Virus record (IMG/VR): IMGVR_UViG_3300037488_003551
Location: 108,893 to 172,892 of that record
Strand: one strand, 5' to 3'
Origin: a virus
DNA: 64,000 bases
The notes beneath the pieces were generated by a model. The model was not told the origin of the DNA and searched no databases. It saw only the letters and a program-made list of their open reading frames with translations. Both the position numbers and the translations under genes were made by a program. Of the stretch, positions 1 to 64,000 are shown piece after piece. Each line of letters opens with the position of its first letter. The first letter of the stretch is position 1.

Positions 1-918
1 TTTATAAATAATTTGTGGTTTGATGAGTATTCCTACGTAGATTCTATGTTTGAGATAGTACGTTGTAATAGGGTAGAGCTTATTCGCGTAGCATTGGCTG
101 ATTTACTTTTAGAGTCATGTGATTTTGTATCCATAGTTTCTTGTTATTCGGACCTAACTGAATCTAAATATTCTCTCTTCGAGCACGCACATGTAGAAAT
201 TTTTTATTCTGTTATTGATAGTACGGATTCCACTGGGTATGGTATTTATTTTAATGGAGAAGTTCTGTTAAGGTTATATTCCACTTGGATGGGTAATCAG
301 ATTACAGGATATTGGTTAGGGGCAAGTTCTCATATTTGGTTGTACGAAGGCGTCTATTTAGAAAATATTACTGACGGTATACTCCTATTTGATTCTACTT
401 TTCACTACGAAAACGGTGGAGTAAATGCAATACGTTTTGATACTGTAACGAAGGCTTTTAGTGGTTCTGGAGATATTATCGTATCTCAGGGACCAGAATT
501 TTTAGGATGGGACGTAACACAAGATATTGCCTTTTCGGCTGTAGACACTGGAACATTTGCGGAGTTAGATGCAGGTACTTTATCTAGTAGGGGTAATATC
601 TCAATTACTTATTTGGATGCTGATTATAGAGCGGTAGTGCTTCCAGAATACGACAACACGACCTCGGGCCTGGCGGCCACACGCTACCAGACCGCCATCG
701 ACGAGCTCGCCAACCGGGTTATTGTCGCGGACGAGACCTACTACGTTGACGGCACGAGCGGTGACGATGCTGCTGACGGGCTCGGATGGGGCACGGCGAA
801 GAAGACCTTCGCGTTCCTGCGCACGGCCTATGGCGAGGTGCGTCCGCTCGTGACCTTCCGCGTGTACGCGCGAGGGACGGTGCTTTCCGTAGACAACGTG
901 GGGCATCTTATGCCTTGA
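1..918 (+). CDS. Tail fibre / tailspike N-terminal part, 5'-truncated and probably frameshifted
   Basis: The frame is open from the first base, so the gene begins outside the window. The first ~650 bases are AT-rich and encode a beta-rich protein of no family I recognise. From ~655 the sequence turns GC-rich and reads as the phage-fibre motif 'NTTSGLAATRYQTAIDEL', followed by 'YYVDGTSGDDAADGLGWGTA', a common lead-in to right-handed beta-helix domains. The frame then stops at 916-918, in the middle of what should be a helix domain. The -1 frame continues as plausible fibre sequence from ~900, so this and the next entry are probably one broken or mosaic gene. The tail-fibre role is inferred from these motifs and the downstream pectate-lyase fold. 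Confidence 0.6.
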   Translation, partial: FINNLWFDEYSYVDSMFEIVRCNRVELIRVALADLLLESCDFVSIVSCYSDLTESKYSLFEHAHVEIFYSVIDSTDSTGYGIYFNGEVLLRLYSTWMGNQITGYWLGASSHIWLYEGVYLENITDGILLFDSTFHYENGGVNAIRFDTVTKAFSGSGDIIVSQGPEFLGWDVTQDIAFSAVDTGTFAELDAGTLSSRGNISITYLDADYRAVVLPEYDNTTSGLAATRYQTAIDELANRVIVADETYYVDGTSGDDAADGLGWGTAKKTFAFLRTAYGEVRPLVTFRVYARGTVLSVDNVGHLMP

Positions 919-3308
919 CTGAGGCGACTTCAGCTGTAAACCGTTTCTTTAATTTCTTTATATACGGTACGGCTGACATGCATACGCCTGTGTACTGTTT
1001 TGCGGAAACCGTAACATCAACGGTTGCGACTAATAACGGATATAATAATGCGACAGCTGCGCGTGCGATTCCATTTCCGGCTCTTTCCGCTTTCAATTTA
1101 TCTCCAGAACTTAAGCCTTTATACCGTTTAATTGTGCGCGCAGACGGGCAGGTTCAGGCCATTACAAGTGCGGATGATTATCGTTTGGTATCGTCATTGC
1201 CCCTATCTGCGGGTATTACAGGTACTACGGCTTCTTCTGTCTCGTTCACGCCCGCGGGGGATATAGCTTCTTCAAACGTGCAGCTTGCGCTCGAGGAGCT
1301 CGACGCGGAGAAGGCTGCTCTTTCAGCTATTCCTGCGTTCGAGGCCTCTACGGCGAACATTCTCATGGACGGTACGGTCAGCGTGGGCGACACAACAGTC
1401 GTCCCTAGGTCGAACCACCGACATCCTACGGATACGACGCGCCTCGCGGCCACGCGCGGCAATTGGAAAGCTTTTCACAGTAATGGATCGGGTGTGTTTT
1501 CTGAAATAGCGCTCGGCGCAGCTGGCACAGTGCTCAAGGGCAATGGAGTTGCAGCGGCACCTTCTTTTGGTGCTGTGGGTGCGGTGTTCCCCGTTTTCAA
1601 CGTTAAAGACTACGGCGCGATTGGTAACGGGGTGGCGGATGATACGACGGCAATTCGCAATACACTCACTGCGGTGGGGGCGTCGGGTGAGCGTGGTTCG
1701 ACTGTTTATTTCCCCGGTGGCATTTATGTGACCACAGGTACTATCACGGTGAACGACACCGCGTTGACCTTCCGTGGCCCAGGTATGGGCGCGGCCTTGA
1801 TCAACCCGACGAGCACGAACATTCCGGTCTTCCAGCTCACGGCCGGCAACGAGTTCATCACGTTCCGCGATCTGGATATTGGAACCATCACAGCACAGGT
1901 CGCGGGCTCGAGCTTCATCGACACCAACGGCGCGCATAACGTGCTGATCGACCGCGTCAATATGTTCGGCTGGTTCTATGGCATCTACATCCGCGGCGCG
2001 TCCGGCAAGGTCACTGTGAGCAACGTTCAGCTCAAGGACGGCGTGGCGACTACCGGGGTGGGCGTCTACATCGACAACAGCACGGCGACGGACGTGAACC
2101 TTGGCCCGTGGGTCATGGTGACAAACGCGACCGGCGCAAAGCCTTTGGCGGGGGTCCTGATCAAGGCCTGCGGCGGGTTCAGCCTGAACAACGTCACGGT
2201 TAATAACACGACGCATGGCATTCAACTTTATCCAAGCAGTGGCGCCTTAGTGCAATACGGGCGTATAACGGACTGCGTCTTCGACCTTACTGGGACAAAT
2301 GGTGCCTACATTTACACGCCGACACAGGCGTCTCCAGGTCAGGTGCGCAGCATCAAGTTCATCGGATGCTTATTCAGTAATGCCAATGTGGCTGGCATCG
2401 GCTACGGCGTCACGTTGGAAGGCGCGAGTAATGGCGTGATGGATGATGTGTCGTTTGATTCCTGCCGCATCTTTGGGAACGGCCGGCACGGCATCAACTA
2501 TCTATTCGGCAGCAACATCCGCGTCAATGGCTCGACGATCTCGGGCAATTCGGCTGCGTCTTCTAATACATATGATGGTATCTCTGTTGCGGCTAATCTT
2601 TCAGACTTTGAAATCTTAAGTAATCGCATTGGCCAGTCGGGACCAGCTGCTAATACGCAACGTTATGCGGTCAATATTGCCGCGGGCACCTCGGACCGTT
2701 ATCAGATTGTGGGTAACGATGTCGGGTTGAACAATACTGCGCCGTACATCCTCGACGGCGGCACAGGCGTCTTCAAACGCATTCTGCAGAACGGCAACGC
2801 GATGCCAATCTCGCATATGCCCGCGCTGTCTGCGGCCGTGCAATCTCTTTCGGTTGCAGCCAATCTTTTAACGGGTTCTCGTATAAGTCTTCCAGTGAAC
2901 AGTTTGCTCGTGGGTACGCGGTTCTGTTGGGAGATCGTATTGACCAAGACGGCGGCGGGCACGGCGACGTGGGAACTCCAGGTGAAGTTTGGTGTCAATG
3001 GAACGACTGCAGACGCGGCCATCGCCTCGTGGACAAGCGGTACTAACACGGCGGCTATTGACCAGTGCCGCTTGCGAATTGTGTGCGACATCCTCACGCT
3101 GGGGGCCTCGGCTACGGCACGATGCAACGCGTTTTATTGTCAGACGTTGACGAGTGTGACCGGGCTCGGTCGTATTAATGGTGCGCCGAGCTCTACGGCA
3201 ACGTTCAACTCGGCATCGAGTCCGGCCTTTATTCACATCGGTGTGACGCCTGGCACGAGTGCTGTCATGACGTCGATGTGCGAAGCGCAGATTATCGGCG
3301 CTGGCTGA
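915..3308 (+). CDS. Tail fibre / tailspike with pectate-lyase-type beta-helix
   Basis: The reading frame is open from 786, but codons before ~900 look non-coding in this frame (Arg-rich, and GC-shifted relative to the upstream gene). Believable protein begins around 'SYALTEATSAVNRFF'. A TTG at 915 is the nearest start; the true product may join the upstream frame by a -1 shift. Motifs: 'NVQLALEELDAEKAAL' (fibre linker), 'SNHRHPTDTTRLA' (the H-x-HP-x-DT metal-binding fibre motif), then 'VFNVKDYGAIGNGVADDT', the signature of the pectate-lyase superfamily beta-helix, then a long Gly/Asn/Thr-rich repeat region typical of stacked beta coils. The C-terminal ~170 residues form a separate beta-rich domain. 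It likely binds or cleaves surface polysaccharide; no catalytic residues were assigned. Confidence 0.8.
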   Translation: MTEATSAVNRFFNFFIYGTADMHTPVYCFAETVTSTVATNNGYNNATAARAIPFPALSAFNLSPELKPLYRLIVRADGQVQAITSADDYRLVSSLPLSAGITGTTASSVSFTPAGDIASSNVQLALEELDAEKAALSAIPAFEASTANILMDGTVSVGDTTVVPRSNHRHPTDTTRLAATRGNWKAFHSNGSGVFSEIALGAAGTVLKGNGVAAAPSFGAVGAVFPVFNVKDYGAIGNGVADDTTAIRNTLTAVGASGERGSTVYFPGGIYVTTGTITVNDTALTFRGPGMGAALINPTSTNIPVFQLTAGNEFITFRDLDIGTITAQVAGSSFIDTNGAHNVLIDRVNMFGWFYGIYIRGASGKVTVSNVQLKDGVATTGVGVYIDNSTATDVNLGPWVMVTNATGAKPLAGVLIKACGGFSLNNVTVNNTTHGIQLYPSSGALVQYGRITDCVFDLTGTNGAYIYTPTQASPGQVRSIKFIGCLFSNANVAGIGYGVTLEGASNGVMDDVSFDSCRIFGNGRHGINYLFGSNIRVNGSTISGNSAASSNTYDGISVAANLSDFEILSNRIGQSGPAANTQRYAVNIAAGTSDRYQIVGNDVGLNNTAPYILDGGTGVFKRILQNGNAMPISHMPALSAAVQSLSVAANLLTGSRISLPVNSLLVGTRFCWEIVLTKTAAGTATWELQVKFGVNGTTADAAIASWTSGTNTAAIDQCRLRIVCDILTLGASATARCNAFYCQTLTSVTGLGRINGAPSSTATFNSASSPAFIHIGVTPGTSAVMTSMCEAQIIGAG

Positions 3309-3363
3309 TCCTATAAAGCTGGAGATTAGATGGGGGGATGGGGGAGTTAGAGGAGAACTAACT

Positions 3364-5187
3364 TCAGATTTGGCGTCCGATTACGAACACATCAATTTCG
3401 AGTGTGCCCGCGCCGGTCTCGGCGGTCTCCACGTTGACGTACAGCGTGGCGTTGCCAGCCACGGGGACTGCGTGTGCGGGGAGAGGGAACATGCGTGCGG
3501 TATCGACAGCACCGATGCTTGTGAGGGCGATGGCGGCTGCGATTTGCGCGCCGTCCGCGGCGGTACCGATGTTGATGGTTCCATCGGCATTGACTGCGCC
3601 TACGTTCACCGAGCTCTTGATCATGACGTGCGTGGCGAGGAAGCGTTTTCCTACCAGACCGTTCAGAGCTCCGCTGTGCTCGTGTTCATCGGTCTTCATG
3701 TCGAGACCAGTGACGCTCATGAAGACGTGGTCGTCTGCGATGGCGGCCAAGGTGGTCGCTTGAGCTGCCGTCATGAAGCCCGAGCTCACGCCCGCGACCA
3801 CGTCGGAATGCAGTGTCCCACCGAGCTGATTCCCGTGCGCGTGCACGTGATCATCGGGAGAGGGAACGATGCTTGTTCCGGCTGCTGCGACACCAACGGC
3901 GGCGGCAGTGGCCGCGGAAGCAACGGGCACTGCTCTGGCGAGGGTTTTCCAGCGACCTACCGCGACGCACTGGAATGTCACGCTGGCGTAGTTCTTATTG
4001 ATGGCGATGGGAGCGTTCACACCATCGATGGTGTCCGTTGCGTTCGGTGTGATGGTAATGGCATTGGCGCCAGCTCCACCTGTGACGTCGCTGACGGTGA
4101 TTTTTCGTCCAGCCATAATGGCGGTCGCGGCCGGAAGTGCCATCGCAGAGGGGCCAGCGATGGTTGCGGTGTCGACGAAGTTCACTGAGTCGCCCGCGGG
4201 AACCACGATGGGAGTGACGGATGCAACCTGAACGGTTTCTTTGTCCCCGAGGGTTGCCCAGGTGGCGCCGGTCCAGACGATGACATCGCCGGCTTGGAAG
4301 GTGAGGCCGGTGTTGGTGTAGGTCGCGCCTGCGTTGTCGACGGTGTAGGCGGTGACCCGATAGGTGTAACCGCGCTTGACGAGAGCGACGAGGGGGAAGT
4401 CTGTTGAGAGGGCAATGGTTCCCATCTCGAGCATGGCGTTTGCGTTGCTGAGAACGACCCAGCCCGAGGTGCGCCAGACGATCATGTCGCCGAGGAGGAA
4501 AGCTTGTCCGGTATTCGTCTTGGTGGCGTCGTTGTCGGTGACTGCCGCGGTGCAGTAATAGGCGTAGCCGTCACGAACGCCTGTGGTGGCGGTAGCGACT
4601 GGGGGTGGGAAGTCCGAGGCGATTGCGATGCTGCCCTTGAGTTGGAAGGGTCCGGTGAGTGTTTTGCCTAGGCGTACCCAGGTAGAACCATCCCACACGA
4701 TTTCTTCGCTAGGCGTAAAAACAAGACCTGTATTCGTGTAGGTCGCGCCCGCGTTGTCCGTCACGTCTGCGGTGATGGTGTAGAGCCATCCGGACAGAAC
4801 GTTGGCGATAAGTGGAAAGCTGGTGTTTACAGCGATAGAGCCCTTATAGAGGAAGGGACTGGGCATCGCTGTAATTGAGAGCTGCAGCGCCGTGATGTCT
4901 TTTCGGAAAGAATTGAGCAGTGCCCAATCCGACCGATTGTAAGTCGTGTTGGGACCAGAGGTGCTGTCTGTTCCGGTTGGAGTCACCTCGATAAGCGCGA
5001 CGGTGCAGAGACCAGCCGCTCGATAGGCCTCGATTTTGGTGCTGATTCGATGCCAGATATCCCAGTCGCACGTGAAGGTCTTCGACCCGTTTGCGGGGAC
5101 GGTCTTAGAGAAGATTCCGTGAACGGGATGAGGGTCCTGAATAACCAGTGGACCGCCCAGGGAAGTAATGGTAACGGATAACTGCAT
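3364..5187 (-). CDS. Virion (tail/appendage) protein with three internal repeats
   Basis: About 607 residues. The ATG at 5187 is preferred over 5196 because AAAGG sits directly against the earlier ATG but 9 bases before this one. The middle holds three copies of a ~65-residue unit with the pattern G-x-I..FP...Y..TA..VTDN.AT.TNTG..F..G..IVW...W..LG (around residues 115-310). A Thr/Ala-rich region and a His-rich segment, 'DDHVHAHGNQLGGTLHSD', follow; the latter is the 'HGNQ-GG-LH' motif frequent in phage fibre and collar proteins. The C-terminal ~90 residues are Ala-rich beta. It runs opposite to its neighbours, convergent with the fibre gene. Virion role is inferred from the repeats and the His motif. 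Confidence 0.75.
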   Translation of the reverse strand: MQLSVTITSLGGPLVIQDPHPVHGIFSKTVPANGSKTFTCDWDIWHRISTKIEAYRAAGLCTVALIEVTPTGTDSTSGPNTTYNRSDWALLNSFRKDITALQLSITAMPSPFLYKGSIAVNTSFPLIANVLSGWLYTITADVTDNAGATYTNTGLVFTPSEEIVWDGSTWVRLGKTLTGPFQLKGSIAIASDFPPPVATATTGVRDGYAYYCTAAVTDNDATKTNTGQAFLLGDMIVWRTSGWVVLSNANAMLEMGTIALSTDFPLVALVKRGYTYRVTAYTVDNAGATYTNTGLTFQAGDVIVWTGATWATLGDKETVQVASVTPIVVPAGDSVNFVDTATIAGPSAMALPAATAIMAGRKITVSDVTGGAGANAITITPNATDTIDGVNAPIAINKNYASVTFQCVAVGRWKTLARAVPVASAATAAAVGVAAAGTSIVPSPDDHVHAHGNQLGGTLHSDVVAGVSSGFMTAAQATTLAAIADDHVFMSVTGLDMKTDEHEHSGALNGLVGKRFLATHVMIKSSVNVGAVNADGTINIGTAADGAQIAAAIALTSIGAVDTARMFPLPAHAVPVAGNATLYVNVETAETGAGTLEIDVFVIGRQI

Positions 5188-5228
5188 GCGTTTCATCCTT
5201 TGTTGCAGGGGCGGCCATTGGCCCCACC

Positions 5229-5256
5229 TTGTTGCTTCATTCCTCCAAAATATACT
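5229..5256 (+). promoter_or_regulatory. Sigma70-type promoter candidate
   Basis: TTGTTG (5229-5234), 16-base spacer, TATACT (5251-5256). It lies 27 bases before the start at 5283 and in the gap between divergent genes, where a promoter is needed. The leftward leader contains a GGGGC/GCCCC hairpin at 5208-5225. Confidence 0.5.
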
Positions 5257-5282
5257 ATCATTTGCAAGAAGCGAGGTGTCAT

Positions 5283-5858
5283 ATGCGAGTTACCTATGCG
5301 GGCGAAGCAGTAGTTGACCAATTTTCGGTGTGGAATGAAGCTGGAACTGCCAAAGTCTCTGGGCTCGTGACTTTTACGAAGCTCTCCTGGAAAAATGCAG
5401 TATCGCAGGTGATGACAATTGCCATTACGGAAATTGGAACTACTCCGGGCGAGTACATGATGGTTTTTACGCCTCCTTCAACGGGTTTCTGGAAAGTGGA
5501 GGTGACCGAGCCTTCATCTGGAGACGTTTTTACGAGTTTTTACGATGTGCAGTTGCGACCATATCGTTTGAGGATGTCCGCAGTCGATAATCGCACAAAC
5601 GTCCGTTTCGCTATTTGGGCTGAAAATGAAGATGGTACACGTGCGAATGGATTCACGACGGTCAGCGCCTCTATCCTCGAACCAGACGGTACGCTAGTGG
5701 ATAATATGGGGTCTGCGACTCCTACGAGTGACGGTGTATCTATATTCCTAGCGGATAGCACGGACGTGCCCTCGGGCGCGGAGTATATCGTCAAGGTTAT
5801 TGGTACGCAGGGAGCTCTAACCTGGACGTATAACATCGGTTTTGCGAAGGTAGCATAG
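5283..5858 (+). CDS. Beta-rich virion-type protein, unknown
   Basis: 191 residues from the ATG at 5283, preceded by GAGG at good spacing. An in-frame upstream TTG overlaps the predicted -35 box and is rejected. The protein looks like two similar Ig-like beta domains: residues ~1-95 ('VVDQFSVWNEAGTAKVSGL...GFWKVEV') and ~96-190 ('VRFAIWAENEDGTRANGF...YIVKVIG'), both with the pattern of a polymer of beta strands describing 'input + limits + output', as seen in phage structural proteins. It lies next to the fibre-like gene. Function is unknown and no enzyme motif is seen. Confidence 0.7.
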   Translation: MRVTYAGEAVVDQFSVWNEAGTAKVSGLVTFTKLSWKNAVSQVMTIAITEIGTTPGEYMMVFTPPSTGFWKVEVTEPSSGDVFTSFYDVQLRPYRLRMSAVDNRTNVRFAIWAENEDGTRANGFTTVSASILEPDGTLVDNMGSATPTSDGVSIFLADSTDVPSGAEYIVKVIGTQGALTWTYNIGFAKVA

Positions 5859-5866
5859 AAGGGCAA

Positions 5867-6046
5867 ATGCCCAAATTCCTAACAGCCCAGCAGCTATTTG
5901 AAGTCCTCCGAGTTCTTCCGGAAGAAGACCGCAAGCGGATGCGTGTCGTTGTCTCGGACGTAAACGATGAGCGGTCGGAAATTGATGATTATTTTCTTTG
6001 TATAAACCGAATTATTTTACACGTAAAACATTCTTTTAACAGCTAG
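5867..6046 (+). CDS. Small hypothetical protein (59 aa)
   Basis: Starts 8 bases after the previous stop, with AGAAGGG as a ribosome-binding site. The N-terminal half, 'KFLTAQQLFEVLRVLPEED', looks like an amphipathic helix, and 'RMRVVVSDVNDERSEIDDY' follows. No family recognised. Good start signal, tight spacing and sensible composition argue that it is real and co-transcribed with the preceding gene. Confidence 0.55.
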   Translation: MPKFLTAQQLFEVLRVLPEEDRKRMRVVVSDVNDERSEIDDYFLCINRIILHVKHSFNS

Positions 6047-6130
6047 AAAATTCCCTTTAAATCGTGGTACAAGAAGACGATCCACAAGGTGTGGTTCATT
6101 GATTTTTTGTTATCCCATCAAGGAGGGAAG

Positions 6131-7099
6131 ATGACGCTTCGCATCCTGCACCACAACGATCCGGATGGTTATGCTTCGGCTTATATTGTTTTTGATTTTG
6201 CTCTGAAATCTGAGCTCGTGAATCTTGTTTCCGAGATTAAATTCCATTCGATGGCTTATGGGCAGCCTGTTCCGGTTGAGATTGATTATTCTCAAGACCG
6301 TGTAATCATGGTCGATTTTTCCCTGCAGCCACTCCGTGCCATGGAAGAATTCGCGGCTCGATTTCCAGTAGGGCAATTCATTTGGATTGACCATCACCAG
6401 ACCTCGATTGACATGGAAGAGCTTTCTTCTTTTGGGTTGAAAGACATCCCAGGCATACGAGAGGTTTCGGATAAGAAGGGCAGACCTACCGCAGCCTGTG
6501 AGCTCACGTGGCAGTTCTTTTTTCCAGGAGAAGATTTGCCTCCAGGAATCGAAATGCTAGGGGGATGGGATACTTGGAGATACGTCAAAGAGGAAGATTC
6601 TCGTTCCAAGTTCTTTATCCAGTACTGCAATTCTATAAACTGCACACCGTATTCACAAGAAGGTCAAACATTTTGGGAGAATATTTTACTCGCTAACGAC
6701 AACCCTCACGATTGGCTTTATGAGAATGTTTTAAGGGAAGGTGAGGCTATTGACCGTTTTCGTACGAATGACAACGTGAAGCGCATCAAGGGCTCGGGTT
6801 TTGCAGGAAAGTTTGGTGGGTACTCAGCTATCATGGTAAACGACGCGGGAGGGTCTCTTCTTTTCGAAGGGTTCAAGCCGGCGCCGTCTGAAGTGGATTT
6901 GATGGTGGCGTTCAAGTTCACAAAGAACGGGTATTTCACTGTGAGCTTGTACAGCGTGCAGGAGCACATCGACTGTGGAGCCATCGCGAAGAAGCTCGGG
7001 GAAGCGGGTCCTATCCCTTCTGGTGGTGGTCACAAGGGCGCGGCTGGGTTTCAGTGTAATTGGTCGTATTTAGAGTCTATCATCGAAAGGAATGTGTGA
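6131..7099 (+). CDS. DHH-family phosphoesterase
   Basis: 322 residues from the ATG at 6131, which follows an excellent AAGGAGGGA site; the longer open frame from 6089 is not needed. DHH motifs are visible: 'HHNDPDGYASA' near residue 7 (metal-binding D's), 'VDFSL' near residue 62, the hallmark 'IDHHQTS' near residue 87, and the DHHA1 substrate-binding motif 'GGGHKGAAGF' near the C terminus. Family members cleave short oligonucleotides or cyclic dinucleotides (NrnA, GdpP C-terminal domain) or single-stranded DNA (RecJ). The length and simple DHH-DHHA1 layout fit an NrnA-like nano-RNase/phosphodiesterase better than RecJ. In a phage it could recycle nucleotides or destroy a defence signal; that is inference. 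It heads a short rightward unit with the next gene. Confidence 0.85.
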   Translation: MTLRILHHNDPDGYASAYIVFDFALKSELVNLVSEIKFHSMAYGQPVPVEIDYSQDRVIMVDFSLQPLRAMEEFAARFPVGQFIWIDHHQTSIDMEELSSFGLKDIPGIREVSDKKGRPTAACELTWQFFFPGEDLPPGIEMLGGWDTWRYVKEEDSRSKFFIQYCNSINCTPYSQEGQTFWENILLANDNPHDWLYENVLREGEAIDRFRTNDNVKRIKGSGFAGKFGGYSAIMVNDAGGSLLFEGFKPAPSEVDLMVAFKFTKNGYFTVSLYSVQEHIDCGAIAKKLGEAGPIPSGGGHKGAAGFQCNWSYLESIIERNV

Positions 7100-7101
7100 G
7101 G

Positions 7102-7449
7102 ATGTCAAGAGTTAAGATTAAACCAAAAGCATCAGTACGTAGTGTGACGCGCGACGCCGAGAAGTACCTCGAGGAGCTCCAGGGGATTAACGAGCGCCTG
7201 AAACAGGCTAACAACCAGCTCGCGCAAGCGCACGTGGCCATGCACGGGTGGGTGAAGGTCTTGGAGGAGCGAGTGGTGAAGCTAGAGGCGCACCTGGGCC
7301 TCCTTCCGAAGCCGGAAGTTCTTGCTGAGCCAGTTGCGGGTGAGGCTCTTGAAGGGCCACGCGTAGAAGTAAGCGCGCCCGGAGAGACCCTGGACGTAGT
7401 CCTCTATACACCCGGCATAATCCAAACCCAGGCCGTCGATAGCCAGTAG
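7102..7449 (+). CDS. Small coiled-coil protein, unknown
   Basis: 115 residues from the ATG at 7102 (GTGAGG site), immediately after the DHH gene. Residues ~1-15 are basic. Residues ~18-65 ('EKYLEELQGINERLKQANNQLAQ...VLEERVVKLEAHLG') form a heptad-like coiled coil. The tail is Pro/Glu/Val-rich and probably disordered. The last 168 bases overlap, tail to tail, the coding sequence of the leftward HExxH gene, so one strand's C terminus may be constrained by the other. No family recognised. Confidence 0.6.
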   Translation: MSRVKIKPKASVRSVTRDAEKYLEELQGINERLKQANNQLAQAHVAMHGWVKVLEERVVKLEAHLGLLPKPEVLAEPVAGEALEGPRVEVSAPGETLDVVLYTPGIIQTQAVDSQ

Positions 7450-7821
7450 TTCTTCGAGAACGGCATTTCTTTCTACGCGATATCTCCCGTAAGCAAAGAG
7501 GATGGGGAAGGGAAGAAAGAGGTAGATAATTAATCCAAATACGAGGCCGAAGCGTTTGAAGAACTTTAGGTGTTCGGCCTCGTGTTTGAGCGTAACATAG
7601 GTAGTTTCCAGAGGTGTTTCGTTGTAATCCCAATTGCTAGGCATGTAGATGAGTTTACCTAGAGTGCTTGCACGTTTTAAAAAGTTATTATCACTGCTAG
7701 AGGTTAGGTCATTCCAGATATCGTTTATAACGTGGCACCAACCATTTATATTTTTCTTTCGTACGACGCCTGCATCGATGAGCTTGTCACAAAAATTACG
7801 CATAACTTCTTTGGAGACCAT
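7282..7821 (-). CDS. Membrane-anchored HExxH protein, predicted metallopeptidase
   Basis: 179 residues with an AAGGAG site before the ATG at 7821. Residues ~78-86 contain 'LKHEAEHLK', a HExxH zinc-protease motif. A strongly hydrophobic segment follows directly ('FGLVFGLIIYLFLPFPILF', ~90-108), then 'RVERNAVLEELLAIDG', whose Glu could be a further zinc ligand. The arrangement (HExxH, then TM, then R-x-E-x-x-A) resembles small predicted membrane peptidases, but I cannot name a family. Convergent with the coiled-coil gene, overlapping it by 168 bases. It could act in lysis or on host membrane proteins; no direct evidence. Confidence 0.65.
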   Translation of the reverse strand: MVSKEVMRNFCDKLIDAGVVRKKNINGWCHVINDIWNDLTSSSDNNFLKRASTLGKLIYMPSNWDYNETPLETTYVTLKHEAEHLKFFKRFGLVFGLIIYLFLPFPILFAYGRYRVERNAVLEELLAIDGLGLDYAGCIEDYVQGLSGRAYFYAWPFKSLTRNWLSKNFRLRKEAQVRL

Positions 7822-7887
7822 TCCGAGCTCCTTTTGAACGTGATAGGGTGCCGTGTGTAAAGTTTAGGACGAATAGGAGATGTGTCG

Positions 7888-7950
7888 ATGTTTGGGAAGA
7901 GTGGGACGACCTATGAAGCTACTTTTGATGTGGTAAATCCGCAATTCTGA
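7888..7950 (+). CDS. Possible 20-residue peptide ORF
   Basis: The ATG at 7888 is preceded by AGGAG at a usable distance and encodes 20 residues beginning MFGKSGTTYEATF, ending 27 bases before the next gene. It could be a leader peptide or a translated small ORF, or just chance. Confidence 0.2.
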   Translation: MFGKSGTTYEATFDVVNPQF

Positions 7951-7977
7951 ATGAATTAATTCGGGAGGCCTTTGGAA

Positions 7978-8460
7978 ATGTCAAAGATGAGCCCAAGAAT
8001 GAGCCGCATAATGGAGGACCGTATGTTGAAAAAGATATACCTAACGGATAGTTTACAGCTACAAAATATTGTTAAGCCTGCAGACGGGCAAGAGGCGGTC
8101 ATGTATATCGTGAGTTCAATAACGGGTGCTTTTGCCTGTAGCTTGTTAGGTGCGGTGGTATGGGATTCGCATATACATGCTCCTGAAATCGCGACGGTTA
8201 TTTCTACCGTTTCGAAACAGAATGTCTCGTCGAGAAAGAAACCCCTTCCTCTTCTCAAAGAAGGTGAAGGATATTTATCCGTTACAGCTAAACCCGAGTC
8301 GGACCCGGAGGCTCCATTGGAAGTGGACTGGCATTTAGTCGTACTGGCCTACGCGGAGATGCCCGACAGCAAGACTGAGGAAGAAGATGAAGAGTCCTTA
8401 TTGGATTGTTCGTCGTGTGAGAGCGCGTCTCGGTGTTTTAAGTCGGATATTGAGGCGTAG
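7978..8460 (+). CDS. Hypothetical protein (160 aa), acidic tail with Cys cluster
   Basis: Start at the ATG 7978, 9 bases after GGGAGG; an upstream TTG is rejected. The N terminus is Met/basic-rich. A central segment, 'YIVSSITGAFACSLLGAVV', is hydrophobic but short. Residues ~130-160 are very acidic ('KTEEEDEESLL') and end in 'DCSSCESASRCF', a compact Cys cluster that could bind metal. No family recognised. It stands alone between leftward genes. Confidence 0.6.
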   Translation: MSKMSPRMSRIMEDRMLKKIYLTDSLQLQNIVKPADGQEAVMYIVSSITGAFACSLLGAVVWDSHIHAPEIATVISTVSKQNVSSRKKPLPLLKEGEGYLSVTAKPESDPEAPLEVDWHLVVLAYAEMPDSKTEEEDEESLLDCSSCESASRCFKSDIEA

Positions 8461-8484
8461 AAAGGTTGGCACAAGTATCTTTAG

Positions 8485-8844
8485 CTAAATTCCAGGAGTC
8501 TCTTCTTTTTTAGGAGAGGCTTCTTTTTTGCCCAGGCCGATATCTCTCAGCATCTGCGTCTTCAGTTCGTCCGTGATATTTCCTCCGAGGAGCGCCATCC
8601 CGCGCGTGTAGATGTCTTGCTTGGCCTGCGTCGAGTTGAAGGCCAGGGCGATGGAGGCCATCGAGAAAATGGTCACGACGAGGACGGCGGCGTGTGCCCA
8701 TTCGAGCGTGCGCGTGACGTAGAGGATGTAGATGATGATAGCGAAAAAAAAGATTTCCATGAGCAAGAAAGCGAGGAACTTCTTGCTACGGTGCCAGGCC
8801 TTCTCGAGTACGTCGAGAATAGATTTGGTTTCATGGGGTGACAT
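8485..8844 (-). CDS. Two-TM membrane protein, possible holin
   Basis: 119 residues from the ATG at 8844, which overlaps the previous stop (TGATG coupling). A basic N terminus is followed by TM1 (~25-43, 'FLAFLLMEIFFFAIIIYIL') and TM2 (~51-69, 'AAVLVVTIFSMASIALAF'), then a polar Lys/Glu-rich tail. Small size, two TMs and a charged tail are compatible with a class II holin, and a secreted transglycosylase is encoded 2 kb upstream on the same strand. Topology alone does not prove lysis; a generic membrane protein is equally possible. Confidence 0.6.
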   Translation of the reverse strand: MSPHETKSILDVLEKAWHRSKKFLAFLLMEIFFFAIIIYILYVTRTLEWAHAAVLVVTIFSMASIALAFNSTQAKQDIYTRGMALLGGNITDELKTQMLRDIGLGKKEASPKKEETPGI

Positions 8845-9464
8845 CAAACACCTCGTATTGTTTTCTCTTCTTGTGATTTAGGCGCCAGGAGGTCCTTGAG
8901 GCTATTCACGGGAATGCACTCGGCGCACTTGGGTTCGATGAGCTCGATGCTCTCTTCCTTCTCATTTAGCCGATAGGAGCGCTCCTTGAGGTTCAGGCCG
9001 TACTTGACCGCGGCCTTTTGGAAGCGGTCGTGCTCGAGCTGGTTGTAGTTCAGCTCTAGCTGCTGGAGCTGCGCGCTCAGACTTGATGCTTCGAGAGCCA
9101 TGCCCTCGAGCTGTTGTGTCATGGCCACGAGCTCTTCATCGTCCTGGAAGCGCACGGCTGTCCGGACGCTGAGGTTGTTCGAACAGTGGATGTCCGCCAT
9201 GATGCAGGCCTTCGTGCCGGCCGTGAGACGGTCTACCTCCTCCACGTTGCGCCTGTCGAGTTCCTGGCGCAGGGCAAGGTCCAGTTGCTTCGTGAGAGTA
9301 ACCATGGGGCAGCTGTGGAGCTGCTGAAGGATGGCGGTCCCCTCCTTGGTAGGAGGGAGCGGGTTGAGCTTGGTTCTGTCGATAGCAGTGCGCTTCTCCG
9401 GGGGCACGCGCTGCGCGTGATGGAGCTGTCCCAATTGCATGCGGCGTTCGAGGTCTGGGTGCAT
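8844..9464 (-). CDS. Hypothetical helical protein
   Basis: 206 residues, AAAGGA site before the ATG at 9464. The N-terminal ~45 residues are Arg/Pro-rich. The remainder is mostly helical, with a Gln/Leu/Glu-rich coiled-coil-like stretch ('MTQQLEGMALEASSLSAQLQQL', ~115-150). Four scattered Cys (e.g. 'PKCAEC' near the C terminus) might bind metal. Translationally coupled to the two-TM protein downstream. No family recognised. Confidence 0.6.
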   Translation of the reverse strand: MHPDLERRMQLGQLHHAQRVPPEKRTAIDRTKLNPLPPTKEGTAILQQLHSCPMVTLTKQLDLALRQELDRRNVEEVDRLTAGTKACIMADIHCSNNLSVRTAVRFQDDEELVAMTQQLEGMALEASSLSAQLQQLELNYNQLEHDRFQKAAVKYGLNLKERSYRLNEKEESIELIEPKCAECIPVNSLKDLLAPKSQEEKTIRGV

Positions 9465-9477
9465 TTGAAAATCCTTT

Positions 9478-9885
9478 CTAATCTCGGTTTTTTAGAGTTG
9501 CCATTCGGTACATCATGATTCGGTTGGGACAGGAAAAGGCAGACTGCGTGTCGATTACGCAAAAGTTTTTATTGAGAGATATGTTAGAGGGAGATGTATG
9601 TGTCGTAGCTGTCTTAAATCCAAAGCCTTCGTAAAAGACTACTGCGTCTAGTATCCAATCCTCAATAACGACACTTATTATCGTTGGGAGTGGTTCTACG
9701 CAGGTAATATCTACTAGTTGCCAATAATGTTGAGATGTCGGCATTCGCATGAGAGAGGCAGCGCGCCCAATTAACGTGCGATCCTCTCGGTGGATTAAAA
9801 TTCGCCTCTCAATCCCATCTGCGAGTTCATTTTCCTGTTTTTGAATGAGTCCGGGAATGGGCTCGAAAGGAAAATCATCATCCAT
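9478..9885 (-). CDS. Hypothetical protein (135 aa)
   Basis: The start at 9885 overlaps the end of the dNMP kinase gene by 8 bases, and a CGGAG site precedes it. Mixed alpha/beta composition, with a central beta-like segment 'TIISVVIEDWILDAVVFYEG'. No recognisable motif. Operon position suggests co-expression with the dNMP kinase. Confidence 0.55.
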   Translation of the reverse strand: MDDDFPFEPIPGLIQKQENELADGIERRILIHREDRTLIGRAASLMRMPTSQHYWQLVDITCVEPLPTIISVVIEDWILDAVVFYEGFGFKTATTHTSPSNISLNKNFCVIDTQSAFSCPNRIMMYRMATLKNRD

Positions 9886-10531
9886 GATTCGGCTCCGGGA
9901 TAATGGAGTTCAAATGCTGCTCCATCCGAGAGAGGATATTGAATACTTGAGCTGCTAATTGGTCCATGCTCCCATCGTTATACAGGGTGTGTTCGATGTG
10001 TTCAAGAGGGATAAGACTTTGAGACGTTTCACTCGAGTGTTGTCTCTGTTTTTCGGACATATCTGCCGATGTCTTGGGATTTTCTTTTGTTATTCTGATT
10101 ACGTGTCCTCCGGGGATGGCTGCAATTGCTTCTGCCTCGTTTGGAAAGCGAATATCGCCAATAGCTATACGAGGTGGATGCATTTGAGTGGTGAGAGCCT
10201 CCACAAGGCCGAGGGGGTCGAGGCCGGTTGTTACGTAAGTGTTGAGCCTGTGCATAAAAAGTCGCACCCAGATATCGGGGTCATAGGTTCTTGCAAAATC
10301 TGTTCCTAGGTGCTGCATCATCGCTCTAAAATGAGCATTCTTTTTTTCACTAGGTCCAAACAAAACGTCGAATGGGATATCGAACCACCTATGAAGTGTC
10401 AGCTTTAGGTCGTCTGCGAAATTGAAGTTTACGAATCCGTAGCGATATTCGAGAATTTGAGCAACAGTTGATTTGCCTACGCCCGCGCTACCGACGATAC
10501 CTACGACAGTACAGTTATTCAGAGAATACAT
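9878..10531 (-). CDS. Deoxynucleoside monophosphate kinase
   Basis: 217 residues from the ATG at 10531 (AGCAGG site); a GTG two codons upstream is less well placed. The P-loop 'GSAGVGKST' lies near residues 13-21. 'FADDLK' and 'FGPSEKKNAHFRAMMQHLGTD' follow, matching the T4 gp1-like dNMP kinase pattern (KxxxRxxxQxxGT), and 'IGDIRFPNEAEAI' matches the conserved D-x-RFxNE motif of that family. These enzymes phosphorylate dGMP, dTMP and, in some phages, modified dCMP for DNA synthesis. First gene of a leftward operon that begins just after a terminator. Confidence 0.85.
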   Translation of the reverse strand: MYSLNNCTVVGIVGSAGVGKSTVAQILEYRYGFVNFNFADDLKLTLHRWFDIPFDVLFGPSEKKNAHFRAMMQHLGTDFARTYDPDIWVRLFMHRLNTYVTTGLDPLGLVEALTTQMHPPRIAIGDIRFPNEAEAIAAIPGGHVIRITKENPKTSADMSEKQRQHSSETSQSLIPLEHIEHTLYNDGSMDQLAAQVFNILSRMEQHLNSIIPEPNHG

Positions 10532-10578
10532 GTGCACCTGCTTTTGTGATACAGAGAGTCTAGCATATCTCTAGGACC

Positions 10579-10599
10579 AAAAAAAGAGCCCTCGCTCTT
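10579..10599 (-). terminator. Rho-independent terminator (leftward)
   Basis: Perfect 6-bp stem AAGAGC/GCTCTT with a 4-base loop (10584-10599), followed on the minus strand by a T run (10579-10585). It lies between the transglycosylase and dNMP kinase genes and would end transcripts from the former. Confidence 0.75.
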
Positions 10600-10690
10600 C
10601 TTCCACCCTGAGAGTTATTCGGCCAGAGAGCTCGGGTCGAGAAGCCGCACGGCGGCGAGGACCGAGCTATCGGTTGAACACTCTAAACAC
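10600..10690 (-). ncRNA. Candidate structured small RNA / 3'UTR element
   Basis: The 233-base gap between the dNMP kinase and transglycosylase genes holds no gene. It folds strongly: arms 10629-10638 and 10660-10668 pair over 9 bp with one bulged G, and they enclose a GCCGC/GCGGC stem (10644-10656). On the minus strand this structure sits just before the terminator at 10579-10599, the usual layout of a bacterial or phage sRNA or a stable 3'UTR. I found no promoter that is clearly its own. It is not a tRNA: there is no T-loop motif or acceptor pairing. Confidence 0.35.
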
Positions 10691-10707
10691 TATTGAACGT
10701 TTTAATA

Positions 10708-10740
10708 CTGCTGTAACAGCAGCTTGCGTTTTAAAAACGC
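10708..10740. repeat. Two adjacent short inverted repeats
   Basis: CTGCTG-TAA-CAGCAG (10708-10722) and GCGTTTT-A-AAAACGC (10726-10740) lie side by side in the gap just downstream of the transglycosylase stop. They could be RNA hairpins or protein-binding sites. Nothing identifies a binding protein. Confidence 0.4.
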
Positions 10741-10771
10741 TGCGTGGAAGAAGAGGAGGGCACAAGGACTT

Positions 10772-11347
10772 TTAACCCCCGTAATCGGTAGTGGAAAGAG
10801 CTTCTACTTCTTTCTCTATTTTTTTCCATTGCCGCATACGGTAGGCGATTTTACTTCGAGTAGTTTTAGATGTGGATACGCAGAAACCTCGTGTCGCGTA
10901 AGCGGTGAGAGACTTTTCCCATGATTTACAAACTGGTAAATAGTGAGCAAGCCATTTTGCACCGCATTCGAGTTGTCCGGGGACGGTTGCTAGGTCGCAG
11001 TTTCGAGCGGCAATTCCGTGTACTTGTGTGAGGCCCACTTCTCCTAGTTTTCCGAGAGCTGTCATCTCGAAGGTGCTCTCGTTATAGACGATTGTCGTCA
11101 GAAGGAGAGGTGGAATCCCATGCGTTTGAGAAGCCTCGACAATGGCTTTTGCCATATCGATGCGAACCTCGGAGTCTCGTGACAGGATCTTTCCGGGTTC
11201 TGCGCGCATGAAATACTTGATTGCAAGGTCCACGGAGCGTACTTCTTCGTCGAAGCTTTTAGGGAGTTGCTCTGCGGGCTCTGCGGCGGTGGCATCCCTG
11301 CTCGATAAAAGCAGCATCACCATTAGCGTCGTTTTAGCCAGGCGCAT
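10772..11347 (-). CDS. Secreted lytic transglycosylase (SLT fold)
   Basis: 191 residues from the ATG at 11347, with AAGGA 12 bases upstream; a start at 11383 would add a non-signal N-terminal extension. The N terminus is a Sec signal peptide ('TTLMVMLLLSS...AAEPA'). The SLT core follows: 'IVEASQTHGIPPLLLTTIVYNESTF' (read in two parts) with the catalytic Glu in 'YNESTF', then 'GEVGLTQVHG' (the conserved G-x-x-GLxQ motif) and 'LECGAKWLAHYL'. It cleaves the glycan backbone of peptidoglycan. A signal peptide on a phage transglycosylase suggests periplasmic action: lysis, superinfection control or entry modification. Four Cys could form disulfides, in keeping with export. Confidence 0.85.
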   Translation of the reverse strand: MRLAKTTLMVMLLLSSRDATAAEPAEQLPKSFDEEVRSVDLAIKYFMRAEPGKILSRDSEVRIDMAKAIVEASQTHGIPPLLLTTIVYNESTFEMTALGKLGEVGLTQVHGIAARNCDLATVPGQLECGAKWLAHYLPVCKSWEKSLTAYATRGFCVSTSKTTRSKIAYRMRQWKKIEKEVEALSTTDYGG

Positions 11348-11459
11348 CGTTCTGTTATGTCCTTTCCGCGCGTGATTGCGCATGTGGTAGTTTAGGATGT
11401 TGGTTGTATCACAAACAACATCGTTCCGACTTTATTTTATACGTTCTACAAAACTGATA

Positions 11460-11503
11460 GAAGGAGCTTTTTGGATAATCATATAGATTACCGTAGCCCC
11501 TTC
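11460..11503 (-). ncRNA. Candidate omega RNA (reRNA) 3' hairpin of TnpB
   Basis: On the minus strand, arms at 11503-11495 and 11468-11460 pair over 9 bp (one G-U). Inside them a second stem pairs GGTAATC with GATTATCC around a short loop. The structure spans the tnpB stop codon. IS605 omega RNAs are made from the 3' end of tnpB and the right end, and the bases just beyond act as guide. The position fits that rule, but the RNA boundaries are not visible from sequence alone. Confidence 0.4.
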
Positions 11504-12690
11504 GTGTTTGTTTCCTGCTTCCTCGTTTTAAGTTTCGTTTTAGTCGGTTTCCGAATTGAAGACCGAATAACACCAGAGCTCGAAACTCCACAGGCTGTTA
11601 CCGCTGAACTAGCGGCCAAATTTTGCAGATTTAGGGCTGCGTTTATATCTCGGTGTGCTGCATATGCACATGTAGGACAAATAAATATCTTATCTCGTTT
11701 AAATTCTTCATGTATTTCCCCACAGTTGGAACAAGTTTTTGATGAGGGATAGAATCTATTAGCAATTACAATTGTAGTCCCCGTTAAGGCAGCTTTATAT
11801 GTTAATTGACGTCTAAATTCATAGAATCCTAAGGAAGAAATTGCGGGTGCGAAGGACCTATTAGCCAGCATTCCACGTACATTTAAGTCTTCGATACCTA
11901 AAATTGCGTAGGTAGATGTAAGATTTTTAGTTAGCTTGTGCAGACAGTCGGTACGTAGACAAAAGATTCTATAATGCTGGTTTCTTAGTTTGTTCAGAGC
12001 CTTTAGTTTATTATTAGAGCCCTTTTTCTTCCGCGAGAATTGACGATTTAAACGAGCTAGTTTTTTGAGTTCTAGAGATAAGCTAGGAGGTTTGAGTATT
12101 ATTTCGCCTGTTGAAATCGTTGCAAGATGCGTAATACCTAAATCTATACCCGCTATTCCGTGGTTATTGTGAGTAGCTCGGTTATAGGACTCAGGTAATT
12201 TTACTAGTATGCTCACAAACCAAAATTCAGCCTTTCTAGAAATGGTTGCGGAGAGCATCTTTCCGTTAAAGCGTAAGGCTTCGAACATTCGTATTTTCCC
12301 TATTTTAGGTAATTTTATGTAATTATTTTCAACTTTAAAAGTACCGGGTCCAGTATCGGCTCGGAATGAGTCGTGTACGCCCTTGCGTTTAAATCTAGGA
12401 TACTGACTTTGCTTCTTAAAAAAGCGGTTAAAAGCTTGTCCTAGATTTAATATTGCATATTGAGGAGCAGCTTTTGTTACGTTCTTCATCCAAGGAAATT
12501 GTATTTTTTTAATTTTGTTTAATTCTCGCAGTAGTCCCAGCGCTGTTGTGCTGAGACCTTTTGCATGATTATTGTTCCATTCCTCCAGTCCCCAATTATA
12601 AGCTTTGCGGGCTACCCCGCAGGCTTGTATCATGTATGTTTTTTGAATGTTATTAGGATTGAGGCGTATCTTATGGGCTAAGATTGGCAT
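11488..12690 (-). CDS. tnpB: TnpB RNA-guided endonuclease (IS200/IS605)
   Basis: 400 residues, typical TnpB length. The N-terminal HTH/wedge region starts 'MPILAHKIRLNPN'. All three RuvC catalytic residues are present: D183 in 'GIDLGITH', E267 in 'LGIEDLN' and D348 in 'HRDINAALN'. The target-strand-loading zinc finger is intact (C320, C323, C338, C341: 'CSNCG...CPTC'). The C-terminal 'RKPTKTKLKTRKQETNTK' is the usual basic tail. TnpB is the ancestor of Cas12 and cuts DNA next to a short TAM, guided by omega RNA, which helps retain the element. A complete active site argues for a recent or maintained insertion. No tnpA is nearby. Confidence 0.9.
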   Translation of the reverse strand: MPILAHKIRLNPNNIQKTYMIQACGVARKAYNWGLEEWNNNHAKGLSTTALGLLRELNKIKKIQFPWMKNVTKAAPQYAILNLGQAFNRFFKKQSQYPRFKRKGVHDSFRADTGPGTFKVENNYIKLPKIGKIRMFEALRFNGKMLSATISRKAEFWFVSILVKLPESYNRATHNNHGIAGIDLGITHLATISTGEIILKPPSLSLELKKLARLNRQFSRKKKGSNNKLKALNKLRNQHYRIFCLRTDCLHKLTKNLTSTYAILGIEDLNVRGMLANRSFAPAISSLGFYEFRRQLTYKAALTGTTIVIANRFYPSSKTCSNCGEIHEEFKRDKIFICPTCAYAAHRDINAALNLQNLAASSAVTACGVSSSGVIRSSIRKPTKTKLKTRKQETNTKGLR

Positions 12691-12712
12691 GTCAGACCTT
12701 ATACCATTTTAT

Positions 12713-13057
12713 TTAGGATTTTCGCAATTCTTCTTTGAACCACTCCCAGCACTTTTTAGTGAGTTCGTCATACGCGGGGGTCCCGCCATTTGTTGGCGGA
12801 TAAAAATGTCGAATGCTGCAACTTTCGATATACATCCCTGCTGCAATTTCCTCAGGAGTTAATCCGTGGTCGTTTGCATAGGAGATATAGACTTTATTTA
12901 TATAGTGCGTAAAAGTACTTACGCGTTTAAAAAACTCTGCGCGTGCAGCTTCTTCGCGCGCCTGCTCGACTTTTTCTTTATCGAGTTCGACCTTTGTACC
13001 TACAGGGACTTTTTTAAATCCCCCTTTGCCGTCGTAGACGTTTATGGTGTCTGTCAT
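12713..13057 (-). CDS. Hypothetical protein (114 aa)
   Basis: Start at the ATG 13057, with GAGGGA at good spacing. It overlaps the stop of the upstream gene as ATGA. The N terminus 'TDTINVYDGKGGFKKVPVGTKVEL' looks like a small beta unit; the rest is helical and charged, ending in 'CWEWFKEELRK'. No family recognised. The tnpB element lies immediately downstream; the reading frame appears complete and not disrupted by it. Confidence 0.6.
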   Translation of the reverse strand: MTDTINVYDGKGGFKKVPVGTKVELDKEKVEQAREEAARAEFFKRVSTFTHYINKVYISYANDHGLTPEEIAAGMYIESCSIRHFYPPTNGGTPAYDELTKKCWEWFKEELRKS

Positions 13058-13311
13058 TTCGTCTTCCCTCGGTGTTTTCCGCAATGTTTGCGTACTTCAT
13101 TAGCCATCACGATTTCGATTTTGTGGACGGCGTTCTCTCGGAACTCGACCTTAGCTCTGGGCGGATAAACCGGATTTCCCGGCTTGTTTTCCGCGAAAAT
13201 GGAGCGGTCGAGACAGTATCCTTGAATCAAGGTCTTTCTTTGTCCGTTTTTGAGTCCTCTTTCGAGTGCCCAATAGTGTTCACAGGTTCCACAGGGTTTT
13301 AGATTTTCCAC
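13054..13311 (-). CDS. Small Cys-rich (zinc-binding?) protein, 85 aa
   Basis: GTG start at 13311 with an AAAGGG site 7 bases upstream. 'KPCGTCEHYWAL' near the N terminus gives a CxxC pair. Further Cys at 'QGYCLDRS' and 'KHCGKHRG' could complete one zinc site. Basic protein, probably nucleic-acid binding, but no family can be named. Part of the tightly coupled leftward cluster 12.7-14.1 kb. Confidence 0.6.
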   Translation of the reverse strand: MENLKPCGTCEHYWALERGLKNGQRKTLIQGYCLDRSIFAENKPGNPVYPPRAKVEFRENAVHKIEIVMANEVRKHCGKHRGKTK

Positions 13312-13312
13312 G

Positions 13313-13753
13313 TTAGGCCCTTTCGACGATGGTTATACCGTATTTTTTCAATAATACGTGTGGTCCCAGCCCTTGAATAGCGAAACCGAGGCGGCGATAG
13401 GCTGATTCGGGTGATTTGTCTTCTCCAACATAGATAGAGAGCATTTTAGGGCCGTAACGCAGGATAACGAAGCCTTCCTCGGGTTCTTCGGGAGAAGATG
13501 GGAGAGCGGCAACTCCGCGAGTAGCCATTTTCTGTTTATCGCGTCCTTCGAGTATGTGAAAAAAGTCTAAAAGTCGTTCTCCCGCGGCTTTTGCAGTTTC
13601 TGTTTCTTTTATGTAGATGGTATATCGTCCTCCGTCTAGTATGATGGAGGGAGGTTGTATTTTAGGGGCTTCGGTATCCACACCTTCATCGTACACGGAC
13701 TTGAAATTGGGCTTTTTTTTGATTTCCTCTTTTACAAAAGGATTACGAATCAT
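13313..13753 (-). CDS. Hypothetical protein (146 aa)
   Basis: ATG at 13753 with AAGGTG upstream, overlapping the preceding stop (ATGA). The N terminus is Lys-rich and probably disordered. It is followed by two beta-like segments ('GGRYTIYIKETE' and 'EEGFVILRYGPKMLSIYVG') and a helical end. No motif recognised. Confidence 0.6.
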   Translation of the reverse strand: MIRNPFVKEEIKKKPNFKSVYDEGVDTEAPKIQPPSIILDGGRYTIYIKETETAKAAGERLLDFFHILEGRDKQKMATRGVAALPSSPEEPEEGFVILRYGPKMLSIYVGEDKSPESAYRRLGFAIQGLGPHVLLKKYGITIVERA

Positions 13754-14115
13754 TTTAGCACCTTTGAGGCGAGTTTGACCGTCCAATGGTTTGATAGTTG
13801 CTGCACTCTTCCGGGTATTTCAACTTTTGAGAGTTGTTTCGGGACATATATTGTGACTGGAGGTACACAGGCAGCCGGATTAGGAATGAATTTGGATATA
13901 AACATGCGTTCGTAGAGGCGTTGAAGTGCAGCGCGCGTTGCGATGGCGGGGTCCGAGTGCACAGCCTGGGCGGTCGCGGGTAAGAGGCGCCGTATTTCCC
14001 ATGATTCACGTTTTACGTACTTCTCAGGGATATTATCCGAGGCTTCTGCTGCAACGGCTACTGCTATTGTTCTATTCCCGGAGGTCGCTGTGTGTATTCC
14101 GATGTAGTAGCGCAT
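13750..14115 (-). CDS. Hypothetical protein (121 aa), possible RNase H-like fold
   Basis: Start at 14115, just after a terminator structure. The N terminus 'RYYIGIHTATSGNRTIAVAVAAEA' resembles the first strands of an RNase H-like fold (IGI-x-T followed by a second strand), but the acidic residues expected for catalysis are not clear. First gene of the four-gene coupled cluster. No obvious Shine-Dalgarno. Confidence 0.55.
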   Translation of the reverse strand: MRYYIGIHTATSGNRTIAVAVAAEASDNIPEKYVKRESWEIRRLLPATAQAVHSDPAIATRAALQRLYERMFISKFIPNPAACVPPVTIYVPKQLSKVEIPGRVQQLSNHWTVKLASKVLK

Positions 14116-14131
14116 GCGTTGATGTTAGCAC

Positions 14132-14173
14132 AAAAAGAAAAAGCCTGAAAAGGTGTCTTTCCAGGCTTTTTCC
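14132..14173 (-). terminator. Rho-independent terminator
   Basis: 10-bp perfect stem AAAAAGCCTG (14138-14147) / CAGGCTTTTT (14162-14171) with a 14-base loop and T-rich flank on the minus strand. It follows the AT-hook gene. The stem could also work on the plus strand. Confidence 0.75.
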
Positions 14174-14190
14174 GTTACAGGGTCCGCTTA

Positions 14191-14700
14191 TCAGTTGTAG
14201 GCGCGTTTCGGGGGTCGGATGGTTCCTTTTGGACTTTGAACAGCTAGCGCAGCTTTTTGCATGGGTGGTCGTCCTCTCCTCTTCGGAGCTTCGTCGACCT
14301 CTACCGCCTGGGTAGTGGGCTTACGACTGCGCTTTGGCGGCTCTTCTGCCACGTCGAGCTTCGAAAGGGGAGGACGCCCTCGTCTTTTAGGCTCTTCGAC
14401 CGCTTCAACCTGTGCCACGGGCTTACGCCCACGTCTTTTAGGCTCTTCGACCACTTCAACCTGTGCCGCGGGCTGACGTCCACGCTTTTGAGACACTGGA
14501 GCTGGCACTGGCTTTCCCTTTTGCACCTTCTGCGGTTCTGAAGCAGAGCGTGCAATAGGCATTTGGGCTGCCAAAAGGATTTTGGTCAGCTTGGTTCTCG
14601 TACCACAGGCTTTGCACGTCCCGTACTCGCCCGGGAGGGCCACGACTCGTTCCGTGCATTTCGGGCAAGAGAAGATTTTGGAACCTTTGGGACGGGGCAT
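14191..14700 (-). CDS. Zinc-ribbon plus multi-AT-hook DNA-binding protein
   Basis: 169 residues, AAGGAG site before the ATG at 14700. The N terminus has a zinc ribbon: 'FSCPKCTERV...GTCKACGTR' (CxxC...CxxC). The rest is low-complexity with repeated AT-hook cores, each preceded by E-x-x-KR: RGRQP, RGRKP, RGRPP, RSRKP and RGRPP, about every 16-18 residues (~80-155). AT hooks bind the minor groove of AT-rich DNA and are common in eukaryotic HMGA proteins but less so in phages. Likely a DNA-architecture or transcription factor of the phage. Its short spaced repeats at DNA level make it a likely place for repeat-number variation. Confidence 0.8.
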   Translation of the reverse strand: MPRPKGSKIFSCPKCTERVVALPGEYGTCKACGTRTKLTKILLAAQMPIARSASEPQKVQKGKPVPAPVSQKRGRQPAAQVEVVEEPKRRGRKPVAQVEAVEEPKRRGRPPLSKLDVAEEPPKRSRKPTTQAVEVDEAPKRRGRPPMQKAALAVQSPKGTIRPPKRAYN

Positions 14701-14715
14701 CTCAGACTCCTTAGG

Positions 14716-16992
14716 TTATGCGCTCTTTAATTTGTTAAAGAGCGTTATCGTTTTCTTTAGTAGAGTACAGGCATAATCCTGGCTGTCAATAAGTATTAAG
14801 CCTAAAGAACGATAAATTTTCATTCCGTAACCCATAGGAGACTTTTCCTTCTGAAAATTTATGTTCTTCATATGGGCTTTGTGCCGTATAAGATTGGACG
14901 TTCCCGTCCAAAAACGGCTATCCAAAATGGCAACGACTCCTAGGTCGGTTTGAGACCGTATTAGGCGTCCAGCCCCTTGGCGTACGGCTTCGAGCATGAT
15001 GGGAACGGATACTTCCATGAAGGAATTCGATCCAGCACGCGCGGTAAGAGCGCGGATGATTGGGTCGTCTGGTACGGGGAAAGGAAGTTTTGGGATAATC
15101 ACCAGGCGTAGTTTGCTACCTTGGATATCGACCCCTTCCCAGAAGCTCTTGAGGCCATAGAGCATGGAATTAGGGGTTTGGTGATACTGTTTGGTCAGCG
15201 CGTCGGCTGTTATCCCGTCGCTTTGGGTAAGGACTGGGATGCCAGCTTCTTCTAAACGTCTTCGAGTTCGGTTAGCGACCTCTCGTAGGTCTTTGGCCGA
15301 AGAAAACAGGACGAATCCATCGCCAACGCTAGCTGTGGCGAGCGCTACGATTTCGTTTGCGATGTCGTCGTACCATTCGAAAAAGCCTCCCTTGGCGGGA
15401 ATCGTATCCATGCGCGGAATATAGAGGCGAGCTGCTTTTCGATAGTCAAAGGGACTACCTACGACTTTTTCGACAACGTCGTCCTCCAGGCGATTATACC
15501 CAAGCGATGCGCGCATGTAGGAGAAGTCGTTTCCATTTTGTGCGAGCGTAGCACTCGTGATGACGATGTGTTTGAAGTGTTTGTTTAGGGCTGGGCGGAT
15601 AAGAGTTCCAACATCTACGGGAATAAGGCTGAGCCCTCGAGGGTCCAGTGCGGCTGTTTTGGTAGTGTAAAAATCCTCGGTACGAGCCTCTGTTAGGAAT
15701 GAATTCAGTCGTTTGAGTTTGTTGATGAGGCGTGCGCGAATGGTGCAACCCTTCGGATTTTCCTCAAAGACTTCTTCTGTTATTGGTATACTTTCTAAGT
15801 ACGTTGTTACGCTGGAAATTCTAGTTACGAGCTGCGCATCAACTCCTAGGTCTTCTACGTACTTATTTATTTCAGCTAGTACTACAGGTGCAAAGTTATA
15901 TTTATGGTCGTCGTTATCTGTAAAATTAGGAATTTCATTGAATGTAGGTCTGCTTACTGTATTTGCTATGTCTAGACGGTCTTTTAAATTTTTAGCTAAT
16001 ATATCTAGTTCTTCAGCTAATGGATGGTATGTAGCGTATCCTAGTCCCTCAGAACCCAGGAGCAGGAGGTCGGTACGCTGTAACTCGCTCGAAATTCCAC
16101 CTAGATATCCAGGAGATATTGTTGCTTGAAATGCGCTGCGTAGCGATGCCACCGCTTGGTGTGCTTCATCCATAACTAAAAACTTAAAAGCACGCTTTCC
16201 AAGACCGTCATCGAGTATTCCAGGAAAACGCAAGAAGGTTCCGAAGTAGTGGTAATTAGTAATGATTATGCGCGCTTTACGTGCGTTTTTTCCATAGCAA
16301 TCATACTTACAAACGCCAGGTTTTGGACAATTATCGGTTGAGATTTTTCCCCACCATTTGGCTTCGATATGTGCAGGCCAATTATCGAGGTCCGCAGGGC
16401 GTCCCTTGTACTTTTCTAAGAATGCGTCGAAATGTCCTTTGTAATTGTCAGGTACTTCTTTTCGTAGCTCCGGGCATGCGTAGTTGTTGCGGCCTTTGAG
16501 AAGGGCGTAGGAGATTCCGGTTTCCCCGTCGGCTCCAAGCGCTTCCAATATCTTCGGAAAATCGCGTGTGAGCTGTTTTTGTAGGGCTTTGTTTGATGTG
16601 ATGATGATGGCTCGAGCTGTACGGTCTTTTAAGAGCTCGAGGATAACAGGGATGATGTAGGCGTAACTTTTTCCAACGCCGGTTCCTCCTTCGATAAAGG
16701 TGACACTTTTGGGTTCGGCAAATTGCATGTCGATTGTGTTTGCATACTCGAGCTGTGCGGGTCTCCTTTCCTTGACGAGATTGCCTACTCCAATTTCTAG
16801 GAGGTCCGCCCCTGTCTTGGACAGGAGCTCACCGCAGAAGGTGCAGGGCATTTTGTTGGGGTCTTTGTCGGCATCGTACTCGACATCATAAGTGAGCCGG
16901 TAGATACCACAGTTCGGGTTCTTACAGAGCATGTAGGGGTCCCTCCGAATTTTGATACGAGTCCCGGGTTTTTTGGGAATAGCTAGAGGCAT
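14716..16992 (-). CDS. DinG/Rad3-type superfamily 2 DNA helicase
   Basis: 758 residues. N-terminal zinc ribbon (CKNPNC...CTFC, ~23-55). Helicase motif I 'EGGTGVGKSYAY' (~101-112), motif II 'DEAHQ' (~273-277), later motifs 'SATLAQNG' and 'QGAGRLIRS' (Q-x-x-GR-x-x-R). Four Cys between motifs I and II ('ACPEL', 'NCPKPGVCKYDCYG') match the iron-sulfur domain of XPD/DinG enzymes. These are 5'-3' DNA helicases; in a phage it likely serves replication, recombination or R-loop removal. The start is set by an AGGAA close to the ATG. It heads the leftward transcript from 17 kb, and the AT-hook gene follows 15 bases downstream. Confidence 0.9.
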   Translation of the reverse strand: MPLAIPKKPGTRIKIRRDPYMLCKNPNCGIYRLTYDVEYDADKDPNKMPCTFCGELLSKTGADLLEIGVGNLVKERRPAQLEYANTIDMQFAEPKSVTFIEGGTGVGKSYAYIIPVILELLKDRTARAIIITSNKALQKQLTRDFPKILEALGADGETGISYALLKGRNNYACPELRKEVPDNYKGHFDAFLEKYKGRPADLDNWPAHIEAKWWGKISTDNCPKPGVCKYDCYGKNARKARIIITNYHYFGTFLRFPGILDDGLGKRAFKFLVMDEAHQAVASLRSAFQATISPGYLGGISSELQRTDLLLLGSEGLGYATYHPLAEELDILAKNLKDRLDIANTVSRPTFNEIPNFTDNDDHKYNFAPVVLAEINKYVEDLGVDAQLVTRISSVTTYLESIPITEEVFEENPKGCTIRARLINKLKRLNSFLTEARTEDFYTTKTAALDPRGLSLIPVDVGTLIRPALNKHFKHIVITSATLAQNGNDFSYMRASLGYNRLEDDVVEKVVGSPFDYRKAARLYIPRMDTIPAKGGFFEWYDDIANEIVALATASVGDGFVLFSSAKDLREVANRTRRRLEEAGIPVLTQSDGITADALTKQYHQTPNSMLYGLKSFWEGVDIQGSKLRLVIIPKLPFPVPDDPIIRALTARAGSNSFMEVSVPIMLEAVRQGAGRLIRSQTDLGVVAILDSRFWTGTSNLIRHKAHMKNINFQKEKSPMGYGMKIYRSLGLILIDSQDYACTLLKKTITLFNKLKSA
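14721..14744. other. Perfect 10-bp hairpin at 3' end of helicase gene
   Basis: CGCTCTTTAA / TTAAAGAGCG with a 4-base loop, ending at the helicase stop and 20 bases before the AT-hook ribosome-binding site. There is no T tract on the minus strand. Possibly an RNA-processing or translation-coupling element. Confidence 0.45.
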
Positions 16993-17041
16993 TTCCTGGA
17001 ACCGTATTCTTTGTTTCCAACCATAATTGATTGGTGCCTGA

Positions 17042-17070
17042 AGAATACGCGCAGAAATTAAGTTTGTAAA
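17042..17070 (-). promoter_or_regulatory. Sigma70-type promoter for the helicase operon
   Basis: Minus strand TTTACA (17070-17065), 17-base spacer, TATTCT (17047-17042), 50 bases before the helicase start. It lies in the gap between two divergent transcription units. Confidence 0.5.
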
Positions 17071-17075
17071 GCTCG

Positions 17076-17104
17076 TTCTTTTACCAGAAAAAGTGTGATA
17101 TTCT
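17076..17104 (+). promoter_or_regulatory. Possible extended -10 promoter for the tail module
   Basis: TG-a-TATTCT (17096-17104) is an extended -10; the -35 region (TTCTTT, 17076-17081) is weak. It lies 25 bases before the first tail gene, which has an AGGAGG site. Late promoters of the phage may use its own sigma factors, so host-type consensus may mislead. Confidence 0.3.
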
Positions 17105-17129
17105 CACTCGAAAATAGGAGGTCTCTAAT

Positions 17130-17708
17130 ATGTCAGACATGCCCCGAATCGGTGAAGAAGGATTTATTGGAACGACTGCAAAGGCCGCGAAGATTGAGGA
17201 AACTCTTTCAATCATGTCCGAGAAGCAGCCCACGGAGAAAAAACTCACGGAAGAGGAGCAGTACGTAAAAGGTCTCGAGGAGGCTGGCATCTCGGTCGCG
17301 CAGGCGCGGGTCATTATGGAAGCCATGTTCGTAAACGGCTTTTACGAGGAGGAAATTTACCTCGGCGCTAATACGTACGTGACGCTGCGCAGTCGTCAGT
17401 ACTTTGATACGATTCGCGCAAATCGTAAGCTCGAGGCCGACCGCGTTGAGTACGTGGCATCGATTCAAAACGTCGTAAATAGTTACAACACGGCGGCATC
17501 ACTCGTAAAATACGCGAATCGGGATTTTAGCGTTTCGAAGCCACATGACGATGTGGACCAGCAGGTTATCGAGGATTCGTTCACGAAGCGGTTGGACTTC
17601 TTGGAGCGCTTGCCCACGCAGGTCACCATTAAGCTCATGCAGAAGACTTTCGAGTTCGATAAGAAGCTCATGGCTGTCTTTTCGGACGGAGCCCCCCAGG
17701 ATTTTTAA
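17130..17708 (+). CDS. Tail assembly chaperone, short form (gpG-like)
   Basis: 192 residues, AGGAGG 8 bases before the ATG. Acidic helical protein without enzymatic motifs. It sits directly before the tape-measure gene, and its end overlaps a -1-frame open extension that has no start of its own. That is the arrangement of lambda G/G-T, where short and frameshifted long forms coat the tape measure during tail assembly. The name rests on position and frameshift architecture, not on sequence similarity I can see. Confidence 0.75.
   Translation: MSDMPRIGEEGFIGTTAKAAKIEETLSIMSEKQPTEKKLTEEEQYVKGLEEAGISVAQARVIMEAMFVNGFYEEEIYLGANTYVTLRSRQYFDTIRANRKLEADRVEYVASIQNVVNSYNTAASLVKYANRDFSVSKPHDDVDQQVIEDSFTKRLDFLERLPTQVTIKLMQKTFEFDKKLMAVFSDGAPQDF
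17690..17708 (+). other. Programmed -1 frameshift site
   Basis: The 0-frame reads ...GCC-CCC-CAG-GAT-TTT-TAA. A tRNA on TTT (17703-17705) can slip back one base onto an identical TTT with the stop codon in the A site, giving the -1 frame. The C run GCCCCCC just upstream (17691-17697) is a second possible slippery stretch. The exact slip codon cannot be told from sequence. Confidence 0.65.
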
Positions 17709-18055
17709 ATACGGCGGCGGGGCAAGTTCGAGCTTATGCCTACACGCATAACGCCCCGCTGCCCGAGACCGGGTCGTTTCATGAGCAAGTTCTTGCGGAG
17801 TCGATTCTCCGTGAGAGAAACTTGCAGTTTGCGAGCGTGGGCTTGATTGCGCGCTTGATTGGGTTGATGGGTGGCATCCCCGATAAAGTCTTGCAGCTCC
17901 ACATGGATCTGTTTAAGGAAGAGCTCTACCAGTTACGCTATAATAGTAAATACGTATCTGCGACTGAGCGTTGGCGAAAGATGATGCGAGACAAGGCACA
18001 GCACGAGGCTCGGCTCATGGAACGAGTTGCTAACATGACGTCTGACGAGGGCTAA
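17705..18055 (+). CDS. Tail assembly chaperone, frameshift extension (gpT-like)
   Basis: 116 codons in the -1 frame relative to the upstream gene, open from before its stop codon to 18055. The sequence is clearly coding from the first codons ('NTAAGQVRAYAYTHNAPLPE') through 'LIGLMGGIPDKVLQLHMDLF' to 'RVANMTSDEG'. Only a weak TTG (17822) could serve as an internal start, and it would discard ~40 good residues, so fusion to the 192-residue protein (total ~308 aa) is the best reading. It ends 9 bases before the tape-measure start. Confidence 0.75.
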   Translation, partial: LNTAAGQVRAYAYTHNAPLPETGSFHEQVLAESILRERNLQFASVGLIARLIGLMGGIPDKVLQLHMDLFKEELYQLRYNSKYVSATERWRKMMRDKAQHEARLMERVANMTSDEG

Positions 18056-18064
18056 AAACAGAAG

Positions 18065-21000
18065 ATGGCTGATAATAGCGGTTACAACTCGATGCAGGCA
18101 AACCTGGGCTTGATTCCGGGCGCGGGTCCGCAGGTCCAAGTGAAATCTCCCGCGCAGGCTGCAGCTGAGTTGTCGCAGCAGGCCTCGATGCAGATGCAGC
18201 AGGCGCAGCAGATGATGCCTGTCGTGCGTTCGAATACTGCTTCGTTTTCTTTCGGTCAGCAGTATCAGCAGCAGTTCCAGGCGGCGCAAGCGCAGTCGAA
18301 CATGAACCCCTACGCCGCGGGGATGTTCGGGTCTTTCACTCAGCCTTCGGCTCTGCCTTCTCCGTTGATGATGACGCCGGCAAGCACCGGGAACTTTCGC
18401 CCACCCATGCCTTTTGGCAGCGGGGCGGGGGGTTCTCCGATGTCGCCGATGGCGGTTATGCCGATGTTCCAGACGCCATTTACGCCCCAGCTTCCGACAC
18501 CGAGCTTCCGTACTCCCTGGGAGCAGGAGATACAGCAGCGCGAGCTCCGGGCTGACCAGCTGTACTCCATGACGTCGCAGGCGCCGCGGTTCGGCGGTAT
18601 GGCGGCGGGGTATGGGATAGGTGCGATGGCAGGGGCGGCGGCCGGCAGTCGGTTCGGGGCGGTCGGGCGCGGTGCGGGCGCGGTGCTCGGAGGTCTGCTC
18701 GCGCACTACTCGGGGTTCTCCGAGGGCATGGGCGCGGCGGGGATGATGCCGTTTCGTCCTGGGCGTGAGGGACACGAGATGGGCCTTTCTGCCCAGCGAA
18801 TGTCCCAAGATTGGGTAGTAGGAGGTCCGAACCTTCACGAGCTCGGGCGGGGGCTTAGCCGGGGCTCTTCGATGGCGCTGGGTACCGGCATCCAGCGCAT
18901 GGCTGAGTCGCAGAGCTTCAAGGCCGAGACCGGGGGCATGTTCAATCGTCACGACCTGATGCAGATTATGCAAAAATCTGGTCAGGCCGGCATGATGGAT
19001 ATGGACCAAGGTGTTGGTCGGATTCAGCAGCAACTTCGGGATGTTAGTCGGACGGTGAGGCGCTTTATGGAGCTCACCAACGACCCCGATGTGACGAGTG
19101 TAATTAAACAGATGGGGCAGATGCATTCCTTGGGAATGTCTGTCCCGGAGATTGAGAAGGCCGCCTCGAGCATGCGTGCGTACTCGCGCGCCGCGGGGAC
19201 GACAGTTAGCGGATTGTACCAGCAAGGCCTCCCTGGAGCGATGACCTACCAGGGCTTGGGGCTCTCGGGTGGCGCGGGTCTGCAGTACGGCATGTACTCA
19301 GCGGCGGCGGCGCGGCAGGCAGTAGCTTCAGGAACTTTCTCGAATGCTGAGCTTTCAATGTTCGGCGGAGTTCAAGGTGTAGCACAGAGGAACATGCAGG
19401 CGCAAGGGGCATTTATGTCCATGCCGATGTTCGGTGCTTCCATCAGCTCTTACGGGGCTGGCGGCTGGGGTATGAACGCGGGGTCTCTCGCGCGCATGGG
19501 CGGGGGCGGAGCGGGGCCACAAGGGATGGTCATGGGCGCGGTCTCCAACATGAACGCTGCGTTGGGCGCAGGTGGCATTGGAGCTCTGGCCATGATGCCG
19601 CTGCAGCAGAAGCAGATCATGGACCAGGCCGCTCGGACAATGACTCCGTACGAGCAGACGGCCATGCGCTTTTCGATGGCGTCCGATACCGGCAAGTTCC
19701 TTGGGCTCAAGGGCGCGGGGGGGTTCGCGGCGGGCGCGCGGATGCTCTACGGGGATGAAGTCGCGTCGCAGATGATGACCGAGGCGGCGAATCCAGCTTA
19801 CTGGCGTGCCCAGAAGGCGATGATTCAGCGAGAGCGGGATGACATCGCTCGGTCGCAGCGCCAGGACATTATGGATGCGACACCCGGCGCTTTTTCTAAG
19901 ATGGCGATGGCTACGGGAGTTGCGGTCCGAGACGCGGCGTCTCCTATTGTCAATCCCATTACGGGTGCGGTCGAAGCTGCTGGACGTGGGTGGAGGTCGC
20001 ACGTTACGAATCCTCTGCAAGAGTTCAGTGATATGGCTTCAGGGGTTACGACCTACGATCAGACCGACGCGATTTTAGGTGCGGACCGTTCTACGAAGGC
20101 TGGACGTAAGAGTTTTAGAGCTCGGCAGGCATTTCGCGCCAAACATGGAAAAGCGACGAGTAGTGCGGGTGGATTAGGAATGACTGGGCGTCAGGGATAC
20201 GACGCTTTTATGCGCACGGCGTATGGTGATGAAAGTATTGGGGGAGGTTTGTCGGGGTTGGGATTGGACACTGCGAGTACACTGGCAGGGTTTGCATTAC
20301 CAGCGCTTGGTATGGCGGATATGGCTCTGAGTTTTGCGGGAGTAGATACGGGAGAAGCTGTTAGAGCTGGTCTTGGGAGTGCCTATCTGGCCTACGCTGG
20401 AATGGCTGGAGGAGAGCATAAGACTGCTATTCAAGCTGTACAGGACCGGGACAGGCGCTTGGCGGGGACTTTCCGCGGGGCGGCGAGTCGAACGATGCAG
20501 AGCTCGACGGACGTTTATGCGGGATTGGAAAAATCTCTTGGCTTAAAAGGTGGACAAGGCCTGGATTCAATGATCTCAGCTGGAAGGGCGTTAGCTCGTG
20601 CGGCTGAAGGCAAATCAGGCATTCTTGATGCGACTACTGGACGTATTTCGGACGAGACTATTCGGTCTTCACTGGCTGCAGGTATTGCGAATGCTACAGG
20701 TAAATCTCAAGCAGCAGTAGAAGCTTCGTTGCAGGGAATGAGTGAAGAGCAATTACGGGGATTAACCGAAACAACCCTTGCAGCGGGACAGCGTTTGACT
20801 ACAGCAGAAGGAAGAAATGTTTTTCGTTTATCGGAAGAACGCGCGGCTGGAGGTGTTGGACGAAGTACGATGGTTTCGGTTAGAGACCAGATAGCTGGTA
20901 TTAAAAATCAAATGGGAGATATCGAAAAAGGTTGGGGTATTGGAGCGGGTGATACTCGAGATGAATTACGTAAATTAGTTGCGAATCGTTCTCCTGCTGA

Positions 21001-21700
21001 AATTATGGCTGCTATTTCTGGAAAGACTAAAAAAGGAAATGCAGCTTGGACTGCGCGTATAAGAGAAGAAACACAAGCTGAATTGGGACCCAAAGCTACT
21101 AAGGCTCAAGTTGATGCTGTAGTTGCTCAACGCATAGACGATATGGGCAATTTGGATATGTCCAAAGACTTACAGACTAAAGTTTCTCGCATGGTTGAGC
21201 GCGGAGATGCGGGTCTCGCAGAACTTACGGATTACATAAATAATGTAGGAGCTCTCCAAGGTGCGGAATATGCGTCCTCTGCTTTTAGTGGGATGAGCAA
21301 GGCTACTGGATTAAAGATTGAGTCTGAAGCAGATTTACGAGCTCTTTCCGCTGGAGATATTCAGAAATTAGGTAAAGATTCACGTTATGCCAATCTAGCG
21401 GGAATGCTTTCGAAGCGTAAAAAAGCTACGGGTGGAGCAGCGGAGCAACTTCAGACAGATATCTATGAAGAGCTTGCTAATATCGGCTCAAGCCTTTCGT
21501 CTGAGTCTAACGTCTCTGCCACAGGCGAAAAAGCTCGGGGTCTTACGACGTCTGAAAAGAAACTCTCAGAGGTTGCAGACCAGATGTCAGCTTCTTTTAA
21601 GTATTTCACCGAAGATGCTGCGAAGAATTTTAGAGATGGTGCCGTAGCTTTTAACGAAGCAATGAGGACAGGACAACTCAAATCAGGGATACCAGACTAA
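18065..21700 (+). CDS. Tail tape-measure protein
   Basis: 1211 residues, the longest tail-module gene after the chaperone pair. The N terminus is Gln/Met/Ala-rich and low-complexity ('QQASMQMQQAQQMM', Gly/Pro-rich to ~170). A Gly/Ala hydrophobic stretch at ~180-215 ('YGIGAMAGAAAGSRFGAVG') and another at ~735-755 could insert in a membrane, as in other tape measures. The second half is helical and charged. No lysozyme or peptidase motif seen. Tape measures set tail length and are ejected ahead of DNA. Composition changes within the gene: GC-rich to about 20.05 kb, clearly AT-richer after. Confidence 0.85.
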   Translation: MADNSGYNSMQANLGLIPGAGPQVQVKSPAQAAAELSQQASMQMQQAQQMMPVVRSNTASFSFGQQYQQQFQAAQAQSNMNPYAAGMFGSFTQPSALPSPLMMTPASTGNFRPPMPFGSGAGGSPMSPMAVMPMFQTPFTPQLPTPSFRTPWEQEIQQRELRADQLYSMTSQAPRFGGMAAGYGIGAMAGAAAGSRFGAVGRGAGAVLGGLLAHYSGFSEGMGAAGMMPFRPGREGHEMGLSAQRMSQDWVVGGPNLHELGRGLSRGSSMALGTGIQRMAESQSFKAETGGMFNRHDLMQIMQKSGQAGMMDMDQGVGRIQQQLRDVSRTVRRFMELTNDPDVTSVIKQMGQMHSLGMSVPEIEKAASSMRAYSRAAGTTVSGLYQQGLPGAMTYQGLGLSGGAGLQYGMYSAAAARQAVASGTFSNAELSMFGGVQGVAQRNMQAQGAFMSMPMFGASISSYGAGGWGMNAGSLARMGGGGAGPQGMVMGAVSNMNAALGAGGIGALAMMPLQQKQIMDQAARTMTPYEQTAMRFSMASDTGKFLGLKGAGGFAAGARMLYGDEVASQMMTEAANPAYWRAQKAMIQRERDDIARSQRQDIMDATPGAFSKMAMATGVAVRDAASPIVNPITGAVEAAGRGWRSHVTNPLQEFSDMASGVTTYDQTDAILGADRSTKAGRKSFRARQAFRAKHGKATSSAGGLGMTGRQGYDAFMRTAYGDESIGGGLSGLGLDTASTLAGFALPALGMADMALSFAGVDTGEAVRAGLGSAYLAYAGMAGGEHKTAIQAVQDRDRRLAGTFRGAASRTMQSSTDVYAGLEKSLGLKGGQGLDSMISAGRALARAAEGKSGILDATTGRISDETIRSSLAAGIANATGKSQAAVEASLQGMSEEQLRGLTETTLAAGQRLTTAEGRNVFRLSEERAAGGVGRSTMVSVRDQIAGIKNQMGDIEKGWGIGAGDTRDELRKLVANRSPAEIMAAISGKTKKGNAAWTARIREETQAELGPKATKAQVDAVVAQRIDDMGNLDMSKDLQTKVSRMVERGDAGLAELTDYINNVGALQGAEYASSAFSGMSKATGLKIESEADLRALSAGDIQKLGKDSRYANLAGMLSKRKKATGGAAEQLQTDIYEELANIGSSLSSESNVSATGEKARGLTTSEKKLSEVADQMSASFKYFTEDAAKNFRDGAVAFNEAMRTGQLKSGIPD

Positions 21701-21918
21701 TGACAGCACCACGAAAACGCCGCGTAATCCCGAGAGCCGACCATTTTCTTCGGTATATCAACGATATTATCCTGAGTAATCTTCGTGCCAGAACAGAAGA
21801 AGATACAACCATAACGCTCCCTGGTATCGTTTCTCGGGCATACATGATCGTTAATGAGACCGCCACCCTCGAGGTTTCGGATTTAACTCCGGACCACGAG
21901 GTCGTTGTGGAGCAATAG
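21700..21918 (+). CDS. Small tail-module protein (72 aa)
   Basis: The ATG overlaps the tape-measure stop (TAATG) and the stop abuts the next ATG, so translation is coupled on both sides. The basic N terminus 'PRKRRVIPRADHF' precedes a mixed alpha/beta body. No family recognised. Position suggests a tail-tube or baseplate assembly component. Confidence 0.7.
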   Translation: MTAPRKRRVIPRADHFLRYINDIILSNLRARTEEDTTITLPGIVSRAYMIVNETATLEVSDLTPDHEVVVEQ

Positions 21919-23040
21919 ATGGCGGATAAAACGAAAACTCCCATTCCAGCAGATGATCCTTTTCTCGATAAACTGGATTTCTTAAATACAGGGGGTACTT
22001 TAGAGGACGATGAAGATCTCTTTCTTTTTTACGGGTTATCCGAGGGCGCACGGTATGGAGGTAGCAATCTAAAGACGGGGCGCCCAGCAAATGCGAACGG
22101 TCAATACTCGTCTTTTCCTGGTGCCACTCCTAAATACGCGCGGCATCTTCCCGGACGCAATCGTGAAAATTATGACACGCTTGCGAGGATGTATATTAGG
22201 GTTCCAAAGGACGGTAGAGCTGATGCTATACGTAAGAATTTACAGAATAGCGTTAGTCAAGACGTAGCGAGTGTTATGATGGGAGACGGTTCGGCTAAAT
22301 CGTCTGCTTTAGGTTATGTAGATTTCTTTTTAGATTCAATACAGTCTAATTTATCGGAGAAAGTTCAGGTCACGGAGGTCCTTGAGGATAATTTCGTGGC
22401 ATTCTTTTTTGGAGCTTCTCCTCCGACACAAGTTTTTACCGGACATCTGATGAATACGCTCCAAGATGATTGGGCGGTCCAGATGTTGGCGGCCTATCAG
22501 GACCTTTTTAGAGGGACGATGCTCGCGCGGCGCGGTCTGCAGCTCTATATACGCTACGATTCGTATATTATCAGCGGCGCGTGCACTGGCTTGTCTCTCA
22601 CTAGGTCTTCTCAAAACGAAAACATTGTCCCTTTCTCGTTACAGATGCTAGTGCACCGTCAGCATCTTTTGTATGGGAATGCTTTTGGGTCGACACAGCT
22701 CCCGGCGAGTGCAGGGTCATTTATCCCGACAGATGCATTTCCTTTTTCAGAGCCCAAAGTCGCGCAGCTTCGTCCGCTTATTGCGAAGGCTGCAGCGGTT
22801 CCGACTGATGGGGTAAATGACCTCTCGTGTGAACCAGAAGACCCTTGGTTGAAAGCGCTGAAGGAAGATGATATCGCACTCGATGCTAGTCAGTCTTCAG
22901 GGCAGTCAGAAGCGTCAGACCCAACGCGTCCCGGGGCATGGACTGGTCCTGAGCCAAGATTCGTACGTGCTTCTGTACCACAGACGGACACTCGAACCTC
23001 GATGCCAGGTTTTACTCCGTTTAAGAATCTAGATTTCTGA
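21919..23040 (+). CDS. Baseplate / tail protein, unknown family
   Basis: 373 residues. An acidic N-terminal region (~1-45) is followed by a likely folded core at ~125-255 with 'VLEDNFVAFFFGASPP' and 'YDSYIISGACTGLSLTRSSQN', which reads like a hub or tube-like beta-barrel domain ('small shift of frame of reference, then strand pairs'). The C-terminal ~90 residues are Pro/Ser-rich and probably disordered. It lies between the tape measure and the hub gene, where tail-tube initiators and hub proteins are encoded in contractile-tail phages. A specific family cannot be assigned. Confidence 0.65.
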   Translation: MADKTKTPIPADDPFLDKLDFLNTGGTLEDDEDLFLFYGLSEGARYGGSNLKTGRPANANGQYSSFPGATPKYARHLPGRNRENYDTLARMYIRVPKDGRADAIRKNLQNSVSQDVASVMMGDGSAKSSALGYVDFFLDSIQSNLSEKVQVTEVLEDNFVAFFFGASPPTQVFTGHLMNTLQDDWAVQMLAAYQDLFRGTMLARRGLQLYIRYDSYIISGACTGLSLTRSSQNENIVPFSLQMLVHRQHLLYGNAFGSTQLPASAGSFIPTDAFPFSEPKVAQLRPLIAKAAAVPTDGVNDLSCEPEDPWLKALKEDDIALDASQSSGQSEASDPTRPGAWTGPEPRFVRASVPQTDTRTSMPGFTPFKNLDF

Positions 23041-23061
23041 GTTCTCAGAGGAGCGAGCGCA

Positions 23062-23880
23062 ATGGCACTATCAGATTTCGCAATAGACCAAATCGGACTT
23101 GCCCCGGAAGTTCCAACTGTCTCACGGCGAGATATTCTTCCGACGTCGATAGCAGGTGGTCCTGTTACTTTTACGGCTGTGACTGCTGGTCTCACGTACG
23201 CGTGGGTAGTGACGCAGACTCCGGGGTCGGCAGTGCCCCTCGGAGGCGCTGCTACACAGACTTGCACAATCGCAGCTGAAATGACGGGCGGTTACCTCGT
23301 GCGTCTCACTGTAAACGCGGGTCTGCCTACGGAGGATATTGCCGAACTCTATTTTGGAATTGGCGTTCTTATAAACGGCATTCGATATCCTCTTCCAGCT
23401 CTTACGGAGACGGTACAGGACAACAGTATCGGTACTCCTGAGTTTGGATGGCTTGAAAAGGAACTGGCGGTCATTCGAGCCATCGTAGCGGAAATATTCA
23501 CGGGGACCGCCTGGATGGGTGACACCGTAGATGCTACTCCCACGGAGATTTATGAAGGTGGAGTTCCTCCGGGACGTGAAGCTATTCCATTAAACTGCGT
23601 CACGCCCTATACGATAACTTTTAGAGCTTTTGACCCACTGCACGGGGGTCAGGGAAAAGTTTGGAAGGTTGAGTTCGCGACTATCAATACGGGAGCTACG
23701 ACTTCCGTCCTATTAGATATTCCCGTTATAACAATTATTGGACAGACGGACCCACCTGGAGGTGGTGTGGGTACTGATCTTTGGGATGTGGATGTGTCTG
23801 TGCACACACCGTCCGATACGCTGGTTTTGACCGTAACAGGTGAAGCTGCGGTTAATATCGCGTGGGAAGCACACTCATGA
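23062..23880 (+). CDS. Virion protein with Ig/PKD-like beta domain
   Basis: 272 residues, GAGGAG site. Residues ~28-90 ('GPVTFTAVTAGLTYAWVVTQTPGSA...ATQTCTIAAEMTGGYLVRLTV') resemble a PKD/Ig-like domain: the Y-A-W-V...T-P-G-S-A strand pattern followed by the 'GGYLVRLTV' end strand. The middle 'EFGWLEKELAVIRAIVAEI' is a short helix. The C-terminal half is beta-rich. No enzyme motif. Probably a baseplate periphery or decoration protein, coupled by ATGA to the next gene. Confidence 0.7.
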   Translation: MALSDFAIDQIGLAPEVPTVSRRDILPTSIAGGPVTFTAVTAGLTYAWVVTQTPGSAVPLGGAATQTCTIAAEMTGGYLVRLTVNAGLPTEDIAELYFGIGVLINGIRYPLPALTETVQDNSIGTPEFGWLEKELAVIRAIVAEIFTGTAWMGDTVDATPTEIYEGGVPPGREAIPLNCVTPYTITFRAFDPLHGGQGKVWKVEFATINTGATTSVLLDIPVITIIGQTDPPGGGVGTDLWDVDVSVHTPSDTLVLTVTGEAAVNIAWEAHS

Positions 23881-24311
23881 CAGACCTGACTCGATACCGT
23901 GGTGGATATGGGATAGCTCCTTGTGGCCATACCCTTGCTGGCGGGACCGCGTCTCCTACTGAACCGCGATTCTCGAGCTCGCGGCCGGTTGATAAGCAGA
24001 AGAACGTGCCTGTTTCGCAGATTTTGCGTTTCTTTGTTTATAACTACACAAGTTTTTCGGATATCGCGGATATTGTTATCCGTGTGAGTGAGGACGCGGG
24101 ATTAATTTATGCCCCTGCTTTTGATTCGACTGGATTTCTTTCTCCGTATAACGGAGCTAAAAGTCAGATAAAGCGTTATGACGGGCATACCTTGGCAATT
24201 TATATCCAGAAGACTTCGAATTGGCCGGTGGGGTCAAAAATTATGATTGAGTACGAGTGCGTCGACGAATACGGAAATACGGCGACACGAACTGCGCCGA
24301 TACGGTGGTGA
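23877..24311 (+). CDS. Hypothetical baseplate-region protein (144 aa)
   Basis: The ATG at 23877 overlaps the previous stop (ATGA). The protein is beta-rich with 'VSQILRFFVYNYTSFSDI' and 'YNGAKSQIKRYDGHTLAIYI', then 'VGSKIMIEYECVDEYGNTAT', reading like a single Ig-like or lectin-like sandwich. It lies in the co-transcribed baseplate series. No family recognised. Confidence 0.7.
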   Translation: MTDLTRYRGGYGIAPCGHTLAGGTASPTEPRFSSSRPVDKQKNVPVSQILRFFVYNYTSFSDIADIVIRVSEDAGLIYAPAFDSTGFLSPYNGAKSQIKRYDGHTLAIYIQKTSNWPVGSKIMIEYECVDEYGNTATRTAPIRW

Positions 24312-24314
24312 CGA

Positions 24315-24806
24315 ATGTCTTTTACGTGGGAGTTTGAAACTGAAGGACGTAGCACGGTTCCAGTGATACGCAGGTGTCACCGTGGACCTATGCTCCCGGT
24401 AGAGGTAGCTCTCGCCAGCCGCTTCACGGTTTTGACAACCCTAAATGGACTACGTAGTCGAGTCTTGGGTGTGATTGTCGATACGACAGAGGCTCCCGTG
24501 CGTACGCGCGAGATTCTTTTGCGCGTTTTGCACAGCAATGTTGGAAGTGTTTTCAGCGATTACAAGAGTGTGCAGCCAGACCTCGAGGCTATTATATGCG
24601 AAAAGAGGAATAGTATCGACATAGCTTCCGACCTGGACTATTATCAGAGAGAATTTATCGACGCTTTGATTCCCATAGAGGCTACACGTGTTTCCAGAGA
24701 ACAGCTAAATATTGTTTATCAGGCTTTACGCTCAAAGAATGCTATCATGCGAGTTGCCGGCTACTGCGCGGTGGTATTACTAGGTGCCGTTATAGAGATT
24801 CGGTGA
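24315..24806 (+). CDS. Hypothetical baseplate-region protein (163 aa)
   Basis: Starts 3 bases after the preceding stop. Alpha/beta composition, with 'LNGLRSRVLGVIVDTTE' and 'QLNIVYQALRSKNAIMRVAGYCAVVLLGAVIEIR' (given in part). No motif recognised. Its position immediately before the hub gene suggests an assembly or wedge component. Confidence 0.65.
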   Translation: MSFTWEFETEGRSTVPVIRRCHRGPMLPVEVALASRFTVLTTLNGLRSRVLGVIVDTTEAPVRTREILLRVLHSNVGSVFSDYKSVQPDLEAIICEKRNSIDIASDLDYYQREFIDALIPIEATRVSREQLNIVYQALRSKNAIMRVAGYCAVVLLGAVIEIR

Positions 24807-24812
24807 TAACGA

Positions 24813-27800
24813 ATGGCTAAGTCTGAAAATGCTTCAACTACCTATACCGTCAATATGCCCCATCAGGCGGCATGGATTGTGTATATCAACGGAATTGAAG
24901 TCCCTGCTAATTCGGTGAATGTCGAGTTCGGCGTGTGGTCGATACCGACGGCGCAAATTCGTCTTGTCCCACATGTTCTCCTTCAACGAATTGGTTATGA
25001 AGACCGTTTACAGGTTGAGATTTATTATCTAGACCTCTTTTTTGACCCGGATAATCCTCGATTTTGCCTGTTCGGAGAATTTGAAATTGTAGGATGGTCC
25101 TATCAAACAACAGCTTCTGGCCGTTTTTTGCAGTTGGATTGCCGGTCGCAGCTGAAGATTTTGGAGCAGTTGCGCTTCTATTACATGTCCAGTCTGGCGG
25201 ATATGGCGAAGGGTTTGTCGGCTCCCACTGCTACGGATGTGGGAGTTGTAGCTGTCCCGATGGTGGCTTATCCCTTCTCTCTATTTAGAAGAGGGTTGGT
25301 CCCAGACCCGGCGAATCCCGATGCTTTTATAGCGACTCCTTTTGAGTTTGTTCGCAATCTGCTGAAGGCGCTCACGGACCCCGTTGATTTAACGAGCGCG
25401 TCTAATAATGAAGCGGCAGAAGGTCAGCTCCCGCGCAACGCGAGTGGGGTAGCTGGTAGGAACTTTTTTGGGCGTTGGGTAGAGATGACTGATTTTAGGC
25501 GTCGCTGGGCTGCGCTCCCCTATTTTGATGACGAGCAAGCAAAAGCTGTTGATGGGTGTTTCCCCATCATCAAAGCTCTTACTTCGACGGAAGTCTTGGG
25601 CACAATTCAGCAGCAGATTGGTAATAGCGTAGGTGAAGCGGGAACGGCTTGGGAACTCTTGCAGCGCGTATTTGGCGCGATGTATATGGAGGTCTTGGCA
25701 ATTCCAGCACCCCCTGCTGTTCAGCTCGAGTTCAAGACGAATTTGATTTCGGGATACTTTACACATCGCGGAGGAAAAGACGAGACTACGTATGGAGGAC
25801 TTGCTTCTTACGTAGTTAAACCCCAGTGTATTTTCGGTATTCCCCCTGCGTGCAATGTCATTTTCCCGTCGATGATTCGCAATTATTCGACTTCGGAGAA
25901 CTACGAACGACAACCTACGCGTATTTATTTAGGAGAGGCCTACGTCTCTTCTCTTGTGGCGAGTGGAGCCTCTGGAGAGATGCAATCTCTTTCAGCAGAG
26001 CTCCTCGTGACAGGTTATCCCGATATCGTACGCGAGCGCATGCAGGAGCACCGCGAGAATGCCAGTTTGAGCACGCGCAATTTTCTGATTTATCCCGAGG
26101 AGCTTTATAAAGGTCCGGTGAGTAAGCATCTGAATGCCCCTTCTTGGCTTTATATGCTCGAGAAGATGGGACAGAATGTGAGCTCGACTCAATCAGTCTC
26201 TGTAGGGGGTAAAACCTACGCGAGGGGTAAAGGGACTATTAATAAGTTGGAGCGCGCTGTTCCAGCGTATGGACCTATCGTAACGTCAGCTGCAAAGTCG
26301 TATGGTCTTCCAGAAGATTTTGTTTGGGGCGTTATTGGATGTGAGTCTGTTTATAACCGGCTGAGTCGTCACCCCAAATCAGGTGCAGGTGGTCTCATGC
26401 AGATGATGCAGGCCACTTTTAAGTCAGCCTATACGCGTGCTCGGAAAAAAAATCCGAGTTTGCCCGAATTGGGTGATCATGGACCCCCTCGACAGGTTCT
26501 TATAAAGAAGGGAACTAACGGGAAGAAAGATAGATATCGAACGGTTTATAACGAGTCTATCTACGACGACTTATTTGACCCTCAAAAGGGTTTGTATGCT
26601 GGAATAGACGAGCTCATGGAGCTTTCTAAAGAGTTTGGCGCTACGAACTTTTCTGTGGAGGAGTTCAATCCTAAGAACCCAGTTCCGTCTTTAGCACAAT
26701 GTGTGTTGATTGGGTATAATGCGGGTATCGGTAATGGAAGAAAACTCGCTAAGCAGCGGGCGACGTATTTTGCGGCACCGGAGAACCAACGAGACCTAAA
26801 TATCTTTGAAAAGGGCTGGGTAGGCTGGGAGAATGCATCTGGTACGCGAGGCACTTTGGCGCATTGGCGTGTTTACTCGGAACGCGTGTATCGTTTTCAG
26901 AAAGCGTATATCGCGTATCAGAAGTTGGGCGGTAAGGGAGAGACTGCGAGCGCTCCCGCTTCCCCGCAAGCTCCAGCGTCAAAACCGGCGGCGTCTACGA
27001 CCTCTTCGACACCCCCGACTGTTGACTTTGAGGCAGCCAAATCGGGTGTTAGCGGCGCCTTCTCAAATATAGTAAAAAAAGTTCTTAAGACCGCGAGCGC
27101 TACTGCAGTTACTCCAAAAAATACTGCTACGCCTGCAAATGAGACCTCAACTAATGTTCTAGATACTGGCCAAGCTGGTGTTATAACTGCGACTGCTTCG
27201 GTTTTTAATGCGACAGAGGAGGAATCTGCCCTCGGCGACTTATTCCAACTTTACGCAAAGTACGAGTATTTCCGGTCGCGTTTTGAGACGCGGTCTGCCA
27301 CAGCTACGCTCGCGTTTAATCCGTATATTGTGCCTGGATTTAGCGCTGTCATCTTGGATAACGTTGTCTCCGGATTCCATTCGATTGGATACGTTAATTC
27401 AGTCAGCCATAGTTTCTCTGCTTCTGGAGATATGCAGACAACGGTAGTTCTTTCTTATGTGCGGACGATGCCAGAGTATTTGAAGCTAATAGTTACAGGT
27501 GCAAGTGACCAAGACCTCGCCAGCGATTTAAACGAGGATTTTGATGTCGGCCCTACGGAAGTCATTTCTGAAGTCGCACAGGTTTTTCAGGTCTATGGTA
27601 CCGCCGACGACTTCTACCAGAAAGTTCTTTATCCCGGGGTTTCAAAAGGTACTCCGCTCGTCTTCGATGTCGATGAATTTTTGACATTAGAGGACATGGA
27701 TAATCGTCCAGTACTTGCTGAAGCTACGACAGATGAGAACGTGAATACGTGGACTCCAGACAAAGGTCTTTACACACGGCCTACGAAAGATTTCAAAGCG

Positions 27801-28196
27801 TATTTCACATCATATGACGCGGCTATGACTTTTGTGTCTAGACCAGTTGCTACGCTGCAGCAAACGATTGAATTGCGTCATGGAAAGAAGTTGTCGGAGA
27901 TTTTAAAGGATAAAAATGGCGAGGTCCAGGGTGCTAACGATACTTTTACTTCGGGGAATAAGTCTGCACGTTTTTATCCTCGGATTTACAATTTATTACA
28001 GCCTGGGCCTACGATAAATTCTGCTGCAATTCAGGCTATTACGAATACGGGTGCTTCAGATGGAGCTACGACTGAAGGTAGTTGGCAGATTATAGCTGCC
28101 GACCACAACATCCCAGAGTCGCGTCAAAATTGGGACCAAGTGCTCATCAAATACCGCAACGCTGTGCGGGGTAAGACGTCGGTGGCGCTGCTATGA
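24813..28196 (+). CDS. Baseplate hub with embedded lytic transglycosylase domain
   Basis: 1127 residues. The N-terminal ~110 residues ('WIVYINGIEVPANSVNVEFG', 'FCLFGEFEIVGWSYQTT') look like a gp27/gpD-type hub barrel. Residues ~480-650 are an SLT-type lysozyme: 'AKSYGLPEDFVWGVIGCES' with catalytic Glu at E511, 'SGAGGLMQMM', and 'CVLIGYNAGIGNGRK' (the usual Y-N-x-G motif). An Ala/Pro/Ser/Thr linker (~705-790) joins a second hub-like part ('YIVPGFSAVILDNVVSGFHSIGYVNSV', read in parts) typical of tail hub C-terminal barrels. The enzyme would locally cut the wall during injection. An enzyme inserted between two halves of a hub parallels T4 gp5/gp27 in function but is fused in one chain. Confidence 0.85.
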   Translation: MAKSENASTTYTVNMPHQAAWIVYINGIEVPANSVNVEFGVWSIPTAQIRLVPHVLLQRIGYEDRLQVEIYYLDLFFDPDNPRFCLFGEFEIVGWSYQTTASGRFLQLDCRSQLKILEQLRFYYMSSLADMAKGLSAPTATDVGVVAVPMVAYPFSLFRRGLVPDPANPDAFIATPFEFVRNLLKALTDPVDLTSASNNEAAEGQLPRNASGVAGRNFFGRWVEMTDFRRRWAALPYFDDEQAKAVDGCFPIIKALTSTEVLGTIQQQIGNSVGEAGTAWELLQRVFGAMYMEVLAIPAPPAVQLEFKTNLISGYFTHRGGKDETTYGGLASYVVKPQCIFGIPPACNVIFPSMIRNYSTSENYERQPTRIYLGEAYVSSLVASGASGEMQSLSAELLVTGYPDIVRERMQEHRENASLSTRNFLIYPEELYKGPVSKHLNAPSWLYMLEKMGQNVSSTQSVSVGGKTYARGKGTINKLERAVPAYGPIVTSAAKSYGLPEDFVWGVIGCESVYNRLSRHPKSGAGGLMQMMQATFKSAYTRARKKNPSLPELGDHGPPRQVLIKKGTNGKKDRYRTVYNESIYDDLFDPQKGLYAGIDELMELSKEFGATNFSVEEFNPKNPVPSLAQCVLIGYNAGIGNGRKLAKQRATYFAAPENQRDLNIFEKGWVGWENASGTRGTLAHWRVYSERVYRFQKAYIAYQKLGGKGETASAPASPQAPASKPAASTTSSTPPTVDFEAAKSGVSGAFSNIVKKVLKTASATAVTPKNTATPANETSTNVLDTGQAGVITATASVFNATEEESALGDLFQLYAKYEYFRSRFETRSATATLAFNPYIVPGFSAVILDNVVSGFHSIGYVNSVSHSFSASGDMQTTVVLSYVRTMPEYLKLIVTGASDQDLASDLNEDFDVGPTEVISEVAQVFQVYGTADDFYQKVLYPGVSKGTPLVFDVDEFLTLEDMDNRPVLAEATTDENVNTWTPDKGLYTRPTKDFKAYFTSYDAAMTFVSRPVATLQQTIELRHGKKLSEILKDKNGEVQGANDTFTSGNKSARFYPRIYNLLQPGPTINSAAIQAITNTGASDGATTEGSWQIIAADHNIPESRQNWDQVLIKYRNAVRGKTSVALL

Positions 28197-28894
28197 CGAA
28201 CATGCTCACACGCCAAGAAGAAGACCTCGCTCTTTGGAAGCAGTGGAAGTCGAGCAACGACCGGCTTGCGCTGAACAAGCTTTTGACGCGTTTGGACCCG
28301 CTGATTCAGGGTGAGGTAAATAAGTGGGGACAGGCAGTCCCTCGGCAGGCTTTGGAGGCAAAGGCGAAGACGTTGGCTCTCGAGGCGCTGGAGTCCTATG
28401 ACCCAAAAAAAGGAGCGGCCATCGGAACCCACGTAACGAGCCGTCTTCGAAAGCTTTCCCGCTCGGTCTATCCGTATCAGAACGTCGCGAGAGTCCCGGA
28501 GAATCAGCAACTATATTTTCACACGTACAATGTTGCTACAAACAAGCTCCAGGATTCTCTTGGCCGTGACCCAGCGGTTGACGAGCTGGCCGATGAATTG
28601 GGTTGGTCGCAGAAGCGCGTCACGCATTTTCAGAACGCCTTCGCTCGGCGTGAGCTCGTGGAGTCTGAAGGAGCGTACTGGGAGGGGGAGCGCGATGAGG
28701 GACTTATCGACTTTTACCACCACAGTTTGGCTCCCCGTGACAAGCAGATTTTTGAAGACATTATCGGATATAATGGGAAAACTCCCATGAAGAATCCAGA
28801 CCTTATGAAGAAGTACAATATGACGCAGGCGCAATTGAGCTATCTCAAGCGTAAATACGTGCAGGATTTACAGCGCGTGCAAGGCGGATTTTAG
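28193..28894 (+). CDS. Sigma-70-like protein encoded within the tail operon
   Basis: 233 residues, start overlapping the hub stop (ATGA). Region 2-like: 'LLTRLDPLIQGEVNKW' and 'ALEALESYDPKKGAAIGTHV', ending 'RLRKLSRSV'. 'YQNVARVPENQ' matches the start of region 3. Region 3-like HTH: 'LGRDPAVDELADELGWSQKRV' (~120-140). Region 4-like: 'LAPRDKQIFEDIIGY...NMTQAQLSYLKRKYV' (~182-228). The overall layout is that of a compact FliA-type sigma. It may direct late transcription, or it could have a structural role given its place among baseplate genes; the former is more likely. Confidence 0.75.
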   Translation: MTNMLTRQEEDLALWKQWKSSNDRLALNKLLTRLDPLIQGEVNKWGQAVPRQALEAKAKTLALEALESYDPKKGAAIGTHVTSRLRKLSRSVYPYQNVARVPENQQLYFHTYNVATNKLQDSLGRDPAVDELADELGWSQKRVTHFQNAFARRELVESEGAYWEGERDEGLIDFYHHSLAPRDKQIFEDIIGYNGKTPMKNPDLMKKYNMTQAQLSYLKRKYVQDLQRVQGGF

Positions 28895-30295
28895 ATGCCC
28901 CTGAGTGACGGACAACTCCAGCAGCTTTTAAATGCTACCGCTGATAACGCGCGGGAAAAGGGTCCGTCCGACCATATGACGGTTGGGACAGGTGGGGCCT
29001 TGGCTCCAGCTAAGTCACAGGATTGGCTTTCTTATTTGCGAAACGCCGCGGAGCAACGTGCAGGAAATGCCTTTACGATGCTCAATCTTTCTCCCGAGGG
29101 GACGCCCCGGAGCTCTACTCCCACGTGTATTTTGAATGCCGTGGGGTTTATTCACCCCGTAATCTATTCTTTTTTGCCCGCGGGTTCGTATAAAACATGG
29201 ACTAATGACGAGGCTCGAACGGTTAAACAGATAGTCTTGCATTCTTTCGGCCAGCCCTGGCATGCTTTTAAAGATAGTGGCGTATGGAAAGGATATATGA
29301 ATGAGGCCGGCAAGCTCATTCCGATGCCCTATCTAGATGGCACTGTCGAGCGTACTGCCTGGGTTCCATCTGGAAGCAACGAGAGCACGATGGCACACCC
29401 GGAGAGATTAGGCACAACTCTCCGCGCTCTGACTTTAGGGGTCGAAGGAACGACTTCGACGCATTTTATTATTGATAGAGATGGTGTGCTTTACGTGATG
29501 TGTGACTGCAATCACATTCTCAAATCTTCTGGGAGCCTGAGCGATACGTGCGTATCCATCGCTCTCGAGGAGGCGCTGTATTACAAGTCTGGAGCGGATG
29601 CTCTACACCCTTCTCCGGTGACTTGGGACCCGGTGGACGCGAGCGCCACGAATCTTTCGACGTGGGACTACAGCGCGGAGCAGTACCAGACGTTGACAGC
29701 GCTTCTCTTCAAGCTCCGCATGGCCTATCCCGACATCAACACGGCGACGCACTCGAGCGCGCGGGCGAGCGTGGATTCGTCGTTTGTGGGCTACACCATG
29801 CACAGCCACCTCAAGGACTCGCGTCCCCAGGACATCGATGTAGCGCCACACCTGCAGTCTACCGCTGAGTGGGATGCCTTTTTCGCCGCGATTGGGCAGC
29901 AGAGCAGCTTGTCTGCCTATGCGGTGTGGAAGCGCCCAGCTGAGGGTCCAGCGGCACGTACAGCTTGGGTCGAAGAGCTGGTGACCGCGGCTACAGCAGA
30001 CAATCAGGGGTCGAATCCCTGGACCTCCATCAATCCGCCGATGGTCTACTTGTCCTCTATGCACCGAGCTCACCAGGAAGTCTTGAAGACCTCGAAGGAC
30101 TACCGGCGCAACGCCGCGGTGTTGGCTCGGCAGGACAGCAAGCTGCAGGAGGCCCGGTTGGGTGTGGGACGCGTCCTCGAGGCTGCCGCGCAGATGCCGC
30201 CCTCTGTCCCGTCCAAGACCCAGTTGTACACGGACAAGGAATACACCGTGGCTGAGCAGCGCCGAACCGCGGTTGCCACAGATGGGATTTTTTAG
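28895..30295 (+). CDS. N-acetylmuramoyl-L-alanine amidase-like tail protein
   Basis: 466 residues, ATG immediately after the preceding stop. An amidase_2-type core is visible: 'VKQIVLHSFGQPWHAF' with the first zinc His (~H116), 'STHFIIDRDGVLYVMCD' with a second His (~H190), and 'MHSHLKDSRPQDIDVAPHL' (~302-320) in the place of the last zinc-binding His/Asp motif. It would cleave the amide bond between MurNAc and the stem peptide. The N-terminal ~60 and C-terminal ~130 residues are extra, the latter helical and Gln/Ala-rich, likely for virion attachment. Together with the hub transglycosylase this gives the tail two wall-cutting activities. Confidence 0.75.
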   Translation: MPLSDGQLQQLLNATADNAREKGPSDHMTVGTGGALAPAKSQDWLSYLRNAAEQRAGNAFTMLNLSPEGTPRSSTPTCILNAVGFIHPVIYSFLPAGSYKTWTNDEARTVKQIVLHSFGQPWHAFKDSGVWKGYMNEAGKLIPMPYLDGTVERTAWVPSGSNESTMAHPERLGTTLRALTLGVEGTTSTHFIIDRDGVLYVMCDCNHILKSSGSLSDTCVSIALEEALYYKSGADALHPSPVTWDPVDASATNLSTWDYSAEQYQTLTALLFKLRMAYPDINTATHSSARASVDSSFVGYTMHSHLKDSRPQDIDVAPHLQSTAEWDAFFAAIGQQSSLSAYAVWKRPAEGPAARTAWVEELVTAATADNQGSNPWTSINPPMVYLSSMHRAHQEVLKTSKDYRRNAAVLARQDSKLQEARLGVGRVLEAAAQMPPSVPSKTQLYTDKEYTVAEQRRTAVATDGIF

Positions 30296-30738
30296 TGGAC
30301 ATCCATTTTCAGCCTGTTCCAGTAAACGACGTGAGCGGGACCAAAGTCTTTACTTTTGGTTTTCAGTCCGCGTTAAAAGTGGAAGGCCTTCAAGCTTTGG
30401 TTAATCGGTGGGTCAAGACGCTGATGACGCCGCGTGGAAGTGACCCGCTCGATGCCGAGGCTGGTACGGATTTTGGAAACCTCATCGGGACGAATATTCC
30501 AAAGGCGTCTAAAGGGTCTATCATCGATATCGTCGCGATGGCTATTGATGACGCGAGTGAGCAGGTACAGAAGCAAGACATAACGGCGCGTCACGGAGAG
30601 ACTGAGTCTCTCGACCGCGCGAATCTTTTGCGATTTAATATGACGAGCAGCGGCGATGGTTTTGAGGTCTGGGTAGAAATAAAAAATCAAGCAGGTGAGG
30701 TGTTGGTAACACGCCTCTTTGACATGGCGAATAGGTAA
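30295..30738 (+). CDS. Baseplate wedge protein, gpW/gp25-like
   Basis: 147 residues from a GTG at 30295 that overlaps the preceding TAG. Sequence features 'LQALVNRWVKTLMTPRGSDPLD' and 'AGTDFGNLIGTNI' match the gp25/gpW lysozyme-like baseplate family signature (W-x-x-x-LLTPkGSdP, then G-x-x-x). The family is structural despite its name. It sits directly before the gpJ-like gene, the usual order in contractile-tail phages. Confidence 0.85.
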   Translation: MDIHFQPVPVNDVSGTKVFTFGFQSALKVEGLQALVNRWVKTLMTPRGSDPLDAEAGTDFGNLIGTNIPKASKGSIIDIVAMAIDDASEQVQKQDITARHGETESLDRANLLRFNMTSSGDGFEVWVEIKNQAGEVLVTRLFDMANR

Positions 30739-30742
30739 CCGA

Positions 30743-32869
30743 ATGGCAGACCTCGTTATCAAGCAAGACGACCTCCAGAGCGCCATTGATTTTCTGACGG
30801 AATACCTGACGGAGCAAGTACCGGAGGCTACGTTTACGGACGGAAGCGCTCTGCGGGATTTGATGGTGAAGGCGTTTGCTCCCATGTACGCCTACCTAAA
30901 AGCTGAGGTAGACCGTAGCGCTATTCTACAATCGATTTCGCGGATACAAACTGAGCTTGCGAATGGAGAGACGACTACCCTCGATACCACGGACATCTCA
31001 GAAGCGGTAGATGCCGTCCTCTCCAATTGGTTTGTCAACCGAAGTGGCGGGGCGAGGTCGACGGGAATAGCGCAGCTCCACTTTACGAGGCGCACCTCGA
31101 TTGTAATTCGGCGCGACACCAAGTTTTGGCGGTCGACGACCCTCGCGTTTTACCCAGACATCACGAGTGACACTTTCGTAGTGGCTGAGAATCAACTCCG
31201 GCCTGTTTATGACACGCGCGGGCGCCTTGTGGACTACGTCGCGAATGTTCCTATCACTGCGGCTCGAGTTGGTGATATCTACGACTTCGAAGCGGGTCGG
31301 TTCGTGCGGATAGAAGCTCCTGGGGGTCTCCCCTTCTTCTCGTACGGAGAGCATCAGCAGCCGGTATCTGGTGGAGAGGCTACAGAGAGCACCACGGAGT
31401 TTTTGGACCGTGCGCAGGTGGCGATAACCGTACGGAATTACATAAACAATCGTTCTATTGACACGGTCATAAATGAGCAAGCCCCAGAAGCCATCAATAT
31501 CCTGACGGTCGGCATGGGCGAGCCCGAGATGACGCGGGACCTTCGGACTGAAATCTCGCCGGCTATCGCGCTGCACGTGGGCGGCCATTACGATACGTAT
31601 TTGGATTTGCCCGAGACGCAGGTAGAAGAGAACGGTCTCGTTGGAGGTCTTTTTGCGCGCCCGGATGGACTTGTAAACGTTTTCCGTGACCCACGGCTGA
31701 CGTACGACCTTGGGCAAACGTTTACGTCTCTCGGTCTCGAGGCTGGGCATATTCTGTACGTCATCAGCGGCATCGTTGGAGCTCCTCGTGGATTTCCAAT
31801 AACGCTTGTGACAGACCATGCCATCTATGTAAGTGAAAACAGCCCCTTCGATGAGGCCTCGGATGAACTGGATACGAACGCGCTGGAATATTCCATCGGT
31901 TGGTATGCTCCTAGTTTTTCTGAAGTGGATTTGGAAGGCACTGCGGTCTATTCCCGGGTCGCTACAGCCAGTACGAATCCGATTTACGCGTCCGTGCCTA
32001 CAGGAACATCACGGCAGATTTCCGAGCCAGGCGCAATCGTACTCTCTGGCAATCCTGTGCAGGATGTTATCTCTGTTGAGATAACGGACCCGGCAGCCTC
32101 AGCGCTCGTTGACCCAGCTACAGGAACTCTGCGCTTTACGAACCGGGTAAATACTGCGCCGATATTGGGTTCTGTTTTGGGCACATCTCAATATCAGGTT
32201 GAGTGTATTAACCCATCGAAAGGTCAGTCGGCAGAGGGTGTGGTTTTTATCCGAGTCGGTCCTCTTACGGCGCCGACAATGTACGATGGAAAGAACCTGC
32301 GTGTGTCTTATCGCACCTCGAGAACTTTTGCGACGTTGCACACGCTATTCCGCAGCTACGGAGACCGTGTCGTTGCAGCGAATCACCTGGTAAAAGCGCG
32401 TAACCCGATTTGGATTTACGCAAATATCCCATATCGACTGAAGCCGACCGCGACGGATGTGCTTCCTGTAACAGAGGCACAGAGCGTTATTGCGGACCAC
32501 ATTAATGCTTTCGACCCGAACGATGACTTGGATATGTCGGATTTGGCTACGGAGTTGCGGACAGAGTACTCGGATGTCGTTGGAACTGTCTATCCGTTCA
32601 CTGTCGAGTATGACTTACATACTCCGGATGGGCAGGTATTGCAGTTTGAGACTACGGATATCGTCTCGATTTATCCGAAAGCTACAAATGGCGTGACGCT
32701 CATGAACGGCGCCGACCTCCTTGTCCCCGCTTCTCTAGTGGCGCGTGGAATTACGACTGTCGCTACGACGAGTGACCTAAATAACTTGTACGCGTATTAC
32801 GGAATTTCAGATCGAACCGTGACCTATAAGTCTCGGTCGGACCTCATCAACTTCTCGCTGCGAGGATAA
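30743..32869 (+). CDS. Baseplate J-like protein
   Basis: 708 residues from the ATG at 30743. The N terminus 'VPEATFTDGSALRDLMVKAFAP' is the typical gpJ/gp6 start (P-x-x-d-x-x-x-GS-x-x-D-L-x-v). 'SGGARSTGIAQLHFTRRTSIVI' (in two parts) and the long beta body (strand-rich, ~100-560) also fit. C-terminal 'LRTEYSDVVGTVYPFTVEYDLHTPDG' is consistent. gpJ-like proteins form the wedge ring that triggers sheath contraction. Strong context: gp25-like gene upstream, fibre-adaptor gene downstream. Confidence 0.85.
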   Translation: MADLVIKQDDLQSAIDFLTEYLTEQVPEATFTDGSALRDLMVKAFAPMYAYLKAEVDRSAILQSISRIQTELANGETTTLDTTDISEAVDAVLSNWFVNRSGGARSTGIAQLHFTRRTSIVIRRDTKFWRSTTLAFYPDITSDTFVVAENQLRPVYDTRGRLVDYVANVPITAARVGDIYDFEAGRFVRIEAPGGLPFFSYGEHQQPVSGGEATESTTEFLDRAQVAITVRNYINNRSIDTVINEQAPEAINILTVGMGEPEMTRDLRTEISPAIALHVGGHYDTYLDLPETQVEENGLVGGLFARPDGLVNVFRDPRLTYDLGQTFTSLGLEAGHILYVISGIVGAPRGFPITLVTDHAIYVSENSPFDEASDELDTNALEYSIGWYAPSFSEVDLEGTAVYSRVATASTNPIYASVPTGTSRQISEPGAIVLSGNPVQDVISVEITDPAASALVDPATGTLRFTNRVNTAPILGSVLGTSQYQVECINPSKGQSAEGVVFIRVGPLTAPTMYDGKNLRVSYRTSRTFATLHTLFRSYGDRVVAANHLVKARNPIWIYANIPYRLKPTATDVLPVTEAQSVIADHINAFDPNDDLDMSDLATELRTEYSDVVGTVYPFTVEYDLHTPDGQVLQFETTDIVSIYPKATNGVTLMNGADLLVPASLVARGITTVATTSDLNNLYAYYGISDRTVTYKSRSDLINFSLRG

Positions 32870-32873
32870 ATAC

Positions 32874-35800
32874 ATGGGTAATCCCTACGAGATTGCAGAC
32901 TATGCGTCCTCGCTCTTCAGGGGTCTCTCGGGCTTTTGGCAGCGTTTCTTCCGTGATACAAAAGACCTGGAAGCTTTTTACCAGGCCTCGGAGCAATATC
33001 TCGGACAGGTATATCTGGATTTGCTCTCGAATGTTCTCAGCACTGCGATAACAACCACTCCTATTTTCAATAAAGAGGTATGGAAGCTTTTCGCTATCGC
33101 AGAGAATGAACTCTCATTTACGGAAGGTCTATCCACAGCCGATGACCGCTTTACGTATGACATGCCAGGTACCGCTGTCGATGTAGACGTTTTACAGAAT
33201 TCGATTCTAGAGCCTACCTACGTTCTCGAAAAGGATTTGGATTTTGAGACGACAGCTCTCGATGGATATCTGCATTTTGTAACCGACCCTTTTAGGCAGG
33301 CAGTTGATGATGTTGGGGAGTATATACCAGCGGAGGGTGTGGCTTGGCGCTGGGTAGACTTACTGGTTGGGAATGCTTTCTACGACACGAATTTCACGGG
33401 TAAATGGCCGGACAGCACCGACGTTCGGCGCGGTAATACCCTGCGCATTTTGGCCTATCCAGGAGCGACTGTAGATAATCAGACAACGGGAAAACTGACG
33501 TACGGAGGTACGCTGGTCTTCTCGGATGCCGCGGCCTCTTTTACGACGGCAAATAAAGGCGATGTCGTCGAAGTTTACGGAGACCCTGGAGGCACGGCCT
33601 TCGGGCGTTACGTTATCAAGGAATACCTGGCTCCAACTCAAGTCTTGATTGACGAGGATGCGTATCTTACTCCGACGATAACAACGGCGGCCAATCTAAC
33701 TTGGCGCCTTATAAAGGCCATCTATTTCGATTACGCGTCACAGGATTATGAAATCGACTTTTTTGATGCGCACAAATTCATTGGGAAAAGTTCGACTCCA
33801 TATCCAATCGATAAAGACGGACCTTTCATCTACTCGGTATTGCGCGAGCCCGCGGATGATACGGTTGTCGGTGTGACTCTAAATGCGTATCCTGCCGTTA
33901 CTGATTTAGGGAGTCGCCATCTCAAAAAAGATTCTGTAGAAGTTTTCGCGTTGCGTCTTTTTGATGGGAGTCAGGTCCAAGAGAATGTGGACTATACCGT
34001 CGATTATCTACGCGGTGTAATTACCCCTGTTTATTATTTTGACCCCGTAACAATCACAGGTATTAATGGAATCCTCACGAATCTTGGCACGCATGCGACT
34101 TTTACGGCTCCTCCTACTGTATTCGATACGACGTATGACGTAGGAGGAACGGTAACTATTTCAACTGGTTCCAGTCCCGGTATTTATGTAATAGCGAGCG
34201 TAGTAGACCCTGCGACTGTCATCCTCGAGGACAGTGCGGGTGTCCCTACAGAGGGCGGAGTAAACTGGAGTCGCCAGCGTGCGGATAACATCCCAGCTTG
34301 GGACCCAGCGTCTTCTATTTTAAAATGTTCTTACCGCTTCATGCGTGAGGTTCTATTTTCTGCAAACGGTAAAGCGCTCGAGCAGACAGTTGGGCAGGTC
34401 AAGCAGCTCTCTTTTTGGGTACCCGAAGTGCACGTGGACCGTTTTACGCTCTATAACAATTTTGGGTCGATGCTGAATCGCTTCGCAGCGTCCTCCGAGA
34501 CGTACCGAGCGTTTCTCCGTGGCATCATGTACTTGTACGCCTCTGGGCCGATTCTCCAGCGGATTGAGTCGGCCTTGAATGTTGCGGCTGGTCTTCCTGT
34601 GTGTCTCACCGATGGAGAGACGCTCCTCACTTATGACACGGGTATGACAGCGAGCGGGATGGACGGTGTCTTCACCACGGTTACGACAGCTTTCTCGAGC
34701 GCGAGCGCGACGTTCTCGTCTTTGGACGTGGGCGGGTACGTCATCGTAAAGCTGGCGGTTGAGGATATTAACCGTACGCGTTTTAGAGTCGTCAGCTTCG
34801 TGGACGCGCACACGCTCATCGTGGAGGCTGAGTACGGAGTCCTCGATGAGATTGGAATGACTTGGGAATTCAGCCGAACGCTGAAGCATACGCTCACGAC
34901 GGAGACCACGGGTGGTACGGTTAATACCTACAATTTTCCGTACTGGATTCCCATGCGGACGGACTTCATCCCGGCAAATAACGTAACGTTTAATGCCTTC
35001 GATACCTTTACGGCGGCATTTACCGTTACGGATTATCTCATCGACCCGACGTGGTGGCACAACAAGTACATCCCTGAGGTCCTCTGGGGAAATACTACGC
35101 AAATACGGCGACTTGCGTCATCAACTCTGGTCGAGCACATCTTCGACCCCCTGGACAGTGCGTGTTTTGACGACCCGGGTTTGTACTTCGATGGTACTGA
35201 GGAAGGCACCATTCTCCACCCAACTGTTCCGCTTACGGCACCTCCGGTGGAGCTCTCTCTTTACAGACACACGGTGGCCTTTATTCTTTTCGACCGGTAT
35301 CTGAAGATGCACATGTTCTACATCGGCATCGACCACGACGTGGAGCTCACTCCTGAATTCATCGACGATATTACGGACTTGGTTCTCGTCGCAAAACCCT
35401 CTTATACCTATCCGTACGTCGAGCCGGGAGAAGATTTCCGTGACACGTTGCGGTTATTAGAGGAATTCTGGATAAGTGAAATTGGTCTCCATCCGGTTGA
35501 CGACCTCGCGACGGTAGCGAAGAGTATCCTTGTTGACCACGACATCCTTTTGTTTGACGATTATTATCGCTACGTTGCGTACGATGACGCTGTGACAGGT
35601 GAGGATGCTCCTCTGGGAATTGGAGATACGTTTACGCTTCCAAGGCCAGTAGGTCCCCGTGAGTATTTTGTGATGCTGCGTCTAAACGCGACTATTGATA
35701 GTGAACGTGTCGTCGAAACCCGCGATTACACTATCGATTTGGACCCGTTATCCGCGTCGTATGGCGAGGTGACGATTGTGACCGCGGATTGGGATGCCGG

Positions 35801-36002
35801 AGCGATAACATTCGACGCGCAGACGGTTGTTTTGTACAATGCGAGTTTGGGAGTGCCTGATACCCGTATTGGTTTTACGCCTTTAGCCGTTGATGGCACG
35901 GACCCGACGTATTTACGTGACACTGTCACAGAGCAATCGATGATTGACCGAACGATAATGGTTTCAATTGACGTAGCAGGGGCGCCCTATGTCTACGTGT
36001 GA
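32874..36002 (+). CDS. Large baseplate / fibre-adaptor protein
   Basis: 1042 residues, GAGGA site. The N terminus is helical ('IADYASSLFRGLSGFWQRFF...LEAFYQASEQYLGQVYLDLL'), like proteins that pack against gpJ. The rest is beta-rich, with two similar segments: 'LRILAYPGATVDNQTTGKLTYGGTLVFSDA' (~195) and 'GMDGVFTTVTTAFSSASATFSSLDVGGYV' (~600), each followed by 'V...DEDAYLTP' or 'VEAEYGVLDE'. No enzyme motif. Position suggests the gpI/T4 gp7-gp8-like wedge periphery that holds the fibres. Confidence 0.7.
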   Translation: MGNPYEIADYASSLFRGLSGFWQRFFRDTKDLEAFYQASEQYLGQVYLDLLSNVLSTAITTTPIFNKEVWKLFAIAENELSFTEGLSTADDRFTYDMPGTAVDVDVLQNSILEPTYVLEKDLDFETTALDGYLHFVTDPFRQAVDDVGEYIPAEGVAWRWVDLLVGNAFYDTNFTGKWPDSTDVRRGNTLRILAYPGATVDNQTTGKLTYGGTLVFSDAAASFTTANKGDVVEVYGDPGGTAFGRYVIKEYLAPTQVLIDEDAYLTPTITTAANLTWRLIKAIYFDYASQDYEIDFFDAHKFIGKSSTPYPIDKDGPFIYSVLREPADDTVVGVTLNAYPAVTDLGSRHLKKDSVEVFALRLFDGSQVQENVDYTVDYLRGVITPVYYFDPVTITGINGILTNLGTHATFTAPPTVFDTTYDVGGTVTISTGSSPGIYVIASVVDPATVILEDSAGVPTEGGVNWSRQRADNIPAWDPASSILKCSYRFMREVLFSANGKALEQTVGQVKQLSFWVPEVHVDRFTLYNNFGSMLNRFAASSETYRAFLRGIMYLYASGPILQRIESALNVAAGLPVCLTDGETLLTYDTGMTASGMDGVFTTVTTAFSSASATFSSLDVGGYVIVKLAVEDINRTRFRVVSFVDAHTLIVEAEYGVLDEIGMTWEFSRTLKHTLTTETTGGTVNTYNFPYWIPMRTDFIPANNVTFNAFDTFTAAFTVTDYLIDPTWWHNKYIPEVLWGNTTQIRRLASSTLVEHIFDPLDSACFDDPGLYFDGTEEGTILHPTVPLTAPPVELSLYRHTVAFILFDRYLKMHMFYIGIDHDVELTPEFIDDITDLVLVAKPSYTYPYVEPGEDFRDTLRLLEEFWISEIGLHPVDDLATVAKSILVDHDILLFDDYYRYVAYDDAVTGEDAPLGIGDTFTLPRPVGPREYFVMLRLNATIDSERVVETRDYTIDLDPLSASYGEVTIVTADWDAGAITFDAQTVVLYNASLGVPDTRIGFTPLAVDGTDPTYLRDTVTEQSMIDRTIMVSIDVAGAPYVYV

Positions 36003-36011
36003 GGAAAATCG

Positions 36012-36596
36012 ATGTCGACTACCAAAGTATTTGAATCCTCAATTCAGGATACGCTGTGTCTCTACGGAGACTTTTACATGCGTGTCTACGACGTAGCTCC
36101 AGACGGTACTCGAAAGCTTCGTTTTAGGTTCGCGAAAAAGAATCAAGTCACGGATGATGGACGTTTAACGATTTTGGGTTTGTTGTCGCAGGTTGTCCTC
36201 GGTGGGACTCCTGTCCAAATGAATCCGGAGTACGGCCAGATTTGGTCGCTGAGTATCGGAGATGGGGCAATTCCTCCGGCATCTTCGCAACATACTCTTG
36301 TTTCTCCTGTTTGGACGGGAGCTCTGGACGTCGCCCTCGGAGAACGTGCTTATAACGCGGGCGCTTTTCAGTTGAATATCCACAAGGAAGTTCCAGTGGG
36401 AGACGCCACGGGTTCTACTTTTGCCGAGGCTGGACTCTTTACGCGCGGGTCGCAGGCCGCTCCTGGAGGCTTGTATCCAACGTGGCAAGATATCCCGGAG
36501 CGGATGATGTATTCCAGGCAGATTTTCCCTTCGTTTGAAAAGGGTGCAACCATGTCCGTGGTGTTCGATTGGACCCTCGGAATGACCGTGGCATAA
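36012..36596 (+). CDS. Tail-module protein (194 aa)
   Basis: GAGGAAAA site before the ATG. Composition is beta-rich with few charged runs ('YGDFYMRVYDVAPDGTRKLRFRFAKKNQ', read in part; 'IWSLSIGDGAIPPASSQHTLVSP'). A 'L.IGdG..pp..s...L..p' pattern is often seen in phage tail-fibre-adaptor proteins. No family assigned; function inferred from position between adaptor and tail fibre. Confidence 0.7.
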   Translation: MSTTKVFESSIQDTLCLYGDFYMRVYDVAPDGTRKLRFRFAKKNQVTDDGRLTILGLLSQVVLGGTPVQMNPEYGQIWSLSIGDGAIPPASSQHTLVSPVWTGALDVALGERAYNAGAFQLNIHKEVPVGDATGSTFAEAGLFTRGSQAAPGGLYPTWQDIPERMMYSRQIFPSFEKGATMSVVFDWTLGMTVA

Positions 36597-36609
36597 GGAG
36601 TAATGAAGC

Positions 36610-39480
36610 ATGTCGACACAACTCATTGACCTTGAATCTGGGAGCGTTGCCACTGGTGATTCTGGCGAGCGCACGGACGCGGACGCTATCAAGCCTATCG
36701 ACGCCGGGGAGCGGGTCCAGGCCGCGGTCATCGACCGACCCTTTGAGAACCTTCGTGCGCGCACGGAAGAGCTTAGGAAGAAGGTCGAGGAGCTCCTCTA
36801 CCGCGCGGACGCGGACAAGTGGATCATCACGGGCGGCAACACTATCGGTGCAGTATCGGGACCAACCGCGGCATTTCCGACGGTGTCTTGGGACGCGACG
36901 ACGGGACTTTGTACCGTATCAGAGGCGATTGTCGTTCAGCCTTTTGTGGCTCCAAGTACCGACCTTTTTGGATTTATCGATTGGGCTTTTACCGAATCGG
37001 TTGCTCCTTTCGGCACGGTAACCTTCCGGTTTGAGGCTAACGACGACCCGCTCGCTGGCACGATTCTTTACGATTACCAGCTGGCGAACAGCCTACGCGT
37101 TTATTGGGAGTCGAGCGCTTCTCTTGGAGCGGGGGTATTCTGCCAAGCAACGCTTGAGGGTTCTCCTGTCCATATGCTACGGATTGTCGTTCGTTCCGAT
37201 GGGACAACGACCGCGGCACATGTTCAAGCTGAGCTCAATACGATTTTAGCCCCAGTTGTTCCGGATTCTATTCTCAAGTTCACATTGACGGGTCTTGGAA
37301 CTACTTTCGTTGAGTGGGTAGAGACCCCCGGGCGTCCCAACGAGTACATGTTCAATACGTATTCGCGCGAGATGCATCGAATGACCAAGACCGTGTTCGA
37401 TGGTTTCTTTGTTGGGTCGCCTCTCTCGGTGGACGGTGACGGCATCGGTATTTGGTATGCGGAGCTTACTGACTCAGATACGACACAGCACGGCGGGCGC
37501 CGGCAAGCGACGCCTACGACAGCTACGGATGTTGGGCCATTTCTTCCGCCTAATACGGTTGTCCCTGTTACCAAGCTTTTCAAGTTTTCTACAGAGCCCG
37601 AGAAGATTCCTGGCTGCATCCCCCTTTGCCGTCGCATCGGCACTTACCTCGTCTTTATTGATGGGACTATCGTGAATCACACGCAGACTGTTTCATTTGG
37701 TAATGCAGATTTCGCACCGCTGTTGGCTCGGTATAATGCGCATGTTGGTGGAACGGCTGAAGAGCATGCTGCGAGCGATATTACAACTACAGGAATTGCA
37801 GGGGCTCCTGAGTCGATAGGAGTATCCGAAGTACAATCGGTACTAGCTGCACTGTACGGGCATGTGAATGACCGGGTTGAATTGATTCCATATAATGCAC
37901 ATACAGGTGGTACTGGGTCAAAACACAATGCGAGTGCTATCGTTTACACACCATCTGCTTTTCCTTACACGTGGTTAACTGATACAGATGTAAGTGCTGT
38001 TCTTCGTGCTATAGAATATTTATTGGCAATCAGCACGACAACGCCAGACGGTGCGACGTATATTGGCGCGGCTGCTATCGCAGGTACTCCTGAGTCAGTA
38101 CCAAATGGAACCGTACGGAGTCATCTAGTTGCGATTATGGGAGATTTAAACGACAGGACTGAGCGGAGTTCTACTGAGTCAGTAGATGGATACTGGAAAT
38201 TTAAAGGTTTTGAAGGAGGTACTATTCCTCCTGGTGAAACTTGGCTAGATACCATCGCAGGAAAACGTTGGGGAGCAGTTGTTCCTGAGTTCGAAGGAAA
38301 TCCTTGGGCACACGCGGGAGCGCATCAAAACAAATATACGCGTACGGCTTCTAACTGGTTGGATATTTGTCCGGGTTGGAATTACACTAGTGGCTACCCT
38401 GTAATATACCTGCTAGACGCAACGTTTCCGGCCACAACCGTTTCTATTCGAGAAATAGATACGCGCAATTGGGATATGTTAGGGACATCGGTTGATCGTA
38501 ATGTCACCGTACCCGCGGATCATATTCCAGTTTCTATGTGTTGTGATGGCCCTTACATTTATGTTCTTTGTAAGGCCAATGTCGCAGGTACGAATAGTGC
38601 AATTCTTTGTTATAGCACTAATCCGTGGAACTCTACTCCGGTGTGGACTCGTACGTGTGCTGGTTACGCGATAGGTACAGATATAAGCTCGTATTTACGC
38701 AGCAAGATAATCATTGCCAGCGATACGCATTTGGCGATGACTTTCGGTGCTTTGATAACAAGTACGAGTCCAGGTGGAGCTATTATGGCCATTTTGGCCA
38801 AAGATAACAGTGCTATAACTTACGGAAGAGGTAATCTAGACGCTACGGGATTTGGTCCTTCGGGTGGATTATGTTCGGATGGAGCACATGTTCATTTTGG
38901 AGCACGTAAAGATGTTGTAGGTCCCGCTAATACAGCATTAGCTTCCGCAGCTATTGCTGGACCTACGGGAGGCGGTCTCTATGCTGCTCCTAAAACGGAA
39001 TCACACGATTATCCTATTCACGATATGATATTTGATGGGCAAATGGTTTGGGCAATACATAACGGAGGGCATATCTCGGTTTGGCATTTAAATCCAGATG
39101 AATTCTTATACGATTTTATAGACCTAGGGGATACCATCGCCGATGTTGATGATGGTTTTGGTAATATCACGTACATACAACGGTGTGCAATTGCTTTTGA
39201 TGGGATACATATTTGGGTCGCTGCGCCATTAGCAGATTCGGCTCCTAGATACAATAGGTATTTTTCTAAGATAGATGCGATGGCTGCTTCACCTAACTAC
39301 TCAAATGCGCAGGTTCCTCTTAAGTTAATAGTGAATAACAATTATATCTCTGGAGCACAAATTTGGGGTCGTATTTGTGCTTTTGCCGGTAGAGTGTGGG
39401 CAGTAAAATGTGTAGATTCTATCGCATCACCTGTTGGAACTTTGTTCGTTATCGCTAAGTCTGAGTCACGAGGATATTAA
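36610..39480 (+). CDS. Tail fibre
   Basis: 956 residues, AAGGAG site. The N-terminal ~70 residues are charged and coiled-coil-like ('FENLRARTEELRKKVEELLY') for trimer attachment. Around residues 375-520 a unit recurs: '(A/G)RYNAHVGGTAEEHAAS...GAPES...VQSVLAALYGHVNDRVEL' and 'YIGAAAIAGTPESV...LVAIMGDLNDRTER', i.e. trimeric-fibre repeat linkers. The C-terminal ~430 residues look like a beta-propeller or beta-barrel receptor-binding head ('PYIYVLCKAN', 'QMVWAIHNGGHISVWHLN', 'GIHIWVAAPL', 'GRVWAVKCVD' blades). DNA composition turns AT-rich from ~37.7 kb, so the receptor-binding half may have been exchanged. Confidence 0.85.
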   Translation: MSTQLIDLESGSVATGDSGERTDADAIKPIDAGERVQAAVIDRPFENLRARTEELRKKVEELLYRADADKWIITGGNTIGAVSGPTAAFPTVSWDATTGLCTVSEAIVVQPFVAPSTDLFGFIDWAFTESVAPFGTVTFRFEANDDPLAGTILYDYQLANSLRVYWESSASLGAGVFCQATLEGSPVHMLRIVVRSDGTTTAAHVQAELNTILAPVVPDSILKFTLTGLGTTFVEWVETPGRPNEYMFNTYSREMHRMTKTVFDGFFVGSPLSVDGDGIGIWYAELTDSDTTQHGGRRQATPTTATDVGPFLPPNTVVPVTKLFKFSTEPEKIPGCIPLCRRIGTYLVFIDGTIVNHTQTVSFGNADFAPLLARYNAHVGGTAEEHAASDITTTGIAGAPESIGVSEVQSVLAALYGHVNDRVELIPYNAHTGGTGSKHNASAIVYTPSAFPYTWLTDTDVSAVLRAIEYLLAISTTTPDGATYIGAAAIAGTPESVPNGTVRSHLVAIMGDLNDRTERSSTESVDGYWKFKGFEGGTIPPGETWLDTIAGKRWGAVVPEFEGNPWAHAGAHQNKYTRTASNWLDICPGWNYTSGYPVIYLLDATFPATTVSIREIDTRNWDMLGTSVDRNVTVPADHIPVSMCCDGPYIYVLCKANVAGTNSAILCYSTNPWNSTPVWTRTCAGYAIGTDISSYLRSKIIIASDTHLAMTFGALITSTSPGGAIMAILAKDNSAITYGRGNLDATGFGPSGGLCSDGAHVHFGARKDVVGPANTALASAAIAGPTGGGLYAAPKTESHDYPIHDMIFDGQMVWAIHNGGHISVWHLNPDEFLYDFIDLGDTIADVDDGFGNITYIQRCAIAFDGIHIWVAAPLADSAPRYNRYFSKIDAMAASPNYSNAQVPLKLIVNNNYISGAQIWGRICAFAGRVWAVKCVDSIASPVGTLFVIAKSESRGY

Positions 39481-39965
39481 ACAACATATTCAAACCTCGC
39501 CGGCACTTTATCCAACTCCACTTTAACTGACGAATTTATCCACTGAGTAATCCCAGTAGCCGTCGCCATGCGCGCGAGTATGCCTAGTCGCTCGGTCCCT
39601 TCCGTGGCTGCGAGCATGATGTCGTTTAGGTCTGGGCCATCTTTTGTGGCCTCGACCGCGGCCGGCCACATGTCCGAGATGGGTCCGTTATTCAGGTAGT
39701 CGAGGAAGGCCTGCTCCATGATGCTGGCAGCGCCCTCTTTGTCGTCGACGATGACGAAGGCTACGATGAGGCGGGCGGTGAGGGCCTGGATGGCAGGCGC
39801 GCTCAGGTTGGACCCGAGGGCAATATCGACGCCGTCGAGAGTGGCGAAGGCGAAGTGCTGGGCAATCTGCCGGGCTAGGGCGTGTGCAGCAAGAACAACG
39901 GTTTCAGCGGGAGGAGCTGCAGAGAGCGCCGAGGCAAATCCCGCGATATTGTCCACGAGTGCCAC
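39477..39965 (-). CDS. Hypothetical Ala-rich helical protein (162 aa)
   Basis: Start chosen at a GTG (39965) located 8 bases after AAGGTG and 2 bases beyond the preceding stop; the longer frame from 40064 would overlap the upstream gene heavily. The sequence is helical and Ala/Leu-rich ('VVLAAHALARQIAQHFAFATL', 'ATEGTERLGILARMATAT'). It converges with the tail fibre, the stop codons overlapping by 4 bases. No family recognised. Confidence 0.55.
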   Translation of the reverse strand: MALVDNIAGFASALSAAPPAETVVLAAHALARQIAQHFAFATLDGVDIALGSNLSAPAIQALTARLIVAFVIVDDKEGAASIMEQAFLDYLNNGPISDMWPAAVEATKDGPDLNDIMLAATEGTERLGILARMATATGITQWINSSVKVELDKVPARFEYVV

Positions 39966-39967
39966 GG

Positions 39968-40156
39968 CTAGAGCACCTTCTCGAGAAAGTCGATTTGCTC
40001 GAGGTCGAATCCGGCTGGCTGCTTTTTCAGGAAGATTTGAATCCCCTGCATACCCTCGTAGCAACCTTCACAGATATGTCCGAGGACATGTTCTCCGTGT
40101 TTCAATTCGATTGAGGTTACGGATTTGGGCTTAAAACAATTTGGGATGCTACACAT
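39968..40156 (-). CDS. Small zinc-finger protein (62 aa)
   Basis: 'MCSIPNCF' and 'GHICEGCYEG' give a C-x4-C ... C-x2-C arrangement consistent with one zinc site. Overlaps the resolvase gene by 8 bases (coupled). Highly charged C terminus. Likely nucleic-acid or protein-binding accessory factor; no family recognised. Confidence 0.65.
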   Translation of the reverse strand: MCSIPNCFKPKSVTSIELKHGEHVLGHICEGCYEGMQGIQIFLKKQPAGFDLEQIDFLEKVL

Positions 40157-40682
40157 CTTCGATCTCCAGTTGTTTGAGTTTAAAAAGGACTTCGAGTTGG
40201 GGGCGGTTTAAACCTTTAGGGTATACTGCTCCACGGGCGATTTCAGCCATCCATAGGGCGTCCGCCTCGTCGTCATCTTTAGCGGTTCCTGACCAATGAT
40301 GCCAGCGTTTTCGTGCTGTTTCGATCATGTGTGCTTTATCCGCCAAACCGTTTCCCGTGGCAAACTTTTTGACAGCTGTCGGCGCTACGAGAAGAGTGGG
40401 AATGGAGTGGTCGAAACAGACGAGTAGGAATAGACCTCGTATTTGTCCTAGTAAATCGGCCTTCATCGGTTTTTCGTAGGCAGGCGCTTCGATAACAGCA
40501 AACCGCAGACGGCCGATATACGGGTCGAGAAAATGTCCGATATGGTCACGGATGAAAGCGAGGCGCTCTCCGCCACGAAGTTTCTTAGGTAGAATCTTTC
40601 CCGCGTACACGTACTGGCTATTCTCGCCGAGGAGGGCGTAGCCTGTACTGGTAGCGGATGGGTCGATTCCCAAGAAATACAT
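40149..40682 (-). CDS. RuvC-like Holliday-junction resolvase
   Basis: 177 residues, GAGG site. 'FLGIDPSATSTGYALL' supplies the first catalytic Asp (D7), 'FAVIEAPAYEKP' the Glu (~E69), and 'DDDEADALWMAEIA' the C-terminal Asp pair, which match the RuvC family order D-E-DD. RuvC homologues resolve four-way DNA junctions; in phages they debranch replicated DNA before packaging. It is the first gene of a short leftward unit divergent from the 40.7 kb structural genes. Confidence 0.88.
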   Translation of the reverse strand: MYFLGIDPSATSTGYALLGENSQYVYAGKILPKKLRGGERLAFIRDHIGHFLDPYIGRLRFAVIEAPAYEKPMKADLLGQIRGLFLLVCFDHSIPTLLVAPTAVKKFATGNGLADKAHMIETARKRWHHWSGTAKDDDEADALWMAEIARGAVYPKGLNRPQLEVLFKLKQLEIEDV

Positions 40683-40710
40683 TGTAACCTCATACTAGGC
40701 CATCTATCAT
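40682..40710 (+). promoter_or_regulatory. Sigma70-type promoter candidate, possibly leaderless
   Basis: TTGTAA (40682-40687), 17-base spacer, TATCAT (40705-40710). The expected transcription start falls on or next to the ATG at 40717, and no convincing ribosome-binding site precedes that ATG. Confidence 0.4.
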
Positions 40711-40716
40711 TCGAGC

Positions 40717-41370
40717 ATGGCCAAACTGAGTGTAACATACAGTCGCGAAGTTCTGGTAGACGGCTATTTTTTAAAAGTAGTCATCAACTCCGCTCCTGCC
40801 ACGGACCCTTCGGGAAAGCTCGAGGAATCTCTCGTCATCAACACGTCGGACGAGGACATGGCGCGCTTCGCGACGCTTGTGGACCTTGAAGACCTGACGG
40901 TTGGACCAGGCCTTTATTGGTTCCAGGCGGATTCGTATTCGGCTGGTACTCCCCAGATAGGGGATACGCTGGTCTTCACGACCATTCCAGGTTCATGGGT
41001 AGAACTCGGTTCTACTGCGCCCAAATCTTTTTTAATCGCCGCCGTCAATGGGACTCATTTTGCCTTGGAATCTACGACTGCATTTCCTTGTGGATTCACA
41101 GGGAATGTGACCTTCCATATTTTGGTAGGTGCGGGACCAACCGTTCGTGTAGCTTCTTCGACTCCGCGCGTCACTATTCGACGTTACAATCAGAACACTT
41201 CGGGGAATCCCTTGTACGTGCGCGTCGCGAGCGCGGCTGAGCTCTTTACTTCGATAGAGGACGCGACGAATAAGCAGGCAGCGCTGCAAGCGGAAGCCGC
41301 CTCGTTAATCGAAGCTACCGACTTGGAAGAAGAGTCCTTTACGGGGTCTATAACGGAGGTCTACGACTGA
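40717..41370 (+). CDS. Hypothetical virion-type protein (217 aa)
   Basis: Beta-rich N-terminal two thirds with 'VINTSDEDMARFATLVDLEDLTVGP', a short segment shared in outline with the next two genes (see findings), then a middle beta domain and a helical C terminus ('TNKQAALQAEAASLIEATDL'). First gene of a three-gene rightward unit that faces the leftward RT operon. No Shine-Dalgarno apart from a weak GAG. Structural role assumed from beta-richness and neighbours only. Confidence 0.65.
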   Translation: MAKLSVTYSREVLVDGYFLKVVINSAPATDPSGKLEESLVINTSDEDMARFATLVDLEDLTVGPGLYWFQADSYSAGTPQIGDTLVFTTIPGSWVELGSTAPKSFLIAAVNGTHFALESTTAFPCGFTGNVTFHILVGAGPTVRVASSTPRVTIRRYNQNTSGNPLYVRVASAAELFTSIEDATNKQAALQAEAASLIEATDLEEESFTGSITEVYD

Positions 41371-41371
41371 C

Positions 41372-41746
41372 ATGGCTGTTACCATTACAGTAAAACAAAC
41401 ACAGTCTATCGAAGCGGGAAATCTTTTCCGTGTTTTAGACGAAGTGACGAGCTCTACGGATATTTCGGCCGAAGTCTTTGTTTTCACGACTGAGACTCAG
41501 GCTTTCTCCCACGTCGCGACTGTGTACGATATTGAGCATATCCTAGACACGACCTATGCGGATGCGGTCACGAGTGGCGCCGAATATTACCGACTCGACA
41601 CCGCCCAGAAGGACTACACAACTCAGGCGAAGGCCGAGGCGTTTGCCGCTTATACCTTGTCACGTATTAGAACTCTGGTCGGTGATTTCATTGAATACTC
41701 AGATGGTTTTGAAGGCGTGACCACCTACATCTACACAGGGGCTTAA
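41372..41746 (+). CDS. Hypothetical protein (124 aa), paralogue of next gene
   Basis: GGAGG lies 12 bases upstream. The pattern FVF...F-x-HVATVYDIEHI...YYRLDTAQKDYTTQAKAEAFAAY is repeated in the following gene as IFVF...F-x-RVGTPYDLENI...YFLSSTLQRRYSDLNTAVQA. Beta N terminus, helical C terminus. No known family. The two adjacent genes probably arose by duplication. Confidence 0.65.
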   Translation: MAVTITVKQTQSIEAGNLFRVLDEVTSSTDISAEVFVFTTETQAFSHVATVYDIEHILDTTYADAVTSGAEYYRLDTAQKDYTTQAKAEAFAAYTLSRIRTLVGDFIEYSDGFEGVTTYIYTGA

Positions 41747-42760
41747 ATGACTGACACAACAGTGGTGATGACCAGTACGACGATTGCGCTCCCTAACGGG
41801 TCGAGCGTTTACCAGATAGATGCTGAGGTAACTGTTAAAGGAGATTTGCTTTATCCGAATATTTTCGTGTTTCAGATTTTGGACCCGCTGGATACGACGC
41901 GCGATACCTTCGTGCGGGTGGGTACGCCTTATGACCTTGAGAATATTCCGCTGACTCGCGTAGCTGCAATAGCTGCAAGTCAGGAATACTTTCTCTCCTC
42001 AACGTTGCAGCGCCGTTACTCTGATTTGAATACTGCCGTGCAGGCAAAGGACGCGGTGCGGTCGCGCATAGATAATTGCGTGCAGGCCTGGCAAACATAT
42101 TCGACCGACTTCTCAGGAACAGATACCAACTACCATCCAACAGCAGAAGCGACGTACGAGCAGCAGCTCAAAGACGATTATGTAGACGCGCGAGATGCAC
42201 GCGTTGCGGCGGATGAAGTGGTAGCAGCTGCCGATATTGCATTAGTTTTGGCGCAGGATGCCGTTGACGACGCGGTTGCGGTCAGCACGATCTATCGGAA
42301 TGACTTAACTTTTACGGAGCAATCCTACGTTATTTATTGGGCACACTATTACGCAGCTGAAAATGCTTTTGCAGTTAATATGGCTGCGCGCTTTGCGGCT
42401 TTTAAAATACAGTACACTTCGCTATCGGGGAATCCTTATAAATCGTCAAGCGGATACGGCGATTCGTACGATACGTGGCTAGGGCAGCTACAGATTATGG
42501 AAGTCGCGCTTACAGACCGAACAAATGTTGCCGGTGATGGCGCGGCGCTAGAAAGTGCTTTTGGAAACTTCCATGCTTCCATAGGTGGACTTTATACGAC
42601 CCAACAAGGCGTCATCGCCACCGCCAATGTCACCGTGGCAACTGCGGTCACGACAAAAAAAGAGGCCGAAGCCTCTTTGGCGTCGGCGCAGCTGGCGGAG
42701 GATGCAGCCCTTGCTGCTGTCCTCGCCGTCTGCCCCGACTTCGATCTTGCTTCAGTCTGA
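41747..42760 (+). CDS. Hypothetical helical protein (337 aa)
   Basis: Starts directly after the previous stop. The N-terminal ~110 residues are related to the preceding gene. The remainder is Ala-rich and helical ('AADEVVAAADIALVLAQDAV', 'TTKKEAEASLASAQLAEDAALAA'), suggesting a long coiled coil such as a fibre or tail rod. Its 3' end carries, on the opposite strand, the terminator of the RT operon (42655-42678). Its stop overlaps the 474-aa gene's stop by 9 bases. Confidence 0.65.
   Translation: MTDTTVVMTSTTIALPNGSSVYQIDAEVTVKGDLLYPNIFVFQILDPLDTTRDTFVRVGTPYDLENIPLTRVAAIAASQEYFLSSTLQRRYSDLNTAVQAKDAVRSRIDNCVQAWQTYSTDFSGTDTNYHPTAEATYEQQLKDDYVDARDARVAADEVVAAADIALVLAQDAVDDAVAVSTIYRNDLTFTEQSYVIYWAHYYAAENAFAVNMAARFAAFKIQYTSLSGNPYKSSSGYGDSYDTWLGQLQIMEVALTDRTNVAGDGAALESAFGNFHASIGGLYTTQQGVIATANVTVATAVTTKKEAEASLASAQLAEDAALAAVLAVCPDFDLASV
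42655..42678 (-). terminator. Rho-independent terminator of the RT operon
   Basis: Minus strand AAAGAGGC-TTCG-GCCTCTTT followed by a T run (42661-42655). It is an 8-bp perfect stem capped by the extra-stable UUCG tetraloop. It lies ~75 bases past the 474-aa gene stop, inside the convergent coding sequence. Confidence 0.85.
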
Positions 42761-44176
42761 TTCACGATTCAGTAAATGCATGGGGATATGCTGTCTTCCG
42801 TAATAACGGAATCCATCGAAGATATCGTTGATGTCCAGGGGCCAGTAGAGTTCGCCTCTTTCGCTGCTGTCGCTGTACACAACTCTAACGCTGTCATACC
42901 GGGGTTGGGTATAACGTGTGCTATAAGAGGTACTATGCCAACCAGAATTGCGTGTGGGGGAATAGTTATATTGGCAGGTCATTTCGTAGAGAGCGAGGGT
43001 CGTATCCGATATGGGCGCACAATCTTCGGGCTGTAATAGATTTTTGTCTTTGTCGTGTTTTTGTAGATATTCCGCGGCATCCAAGAATGTTTTGAAGTAT
43101 CGCATTGTCATTCGTGGTCTTGTTTTAAATCTGATGTTGATTCGAGTACTTTCAGCGCATAAATCCACCGACATGATGAGTTTATACCTGTTAGACCTCC
43201 ATGGAAGGTCTCCTACGTTTTTGAGCACGTAGGCCATAGATTCTTTTGGAAAATCTTTATAGCGATTAGCGTAAGCGGCTATTAATTGTTCGCTCGTTAC
43301 GTTCGTGGCTGAGTTACAATGAGCTACATATCTTTTGGACCTATAAGAATTGAATGAATCGCAGGATTTCTTAAGCGAGCAGGATACGCAGACCTGTTTT
43401 ATTAGGCGTTGGCATTCTGCTTTTGTTTTTGCGGCTCGCGATTGTCGGTCACGGAGGTCGTCTATCTCTGCGAAGTCGTGCGCGGATATGTCTCGAATAT
43501 AGGGCTGGAAGGCGGCGCGGCGCTCTGTGCGAGTCCCCCATTTGGTTCGTGTAATTGTATCAGTCTTCGTATAGATAGGAGATACCCATTTGTGTTCACC
43601 TATTGGCGGATGCTTAGCCTTTTCTAGAATCTCGCGCAAGTCATCCGCATCAATATCGCTTAAATCGTCAGGACTTTCTTGTGCTGCTTTTATTGGGCAG
43701 GGTTCTCCGGGTGTATCCGCGTTATGTGTTCGGATGCACTCTTCACACCCTCCGGAGATACGCCAAGGCCGAGTACAGAGTCGGTAGAATTCGTAGAGGC
43801 GGGCAGCGTGTATAGTTCCGTCGGCGTTTATTAGAGCGATGGGTTCATCTAACTTCTGGTCTTTTAAAAGATTTAGCACCATATCAAAACTGGGGACTGC
43901 CACGCATTCTTCTGAGACCGCGTCCGCACGACTAAGTACGAAAGGAATTTCGAGTTTAAGCGCAGCTAATTCTGCTGCACGTCGTCCGAGTTCTTCTATA
44001 GTTTGTGCGGAGGAATTAAAGAGCAGGGCGGGATATGGATTGCGAACACTTCCAGCAGTAGCCAGTGTGTAGTACTTATCCTCCGCTGAGAACACCACAT
44101 CCAGAGGTTTTTTCAATAGCTCCGTGGAGCTCGGCGTATAGGGTTTCACCTTTTCTAGGATCGACATGTCGAACAT
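42752..44176 (-). CDS. Cys-rich protein of the RT operon (474 aa), unknown
   Basis: The start at 44176 has AGAGGA 9-10 bases upstream and lies 101 bases inside the RT gene. The N-terminal ~100 residues are alpha/beta. Residues ~140-175 contain 'GGCEECIRTHNADTPGEPCPI' (CxxC then C) and residues ~255-275 'QVCVSCSLKKSCDSF' (CxxC...C), which are probable metal or Fe-S sites. The C-terminal ~100 residues are Tyr/Ser/Arg-rich ('WHSTSYSTRYTQPRYDSVRVV'). No family recognised. As the last gene of the operon before a strong terminator it is likely a dedicated partner of the RT; that is inferred from coupling only. Confidence 0.7.
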   Translation of the reverse strand: MFDMSILEKVKPYTPSSTELLKKPLDVVFSAEDKYYTLATAGSVRNPYPALLFNSSAQTIEELGRRAAELAALKLEIPFVLSRADAVSEECVAVPSFDMVLNLLKDQKLDEPIALINADGTIHAARLYEFYRLCTRPWRISGGCEECIRTHNADTPGEPCPIKAAQESPDDLSDIDADDLREILEKAKHPPIGEHKWVSPIYTKTDTITRTKWGTRTERRAAFQPYIRDISAHDFAEIDDLRDRQSRAAKTKAECQRLIKQVCVSCSLKKSCDSFNSYRSKRYVAHCNSATNVTSEQLIAAYANRYKDFPKESMAYVLKNVGDLPWRSNRYKLIMSVDLCAESTRINIRFKTRPRMTMRYFKTFLDAAEYLQKHDKDKNLLQPEDCAPISDTTLALYEMTCQYNYSPTRNSGWHSTSYSTRYTQPRYDSVRVVYSDSSERGELYWPLDINDIFDGFRYYGRQHIPMHLLNRESD

Positions 44177-45218
44177 ACGCTACTTTTCCTCTCAGCCAGT
44201 GCAGTAACTGCTCTGGGTTATCAAAACCAGCACGCTGGTATTGGGTTTCAAAGCCATCAATGAGACAATTGTGCACGATGGCTCGTAGGCGTAGGTACTC
44301 GGCTCGATTTATTGTTATATGGCCATTAAAGTTCAGACCGAGGAGGTCTTTATTTCTATTAGATGATCGGATATGCACTTTATTATAATTAACGCGGTAT
44401 CCAGTTTCTTCGATAACTTCAATAAGCTTTTTAACAATTTGAATCTTCTCGTCGAAGGCAAAATCCCGACCACATGTAAACGATAGGTCGTCCGCATAAC
44501 GGGAATACACCCAAGCATAGGCACCGCTTAAGTTAAATTTCTCGTTCAATTTCTCTAAGTACTTACAGATGGGTTGGTCCAGGCGGTAATACGCCACTAG
44601 ATTGCAGACAGCGCCGGAGGTAGGAGCTCCCTGGGGGACACCATTACGCGTGCCCTCGGGGTAGTTTTTAGTGGGGCAGGGGATACCTTTTACGGTGACG
44701 ATATCGCGAATAGGTCCAGCGACTTCATTGGGGAAGCCCAGATTCTTTTCGAGCATCTCGCCTACCCAGAATCGCCGTGTTCGATTGAAGAAGTCCATCA
44801 GGTCCATCTGGATGTACGCCCCCTTTCGAGGGCACTTGTGTTTGGGCGGGGTGAACTCAGTCGAGTCGCAGATGGGGCAGGGAGCTATATGTCGTGCGAC
44901 CGCCATGGAGATATTTTGTCCTGGGCGGTATGCGGTTACATACACGGGCATGTGCTCTTGTAGCTGATTTAAAAACCCTGTGTTGAGACGTTTCTGTAAA
45001 AACTTCATACAAGCGTTTGGTGCATGTATGAGCCGAAATTTTCCGGATTTCTTTTTGATTCGTATTAGTCGATACTTTTGTTCGCTTCCTACAACGACGC
45101 CATACCATAGCGTCTTGGCTCTCACTCCGATGTGGTTGGCTAGGCTGATATCGTCGAAAGGTAACTTCGACATTGGCCCATTTGTGGATATTACGAATAT
45201 CTTAGAGTCTTCTTTCAA
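44076..45218 (-). CDS. Retron-like reverse transcriptase with zinc-knuckle insertion
   Basis: 380 residues. Start is a TTG at 45218 with GGAGGGG upstream, overlapping the previous gene. RT motifs: 'FRLIHAPN' (~61-68), 'AYIQMDLMDFF' with catalytic Asp D139, 'GVPQGAPTSGAVCNL' (193-207), 'YSRYADDLSFTC' with D243/D244, 'VNYNKVHIRSSNR' and 'DLLGLNFNG' (thumb side), then 'RLRAIVHNC'. 'YADD', 'QGAPTS' and 'LRAIVHNC' match retron RTs rather than group II intron or DGR enzymes. Differences: between the 'AYRPGQNISMAVARH' element (the NAxxH-like site) and motif 3 lies 'CPICDSTEFTPPKHKC' (C114, C117, H127, C129), a zinc-knuckle-like insert; and the usual retron VTG is LLG. The active site is complete. 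No msr/msd was found. Confidence 0.88.
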   Translation of the reverse strand: MKEDSKIFVISTNGPMSKLPFDDISLANHIGVRAKTLWYGVVVGSEQKYRLIRIKKKSGKFRLIHAPNACMKFLQKRLNTGFLNQLQEHMPVYVTAYRPGQNISMAVARHIAPCPICDSTEFTPPKHKCPRKGAYIQMDLMDFFNRTRRFWVGEMLEKNLGFPNEVAGPIRDIVTVKGIPCPTKNYPEGTRNGVPQGAPTSGAVCNLVAYYRLDQPICKYLEKLNEKFNLSGAYAWVYSRYADDLSFTCGRDFAFDEKIQIVKKLIEVIEETGYRVNYNKVHIRSSNRNKDLLGLNFNGHITINRAEYLRLRAIVHNCLIDGFETQYQRAGFDNPEQLLHWLRGKVAYVRHVDPRKGETLYAELHGAIEKTSGCGVLSGG

Positions 45219-45702
45219 TACCCCTCCAGAAGTGGTTCAGGCAGGAGTTTGTCCCGGGAGTGCAATCCCCTACGATGAAGTGGTGTGAGCGTGCACAGTA
45301 AGTGCACGGAGGTTCGAAGATACCGTTTTCAAGGAAATAGAATTTCCCTAGTCCGTGCCCGAGGGTCACGCTCTTTGCTTTAACCGATTTACGTGAGTAC
45401 TGGTAAGCATATTTCTTTTCTTTTGTAATGTAAGTGGGGACCATAATACACGCGTTGCCGTGGAGTAAGAGGTCACAATATTCTTCAATTTCTTTGGTGC
45501 CCTCTTTCTTCACGATTATAGAAAGATTCTTAGACGGAAAAATTACCCATGCCGTCTTGAATAGATTTGCCAGTTCTGTAAACACCGTGGACGTTACGAT
45601 GTAGTAAACATTCCATGGTATCCGATTGGGTTCCAGAGTCGAGACTCGGTGCGTGGTGTAGCGGTCAGGGCGTTTGACTCTGATAACAGTTACGTCAGTC
45701 AT
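45202..45702 (-). CDS. CxxC protein of the RT operon (166 aa), unknown
   Basis: Overlaps the VWA gene by 8 bases and the RT start by 17, so it is translationally coupled on both sides. It is alpha/beta, with a C-terminal 'FEPPCTYCARSHHFIVGDCTPGTNSC', a Cys/His cluster (CxxC, HH, C, C) likely to bind zinc. No family recognised. The tight coupling makes it a component of the same system as the VWA protein and RT. Confidence 0.7.
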   Translation of the reverse strand: MTDVTVIRVKRPDRYTTHRVSTLEPNRIPWNVYYIVTSTVFTELANLFKTAWVIFPSKNLSIIVKKEGTKEIEEYCDLLLHGNACIMVPTYITKEKKYAYQYSRKSVKAKSVTLGHGLGKFYFLENGIFEPPCTYCARSHHFIVGDCTPGTNSCLNHFWRGIERRL

Positions 45703-47182
45703 CGATACTCACCACGATATCTTGCATGGCGGGGTCTGCTTTTCCTTCTTTACAGATAACCCAAATGACGGGGCAGGCGGGTTTTAGGCGAGGTAAGGGG
45801 CCTCCGTCTTTACTGGCTACGGGAGCAAATCCGTCGGTGAATATGACCATGAGGTCTGTCCGGGCAAGTGGCTTCGTGGGTTTTTCCCTAGTCCAATCGG
45901 AGTTGGTGTCTGTTCCTAAGACACGCCTAAATGGAGCGCAGAAGTCCGTGCCACCGTAACCGTGGCGCTGACGTAAGGACCTAATAATTTCTTCGATTTC
46001 TGCATCCGTCGTGGTTCGGGTAAAGGTCTCTTCGTATTGGATACCATGGTCGAAGTGGATGACTTGGAGCTCAATTCCTTGGAACTGGCGTAGGATGGCG
46101 ACTTGTTCGCTTACGAATGTGCGATACGCATCGTTGTTTACCGAGCCGCTGGTGTCGGTACAGCTCGTAATTCGGAATGTGAAGTCGTGCGTATATCCTG
46201 GGAAAGGTTCGATGCCATCTTCTATTACCGGGTATAATGCGATGTTGGGTTGCGCTGTTGTATGCACGAGTTTGTTGCTGATAATGCTCTTTATGTGATT
46301 TCGAAGGACGACTGGCCAGGGAACTTTTGGTTCCGTTAATAGCTCTTCGATTACGTTCTTCATGCAGCCTGGGACGGTTCCGCGGCAGCGATTAGTTTGC
46401 TCTACGGCAGAACGAACGGCGCTGGTTGCGCTGCGCTGTAGGTCATTGGCAAGACGCTCGAGCTCACCACCGGACATATTTCGAAGGCGGCTGAGAGCTT
46501 CTCGTATCTGTTCTTCCATTGAGTTGGGTTTTTCACTCTGTTCGTCTTTGCTAGATTTCCCGTCGTTGTCAGCGTCCCCTTCGCCTTCTTCGTCGTTTGG
46601 CTCACCAAAGAAGTTGGCGTTTATCTCCATGCCTTTATCTTTGATTGCTTTTTGAATCTCATTGGACTTGTCTTCATCCTTCATAAGCAATAGAAAGTAT
46701 TCTTCCATGCTGAGGTTACGGGGAAGTTCGAACTTCTCAGGGAATGGACGCTCGTCATAAACAATCTGAAAGGCTTCAACTTTTTTGCCAACGGTTAATG
46801 GTCGTACTGCCAAATCGTTTACGGTCAGGTCGGCCGCCAGGTTGAGTGTCTTCCATATTGTTTGGAGCTTGGAATCCGAGGACATACTTTGCTGACCCCC
46901 AACCATGCGAATCATGCGCTCGTAGTGTCGGAACCCTAGGTGTGCTGCTTCGTGTATCAGACCTGCGAGTTGCGAGGGGATTACGCGCTTATTGTATTTT
47001 TCAAGGTCGATACTTAAGCAGAATCTTCCGTGTTTATCCACACGTACAGCCAGAGCATAAGGCATGGTTGTATATTCTCTGCGACAGCTATTAAGGATGC
47101 GCCCAAAGAAATTATTATCTCCCCGGGTGCTGCAGAGCCAATAGAAAGCATTCTGTAAGGGGGTGCGGTCTAGGGGTGCCAT
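45695..47182 (-). CDS. Metallopeptidase-like (HExxH) / VWA protein, MoxR partner
   Basis: 495 residues, AAGGAA site. N-terminal zinc-peptidase-like domain: 'LIHEAAHLGFRHYERM' (H77, E78, H81, H86), matching DUF2201-type proteins. An acidic central region (~195-245) is probably disordered. C-terminal VWA-like domain (~320-480): MIDAS 'TDTSGSVNND' (DxSxS), 'HFDHG', and 'GYGGTDF', all present. Proteins with this two-domain layout are encoded beside MoxR AAA ATPases and are thought to act as co-factors in protein remodelling or metal insertion; the substrate here is unknown. First gene of the RT operon. Confidence 0.85.
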   Translation of the reverse strand: MAPLDRTPLQNAFYWLCSTRGDNNFFGRILNSCRREYTTMPYALAVRVDKHGRFCLSIDLEKYNKRVIPSQLAGLIHEAAHLGFRHYERMIRMVGGQQSMSSDSKLQTIWKTLNLAADLTVNDLAVRPLTVGKKVEAFQIVYDERPFPEKFELPRNLSMEEYFLLLMKDEDKSNEIQKAIKDKGMEINANFFGEPNDEEGEGDADNDGKSSKDEQSEKPNSMEEQIREALSRLRNMSGGELERLANDLQRSATSAVRSAVEQTNRCRGTVPGCMKNVIEELLTEPKVPWPVVLRNHIKSIISNKLVHTTAQPNIALYPVIEDGIEPFPGYTHDFTFRITSCTDTSGSVNNDAYRTFVSEQVAILRQFQGIELQVIHFDHGIQYEETFTRTTTDAEIEEIIRSLRQRHGYGGTDFCAPFRRVLGTDTNSDWTREKPTKPLARTDLMVIFTDGFAPVASKDGGPLPRLKPACPVIWVICKEGKADPAMQDIVVSIDD

Positions 47183-47248
47183 TCAAGTTCCTTTCATGTA
47201 GAATTGAGGTTGTTGTGCAAGTAACTCGCACAGTTGAAGAGGGAGACC

Positions 47249-48253
47249 ATGACCACTATCGACGTGACTAACGACCCCGCATTTTCACATCTCCGCGTTT
47301 TGACGGAGAAGTATCCTGGTTTGGTTGAGTTCGCAAAGTCTGCCGAGCTCGCCCCGGAGGAGTTTAATAATCTCCCCGATGGCGCTTTTGCCTGGCCAGA
47401 AAAGCGGGCATTTCCTACTCATACCAAGGAACACGCTGCGATTTCACAGGCCTATGCGAAGAGCGCCGCGGTACTGCCCGTACACGTGCGCGAGAATATC
47501 AAAATGGCGTGTGAAGCGCATTCGATTCCCGAAGAACTTTTTATCCCGGTACAAACTAAGACGGCGAGTGAGGTTCACTGGCTTCTTCCCGAGCAACAGC
47601 GCTTCCGTGTGGCTTCTTCGGAGGATGTCGAATTCGCTATCGACGCGCTAGAGAAGCGTGCGCACGACCTTACGGAGAATCAGCGAGCCGAGGCGTACTT
47701 GAATTTGGTGAAGGCGGCTGAGACGTTCGGGGTGAAGACGAGCGCGTCACTTCAGAAGTTCGCGGGGAATACCCTGACGGATACTGAAGTTTTGGCGGAT
47801 TGGTTGGATGCTCGAGCTGAAGCGGCAGAGATGGTCGGAAATAAGATTGCGTCAGTGGAGTTCAAGAACCTAGGGCAATCGTACCGGCATGTCAACTCTT
47901 TTCTTGCGTCGAGGGACGACCAAGTGAAGCTGGCTCAGGCCATCGCCGAGCTCGACAAACTCGCCGGCATCGAAAAGTACGTTGGTAGGAGCATCCCCAA
48001 CCCCATCTTGACGGTGTGGAACACCAACAAGGTCGCGTCGCAGCAGCTCGAGCTCAACGGGATGTACTTCGACAAGAACATGTTGGCCTCTCTGCCGGTC
48101 TCTTTCTGGAAGGACGCCCTGGGGGATGACTTCGTGGCGGAGTTCGCGCCCGGGGGGATGGTGGACCCGGAACAGCTCGAGGCCGTGCTGCAGACCTTGC
48201 CGGCCGATATGAAGGCCACCCTGGTCACGCAACTCGCCCCGTACTCAAAGTAG
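47249..48253 (+). CDS. Hypothetical virion-associated protein (334 aa)
   Basis: ATG at 47249 with GAGGGAG upstream (an in-frame TTG 15 bases earlier is rejected). All-alpha, Ala/Glu/Lys-rich ('HLRVLTEKYPGLVEFAKSAE', 'AEAYLNLVKAAETFGVKTS'); the C-terminal ~110 residues turn more globular ('VWNTNKVASQQLELNGMYF'). No motif recognised. Near the terminase and among leftward RT/MoxR genes, it could be a capsid-module or internal head protein. Confidence 0.65.
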   Translation: MTTIDVTNDPAFSHLRVLTEKYPGLVEFAKSAELAPEEFNNLPDGAFAWPEKRAFPTHTKEHAAISQAYAKSAAVLPVHVRENIKMACEAHSIPEELFIPVQTKTASEVHWLLPEQQRFRVASSEDVEFAIDALEKRAHDLTENQRAEAYLNLVKAAETFGVKTSASLQKFAGNTLTDTEVLADWLDARAEAAEMVGNKIASVEFKNLGQSYRHVNSFLASRDDQVKLAQAIAELDKLAGIEKYVGRSIPNPILTVWNTNKVASQQLELNGMYFDKNMLASLPVSFWKDALGDDFVAEFAPGGMVDPEQLEAVLQTLPADMKATLVTQLAPYSK

Positions 48254-48263
48254 GCTGCGCGCT

Positions 48264-49043
48264 ATGGCCACAGAACTGCACGCGGGTTTCAAGACGCTCT
48301 GGGGATTGGTGCCAGGCATCAACCAGGGCCTCATGATGAAGACGGCTTCGGAGCGGGCGCACAATGGCGCGCTGAAGGTACTCAAGGACCCCCAGATGAA
48401 CACGGCTGCGGGGCTATACCTCGCAGCGCGGACCGTCTACGGGGAAGACATCCTGAAGTGGGAGCCCGAGACGCTGTGGTTGACCATGGACCAGGACGGG
48501 GTGAATCTCCCCGACGAGGAGCGGAACAAACTCCTCGCTGCTATCGCTCTGATTGTCCATCCAGCTTTCTATTGGGATAACTTGGTCTTCCAGCGCACCG
48601 TTCAAGCTTTCAATGGGGAACTTTTTGACCCGGAGACGCTGCAGGAGTGCGCCGCGGCGCATATGGCGTGGGCTGTGTACGAGGCGGGAGTGATTCGAGG
48701 TCTGGATAACGACCAAGCCATCATCCCGGAGTTTGATGAGGACGTGCAGCAGTACATCGCGGTTTGCCTTTTACGAGAGGGCTACGTTCTCCCTCCTGAG
48801 CCTCTCAATGAGTTCATGTCGGATAATCTTGAGGGGCTCTTTTCAAAGAACTCCTATTCGGCCACATTAAAAAAAGAGGTCGCAAATAGCTGGGAAGCCT
48901 TGGACAAGGACGCTCTCGAAAGAACCGAGTTCTTCGAGAACGAGCTCGGCGTCCAGCTTGCCCAACTATCTGCGTGCTTCCTCTACGTAAAGAAATGGGC
49001 TGACCAGCTCGCCGAGGATTTATCGGCGGCTCGTCAGCCCTGA
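48264..49043 (+). CDS. Hypothetical protein (259 aa)
   Basis: Starts 10 bases after the preceding stop. Largely helical ('WGLVPGINQGLMMKTASERAH', 'AAAHMAWAVYEAGVIRGL'). C-terminal 'LAQLSACFLYVKKWADQLAEDL' is an amphipathic helix. No family recognised. It forms a rightward pair with the previous gene, placed between the MoxR and VWA genes. Confidence 0.65.
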   Translation: MATELHAGFKTLWGLVPGINQGLMMKTASERAHNGALKVLKDPQMNTAAGLYLAARTVYGEDILKWEPETLWLTMDQDGVNLPDEERNKLLAAIALIVHPAFYWDNLVFQRTVQAFNGELFDPETLQECAAAHMAWAVYEAGVIRGLDNDQAIIPEFDEDVQQYIAVCLLREGYVLPPEPLNEFMSDNLEGLFSKNSYSATLKKEVANSWEALDKDALERTEFFENELGVQLAQLSACFLYVKKWADQLAEDLSAARQP

Positions 49044-49050
49044 TTTCCTA

Positions 49051-50298
49051 TCAGTTGTTGAGTCGAACGAATCGGTCCACAGCATCGTGGGCTTTTTCTG
49101 AGTGTTTTAGGTGAGCGCGGAATCGGTCCTTGTCTTTAACGAAGCTGTTGATGAGGTTTGCGCGATAGGTGGGTTTTCCGTATTGATTTGCGGTAGGGGT
49201 AATGTTGTCCGTAAACAGTGCTGCGTATTCCGCGGCACAGGTCTCGAAAAACGTGAAGATTGCGGGGTAGGCCTTGTCGATGTCGTATTCAACATCGAAC
49301 ATGTAATTCAAAAGGTTATAGACAAATTCCACCAGCCTGGGCTGTTTTCCAAGGTCTTCTAACTGTTGGAATTTACGCATGAAATGCTTAGTATCTGTTA
49401 GGAATTCCACAGGACTGAGGATAACGTTATTGTCCTCGATAAAGGCTTGGAATTGAGACGCCATTGTTAGGTTGAGGGATGACCCGAATCGGCTGAGAGC
49501 TCGGCTGCTTTGTAGAGAAATATCCGCGCTCTCCAAAGCATAGCAGTCGAGGGAAATTGTTTGCCACGTAGCGGGGCAAGCGAAAGGTCTGTTGTTCTTC
49601 TTATTCTGTTCGTCGTAAAGCATGGTCGGCGCCGTTGCGATAAAGGACCGGACGTGCTCGTGACAAGAGAGACCGTTTTCAGGAATCACGGGAGAGGTGC
49701 GGTCGCTATAATGGAATTCTCGCGTACGAGCGTGTTGCAACCATTCGTCAGGAGAGTAGATGGCGTAAACAAACCGAAGCCTCCGACGGAGGGCGGCGTT
49801 GTTTTCAATTTGATTGACGACGTAGGACCCGGTGCTGGGGTTCATCATTGCTACGATGAGGCAGTCGTCCGAGAGCTTGTAGTCATAGAGAAAACGGTCC
49901 TCGGCCAGGGAGTAGAACATGGCGATGGCGTGCTGAGCGCCTTGGTTGATTTCGTCGAACGCGAGGATGCAGCGTTCTCCTTTTCGCGGAAGACCCGTGG
50001 GAACTTTGATACGAAAGAAGCCTTCTTCGGCGTCTCGGACCGATGGCACACCTGCGCTAAGCAATCCGAATTGAGCGGTACGGATATCGCAGACACGCGC
50101 CTTGAGCTCGCGTGCAACTTGGTGGACGACTTGTGATTTACCTAGACCGGCCTCGCCCACGATGCAGTAGATGCCTCGGAATAAGCGCATATTGTAATTT
50201 AATTTAATCTCTTCTTTGATTTCTCCGATGGTCATTCGTGGGACGTCGTATAGCTCTGCGTACTCTTGATTGACTGATTTGCTATTGTTTTCCGCCAT
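49051..50298 (-). CDS. MoxR-type AAA+ ATPase
   Basis: 415 residues from the ATG at 50298 (CAGGAAA site); the longer frame to 50343 would run through the terminase start. Walker A 'GEAGLGKSQ' (~48-56), Walker B 'ILAFDEI' with the acidic pair, sensor-1 'AMMNPSTG', arginine cluster 'NNAALRRRLRF'. The core is a MoxR/ChlI-type AAA+. Members work with VWA proteins; the only VWA protein in the window is encoded ~1.9 kb downstream on the same strand, so the two probably act together despite the inserted rightward genes. Confidence 0.85.
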   Translation of the reverse strand: MAENNSKSVNQEYAELYDVPRMTIGEIKEEIKLNYNMRLFRGIYCIVGEAGLGKSQVVHQVARELKARVCDIRTAQFGLLSAGVPSVRDAEEGFFRIKVPTGLPRKGERCILAFDEINQGAQHAIAMFYSLAEDRFLYDYKLSDDCLIVAMMNPSTGSYVVNQIENNAALRRRLRFVYAIYSPDEWLQHARTREFHYSDRTSPVIPENGLSCHEHVRSFIATAPTMLYDEQNKKNNRPFACPATWQTISLDCYALESADISLQSSRALSRFGSSLNLTMASQFQAFIEDNNVILSPVEFLTDTKHFMRKFQQLEDLGKQPRLVEFVYNLLNYMFDVEYDIDKAYPAIFTFFETCAAEYAALFTDNITPTANQYGKPTYRANLINSFVKDKDRFRAHLKHSEKAHDAVDRFVRLNN

Positions 50299-50320
50299 TT
50301 TCCTGATATCCTTTTCTTGA

Positions 50321-51946
50321 ATGAAGAACGTTTCCGCCACCATTAGCGAAGTGTGTGAAGCCTGGTTAAACCTAAACGGAAAGCCTTTCCGCCTGGATAT
50401 GTGGCCAGCCCATCGGACCTTTTACGATGGGCTCTGGCGCCGAACGTTGTTAAAAACAAGTCGGCAGGTCGCGAAGTCCACGACCCTAGCCAACTTCGGG
50501 ATTGCTGAGTGTGCTCTTATACCACATTTTTCCGTAATGTTTGTAACGCCCTCCAAAGAGCAGACGATGCGCTTTTCGAATTCTCGCGTTACAAAGGTTA
50601 TGCGTTACTCTCCGATTATCAGAAAGAAGTTTTTGAGTACAGAACTTTCGGACCGTGTACTCCACAAGCAGTTCACAAATGGGTCGGAGATGGTCTTTGC
50701 GTATGCGTTGGATGACGCAGACCGCCTTCGAGGCCCATCCACTGACCGCAACGTGTACGACGAGGTGCAGGACCTGCTATATAATCCTGTAATTACGGTA
50801 GGTAATGAAACATTGTCGCGTTCTAAATATGCGTACGAGACGTATGCGGGGACGCCAAAGACAATGGAAAATACCATTCAGTATCTATGGGAATTGAGCA
50901 CCCAGACCGAATGGGTCATGAAGTGCTCAGGTTGCGGTAAATACCAGTACGCGGCGTCCGAGAAGTGCATTGGCCTTAAAGGAATGATTTGCCTAAAGTG
51001 TGGTACGTACTTAAATCCTTTTGAAGGTCAGTGGGTTGATATGGCAGAGTCCCTCCCGGCTGACTCGCGGGTAGAAGAGGAAGACCGTATTAAAGGTTTT
51101 CATATTTGTCAGCCATCCATGCCCGATTGTAATCCTCTCGCTGTTGAGAAGATGGGATACAATCAAGACCTCGTGCGTTTCGCCTCCAAGCAATGGAAAG
51201 ACATTTTATATAAGCTAGAAAACCTTCCTCCGACGACTTTTAGAAACGAAGTTTTAGGAATCTCCGATGCGCTTGGCGCGCGCATGATTGCGAAGGAGGA
51301 GCTCGAGGCTCTCTGTACGGGGCCGGCGCTATCGGCTACTCCATCTCCCGCGGGCATGGCGGGGGTTACTACGACGGTAGCGGGAATTGATTGGTCGGGT
51401 GGAGGCACCTCCGGCGTATCGAGGACTGTTTTGTGGATTTGGGGTCTGAACACGCAGCTAGGGTTACTTCGTTGTTTGTTTTACAGAATTTATCCAGGTA
51501 TAAACCCGGTCAATTCCGTCGAAGAAATTATTCAAATTTGCAATATGTATCGAGTTGCGTACGCGGTGGGTGATGCTGGAGAGGGGAGTCTCCCGAACGA
51601 CGTGCTTCGAAACGCTCTAGGGCCTAATCGCATGACGCAGGTCCAATACGGAGCGTATGCGCAAGCGTTGCATTGGAATGGGCAGGATAGATACCTCTTA
51701 GATCGAACCACAATGATCGACAACTACGTGATGTTGCTCAAGAAAAAGATGGTCCAATTCGGTCCGTTGGATGAGATGACCATTCCCATCGCAGATATTT
51801 TGAATGAATACGAAGAGGTGACGATGTTGGGGAGGAAGGTGTGGAGACACTCACCGCAGAAGCCCGATGACTGTCTCCACGCGAGTCTTTTTGGATGGCT
51901 GGCGTCCAAGATTGTTATGAACGATTTGAAGTTCTGGAAAGACTAA
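50321..51946 (+). CDS. terL: Terminase large subunit
   Basis: 541 residues. ATPase: 'KTSRQVAKST' (K45-T54) as Walker A, 'NVYDEVQ' (144-150; D147/E148) as Walker B. A zinc-ribbon-like insert, 'CSGC...CLKC' (C202, C205, C224, C227), lies between the halves. RNase H-like nuclease: D357 in 'AGIDWSGGG', D418 in 'AVGDAGEG', and D516/D517 in 'KPDDCLH', the usual DDD pattern. It packages DNA into the prohead. No good Shine-Dalgarno before the ATG at 50321. The start lies only 22 bases from that of the leftward MoxR gene, so the promoter must overlap coding sequence. The small subunit was not identified. Confidence 0.92.
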   Translation: MKNVSATISEVCEAWLNLNGKPFRLDMWPAHRTFYDGLWRRTLLKTSRQVAKSTTLANFGIAECALIPHFSVMFVTPSKEQTMRFSNSRVTKVMRYSPIIRKKFLSTELSDRVLHKQFTNGSEMVFAYALDDADRLRGPSTDRNVYDEVQDLLYNPVITVGNETLSRSKYAYETYAGTPKTMENTIQYLWELSTQTEWVMKCSGCGKYQYAASEKCIGLKGMICLKCGTYLNPFEGQWVDMAESLPADSRVEEEDRIKGFHICQPSMPDCNPLAVEKMGYNQDLVRFASKQWKDILYKLENLPPTTFRNEVLGISDALGARMIAKEELEALCTGPALSATPSPAGMAGVTTTVAGIDWSGGGTSGVSRTVLWIWGLNTQLGLLRCLFYRIYPGINPVNSVEEIIQICNMYRVAYAVGDAGEGSLPNDVLRNALGPNRMTQVQYGAYAQALHWNGQDRYLLDRTTMIDNYVMLLKKKMVQFGPLDEMTIPIADILNEYEEVTMLGRKVWRHSPQKPDDCLHASLFGWLASKIVMNDLKFWKD

Positions 51947-51947
51947 A

Positions 51948-54900
51948 TTACGCCGCGGCGTGTTCAGCTGTCGCTTCCTCCGCGAGGGCATTTCGAATTT
52001 CCAAATCCATGTAGTCGTCTTCTTCGCCAGTGGTGAGCTCGGGGTTATTAGAAAGAAACGAGGGTATGGACATGAGGTCGCCGTAATTGGCGCCGACTTC
52101 GACGTCCCATGAGAAGGGGACTGGTAGCCAGGGGTATTTTTTGGCGACCTGTTTTACGCCGTAGTCCTGGATAAACGCGGGCATTTGTTGGACATATTTC
52201 TTAGGGATTTGGAACACGAGAGAGTCGTGCACCGTATTTAGCATATTTCCACCGAAGTCATTTTCAATCACGGGGTCGGTAGTGCAGAAGACGTCCAGAA
52301 CCATTTCGGCACTGGTGTTCTGAATTTTGAAATTGACCGCCTGCCGTTTTGCGCGGCCGCGCAGAAATTGAGGAAGATTTTGAAGGTTGAGGTGCCGGCG
52401 CCGACCGAGGAAGGTCTCCACTACGCCGATCTGTTGAACCTGCCTTTCGGTGATGTCGATGTAGTCCTTGATGGATGGAAACATATTGAACAGAGTTCGG
52501 ATAATGGCTTCGGCCTGGTTTTCGGGGATGCCGACAATGCCGGCAATCTTCTTGGGAGCGGCGCCGTAGAGAATGCCGAACACGACGCGCTTGATGTTCT
52601 TCCGGAGGGCGTCCAGCTGCTCGCCATAGGCCTTGTCCATCTTCTTGAGCGTATCCCTCGCCTCGAAGTCTTCGTAGCTCCAGGCGTGGTTCTGGTCGAT
52701 GCCTATGGCAGTGAGAACCGAGGCGTACTGAGAGGGTTTGATGTCCTGCAGCACGTTCTCGACCTTGTAGACGGTAGAGGCGAAGAAGCTGTGCGGGTCC
52801 ATTCCGTCGTTGAGAGCTTGAATCAGCGCTTTGTCACGGCTGTAGGCGGCGTAGACCCGGACCTCCGCAGCCTTGGCGTCGGCGTTGATGATGACAAAAT
52901 CCGGGTGGGTAGGAATGAATATACGCTTAATATGATACTGGTGAGGGGGTCTTCCAATTCTTTTTGGAAGGTTCTGGAGATTCTCTTCACTGGAAGAGTT
53001 ATGGTTAACGAAGCCGTGTGCGATGTAAGAATGATCTGTTTCGACTTGGATATCCCAGACTTCTTGTTCTCCAATGCTTTGAATAGATTCGATGTTGCAA
53101 GAGGTAATCTTAATTTTTCCTTCATGAACGTACTCAATTGCAACAGGGTGCCCAACGGAGAGTTGGGATAGGGGAATAAAGGAAAAAGGTGTTCCAGGAG
53201 TAGTGGGGGCGTAAAATCGATGTTCTTTAGTAACGTCGATGGTATTACCAGAGCTTGCAGTTACGCGAAACATCTCCTCTTTTCCCTTGTAATAACATCC
53301 CAAGATTCGCTTGTAACGATTTCGATGCGTACGTATTCTTGCGTCCTTATGGCGCCGTTTAAGGTCTAATTCAGAAATAGGCGTGACGCCTACAGTTGTC
53401 TCTAGAAGGGTATTCTTTCCAACGCACAACCGCGCCGTAGCCGTCCCGTGCTGGTGAAAATTCGAGTGCATTCGCCCATCTTCGCGACTCAGTACTTCGA
53501 TATTTTCGATGAATGTAGTCCGGGCTTTGCTGATTCCTCGAAATTCTAGAATAGCCTCACTGAGTGCACATTTATGCGTATTGGTTAGGAACTTGAGGAA
53601 CTTGGCGTCGGTAGAGATAGCGCCCTTCTCCGTGCGCGGGGGCTCAATCTTGCCGGCGTAGCAGATGAGTTCACCCGTCCCAGGCTGCAGGTAGCCGGTC
53701 GAGAAGAGGGCCTTGGCAACGTGCTGAGTGCTGGCGGGGTTAAATTCCGTCAGGCCGATGGGGAGCATATCGGTGAAGATGGTGGACGAGCTGGCCAGAT
53801 AGCTGTCCATGTCAGCCTGCAGCTTGAAGATGTACTCCCGGTCTACAGCCATTCCGTGGAGCTCCATCTTCGCCAGAATCTTGGTCGTGGGGAGGATGCG
53901 CTTGGCCATGTTATACAGCGGAGGGTTCGGATGCTTGAACAGGACTTCTCCAATCCGCTTGGAGACTTCTTTTGTGCCTAGCAGGAAGGCGGATCGCTTC
54001 TTGGCCAGAGACTTACTTTCTTCCGTGAGCTCTGTGCGCTGTTGGGCCGAGCAGCGAAGAGTCACATCGGCATCGAAGGCGGCGTACTTCATCAACTCTT
54101 GTAGAGGGATGTTCTTGTAACCGTCATCGGTCTCGAGCTTCTTTTCAAGGCGGGATTGTTTTGGGGCGTCATCTGCTTTCTTTTTCTTGGTGCGCTTTGG
54201 CTTTACCTTCTTTAAGAGTTGTTCTTCTTGGGAGGCTTCAGAGGTATCAGCAGGAGTGAGCGCGTCGATATCTAGTCTTCCCGCGTAGATTTCTTTAAGC
54301 TCGTCTTCGTAGGCTGAGAATTCGGGCAGGCGAAGACGCGTAATATGTTTTAAGCCGTAAAAACCTTTTTTGTCTTCTTCAATGAGATGCTCTCCTAACA
54401 TTACATCCCAAGAAAGATTTGCAACTTTAAAACCTTTGCGCTCGAATACTTTGAGGTCGTATTTAGCGTTGGCAAAGATTTTGGGTTTTACACAAGTCAA
54501 GAGGCGTTCGAGATGAGGGCGTGCGCCCTCTAAGTCGATGCTGGATTCTGGATGCTCGAGTTGGATAGCGGCAGATTTCCCTTTATCCCAGCAGACAGAT
54601 ACCATGAGGAGCTGCAGTTTATCGCGGTGAGGATAGAGGGTATTAGTTTCAGTATCTAGCGAGATAGGAGAGTGCTCACGCGCTATTCCAGGTATGGAGT
54701 AGTTGACGATTTCCGTTACGAGTTTAGAGAGCTCTTCTACTGTACGAGGATACTGATACTCTTCAGAGAGACGCGATAGAACAGAGCGTTTGGCTTCAAG
54801 TTCTCCGACTTTATTATCTTGGACTAGCTTTAAAAAGACCTCGATTTGCCGTGCGAGGATTTCAGTGTATCCAGCTTTAGTTGCTAATTGACGCTTAGAT

Positions 54901-55460
54901 AAAGACACGAAAATGTATGCGCGTCGGCCTTCTACGTTCATCTCAATTACTTTGCCGATGACGTCTGTGTACTTTTTGAATTGGACACCGAGCGACTTAA
55001 GGGCAGTAGCGCCCATTACAAAAATGCAGATTGGCTTTTCGGGGGTAGCATATTCAAGGAGTTCTGCCCGGAGATTAGGCGCACACGCAACCATTTCTTT
55101 TGCGTTGGGTTTTTCTACCTGGCATCGAACAGCGTAAGTAAAACGCCCCTCGAGCTTATCAAATCGGGTGGCAGCGTTTTGCATCGCTACGAAAATAGTT
55201 CGTTCGATATCGAACGTCCAGCCTGAGTGATTTTCTTGTTCGGTAAATCCGCTCAGGAAGGGAGACTCTCCCACGCAGAAGTAATCGGTATTAGCGGGTT
55301 CTCCTCCTTTGCTGACAGTATAGTGTTTTCTCTGATAGCTTGGACACGCTGGGCAGCCAGCGTGTTTCCAAGCGTTTGATATGGTACAGGTATAACAGTC
55401 GGTAATTATGTCTACGACGACCTCAGCTGTACCATTCTTCTTCGATGTCATCTGGGGCAT
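51948..55460 (-). CDS. UDG-like / 3'-5' exonuclease / family A DNA polymerase, with intein
   Basis: 1170 residues (extein 1027). AAGGA site 9 bases before the ATG. The N-terminal ~20-215 resemble the uracil-DNA glycosylase superfamily: Cys pairs 'CYTC' and 'CPAC', 'FCVGESPFLSGF', and 'CAPNLRAELLEYATPEKP'. Proofreading exonuclease: 'SLDTETNTLY' (~269), 'NAKYDLKVF', 'YAAFDADVTL', all catalytic acids present. Polymerase: motif A 'ADAKAAEVRV', motif B 'KRVVFGILYGA', motif C 'NTVHDSLVFQI'. A UDG-like N terminus on a phage polymerase recalls SPO1-type enzymes. The conserved 'GTATARL|SSSEENLQNLP' site is split by a mini-intein (next entry). Overlaps the primase gene by 38 bases. Confidence 0.92.
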   Translation of the reverse strand: MPQMTSKKNGTAEVVVDIITDCYTCTISNAWKHAGCPACPSYQRKHYTVSKGGEPANTDYFCVGESPFLSGFTEQENHSGWTFDIERTIFVAMQNAATRFDKLEGRFTYAVRCQVEKPNAKEMVACAPNLRAELLEYATPEKPICIFVMGATALKSLGVQFKKYTDVIGKVIEMNVEGRRAYIFVSLSKRQLATKAGYTEILARQIEVFLKLVQDNKVGELEAKRSVLSRLSEEYQYPRTVEELSKLVTEIVNYSIPGIAREHSPISLDTETNTLYPHRDKLQLLMVSVCWDKGKSAAIQLEHPESSIDLEGARPHLERLLTCVKPKIFANAKYDLKVFERKGFKVANLSWDVMLGEHLIEEDKKGFYGLKHITRLRLPEFSAYEDELKEIYAGRLDIDALTPADTSEASQEEQLLKKVKPKRTKKKKADDAPKQSRLEKKLETDDGYKNIPLQELMKYAAFDADVTLRCSAQQRTELTEESKSLAKKRSAFLLGTKEVSKRIGEVLFKHPNPPLYNMAKRILPTTKILAKMELHGMAVDREYIFKLQADMDSYLASSSTIFTDMLPIGLTEFNPASTQHVAKALFSTGYLQPGTGELICYAGKIEPPRTEKGAISTDAKFLKFLTNTHKCALSEAILEFRGISKARTTFIENIEVLSREDGRMHSNFHQHGTATARLCVGKNTLLETTVGVTPISELDLKRRHKDARIRTHRNRYKRILGCYYKGKEEMFRVTASSGNTIDVTKEHRFYAPTTPGTPFSFIPLSQLSVGHPVAIEYVHEGKIKITSCNIESIQSIGEQEVWDIQVETDHSYIAHGFVNHNSSSEENLQNLPKRIGRPPHQYHIKRIFIPTHPDFVIINADAKAAEVRVYAAYSRDKALIQALNDGMDPHSFFASTVYKVENVLQDIKPSQYASVLTAIGIDQNHAWSYEDFEARDTLKKMDKAYGEQLDALRKNIKRVVFGILYGAAPKKIAGIVGIPENQAEAIIRTLFNMFPSIKDYIDITERQVQQIGVVETFLGRRRHLNLQNLPQFLRGRAKRQAVNFKIQNTSAEMVLDVFCTTDPVIENDFGGNMLNTVHDSLVFQIPKKYVQQMPAFIQDYGVKQVAKKYPWLPVPFSWDVEVGANYGDLMSIPSFLSNNPELTTGEEDDYMDLEIRNALAEEATAEHAAA
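52998..53426 (-). other. Mini-intein (143 aa) in DNA polymerase
   Basis: Residues 679-821. Starts with Cys ('CVGKNTLLETTVGVTPISEL', block A), has 'NTIDVTKEHRFY' (block B, T-x-x-H), 'EVWDIQVETDHSYIAHGF' (block F) and ends 'VNHN' (block G) followed by Ser+1 of the extein. The length leaves no room for a homing endonuclease. All splicing residues appear intact. Insertion is inside the highly conserved TGRLSS-like segment of the polymerase. Confidence 0.92.
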
Positions 55461-58400
55461 TTACTTGGTCCTTTGTTTCAAGGTCCGCGGGAGGAACGGT
55501 CTTCGTGAGAACGGTATCTTCTTTCAAGTCTTCATTTAACCAATATTTTGCACGAAATACTGCTACGCCTCGCATTTGTAATCCAACGCCTAAGTGAACT
55601 TTTGCACGATTTAAAACGCCTGAGCTAAGTGTTTGGTCGATATTTAAAGCGGCAGGATGGCGTTCGAGTATAGTGCGTAATTGAATAGCGGACGTAGAGG
55701 ACTGAATTCTAGCTTGTGGCGGAATTAAATGTGCGATAACTTGCTCGAGATTAAAGAGAAGTAGGTTATCTTTTTCGTCGTAGAAAACGCCCACTCCAGA
55801 ATCGTTTAACTCGAAACGTTGCACACGATTTGCTAGAACTCGAGCTAGGGTATAACATGTACCTGTTTCTTTATAATCTTTAAGGCGGATAACATTATAT
55901 TGGAAGATTTTAGTTAGGTAGGTATCAGCATCGCTAGTACCGTCATCCCGCACGATATGGTCTGCATTTGCATTTACGTAATCATCTAGGAACGAATAAG
56001 GGTCTACTCCAATCGTTTCTAAGACCGCTAGCAGAGGATAGAGCGCTGAAATAAAGCGCTGTTCCACGTTGAAAGAGAATCGTTTTTTAATAGTTTCAAA
56101 GCTACCTTTATACTTTAGGTACTTTTCACGAATGGTCGGTACTTGAGAGTAAAGTCCAAAATTCGTTGAACGTCTTAAGCGTAAAATATCGTCAGGAGAA
56201 AATACGCTGCGAACGGTTGTATTAGGGTCGCTACGCCCAATTTCCTTCTTCATTTTGACTTGTAAAATGCGGTTCATATCTTGAGGGCGGTCTGTGCCGG
56301 TAATACTAGCGAAGATTACAGGAACATCGTATTCAAAGGTTGTAGTTCCATTCGTACCCATATTAGAAATAGTTCGTTTGCCTCCGCTACCTAACTGCAT
56401 ACCGCGCAAAGCTTCCATAATTTGTCCACTATTTTGTACATTCTTAGGTGTGTCAAATTCAAGTTCGTCAATGCAATGAAGAATGCTGGAGCCAGAGGCA
56501 GTTCGGGAAAAAGCAGGTGGAGTTATTTTAAAGAAATATCTTGAAGCAAATAAAATTTGGATATTATATGGGTCTGTCGGGTCAGTGGTAACTGGGCTAA
56601 AAACGGACATCAAGCGTGATTTTCCTGAACTAGTTTCTCCTGTAAAATGGATTAAGACTTTTCGGTCAAGACATGACATAATTGGAAAGGTTAAAATTAA
56701 TGCTGCTAAAAATTTACTAGTGGATCGTTGATGTTCGAATCCGAAACCTGCGTTAAATAACCGGCATAAATCTGTGTAAGTTTGCCGCATATCATAATCT
56801 TGTGATTCGATTATTATTTTTTCTGTTAAAGTTTCAGAATTATACCAGGGCTGCTTATGTGCGGAATCCTCCGTATAGATATCTATTACGGTATCGTCAA
56901 TCCTAGGTTCGGCTGTTTTCGTGACAGTGAATTGTGAGTCTTGTCGATTTAATACGTAGGTATCTATCCCGTGCACGACCAATTCTTTATTAGGTAGATA
57001 GTGATACCCGTTACGCACTTTGGTCAGATTCGCGTCATGTTTTACGCCTACAGCTAAACTACTGAGGGCATCTCTAATTAAATCTCGAAGTTCCCTGTCA
57101 CGTATTCGCCTACTATCTTTATCTTTCCCCCTATACATAGGAGGAGCGCCAACTTCATTTTCAATAAAAGGCTGTATTCCACCAGCAATAAGAACTACTT
57201 CCTGTGCGATACTCTGTGCGCAATCAATTTTGATACTCGTAAAACGACGGTCTTCTCGGTGAAAGAGTTGCAGGTATTTTTCATTAAAAGAACCTTCTTT
57301 AATACTGATAGTAGAATAGATATCTAAGAAGGTACGAGCGATACGTTGAATAAATCCATCGGTGCTCTCATCACTAGATAGGATTTCATTTATAAGAGGT
57401 TTTACACGTATTACGGGATAAAGTTCATTTATTTTCTGTGCATATATTTCTATATCGTTTTTTCTATGTAGATTTTTCCCATAGTCAGCCGCAGTAGAAG
57501 TTAAAATACTAACAGCATCCGTATCGTATTCGTCTAATACCGAGACAACTTTATTTACCATCCAGCGCCAAGCTTGTACGTAGTTTTGTTTATCGTATAA
57601 GGCAGCGTCTATTATATCCGCGGCGATACCAGACGCAGTATAAGCGTGGTCTAAGTCTTCAGCTGTATTTAATGTAGCCCATGCGGCATCTGTAAAAATA
57701 GAAAGAGAACAATCTTGGACTGTTACTTGATTAATCCACTGCGTTACAACGTTTTCACTAGTATTCTTGTTTCCTTTTGTCGGTGCATCGCCCATAAGAT
57801 ATAGCTGCTGGATGTCGTTGGTCTGAATAATTTCATCGAAAGCGACAAGAGAACTCGTTCCTCCGGCACTAATAATTGCTTGTTCTACTTTTCCCGTTTG
57901 GAGTACGCGCACCATAGGCTGAAGGGCATCGAATTCCCCTTCGACTACGGTATAGCTCTTAGGCTTCGTATCGTCTCCTTCTTTTTGAAACGAAACGTAT
58001 GGAGCAAAATTCAACCCAAAGAATCCAGCCGAGGTATCGAGCGCGTCTTGGATTAAGCCGAGGCGTTTAGAATCACCTGGGTCATTAGGTAGTCGAATTC
58101 TAAATGCGGCAATATGATTTTCAGTTGTACATAGCGGAAATACGACCGAGCTTACGCCTGCCGTAGTAGCGCTATTATTAATTTCACTCGAGAGAAAGTT
58201 CTTAATAAATTGTATTAATTCGATTGCGTTATATTCGGAATAAGTTTTATCTGCCCCAATCTTTTTATGAGCGAGCTTTGGGATAGCATTAAGAGGAGGA
58301 ATAATTCCTATGGGTAATTTCCCTAAAAGCTCTAGGGGTATTTTTCTCGTTTCTACTAGCCAATGGACGGTCTTTATTGAGTAATCAAATTCCGTAGATT

Positions 58401-59052
58401 TGCCGCCAGTAATCGGTGTAACGTTATCAGGAATATCGTCCACTGCATCGGGATTAGGCGCAAACTCATCTGGATAATCGGGCTCTTCTCCTAGAGCTGA
58501 GTAGTCACAATCACTCGTATTCTCGTCCTCGAGGCTTACGCTATTGCGCGGATTATTTTTGATTACGAGTTCGTCTGCATAAGATTTTGCTGCTTCGATT
58601 AGTTGGTCATGGCAAATATCGTAAAAGATTTTCTTAGCCAGCTGCGTCATATGAATGAGTTGGCTTTTGGCTACGAGGGTGTTGTCTTTAAGTTGTTCGG
58701 CTCCGGGGTAGGTACTAGCAATGTATACAATTGCTTGCGGATACGTCATCCCCGTTATATGTGCGATTAATTCGATGGGGTCTATTGTGCGATAGCCGCA
58801 ACCAAAGCAATACGCGTGGTGCTGCTTTGGGCGGATATGGAAAGAGGGATTCGTATCGGAGTGGTCCGGATGTGGACAAAGACCCCGAATGGAATCTCCC
58901 TTATATTTCGTAAAAGAAAATGAAGCACTCTGCGGGAGCTTTAACCAATCCGTTACCGTGAGTGCTTCCCATATGCTCGTAATATCTTTCCTTGAAAATT
59001 TAGAGGCCTCCGTCGCTTGGGAGGAGGCTTTGCTCTTGGACTTGGTCGCCAT
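55423..59052 (-). CDS. Primase-helicase (CHC2 zinc finger, Toprim, AAA/SF3-like ATPase)
   Basis: 1209 residues from the ATG at 59052 (AGGAGA site). Zinc-binding CHC2 domain: 'GLCPHPDHSDTNPSFHIRP' and 'YCFGCGY' (C59, H64, C82, C85). Toprim: 'VVEGEFDALQPM' (~365) and 'LMGDAPTKG' acidic pair. ATPase: Walker A 'TGETSSGKSR' (~799-808), Walker B 'CIDELEF' (~859), then 'GGKRTISNMGTNGTTTF' and 'DRPQDMNRI' (arginine finger region), which looks closer to SF3/D5 or DUF927-type ATPases than to DnaB. It synthesises primers and probably unwinds the fork. At ~1200 aa it is longer than most phage primase-helicases. It overlaps both neighbouring genes. Confidence 0.85.
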   Translation of the reverse strand: MATKSKSKASSQATEASKFSRKDITSIWEALTVTDWLKLPQSASFSFTKYKGDSIRGLCPHPDHSDTNPSFHIRPKQHHAYCFGCGYRTIDPIELIAHITGMTYPQAIVYIASTYPGAEQLKDNTLVAKSQLIHMTQLAKKIFYDICHDQLIEAAKSYADELVIKNNPRNSVSLEDENTSDCDYSALGEEPDYPDEFAPNPDAVDDIPDNVTPITGGKSTEFDYSIKTVHWLVETRKIPLELLGKLPIGIIPPLNAIPKLAHKKIGADKTYSEYNAIELIQFIKNFLSSEINNSATTAGVSSVVFPLCTTENHIAAFRIRLPNDPGDSKRLGLIQDALDTSAGFFGLNFAPYVSFQKEGDDTKPKSYTVVEGEFDALQPMVRVLQTGKVEQAIISAGGTSSLVAFDEIIQTNDIQQLYLMGDAPTKGNKNTSENVVTQWINQVTVQDCSLSIFTDAAWATLNTAEDLDHAYTASGIAADIIDAALYDKQNYVQAWRWMVNKVVSVLDEYDTDAVSILTSTAADYGKNLHRKNDIEIYAQKINELYPVIRVKPLINEILSSDESTDGFIQRIARTFLDIYSTISIKEGSFNEKYLQLFHREDRRFTSIKIDCAQSIAQEVVLIAGGIQPFIENEVGAPPMYRGKDKDSRRIRDRELRDLIRDALSSLAVGVKHDANLTKVRNGYHYLPNKELVVHGIDTYVLNRQDSQFTVTKTAEPRIDDTVIDIYTEDSAHKQPWYNSETLTEKIIIESQDYDMRQTYTDLCRLFNAGFGFEHQRSTSKFLAALILTFPIMSCLDRKVLIHFTGETSSGKSRLMSVFSPVTTDPTDPYNIQILFASRYFFKITPPAFSRTASGSSILHCIDELEFDTPKNVQNSGQIMEALRGMQLGSGGKRTISNMGTNGTTTFEYDVPVIFASITGTDRPQDMNRILQVKMKKEIGRSDPNTTVRSVFSPDDILRLRRSTNFGLYSQVPTIREKYLKYKGSFETIKKRFSFNVEQRFISALYPLLAVLETIGVDPYSFLDDYVNANADHIVRDDGTSDADTYLTKIFQYNVIRLKDYKETGTCYTLARVLANRVQRFELNDSGVGVFYDEKDNLLLFNLEQVIAHLIPPQARIQSSTSAIQLRTILERHPAALNIDQTLSSGVLNRAKVHLGVGLQMRGVAVFRAKYWLNEDLKEDTVLTKTVPPADLETKDQVNAPDDIEEEWYS

Positions 59053-59848
59053 GCAGTTCTCCTGTTGCTCGGTCCTTGGCGGGGCACAGTGCTTGGTAGT
59101 CACACCAATCACAGAGACGGCTTGGTTGTACGTTGTCTAGGTTTTCAGCTGCCGCGCGTGTCGTGGTATTGAGGTGCTCCACCACCTTATCTACCCACTC
59201 GGCAACTCCAGAAACTTCGATAGGTTTGCCCACGTCGGTGTACTCATCCTGAACCCAATGAATAGCGGGTATGACGTGAGTAATCTCAGGATAGTTGGCT
59301 TTTGCCAAAAGCGTATAGGCCAGGAATTGCCAATTATAATATCCCAATCCCCGGTTTTTACCTGTTTTATGATCGATAACCATGAGATGTGGGCGGTCTT
59401 TGAAAAGAATACCTACGTCCAAAACTCCGCGGAGTAAACCCGCGTTATTATAGAAAGCGGTAGGGTTTCCCGTGAAGGTTGACGCTATCTTTTTTTCAAC
59501 AAGCAAATCAGCTCCTCCGAGTTTATCGATAAAGGCAAATGTTCGGCGCAAGAAAGTTGCGACTGCAGGCATGGCCGCTTCTATTTTTTCGCGCTCAACG
59601 GTCAGCAGTGTCACCTTGGGATCGTTAAGTGCTATCCCTTTCGCATCGTCAAGGGATTTACCCGTAAGGCAGAGCTCTAGAATTCTATGAACAGTAATTC
59701 CAACTTGAGCTTCTTCTCCTGGGCGGCCTTTTGCAGTCTTTTGTATGTACGCGTACTTGAATTTTAAGGGGCATTGCTTTGCCGTATCTGCCTTGCTAGC
59801 AGACCAAGGTGCGTATTTTTTCACGAACGGAGTGGGTTCTACCGACAT
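59000..59848 (-). CDS. PD-(D/E)XK nuclease, Cas4/RecB-like, with Fe-S cluster Cys
   Basis: 282 residues from the ATG at 59848 (GAGAGGAA site); the overlap with the primase is 53 bases. 'CPLKFKYAYI' with the first cluster Cys, 'VGITVHRILELC' (RecB motif His), 'GVLDVGILF' and 'MVIDHKTGK' (D...DxK catalytic core), then 'RLCDWCDYQALCPA' with three more Cys. The four Cys match the Fe-S cluster of Cas4/AddB nucleases. No CRISPR is nearby, so it is a replication/recombination nuclease of the phage, acting with the polymerase and primase. Confidence 0.85.
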   Translation of the reverse strand: MSVEPTPFVKKYAPWSASKADTAKQCPLKFKYAYIQKTAKGRPGEEAQVGITVHRILELCLTGKSLDDAKGIALNDPKVTLLTVEREKIEAAMPAVATFLRRTFAFIDKLGGADLLVEKKIASTFTGNPTAFYNNAGLLRGVLDVGILFKDRPHLMVIDHKTGKNRGLGYYNWQFLAYTLLAKANYPEITHVIPAIHWVQDEYTDVGKPIEVSGVAEWVDKVVEHLNTTTRAAAENLDNVQPSRLCDWCDYQALCPAKDRATGELHGDQVQEQSLLPSDGGL

Positions 59849-59865
59849 AGTGTAATTCCTCTCGA

Positions 59866-59924
59866 GAAAAAAAGACCGCTGAGGCGCGATGCTTCCTGGG
59901 AGGGAAAGCACTGCGTCTCAGCGG
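59866..59924 (-). terminator. Strong Rho-independent terminator / attenuator
   Basis: 12-bp stem (one G-U; arms 59924-59913 and 59888-59877 approx.) with an inner TGCTT/AAGCA hairpin, then TCTTTTTTTC on the minus strand (T run 59873-59867). It follows the 326-aa gene and precedes the nuclease start by ~18 bases. No promoter is seen after it, so nuclease, primase and polymerase probably depend on readthrough. Confidence 0.85.
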
Positions 59925-59937
59925 CCTAGGTCATACC

Positions 59938-60918
59938 TTATACGTCTGCGTTAATCGCTTCGTATCCGCCAAAGCCTGTGTCAGCTTCGACGGTGGTTAC
60001 TGTTGCAGTACCTGTAACGGTCTGCGCGTTCTCTGATGTGGAGGGTTTACTGATGTCGGCGTAGCAACGAGCGATGGCAGGGAAGACATAGTCCCGACCT
60101 GCAGCGCAGTAGAAAGCGTCACAGAGCGGATGTAGCGCTGCGGGGACTACGCCTTCGGGACCGGGTATTGCTTCCACGGTAAAGACGAACCAACGATTTT
60201 TCTTGTCAGTACTAACTTGTGCAGCGGTCTTTATAGAGTACCAGCGTTGCCAAAGCTGTGGAGTTCTCCCTGCGAACTTGAGCAACTGGCGGCCGGCGCC
60301 TTCCGATGTTCGAGCAAAACGCACCAAGGCGATTTCTTTTCCATCTTGGGCGAGCATAAATGCGCTGATGTTATTCTTGCACGTCATTTCGGTTCTGTCC
60401 GCACCGGGACGCCAGGGGAGATACTGACATTTTTGACACTCTCCGAAAGTGCTTCCCATTTTGCGGTCGTTTGAATAGCAAATTGTTTTAGGGAGCGAAT
60501 TTGGGTCAGGCTTCTCGGTGTATTCACGTCCTTCCCAAATAAAAAGCGGAGTACCGATGAATTCTTTTCCGACTTTATTGTCGGCGCCTGCACTGTAATA
60601 CATCTCGCCCGGAATTAAATCCGGTGGGCGTTGGGGGTCATTTCCTGTTCCATGGAAGAGTTTGAGGTCTGCATGGAAAGACTGAGCTCGGTCGCTGACG
60701 ATTCCTTTTCTTTCAGGGCTGAGTCTCTTTAAGATATCGTAAAGAGTATCCTTTTGAGAGAGGTCATCAGGGAGAGCATCGACGAGCTCGAAAAGCGCAT
60801 TGGGGTTTTTGTAATCGCGGTCAACACTTAGGATGCGTTGCCCGTATTCGCGAACGAAGGACGCGTATTCTTTGTACTTTTCGAGGATGGGTGATTCAAT
60901 CTTCGTGATATTACTCAT
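59938..60918 (-). CDS. Zinc-binding protein, possible ssDNA-binding (326 aa)
   Basis: ATG at 60918 with GGA upstream; the longer frame to 61239 would overlap the sigma gene and is rejected. Residues ~155-180 hold 'ECQKCQYLPW...TEMTCKNNI', a C-x-x-C...C zinc site. The last ~90 residues include beta strands ('KKNRWFVFTVEAIPGP') and an acidic/Thr-rich tail, as in single-stranded-DNA-binding proteins. It has its own strong terminator and lies at the head of the replication genes, consistent with an abundant binding protein. No family was recognised for certain. Confidence 0.65.
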   Translation of the reverse strand: MSNITKIESPILEKYKEYASFVREYGQRILSVDRDYKNPNALFELVDALPDDLSQKDTLYDILKRLSPERKGIVSDRAQSFHADLKLFHGTGNDPQRPPDLIPGEMYYSAGADNKVGKEFIGTPLFIWEGREYTEKPDPNSLPKTICYSNDRKMGSTFGECQKCQYLPWRPGADRTEMTCKNNISAFMLAQDGKEIALVRFARTSEGAGRQLLKFAGRTPQLWQRWYSIKTAAQVSTDKKNRWFVFTVEAIPGPEGVVPAALHPLCDAFYCAAGRDYVFPAIARCYADISKPSTSENAQTVTGTATVTTVEADTGFGGYEAINADV

Positions 60919-60964
60919 CTTTTTTCCAGGTACCTTTCTTTCCGTGTTTTTTTCAGGGATAGGA

Positions 60965-61016
60965 ATCCTACCACTGGGATGTTGCCTTGCGCAAGTCTCC
61001 TGTGCTCTAATATAAA
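60965..61016. promoter_or_regulatory. Overlapping divergent promoters sharing a palindromic -35
   Basis: Rightward: TTGCGC (60987-60992), 18 bases, TATAAA (61011-61016). Leftward: TTGCGC (60994-60989), 18 bases, TAGGAT (60970-60965). Both -35 boxes lie in the palindrome TTGCGCAA (60987-60994). They would serve the sigma gene and the 326-aa gene. Confidence 0.4.
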
Positions 61017-61038
61017 TAAACAGGAGGTATTTTTGTAA

Positions 61039-61986
61039 ATGAGCGAAAACTATAGCGACCGAACATTCCAGGCGTACTATAACGATGTTGGTCGGCATGC
61101 TATAATAACAGCTGCCGAAGAGTACGCATATTTGGTTCGTTATAAAACTTGCCCGTGTTGTAATAAACGACTGCCGAAACTTGTGCGACAGAATGTGTGT
61201 CCAGCCTGTCGAAAACCAGTTACCGAATATCTGCCTCAAGGGCGTCCTGTTATTTGTGTAAAGTGTACTACACGTTTTGACTCTTTTAAACCTCCTTCGT
61301 ACTGCCCGTTGTGCGGGGCGAATCGTGATTTAGAAGCGCGTGAAAAACTCTTACAGGCCAACCTCCGTTTCGTTGTGAAAATTGCCAAAAAATTTGCTAA
61401 GACCCCGCAGTCAATTCAGCGTCTTATCTCTGCCGGAAATGTGGGGTTAGTCTTAGCGATAGATAAATATGAGTTCAAGCACGGCACTCGTTTTCTTACC
61501 TATGCCGCTTGGTGGATCAGAAAAGAAATGTGGGACGAGTTACATAAAACGAGCCTCGTGCATATACCGTTACACAGACAGCGTGATAAAAAATCGATGC
61601 CAGAGTATGACAGTTTTGAGTTAATGGTTGAGCAAGACCTCTCGCAACATTCCCTTATACCACTAGAAAGCACACCTTCTCACGCGAGTATGGCGAGCGA
61701 AGACGGTGAAGTTGAGGCGAAGGTAATCGACGCGGATAGCGCAGCGCTCTTACGCAAAATGGTAGACGGTTTAGACTTACGCCCTCGAGACAAGTTTATT
61801 ATTCTACAGCATTACGATGTCGCGGAAGAGGCACGTAGGACTGAAGAAAAAACGTTAATGCAAATTGCGTCTGCTGCGGGGATTACGTCTGAGAGAGTTC
61901 GTCAGATTCGAGATGGGGTGTTGGTGAAGTTGAAGGCGAAGTTGCAGAAGTCTTGCTCAATCGGGGATTTTTCAGAGCTTTATTAG
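61039..61986 (+). CDS. Sigma-70 family factor with two inserted zinc ribbons
   Basis: 315 residues; AGGAGG lies 11 bases before the ATG. The N terminus 'FQAYYNDVGRHAIITAAEEYAYL' is region 1.2-like. Then 'CPCC...CPAC' and 'CVKC...CPLC' (residues ~35-95) form two zinc ribbons that normal sigmas lack at this place. Region 2: 'LLQANLRFVVKIAKKF', 'ISAGNVGLVLAIDKYE', 'FLTYAAWWIRKEM'. Region 4: 'LMQIASAAGITSERVRQIR', a standard HTH. The linker region 3 is short. It should direct host polymerase to phage promoters. Divergent from the 326-aa gene; its stop overlaps the ParB stop by 4 bases. Confidence 0.88.
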   Translation: MSENYSDRTFQAYYNDVGRHAIITAAEEYAYLVRYKTCPCCNKRLPKLVRQNVCPACRKPVTEYLPQGRPVICVKCTTRFDSFKPPSYCPLCGANRDLEAREKLLQANLRFVVKIAKKFAKTPQSIQRLISAGNVGLVLAIDKYEFKHGTRFLTYAAWWIRKEMWDELHKTSLVHIPLHRQRDKKSMPEYDSFELMVEQDLSQHSLIPLESTPSHASMASEDGEVEAKVIDADSAALLRKMVDGLDLRPRDKFIILQHYDVAEEARRTEEKTLMQIASAAGITSERVRQIRDGVLVKLKAKLQKSCSIGDFSELY

Positions 61987-63044
61987 TCGGAGTCTGCCAG
62001 ACTCACCGCCATTTGGAGTCCTTGCATAATGCAGCTGTACTTATTGCGCGTAGGCGGGTTGCGCGCATTGTTCTTTTTATCCTGATACTTGTTCAGAAGC
62101 TCTCCTAGACGCTTAGAAGAGAGGGGTTTCATGGACTTGAGATACCCCGAGTCGAGGTAGTCGTAGTTCTCTTTTTTGATGGCGATTTTACGGCCGCGCT
62201 TTTTCTCTTCCTTTTTACCCGCTGCCTTATCGACGGCGCGGCGCTGGCCTACCCACTTGTCGACTACCGCGGCGATGGTTCCTGTCGTGAGCTTCCCCGC
62301 CTTTACTTTTTCGATAATGCGGTCGAAGTACTTCACGTCACGAGGATCGTCGTAGTTGAATCGGCACAGAGCAATCGCTGCCGTGACGTCGAGCTTGCCC
62401 GTGCTCAGCATCTTCTTGGCTTCGTCAGGGAGGCATTCCAGGCGGAGGTACTGATTGACTTGGTTGTCGCTGTAGCCCGTGGCTTGGGCTATTTCCTTCA
62501 CGGTATTTCCCAAGTCGCGCTGCGCGCTGAAAGTTCGGCTAAGTTCCAGAGGAGTGTGGTCTTCTCGTGCGAGATTTGCCAGGAGGCTCTGAAGCTGTGC
62601 TTGCTTTTCGTCCGCGCACGTGGACACGGTAACAGGCACTTCGGTGATGCCCGCTTCCTTGAGTGCGGCATACCGTCGGCGCCCATCGATGAGCTGCAGC
62701 TTGCCGTCAGTACGATAGAAAACGACGAGAGGTACCAGCAATCCTTCGGCAACAATAGACTTCGTCAACTTGTCGATGTTCTGGAGCTTATCGCGATTCC
62801 AAGTACCGGAGAGCTCGATGTCCTTGAGCTTCACCTTTGTCGTGGCCATGGGAGCGTCTTTTTTCCCAACCACGATTTCCTTCTTCTTCGGATTCACAAA
62901 AATTGGTGGAGCTTCTTTTGGAATCGTTATCGGAAGAAGTTCGTCGATGGTTCCGACGAGCTCGTTATAGGCAGCTTCTTCTTCCGCTTTTTTGCCCACA
63001 GTTGTGACTGGAACTTTTTCAGTTTCAAAATCGTCTTGTGTCAT
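61983..63044 (-). CDS. ParB-like DNA-binding protein
   Basis: 353 residues. ParB/Srx fold: 'IVAEGLLVPLVVFYRTDGKLQLIDGRRRYAALKEAGI' in parts, i.e. the G-L-x-x-P-L-V-V and GxRRxxA signatures (~90-140). HTH: 'NTVKEIAQATGYSDNQVNQYL' (~180-205). Basic C-terminal region with 'KKRGRK'. The CTP-binding 'GRRRYAA' is intact. No ParA ATPase is visible nearby, so this may be a transcription or replication factor, or serve plasmid-like maintenance. Coupled to the upstream gene by ATGA. Confidence 0.85.
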   Translation of the reverse strand: MTQDDFETEKVPVTTVGKKAEEEAAYNELVGTIDELLPITIPKEAPPIFVNPKKKEIVVGKKDAPMATTKVKLKDIELSGTWNRDKLQNIDKLTKSIVAEGLLVPLVVFYRTDGKLQLIDGRRRYAALKEAGITEVPVTVSTCADEKQAQLQSLLANLAREDHTPLELSRTFSAQRDLGNTVKEIAQATGYSDNQVNQYLRLECLPDEAKKMLSTGKLDVTAAIALCRFNYDDPRDVKYFDRIIEKVKAGKLTTGTIAAVVDKWVGQRRAVDKAAGKKEEKKRGRKIAIKKENYDYLDSGYLKSMKPLSSKRLGELLNKYQDKKNNARNPPTRNKYSCIMQGLQMAVSLADSD

Positions 63045-63313
63045 ACCGGTTCGTCTCCTGTTTCACGCAGTTCGCGCAGTACGGCATCCTTGTCAACCAA
63101 GCGGAGGTCTATGTGCCTCATGGGGGTCCCCTCAAGGATGGCTCCAAGGGCATGGAAGAGCTCCACCGCCAACGGAATCAGGCTGTTGTCGCTGTTGTAC
63201 ACGACCATGTACAACGCCCGGATTTTTCGAATGGCGTCGCGGTCAGACCCGCGGAACCTCTTCGAAGGGGGCGCTGCCGTGGACGATGCAGCGCGGGGTT
63301 GGGCTCTCGGCAT
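63041..63313 (-). CDS. Hypothetical protein (up to 90 aa)
   Basis: The well-formed part is 'SDRDAIRKIRALYMVVYNSDNSLIPLAVELFHAL' and following (read in parts). The first ~22 residues overlap the 55-aa zinc-ribbon gene in another frame and look Ala/Pro/Arg-rich and less protein-like, so the start may lie nearer 63245. Helical, no family recognised. Confidence 0.55.
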   Translation of the reverse strand: MPRAQPRAASSTAAPPSKRFRGSDRDAIRKIRALYMVVYNSDNSLIPLAVELFHALGAILEGTPMRHIDLRLVDKDAVLRELRETGDEPV

Positions 63314-63410
63314 CTAACACCTCTGCTCCGCAAAGAGGACACCGCAGTTTTCCATCTGCAGCATTCTTTTGTAGGTCGGAAATGGACTCTTCCACCCCAT
63401 ACTTCTCCAT
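63243..63410 (-). CDS. Small zinc-ribbon protein (55 aa)
   Basis: The ATG overlaps the preceding stop (TGATG) with GAGG 8 bases upstream. 'KLRCPLCGAEV...PTPRCIVHG' gives C-x-x-C and a Cys/His that could close one zinc ribbon. It fills the space between two leftward genes and overlaps the following one. Likely a nucleic-acid-binding accessory protein. Confidence 0.6.
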   Translation of the reverse strand: MEKYGVEESISDLQKNAADGKLRCPLCGAEVLDAESPTPRCIVHGSAPFEEVPRV

Positions 63411-63850
63411 CAGATCGCCTCTTCCACTTCGGTCTCGGTGGTAGTCGCGGCTGCATCAACCATCGCAGCTGCTGTCTCACCCTTCTTGGCGCGCGGCTTG
63501 CGGACCTTGGGCTCGGCATTCGCGTCCTGCTCGTTGAAGATGTCCGCGACGAGGTCGGTGATGCGTGCCGTACAGCCTCGGCGCTTGCCCTCTCCGGCCT
63601 CGCGCGAGCAGATATCGTAGAGAACCTTGTGCTCGTACTTCTTGGTCTCCGGGTTGAGCTGCAGCACGATGATTGCCGGAGGCTCGTCGACCTCCGCCAG
63701 GCCGGCGACGACTTCCTCGATGTGGGCGAGGGTCACTTTGCGGGTCTTGCTCTGGTCCATGAGGCGCTGGGCATCCTCGAGATTCCCAATGGATTCTTCG
63801 GCCTTACCACAGCGTCCGCACTTCTTCGTGATCTTCAGTTGAGCGTTCAT
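63410..63850 (-). CDS. Hypothetical protein with N-terminal CxxC (146 aa)
   Basis: N terminus 'ITKKCGRCGKAEESIGN' gives a CxxC; 'DICSREAGEGKRRGCTARI' adds two more Cys, so one zinc site is possible. A helix/strand core follows ('PPAIIVLQLNPETKKYEHKVLYDI', in parts) and the C-terminal ~35 residues are Ala/Thr/Glu-rich and basic ('KVRKPRAKKG'). No family recognised. Confidence 0.6.
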   Translation of the reverse strand: MNAQLKITKKCGRCGKAEESIGNLEDAQRLMDQSKTRKVTLAHIEEVVAGLAEVDEPPAIIVLQLNPETKKYEHKVLYDICSREAGEGKRRGCTARITDLVADIFNEQDANAEPKVRKPRAKKGETAAAMVDAAATTTETEVEEAI

Positions 63851-63858
63851 TCTTTGAA

Positions 63859-64000
63859 TTACCTCTTGAGTTTTTCTAACGTTTTCGGTCCGACAATCCC
63901 GTCGACGACGAGAGATTCTGGGCGATTGTCATTACATCTCCGTTGAAAGCTGATTACGACCTCCTTTGTTTTTTCTCCGTAAATACCATCGACAGTCAGT
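63859..64000 (-). CDS. Partial: peptidoglycan-binding domain protein (C-terminal end)
   Basis: The last 46 codons before the stop at 63859; the gene runs off the right edge. The minus-strand protein reads 'LTVDGIYGEKTKEVVISFQRR...LVVDGIVGPKTLEKLKR', the two-repeat D-G-I-x-G-x-K-T signature of the PG_binding_1 domain that anchors endolysins and other wall hydrolases to peptidoglycan. Likely the C terminus of a lysin or tail-associated wall enzyme. Confidence 0.75.
   Translation of the reverse strand, partial: LTVDGIYGEKTKEVVISFQRRCNDNRPESLVVDGIVGPKTLEKLKR

Follow-up and report, generated by a model that had tools for sequence, protein, structure and literature searches.

When a gene for a 192-aa protein is followed by a -1 frame that is open but lacks an obvious start codon, and that frame ends just before a much longer gene, the question arises whether the two frames are translated as one protein and, if so, by what signal. 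This arrangement is found in the stretch analysed here (the window), a 64,000-nt part of a 172,892-base IMG/VR virus record. Frameshift control of this kind is known from many phages, and the junction is best explained by programmed -1 shifting of ribosomes, as in lambda G/GT, with a probability of about 0.92 given the comparative sequence evidence and the structure models described below.

Gene layout and homologous junctions

The short gene, a putative counterpart of lambda G as judged from its open reading frame, homologues and predicted fold, occupies positions 17130..17708 of the plus strand, and its 3' end reads GGA GCC CCC CAG GAT TTT TAA. The -1 frame is without stops from past a stop at 17660 until the stop ending at 18055, and the extension itself (17705..18055, plus strand; 116 codons plus stop), the candidate counterpart of lambda T, is homologous in eight other loci. 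Translated together, the two frames would yield a predicted frameshift fusion of 308 aa ending at 18055, in which a peptide across the junction would span GAPQDFLNTAAGQVR. The next gene on the plus strand (18065..21700; 1211 aa) is presumed from its position and size to encode the tape measure protein. The original prediction of a 116-codon -1 frame that continues the 192-aa gene and ends 9 bases short of the tape measure gene was verified in its coordinates.

Nine homologous junctions were compared, comprising that of the window and those of eight further loci (L002, L010, L012, L014 and L015-L018). With the 192-aa protein as single query, scanning the viral contigs gave no match; relatives were obtained once the extension or alignments served as query, and the last such scan returned no new loci. 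The extension-based scans gave L002, then L012 and L014, then L015-L018, and L010 was located in the record of a relative of the hub protein. The relatives were selected by peptide motifs of the extension (for L010, by the short protein), and because no motif overlaps the slip site, the conservation of the junction is not a selection effect. Identity to the window ranged across the eight loci from 36 to 80% for the short protein and from 33 to 93% for the extension, with L002 at 93%. All eight relatives have a short gene ending in GAP[QKE]DF, a stop, and a -1 extension of 116-131 codons, followed by sequence with the N-terminal tape-measure-like motif of the window (for L002 the beginning is truncated at the contig edge). 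The tape-measure-sized ORF after the extension measured 1206 to 1249 aa in the relatives examined, with a common N-terminal motif. Among 50,697 deposited phages the extension had no match, and the hub-like protein had partial, distant matches only.

Putative slip heptamer, adjacent stop and downstream hairpin

An 11-nt core, AGGATTTTTRA, read in the frame xAG GAT TTT TAA, is invariant in all nine junctions. It holds the putative slip heptamer G_GAU_UUU (17699..17705, plus strand), in phase in 9/9, and directly 3' of it a frame-0 stop, TAA in the window (17706..17708, plus strand). This stop is TAA in eight of the nine junctions and TGA in L016, so it is kept even though its base varies. The presence of NAG, GAT and TTT in all nine would have a chance probability of about 1e-8 under per-genome codon usage and assumed independence, a figure that must in truth be larger because of the shared ancestry of the junctions. 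Synonymous conservation along the fused frame peaks at the junction, at 2.14 times expectation versus 1.20 for the whole gene (ancestry ignored), and the motif GGATTTTT[AG]A occurs a single time across both strands of the 64-kb window.

The original prediction had named a TTT-TAA slip site with an upstream C run. The T run and the stop are indeed present, but the conserved unit is larger, consisting of G_GAU_UUU plus the immediate stop. The C run (GCCCCCC) likewise exists in the window but is not conserved in the relatives, where the same position reads GCGCCCC, GCCCCGC or GCTCCAC, and it is dispensable; slippage on this run was rejected because it is broken or unable to re-pair in L010, L012, L016 and L018. 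A Shine-Dalgarno-like GGAG at 17688..17691 (plus strand), 11 nt 5' of the Phe codon, is a possible stimulator. The relatives are purine-rich at this site (GA[CAG]GG), but the protein motif [DE]-G also fixes these bases.

Alignment and folding delimited a hairpin of 11 bp that begins 7 nt past the heptamer, with its 5' arm at 17713..17723 and its 3' arm at 17753..17763, both on the plus strand. In all nine junctions the same alignment columns hold such a stem, with at most 11 bp, and 87.9% of its cells are paired, versus 33-57% after a shift of the partner by 1-3 columns. Three of the pairs are altered on both sides in a compensatory manner among the nine sequences, the covariation score was reached by 1 of 500 shuffles, and RNAalifold recovered eight of the pairs unaided. 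For the eight pairs nearest the stem base, 70 of 72 are formed, versus 42.0 (sd 3.2, maximum 53) under a null of 1000 synonymous recodings of the -1 frame. The hairpin of L018 is the weakest of the nine, and its MFE is not significant. Pairs outside the main stem, proposed by RNAalifold from five sequences, were gone with nine and were discarded. The spacer of 7 nt falls inside the range of 5-9 nt that usually separates slip site and structure (PMC5009743), and the hairpin is consistent with a candidate stimulatory structure for -1 shifting.

Under the frameshift reading, the majority of ribosomes would stop at the TAA at 17706 and release the 192-aa tail assembly chaperone, and a minority would be delayed by the hairpin that starts 7 nt beyond G_GAU_UUU, where the tRNAs for Asp and Phe would move one base back in what we infer to be a tandem slip. 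Translation would then resume as UUA AAU ACG and produce the 308-aa fusion, and the conserved stop that comes next probably lengthens this delay. After such a slip re-pairing would be perfect for Phe on UUU and poor for Asp on GGA, and this poor re-pairing in the P site counts against the reading. It is there that G_GAU_UUU departs from the strict X_XXY_YYZ pattern, as it does in PEMV, in whose RNA2 the same G_GAU_UUU is a tested shift site and re-pairing in the A site matters more than in the P site (PMC4737148).

The same signal could also act through the peptidyl-tRNA only, as in the original prediction, with tRNA-Phe slipping from UUU to the overlapping UUU before the stop in the A site is read (U_UUU_UAA), in the manner of a 'shifty stop' that works backward. 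The fused protein would be identical, with D-F-L-N at the junction in either case, this mechanism would be compatible with the invariance of T5 and the immediate stop in all nine junctions, and stop-dependent shifting has precedent (review PMC5009743). However, such a slip would leave G17699 unneeded, although it is kept in 9/9 junctions where NAA would code for the same residue, and it would reduce the spacer to the hairpin to 4 nt versus the usual 5-9. We therefore consider slippage by the peptidyl-tRNA only to be doubtful, with the tandem slip preferred.

Other routes to the downstream frame

Production of two separate proteins, with ribosomes entering the downstream frame at an internal start or restarting past the TAA, is very unlikely. 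Potential starts do occur: the first ATG, GTG or TTG in the -1 frame of the window is TTG at 17822, 117 nt past the first -1 codon, and elsewhere the first is TTG at 36 nt in L014, TTG at 18 nt in L018, and ATG at 12 nt in L010 and L012. Their positions differ, however, and none is common to the nine junctions, on which ground an internal start or reinitiation was rejected; moreover, the in-frame ATG of L010 and L012 sits within a hairpin arm, and the conserved heptamer would be left unexplained. The -1 frame of the window is start-less over its first 39 codons, in agreement with what had been predicted, and these codons ahead of any start are conserved as protein: of the codon changes between the window and L002, 9 are synonymous and 2 nonsynonymous. 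Judged from these substitutions, the -1 frame is constrained at the protein level from the slip point onward.

Slippage of RNA polymerase on T5, by which some transcripts would gain one base or lose two, is if anything slightly less probable still. The T run is present and the fused protein could be almost identical, but five T residues are short for transcriptional slippage, and the kept G17699, the immediate stop and a strong hairpin at the spacing of ribosomal frameshifting would all go unexplained. Lastly, a one-base change would join both frames, but the relatives refute both an artefact of sequencing or assembly and the decay of a single gene, as nine separate contigs have the same junction with both frames constrained; the probability of this explanation is negligible.

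Proposed chaperone identity and comparison with known systems

The proposal that a tail assembly chaperone gene carries a programmed -1 frameshift is upheld by the nine homologous junctions, by the hairpin that they share and by matches of the predicted fold to known chaperones. Searches of Pfam and PHROG returned no convincing family match for either the short protein or the extension, and sequence profiles revealed no link of the short-protein family to known chaperones. The 192-aa protein was modelled with AlphaFold2 at a mean pLDDT of 77, and its best fold match in the PDB, a weak one, was the HK97 tail assembly chaperone (E 0.24, prob 0.63). Among the best viral fold matches was gp181 of Bacillus phage G (prob 1.00, target TM 0.69), which the fold search gave without function and which the phage G annotation identifies as a tail assembly chaperone; the chaperone name played no part in this match, which makes it useful as an independent check. 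The tail assembly chaperones of Rhodococcus phage Finch (prob 1.00) and Gordonia phage Teatealatte were further viral matches. The models suggest a chaperone-like fold for the short protein, which belongs to an undescribed family. The extension was modelled as a four-helix structure that had no match in the fold search, and the tape measure candidate had no family match. The Pfam tail-sheath model PF04984 had no match in the whole record, and a contractile tail is therefore not claimed.

Presumably the short and fused forms both help to build the tail tube around its tape measure. The lambda proteins gpG and gpGT are ligands of the tape measure protein, and it is through the T part that the tail tube protein is bound (PMC5009743); from position and fold we infer, by analogy, a similar division of function. 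The window shares with lambda G/GT (and with HK97, P2 and others) a short gene, a -1 overlap, an extension directly before the tape measure gene and, presumably, a low level of fusion. In contrast, the lambda slip site is GGGAAAG with a stop further on, whereas the window has G_GAU_UUU with an immediate stop and a strong conserved hairpin, and sequence similarity to the lambda proteins is undetectable. A lambda-like position combined with a slip site other than GGGAAAG had been anticipated, and this layout is kept in the window and its eight relatives.

Bacillus phage G (JN638751), the gp181 of which matches the short protein in fold, offers a second parallel. Its gp182 is annotated as the joined longer form of gp181, right before the tape measure gene, and the junction (L028:10275-10292) reads TTA AAA AAC TAG, such that the heptamer A_AAA_AAC is followed at once by a stop, as in the window. 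The heptamer is nevertheless a different one, the extension has about 250 aa versus 116 in the window, and the phage G chaperone has no significant sequence similarity to that of the window.

A further likeness in the signal was with the polymerase frameshift of umbraviruses and dianthoviruses, which also has a hairpin within a few nt 3' of the site and, close by, a frame-0 stop that affects efficiency, the PEMV heptamer being identical to that of the window. Changing the nearby stop of PEMV into a sense codon lowered frameshifting by 72% in vitro, and RCNMV and BYDV have a stop directly 3' of the slip site (PMC4737148). PEMV RNA2 and RCNMV differ in belonging to plant RNA viruses translated by eukaryotic ribosomes, in using the signal for an RdRp gene, and in having a larger, bulged hairpin with long-distance pairing. 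By this analogy the signal of the window would resemble that of the umbraviruses and dianthoviruses in its working, not in membership. Our literature search found no report linking GGATTTT or UUUUAA with tail frameshifts, an earlier phage example being possible, and the reports of GGAUUUU frameshifting that were found concerned a general review and RNA viruses of eukaryotes, a published phage case likewise being possible.

With these observations a family of large uncultivated phages, whose chaperone and presumed tape measure proteins have no match in any named family, would gain a tail assembly chaperone, and a 308-aa protein is predicted that gene callers split. The observations also add to the slip sites G_GAU_UUU plus stop, which may escape searches based on classical heptamers, and suggest that phages and plant RNA viruses have apparently converged on the same recoding signal. 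We would give even odds to the broader proposal that a large, apparently bacterial, tailed phage lineage has fixed G_GAU_UUU, stop and hairpin together, with the stop as a working part of the signal and the host's termination efficiency tuning the chaperone ratio. As the immediate stop is also found in phage G, the role of termination in -1 shifting would be directly testable in bacteria.

The phage of the window encodes a lytic transglycosylase domain and an amidase domain, both of which indicate that its host is a bacterium. The related contig L009 (QMZE01000001.1; 78,677 bases, the same extent as IMG/VR record 3300014914_000004) is filed under an Archaeoglobales genome, and since the peptidoglycan-hydrolase domains suggest a bacterial host, this bin label may be wrong. 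Several other genes on the minus strand of the window deserve mention. A single ORF at 51948-55460 encodes DNA polymerase A together with an intein splicing domain and, at its N terminus, a stretch resembling uracil-DNA glycosylase, and a 169-aa protein at 14191-14700 has repeated KRRGRPP/KRRGRKP motifs that are AT-hook-like. The genes at 45695-47182 and 49051-50343 encode a DUF2201 metallopeptidase/VWA protein and, in its vicinity, an AAA ATPase, an arrangement similar to a MoxR-VWA pair, and the protein at 11488-12690 appears, on reading its sequence alone, to be TnpB-like and of the IS605 kind.
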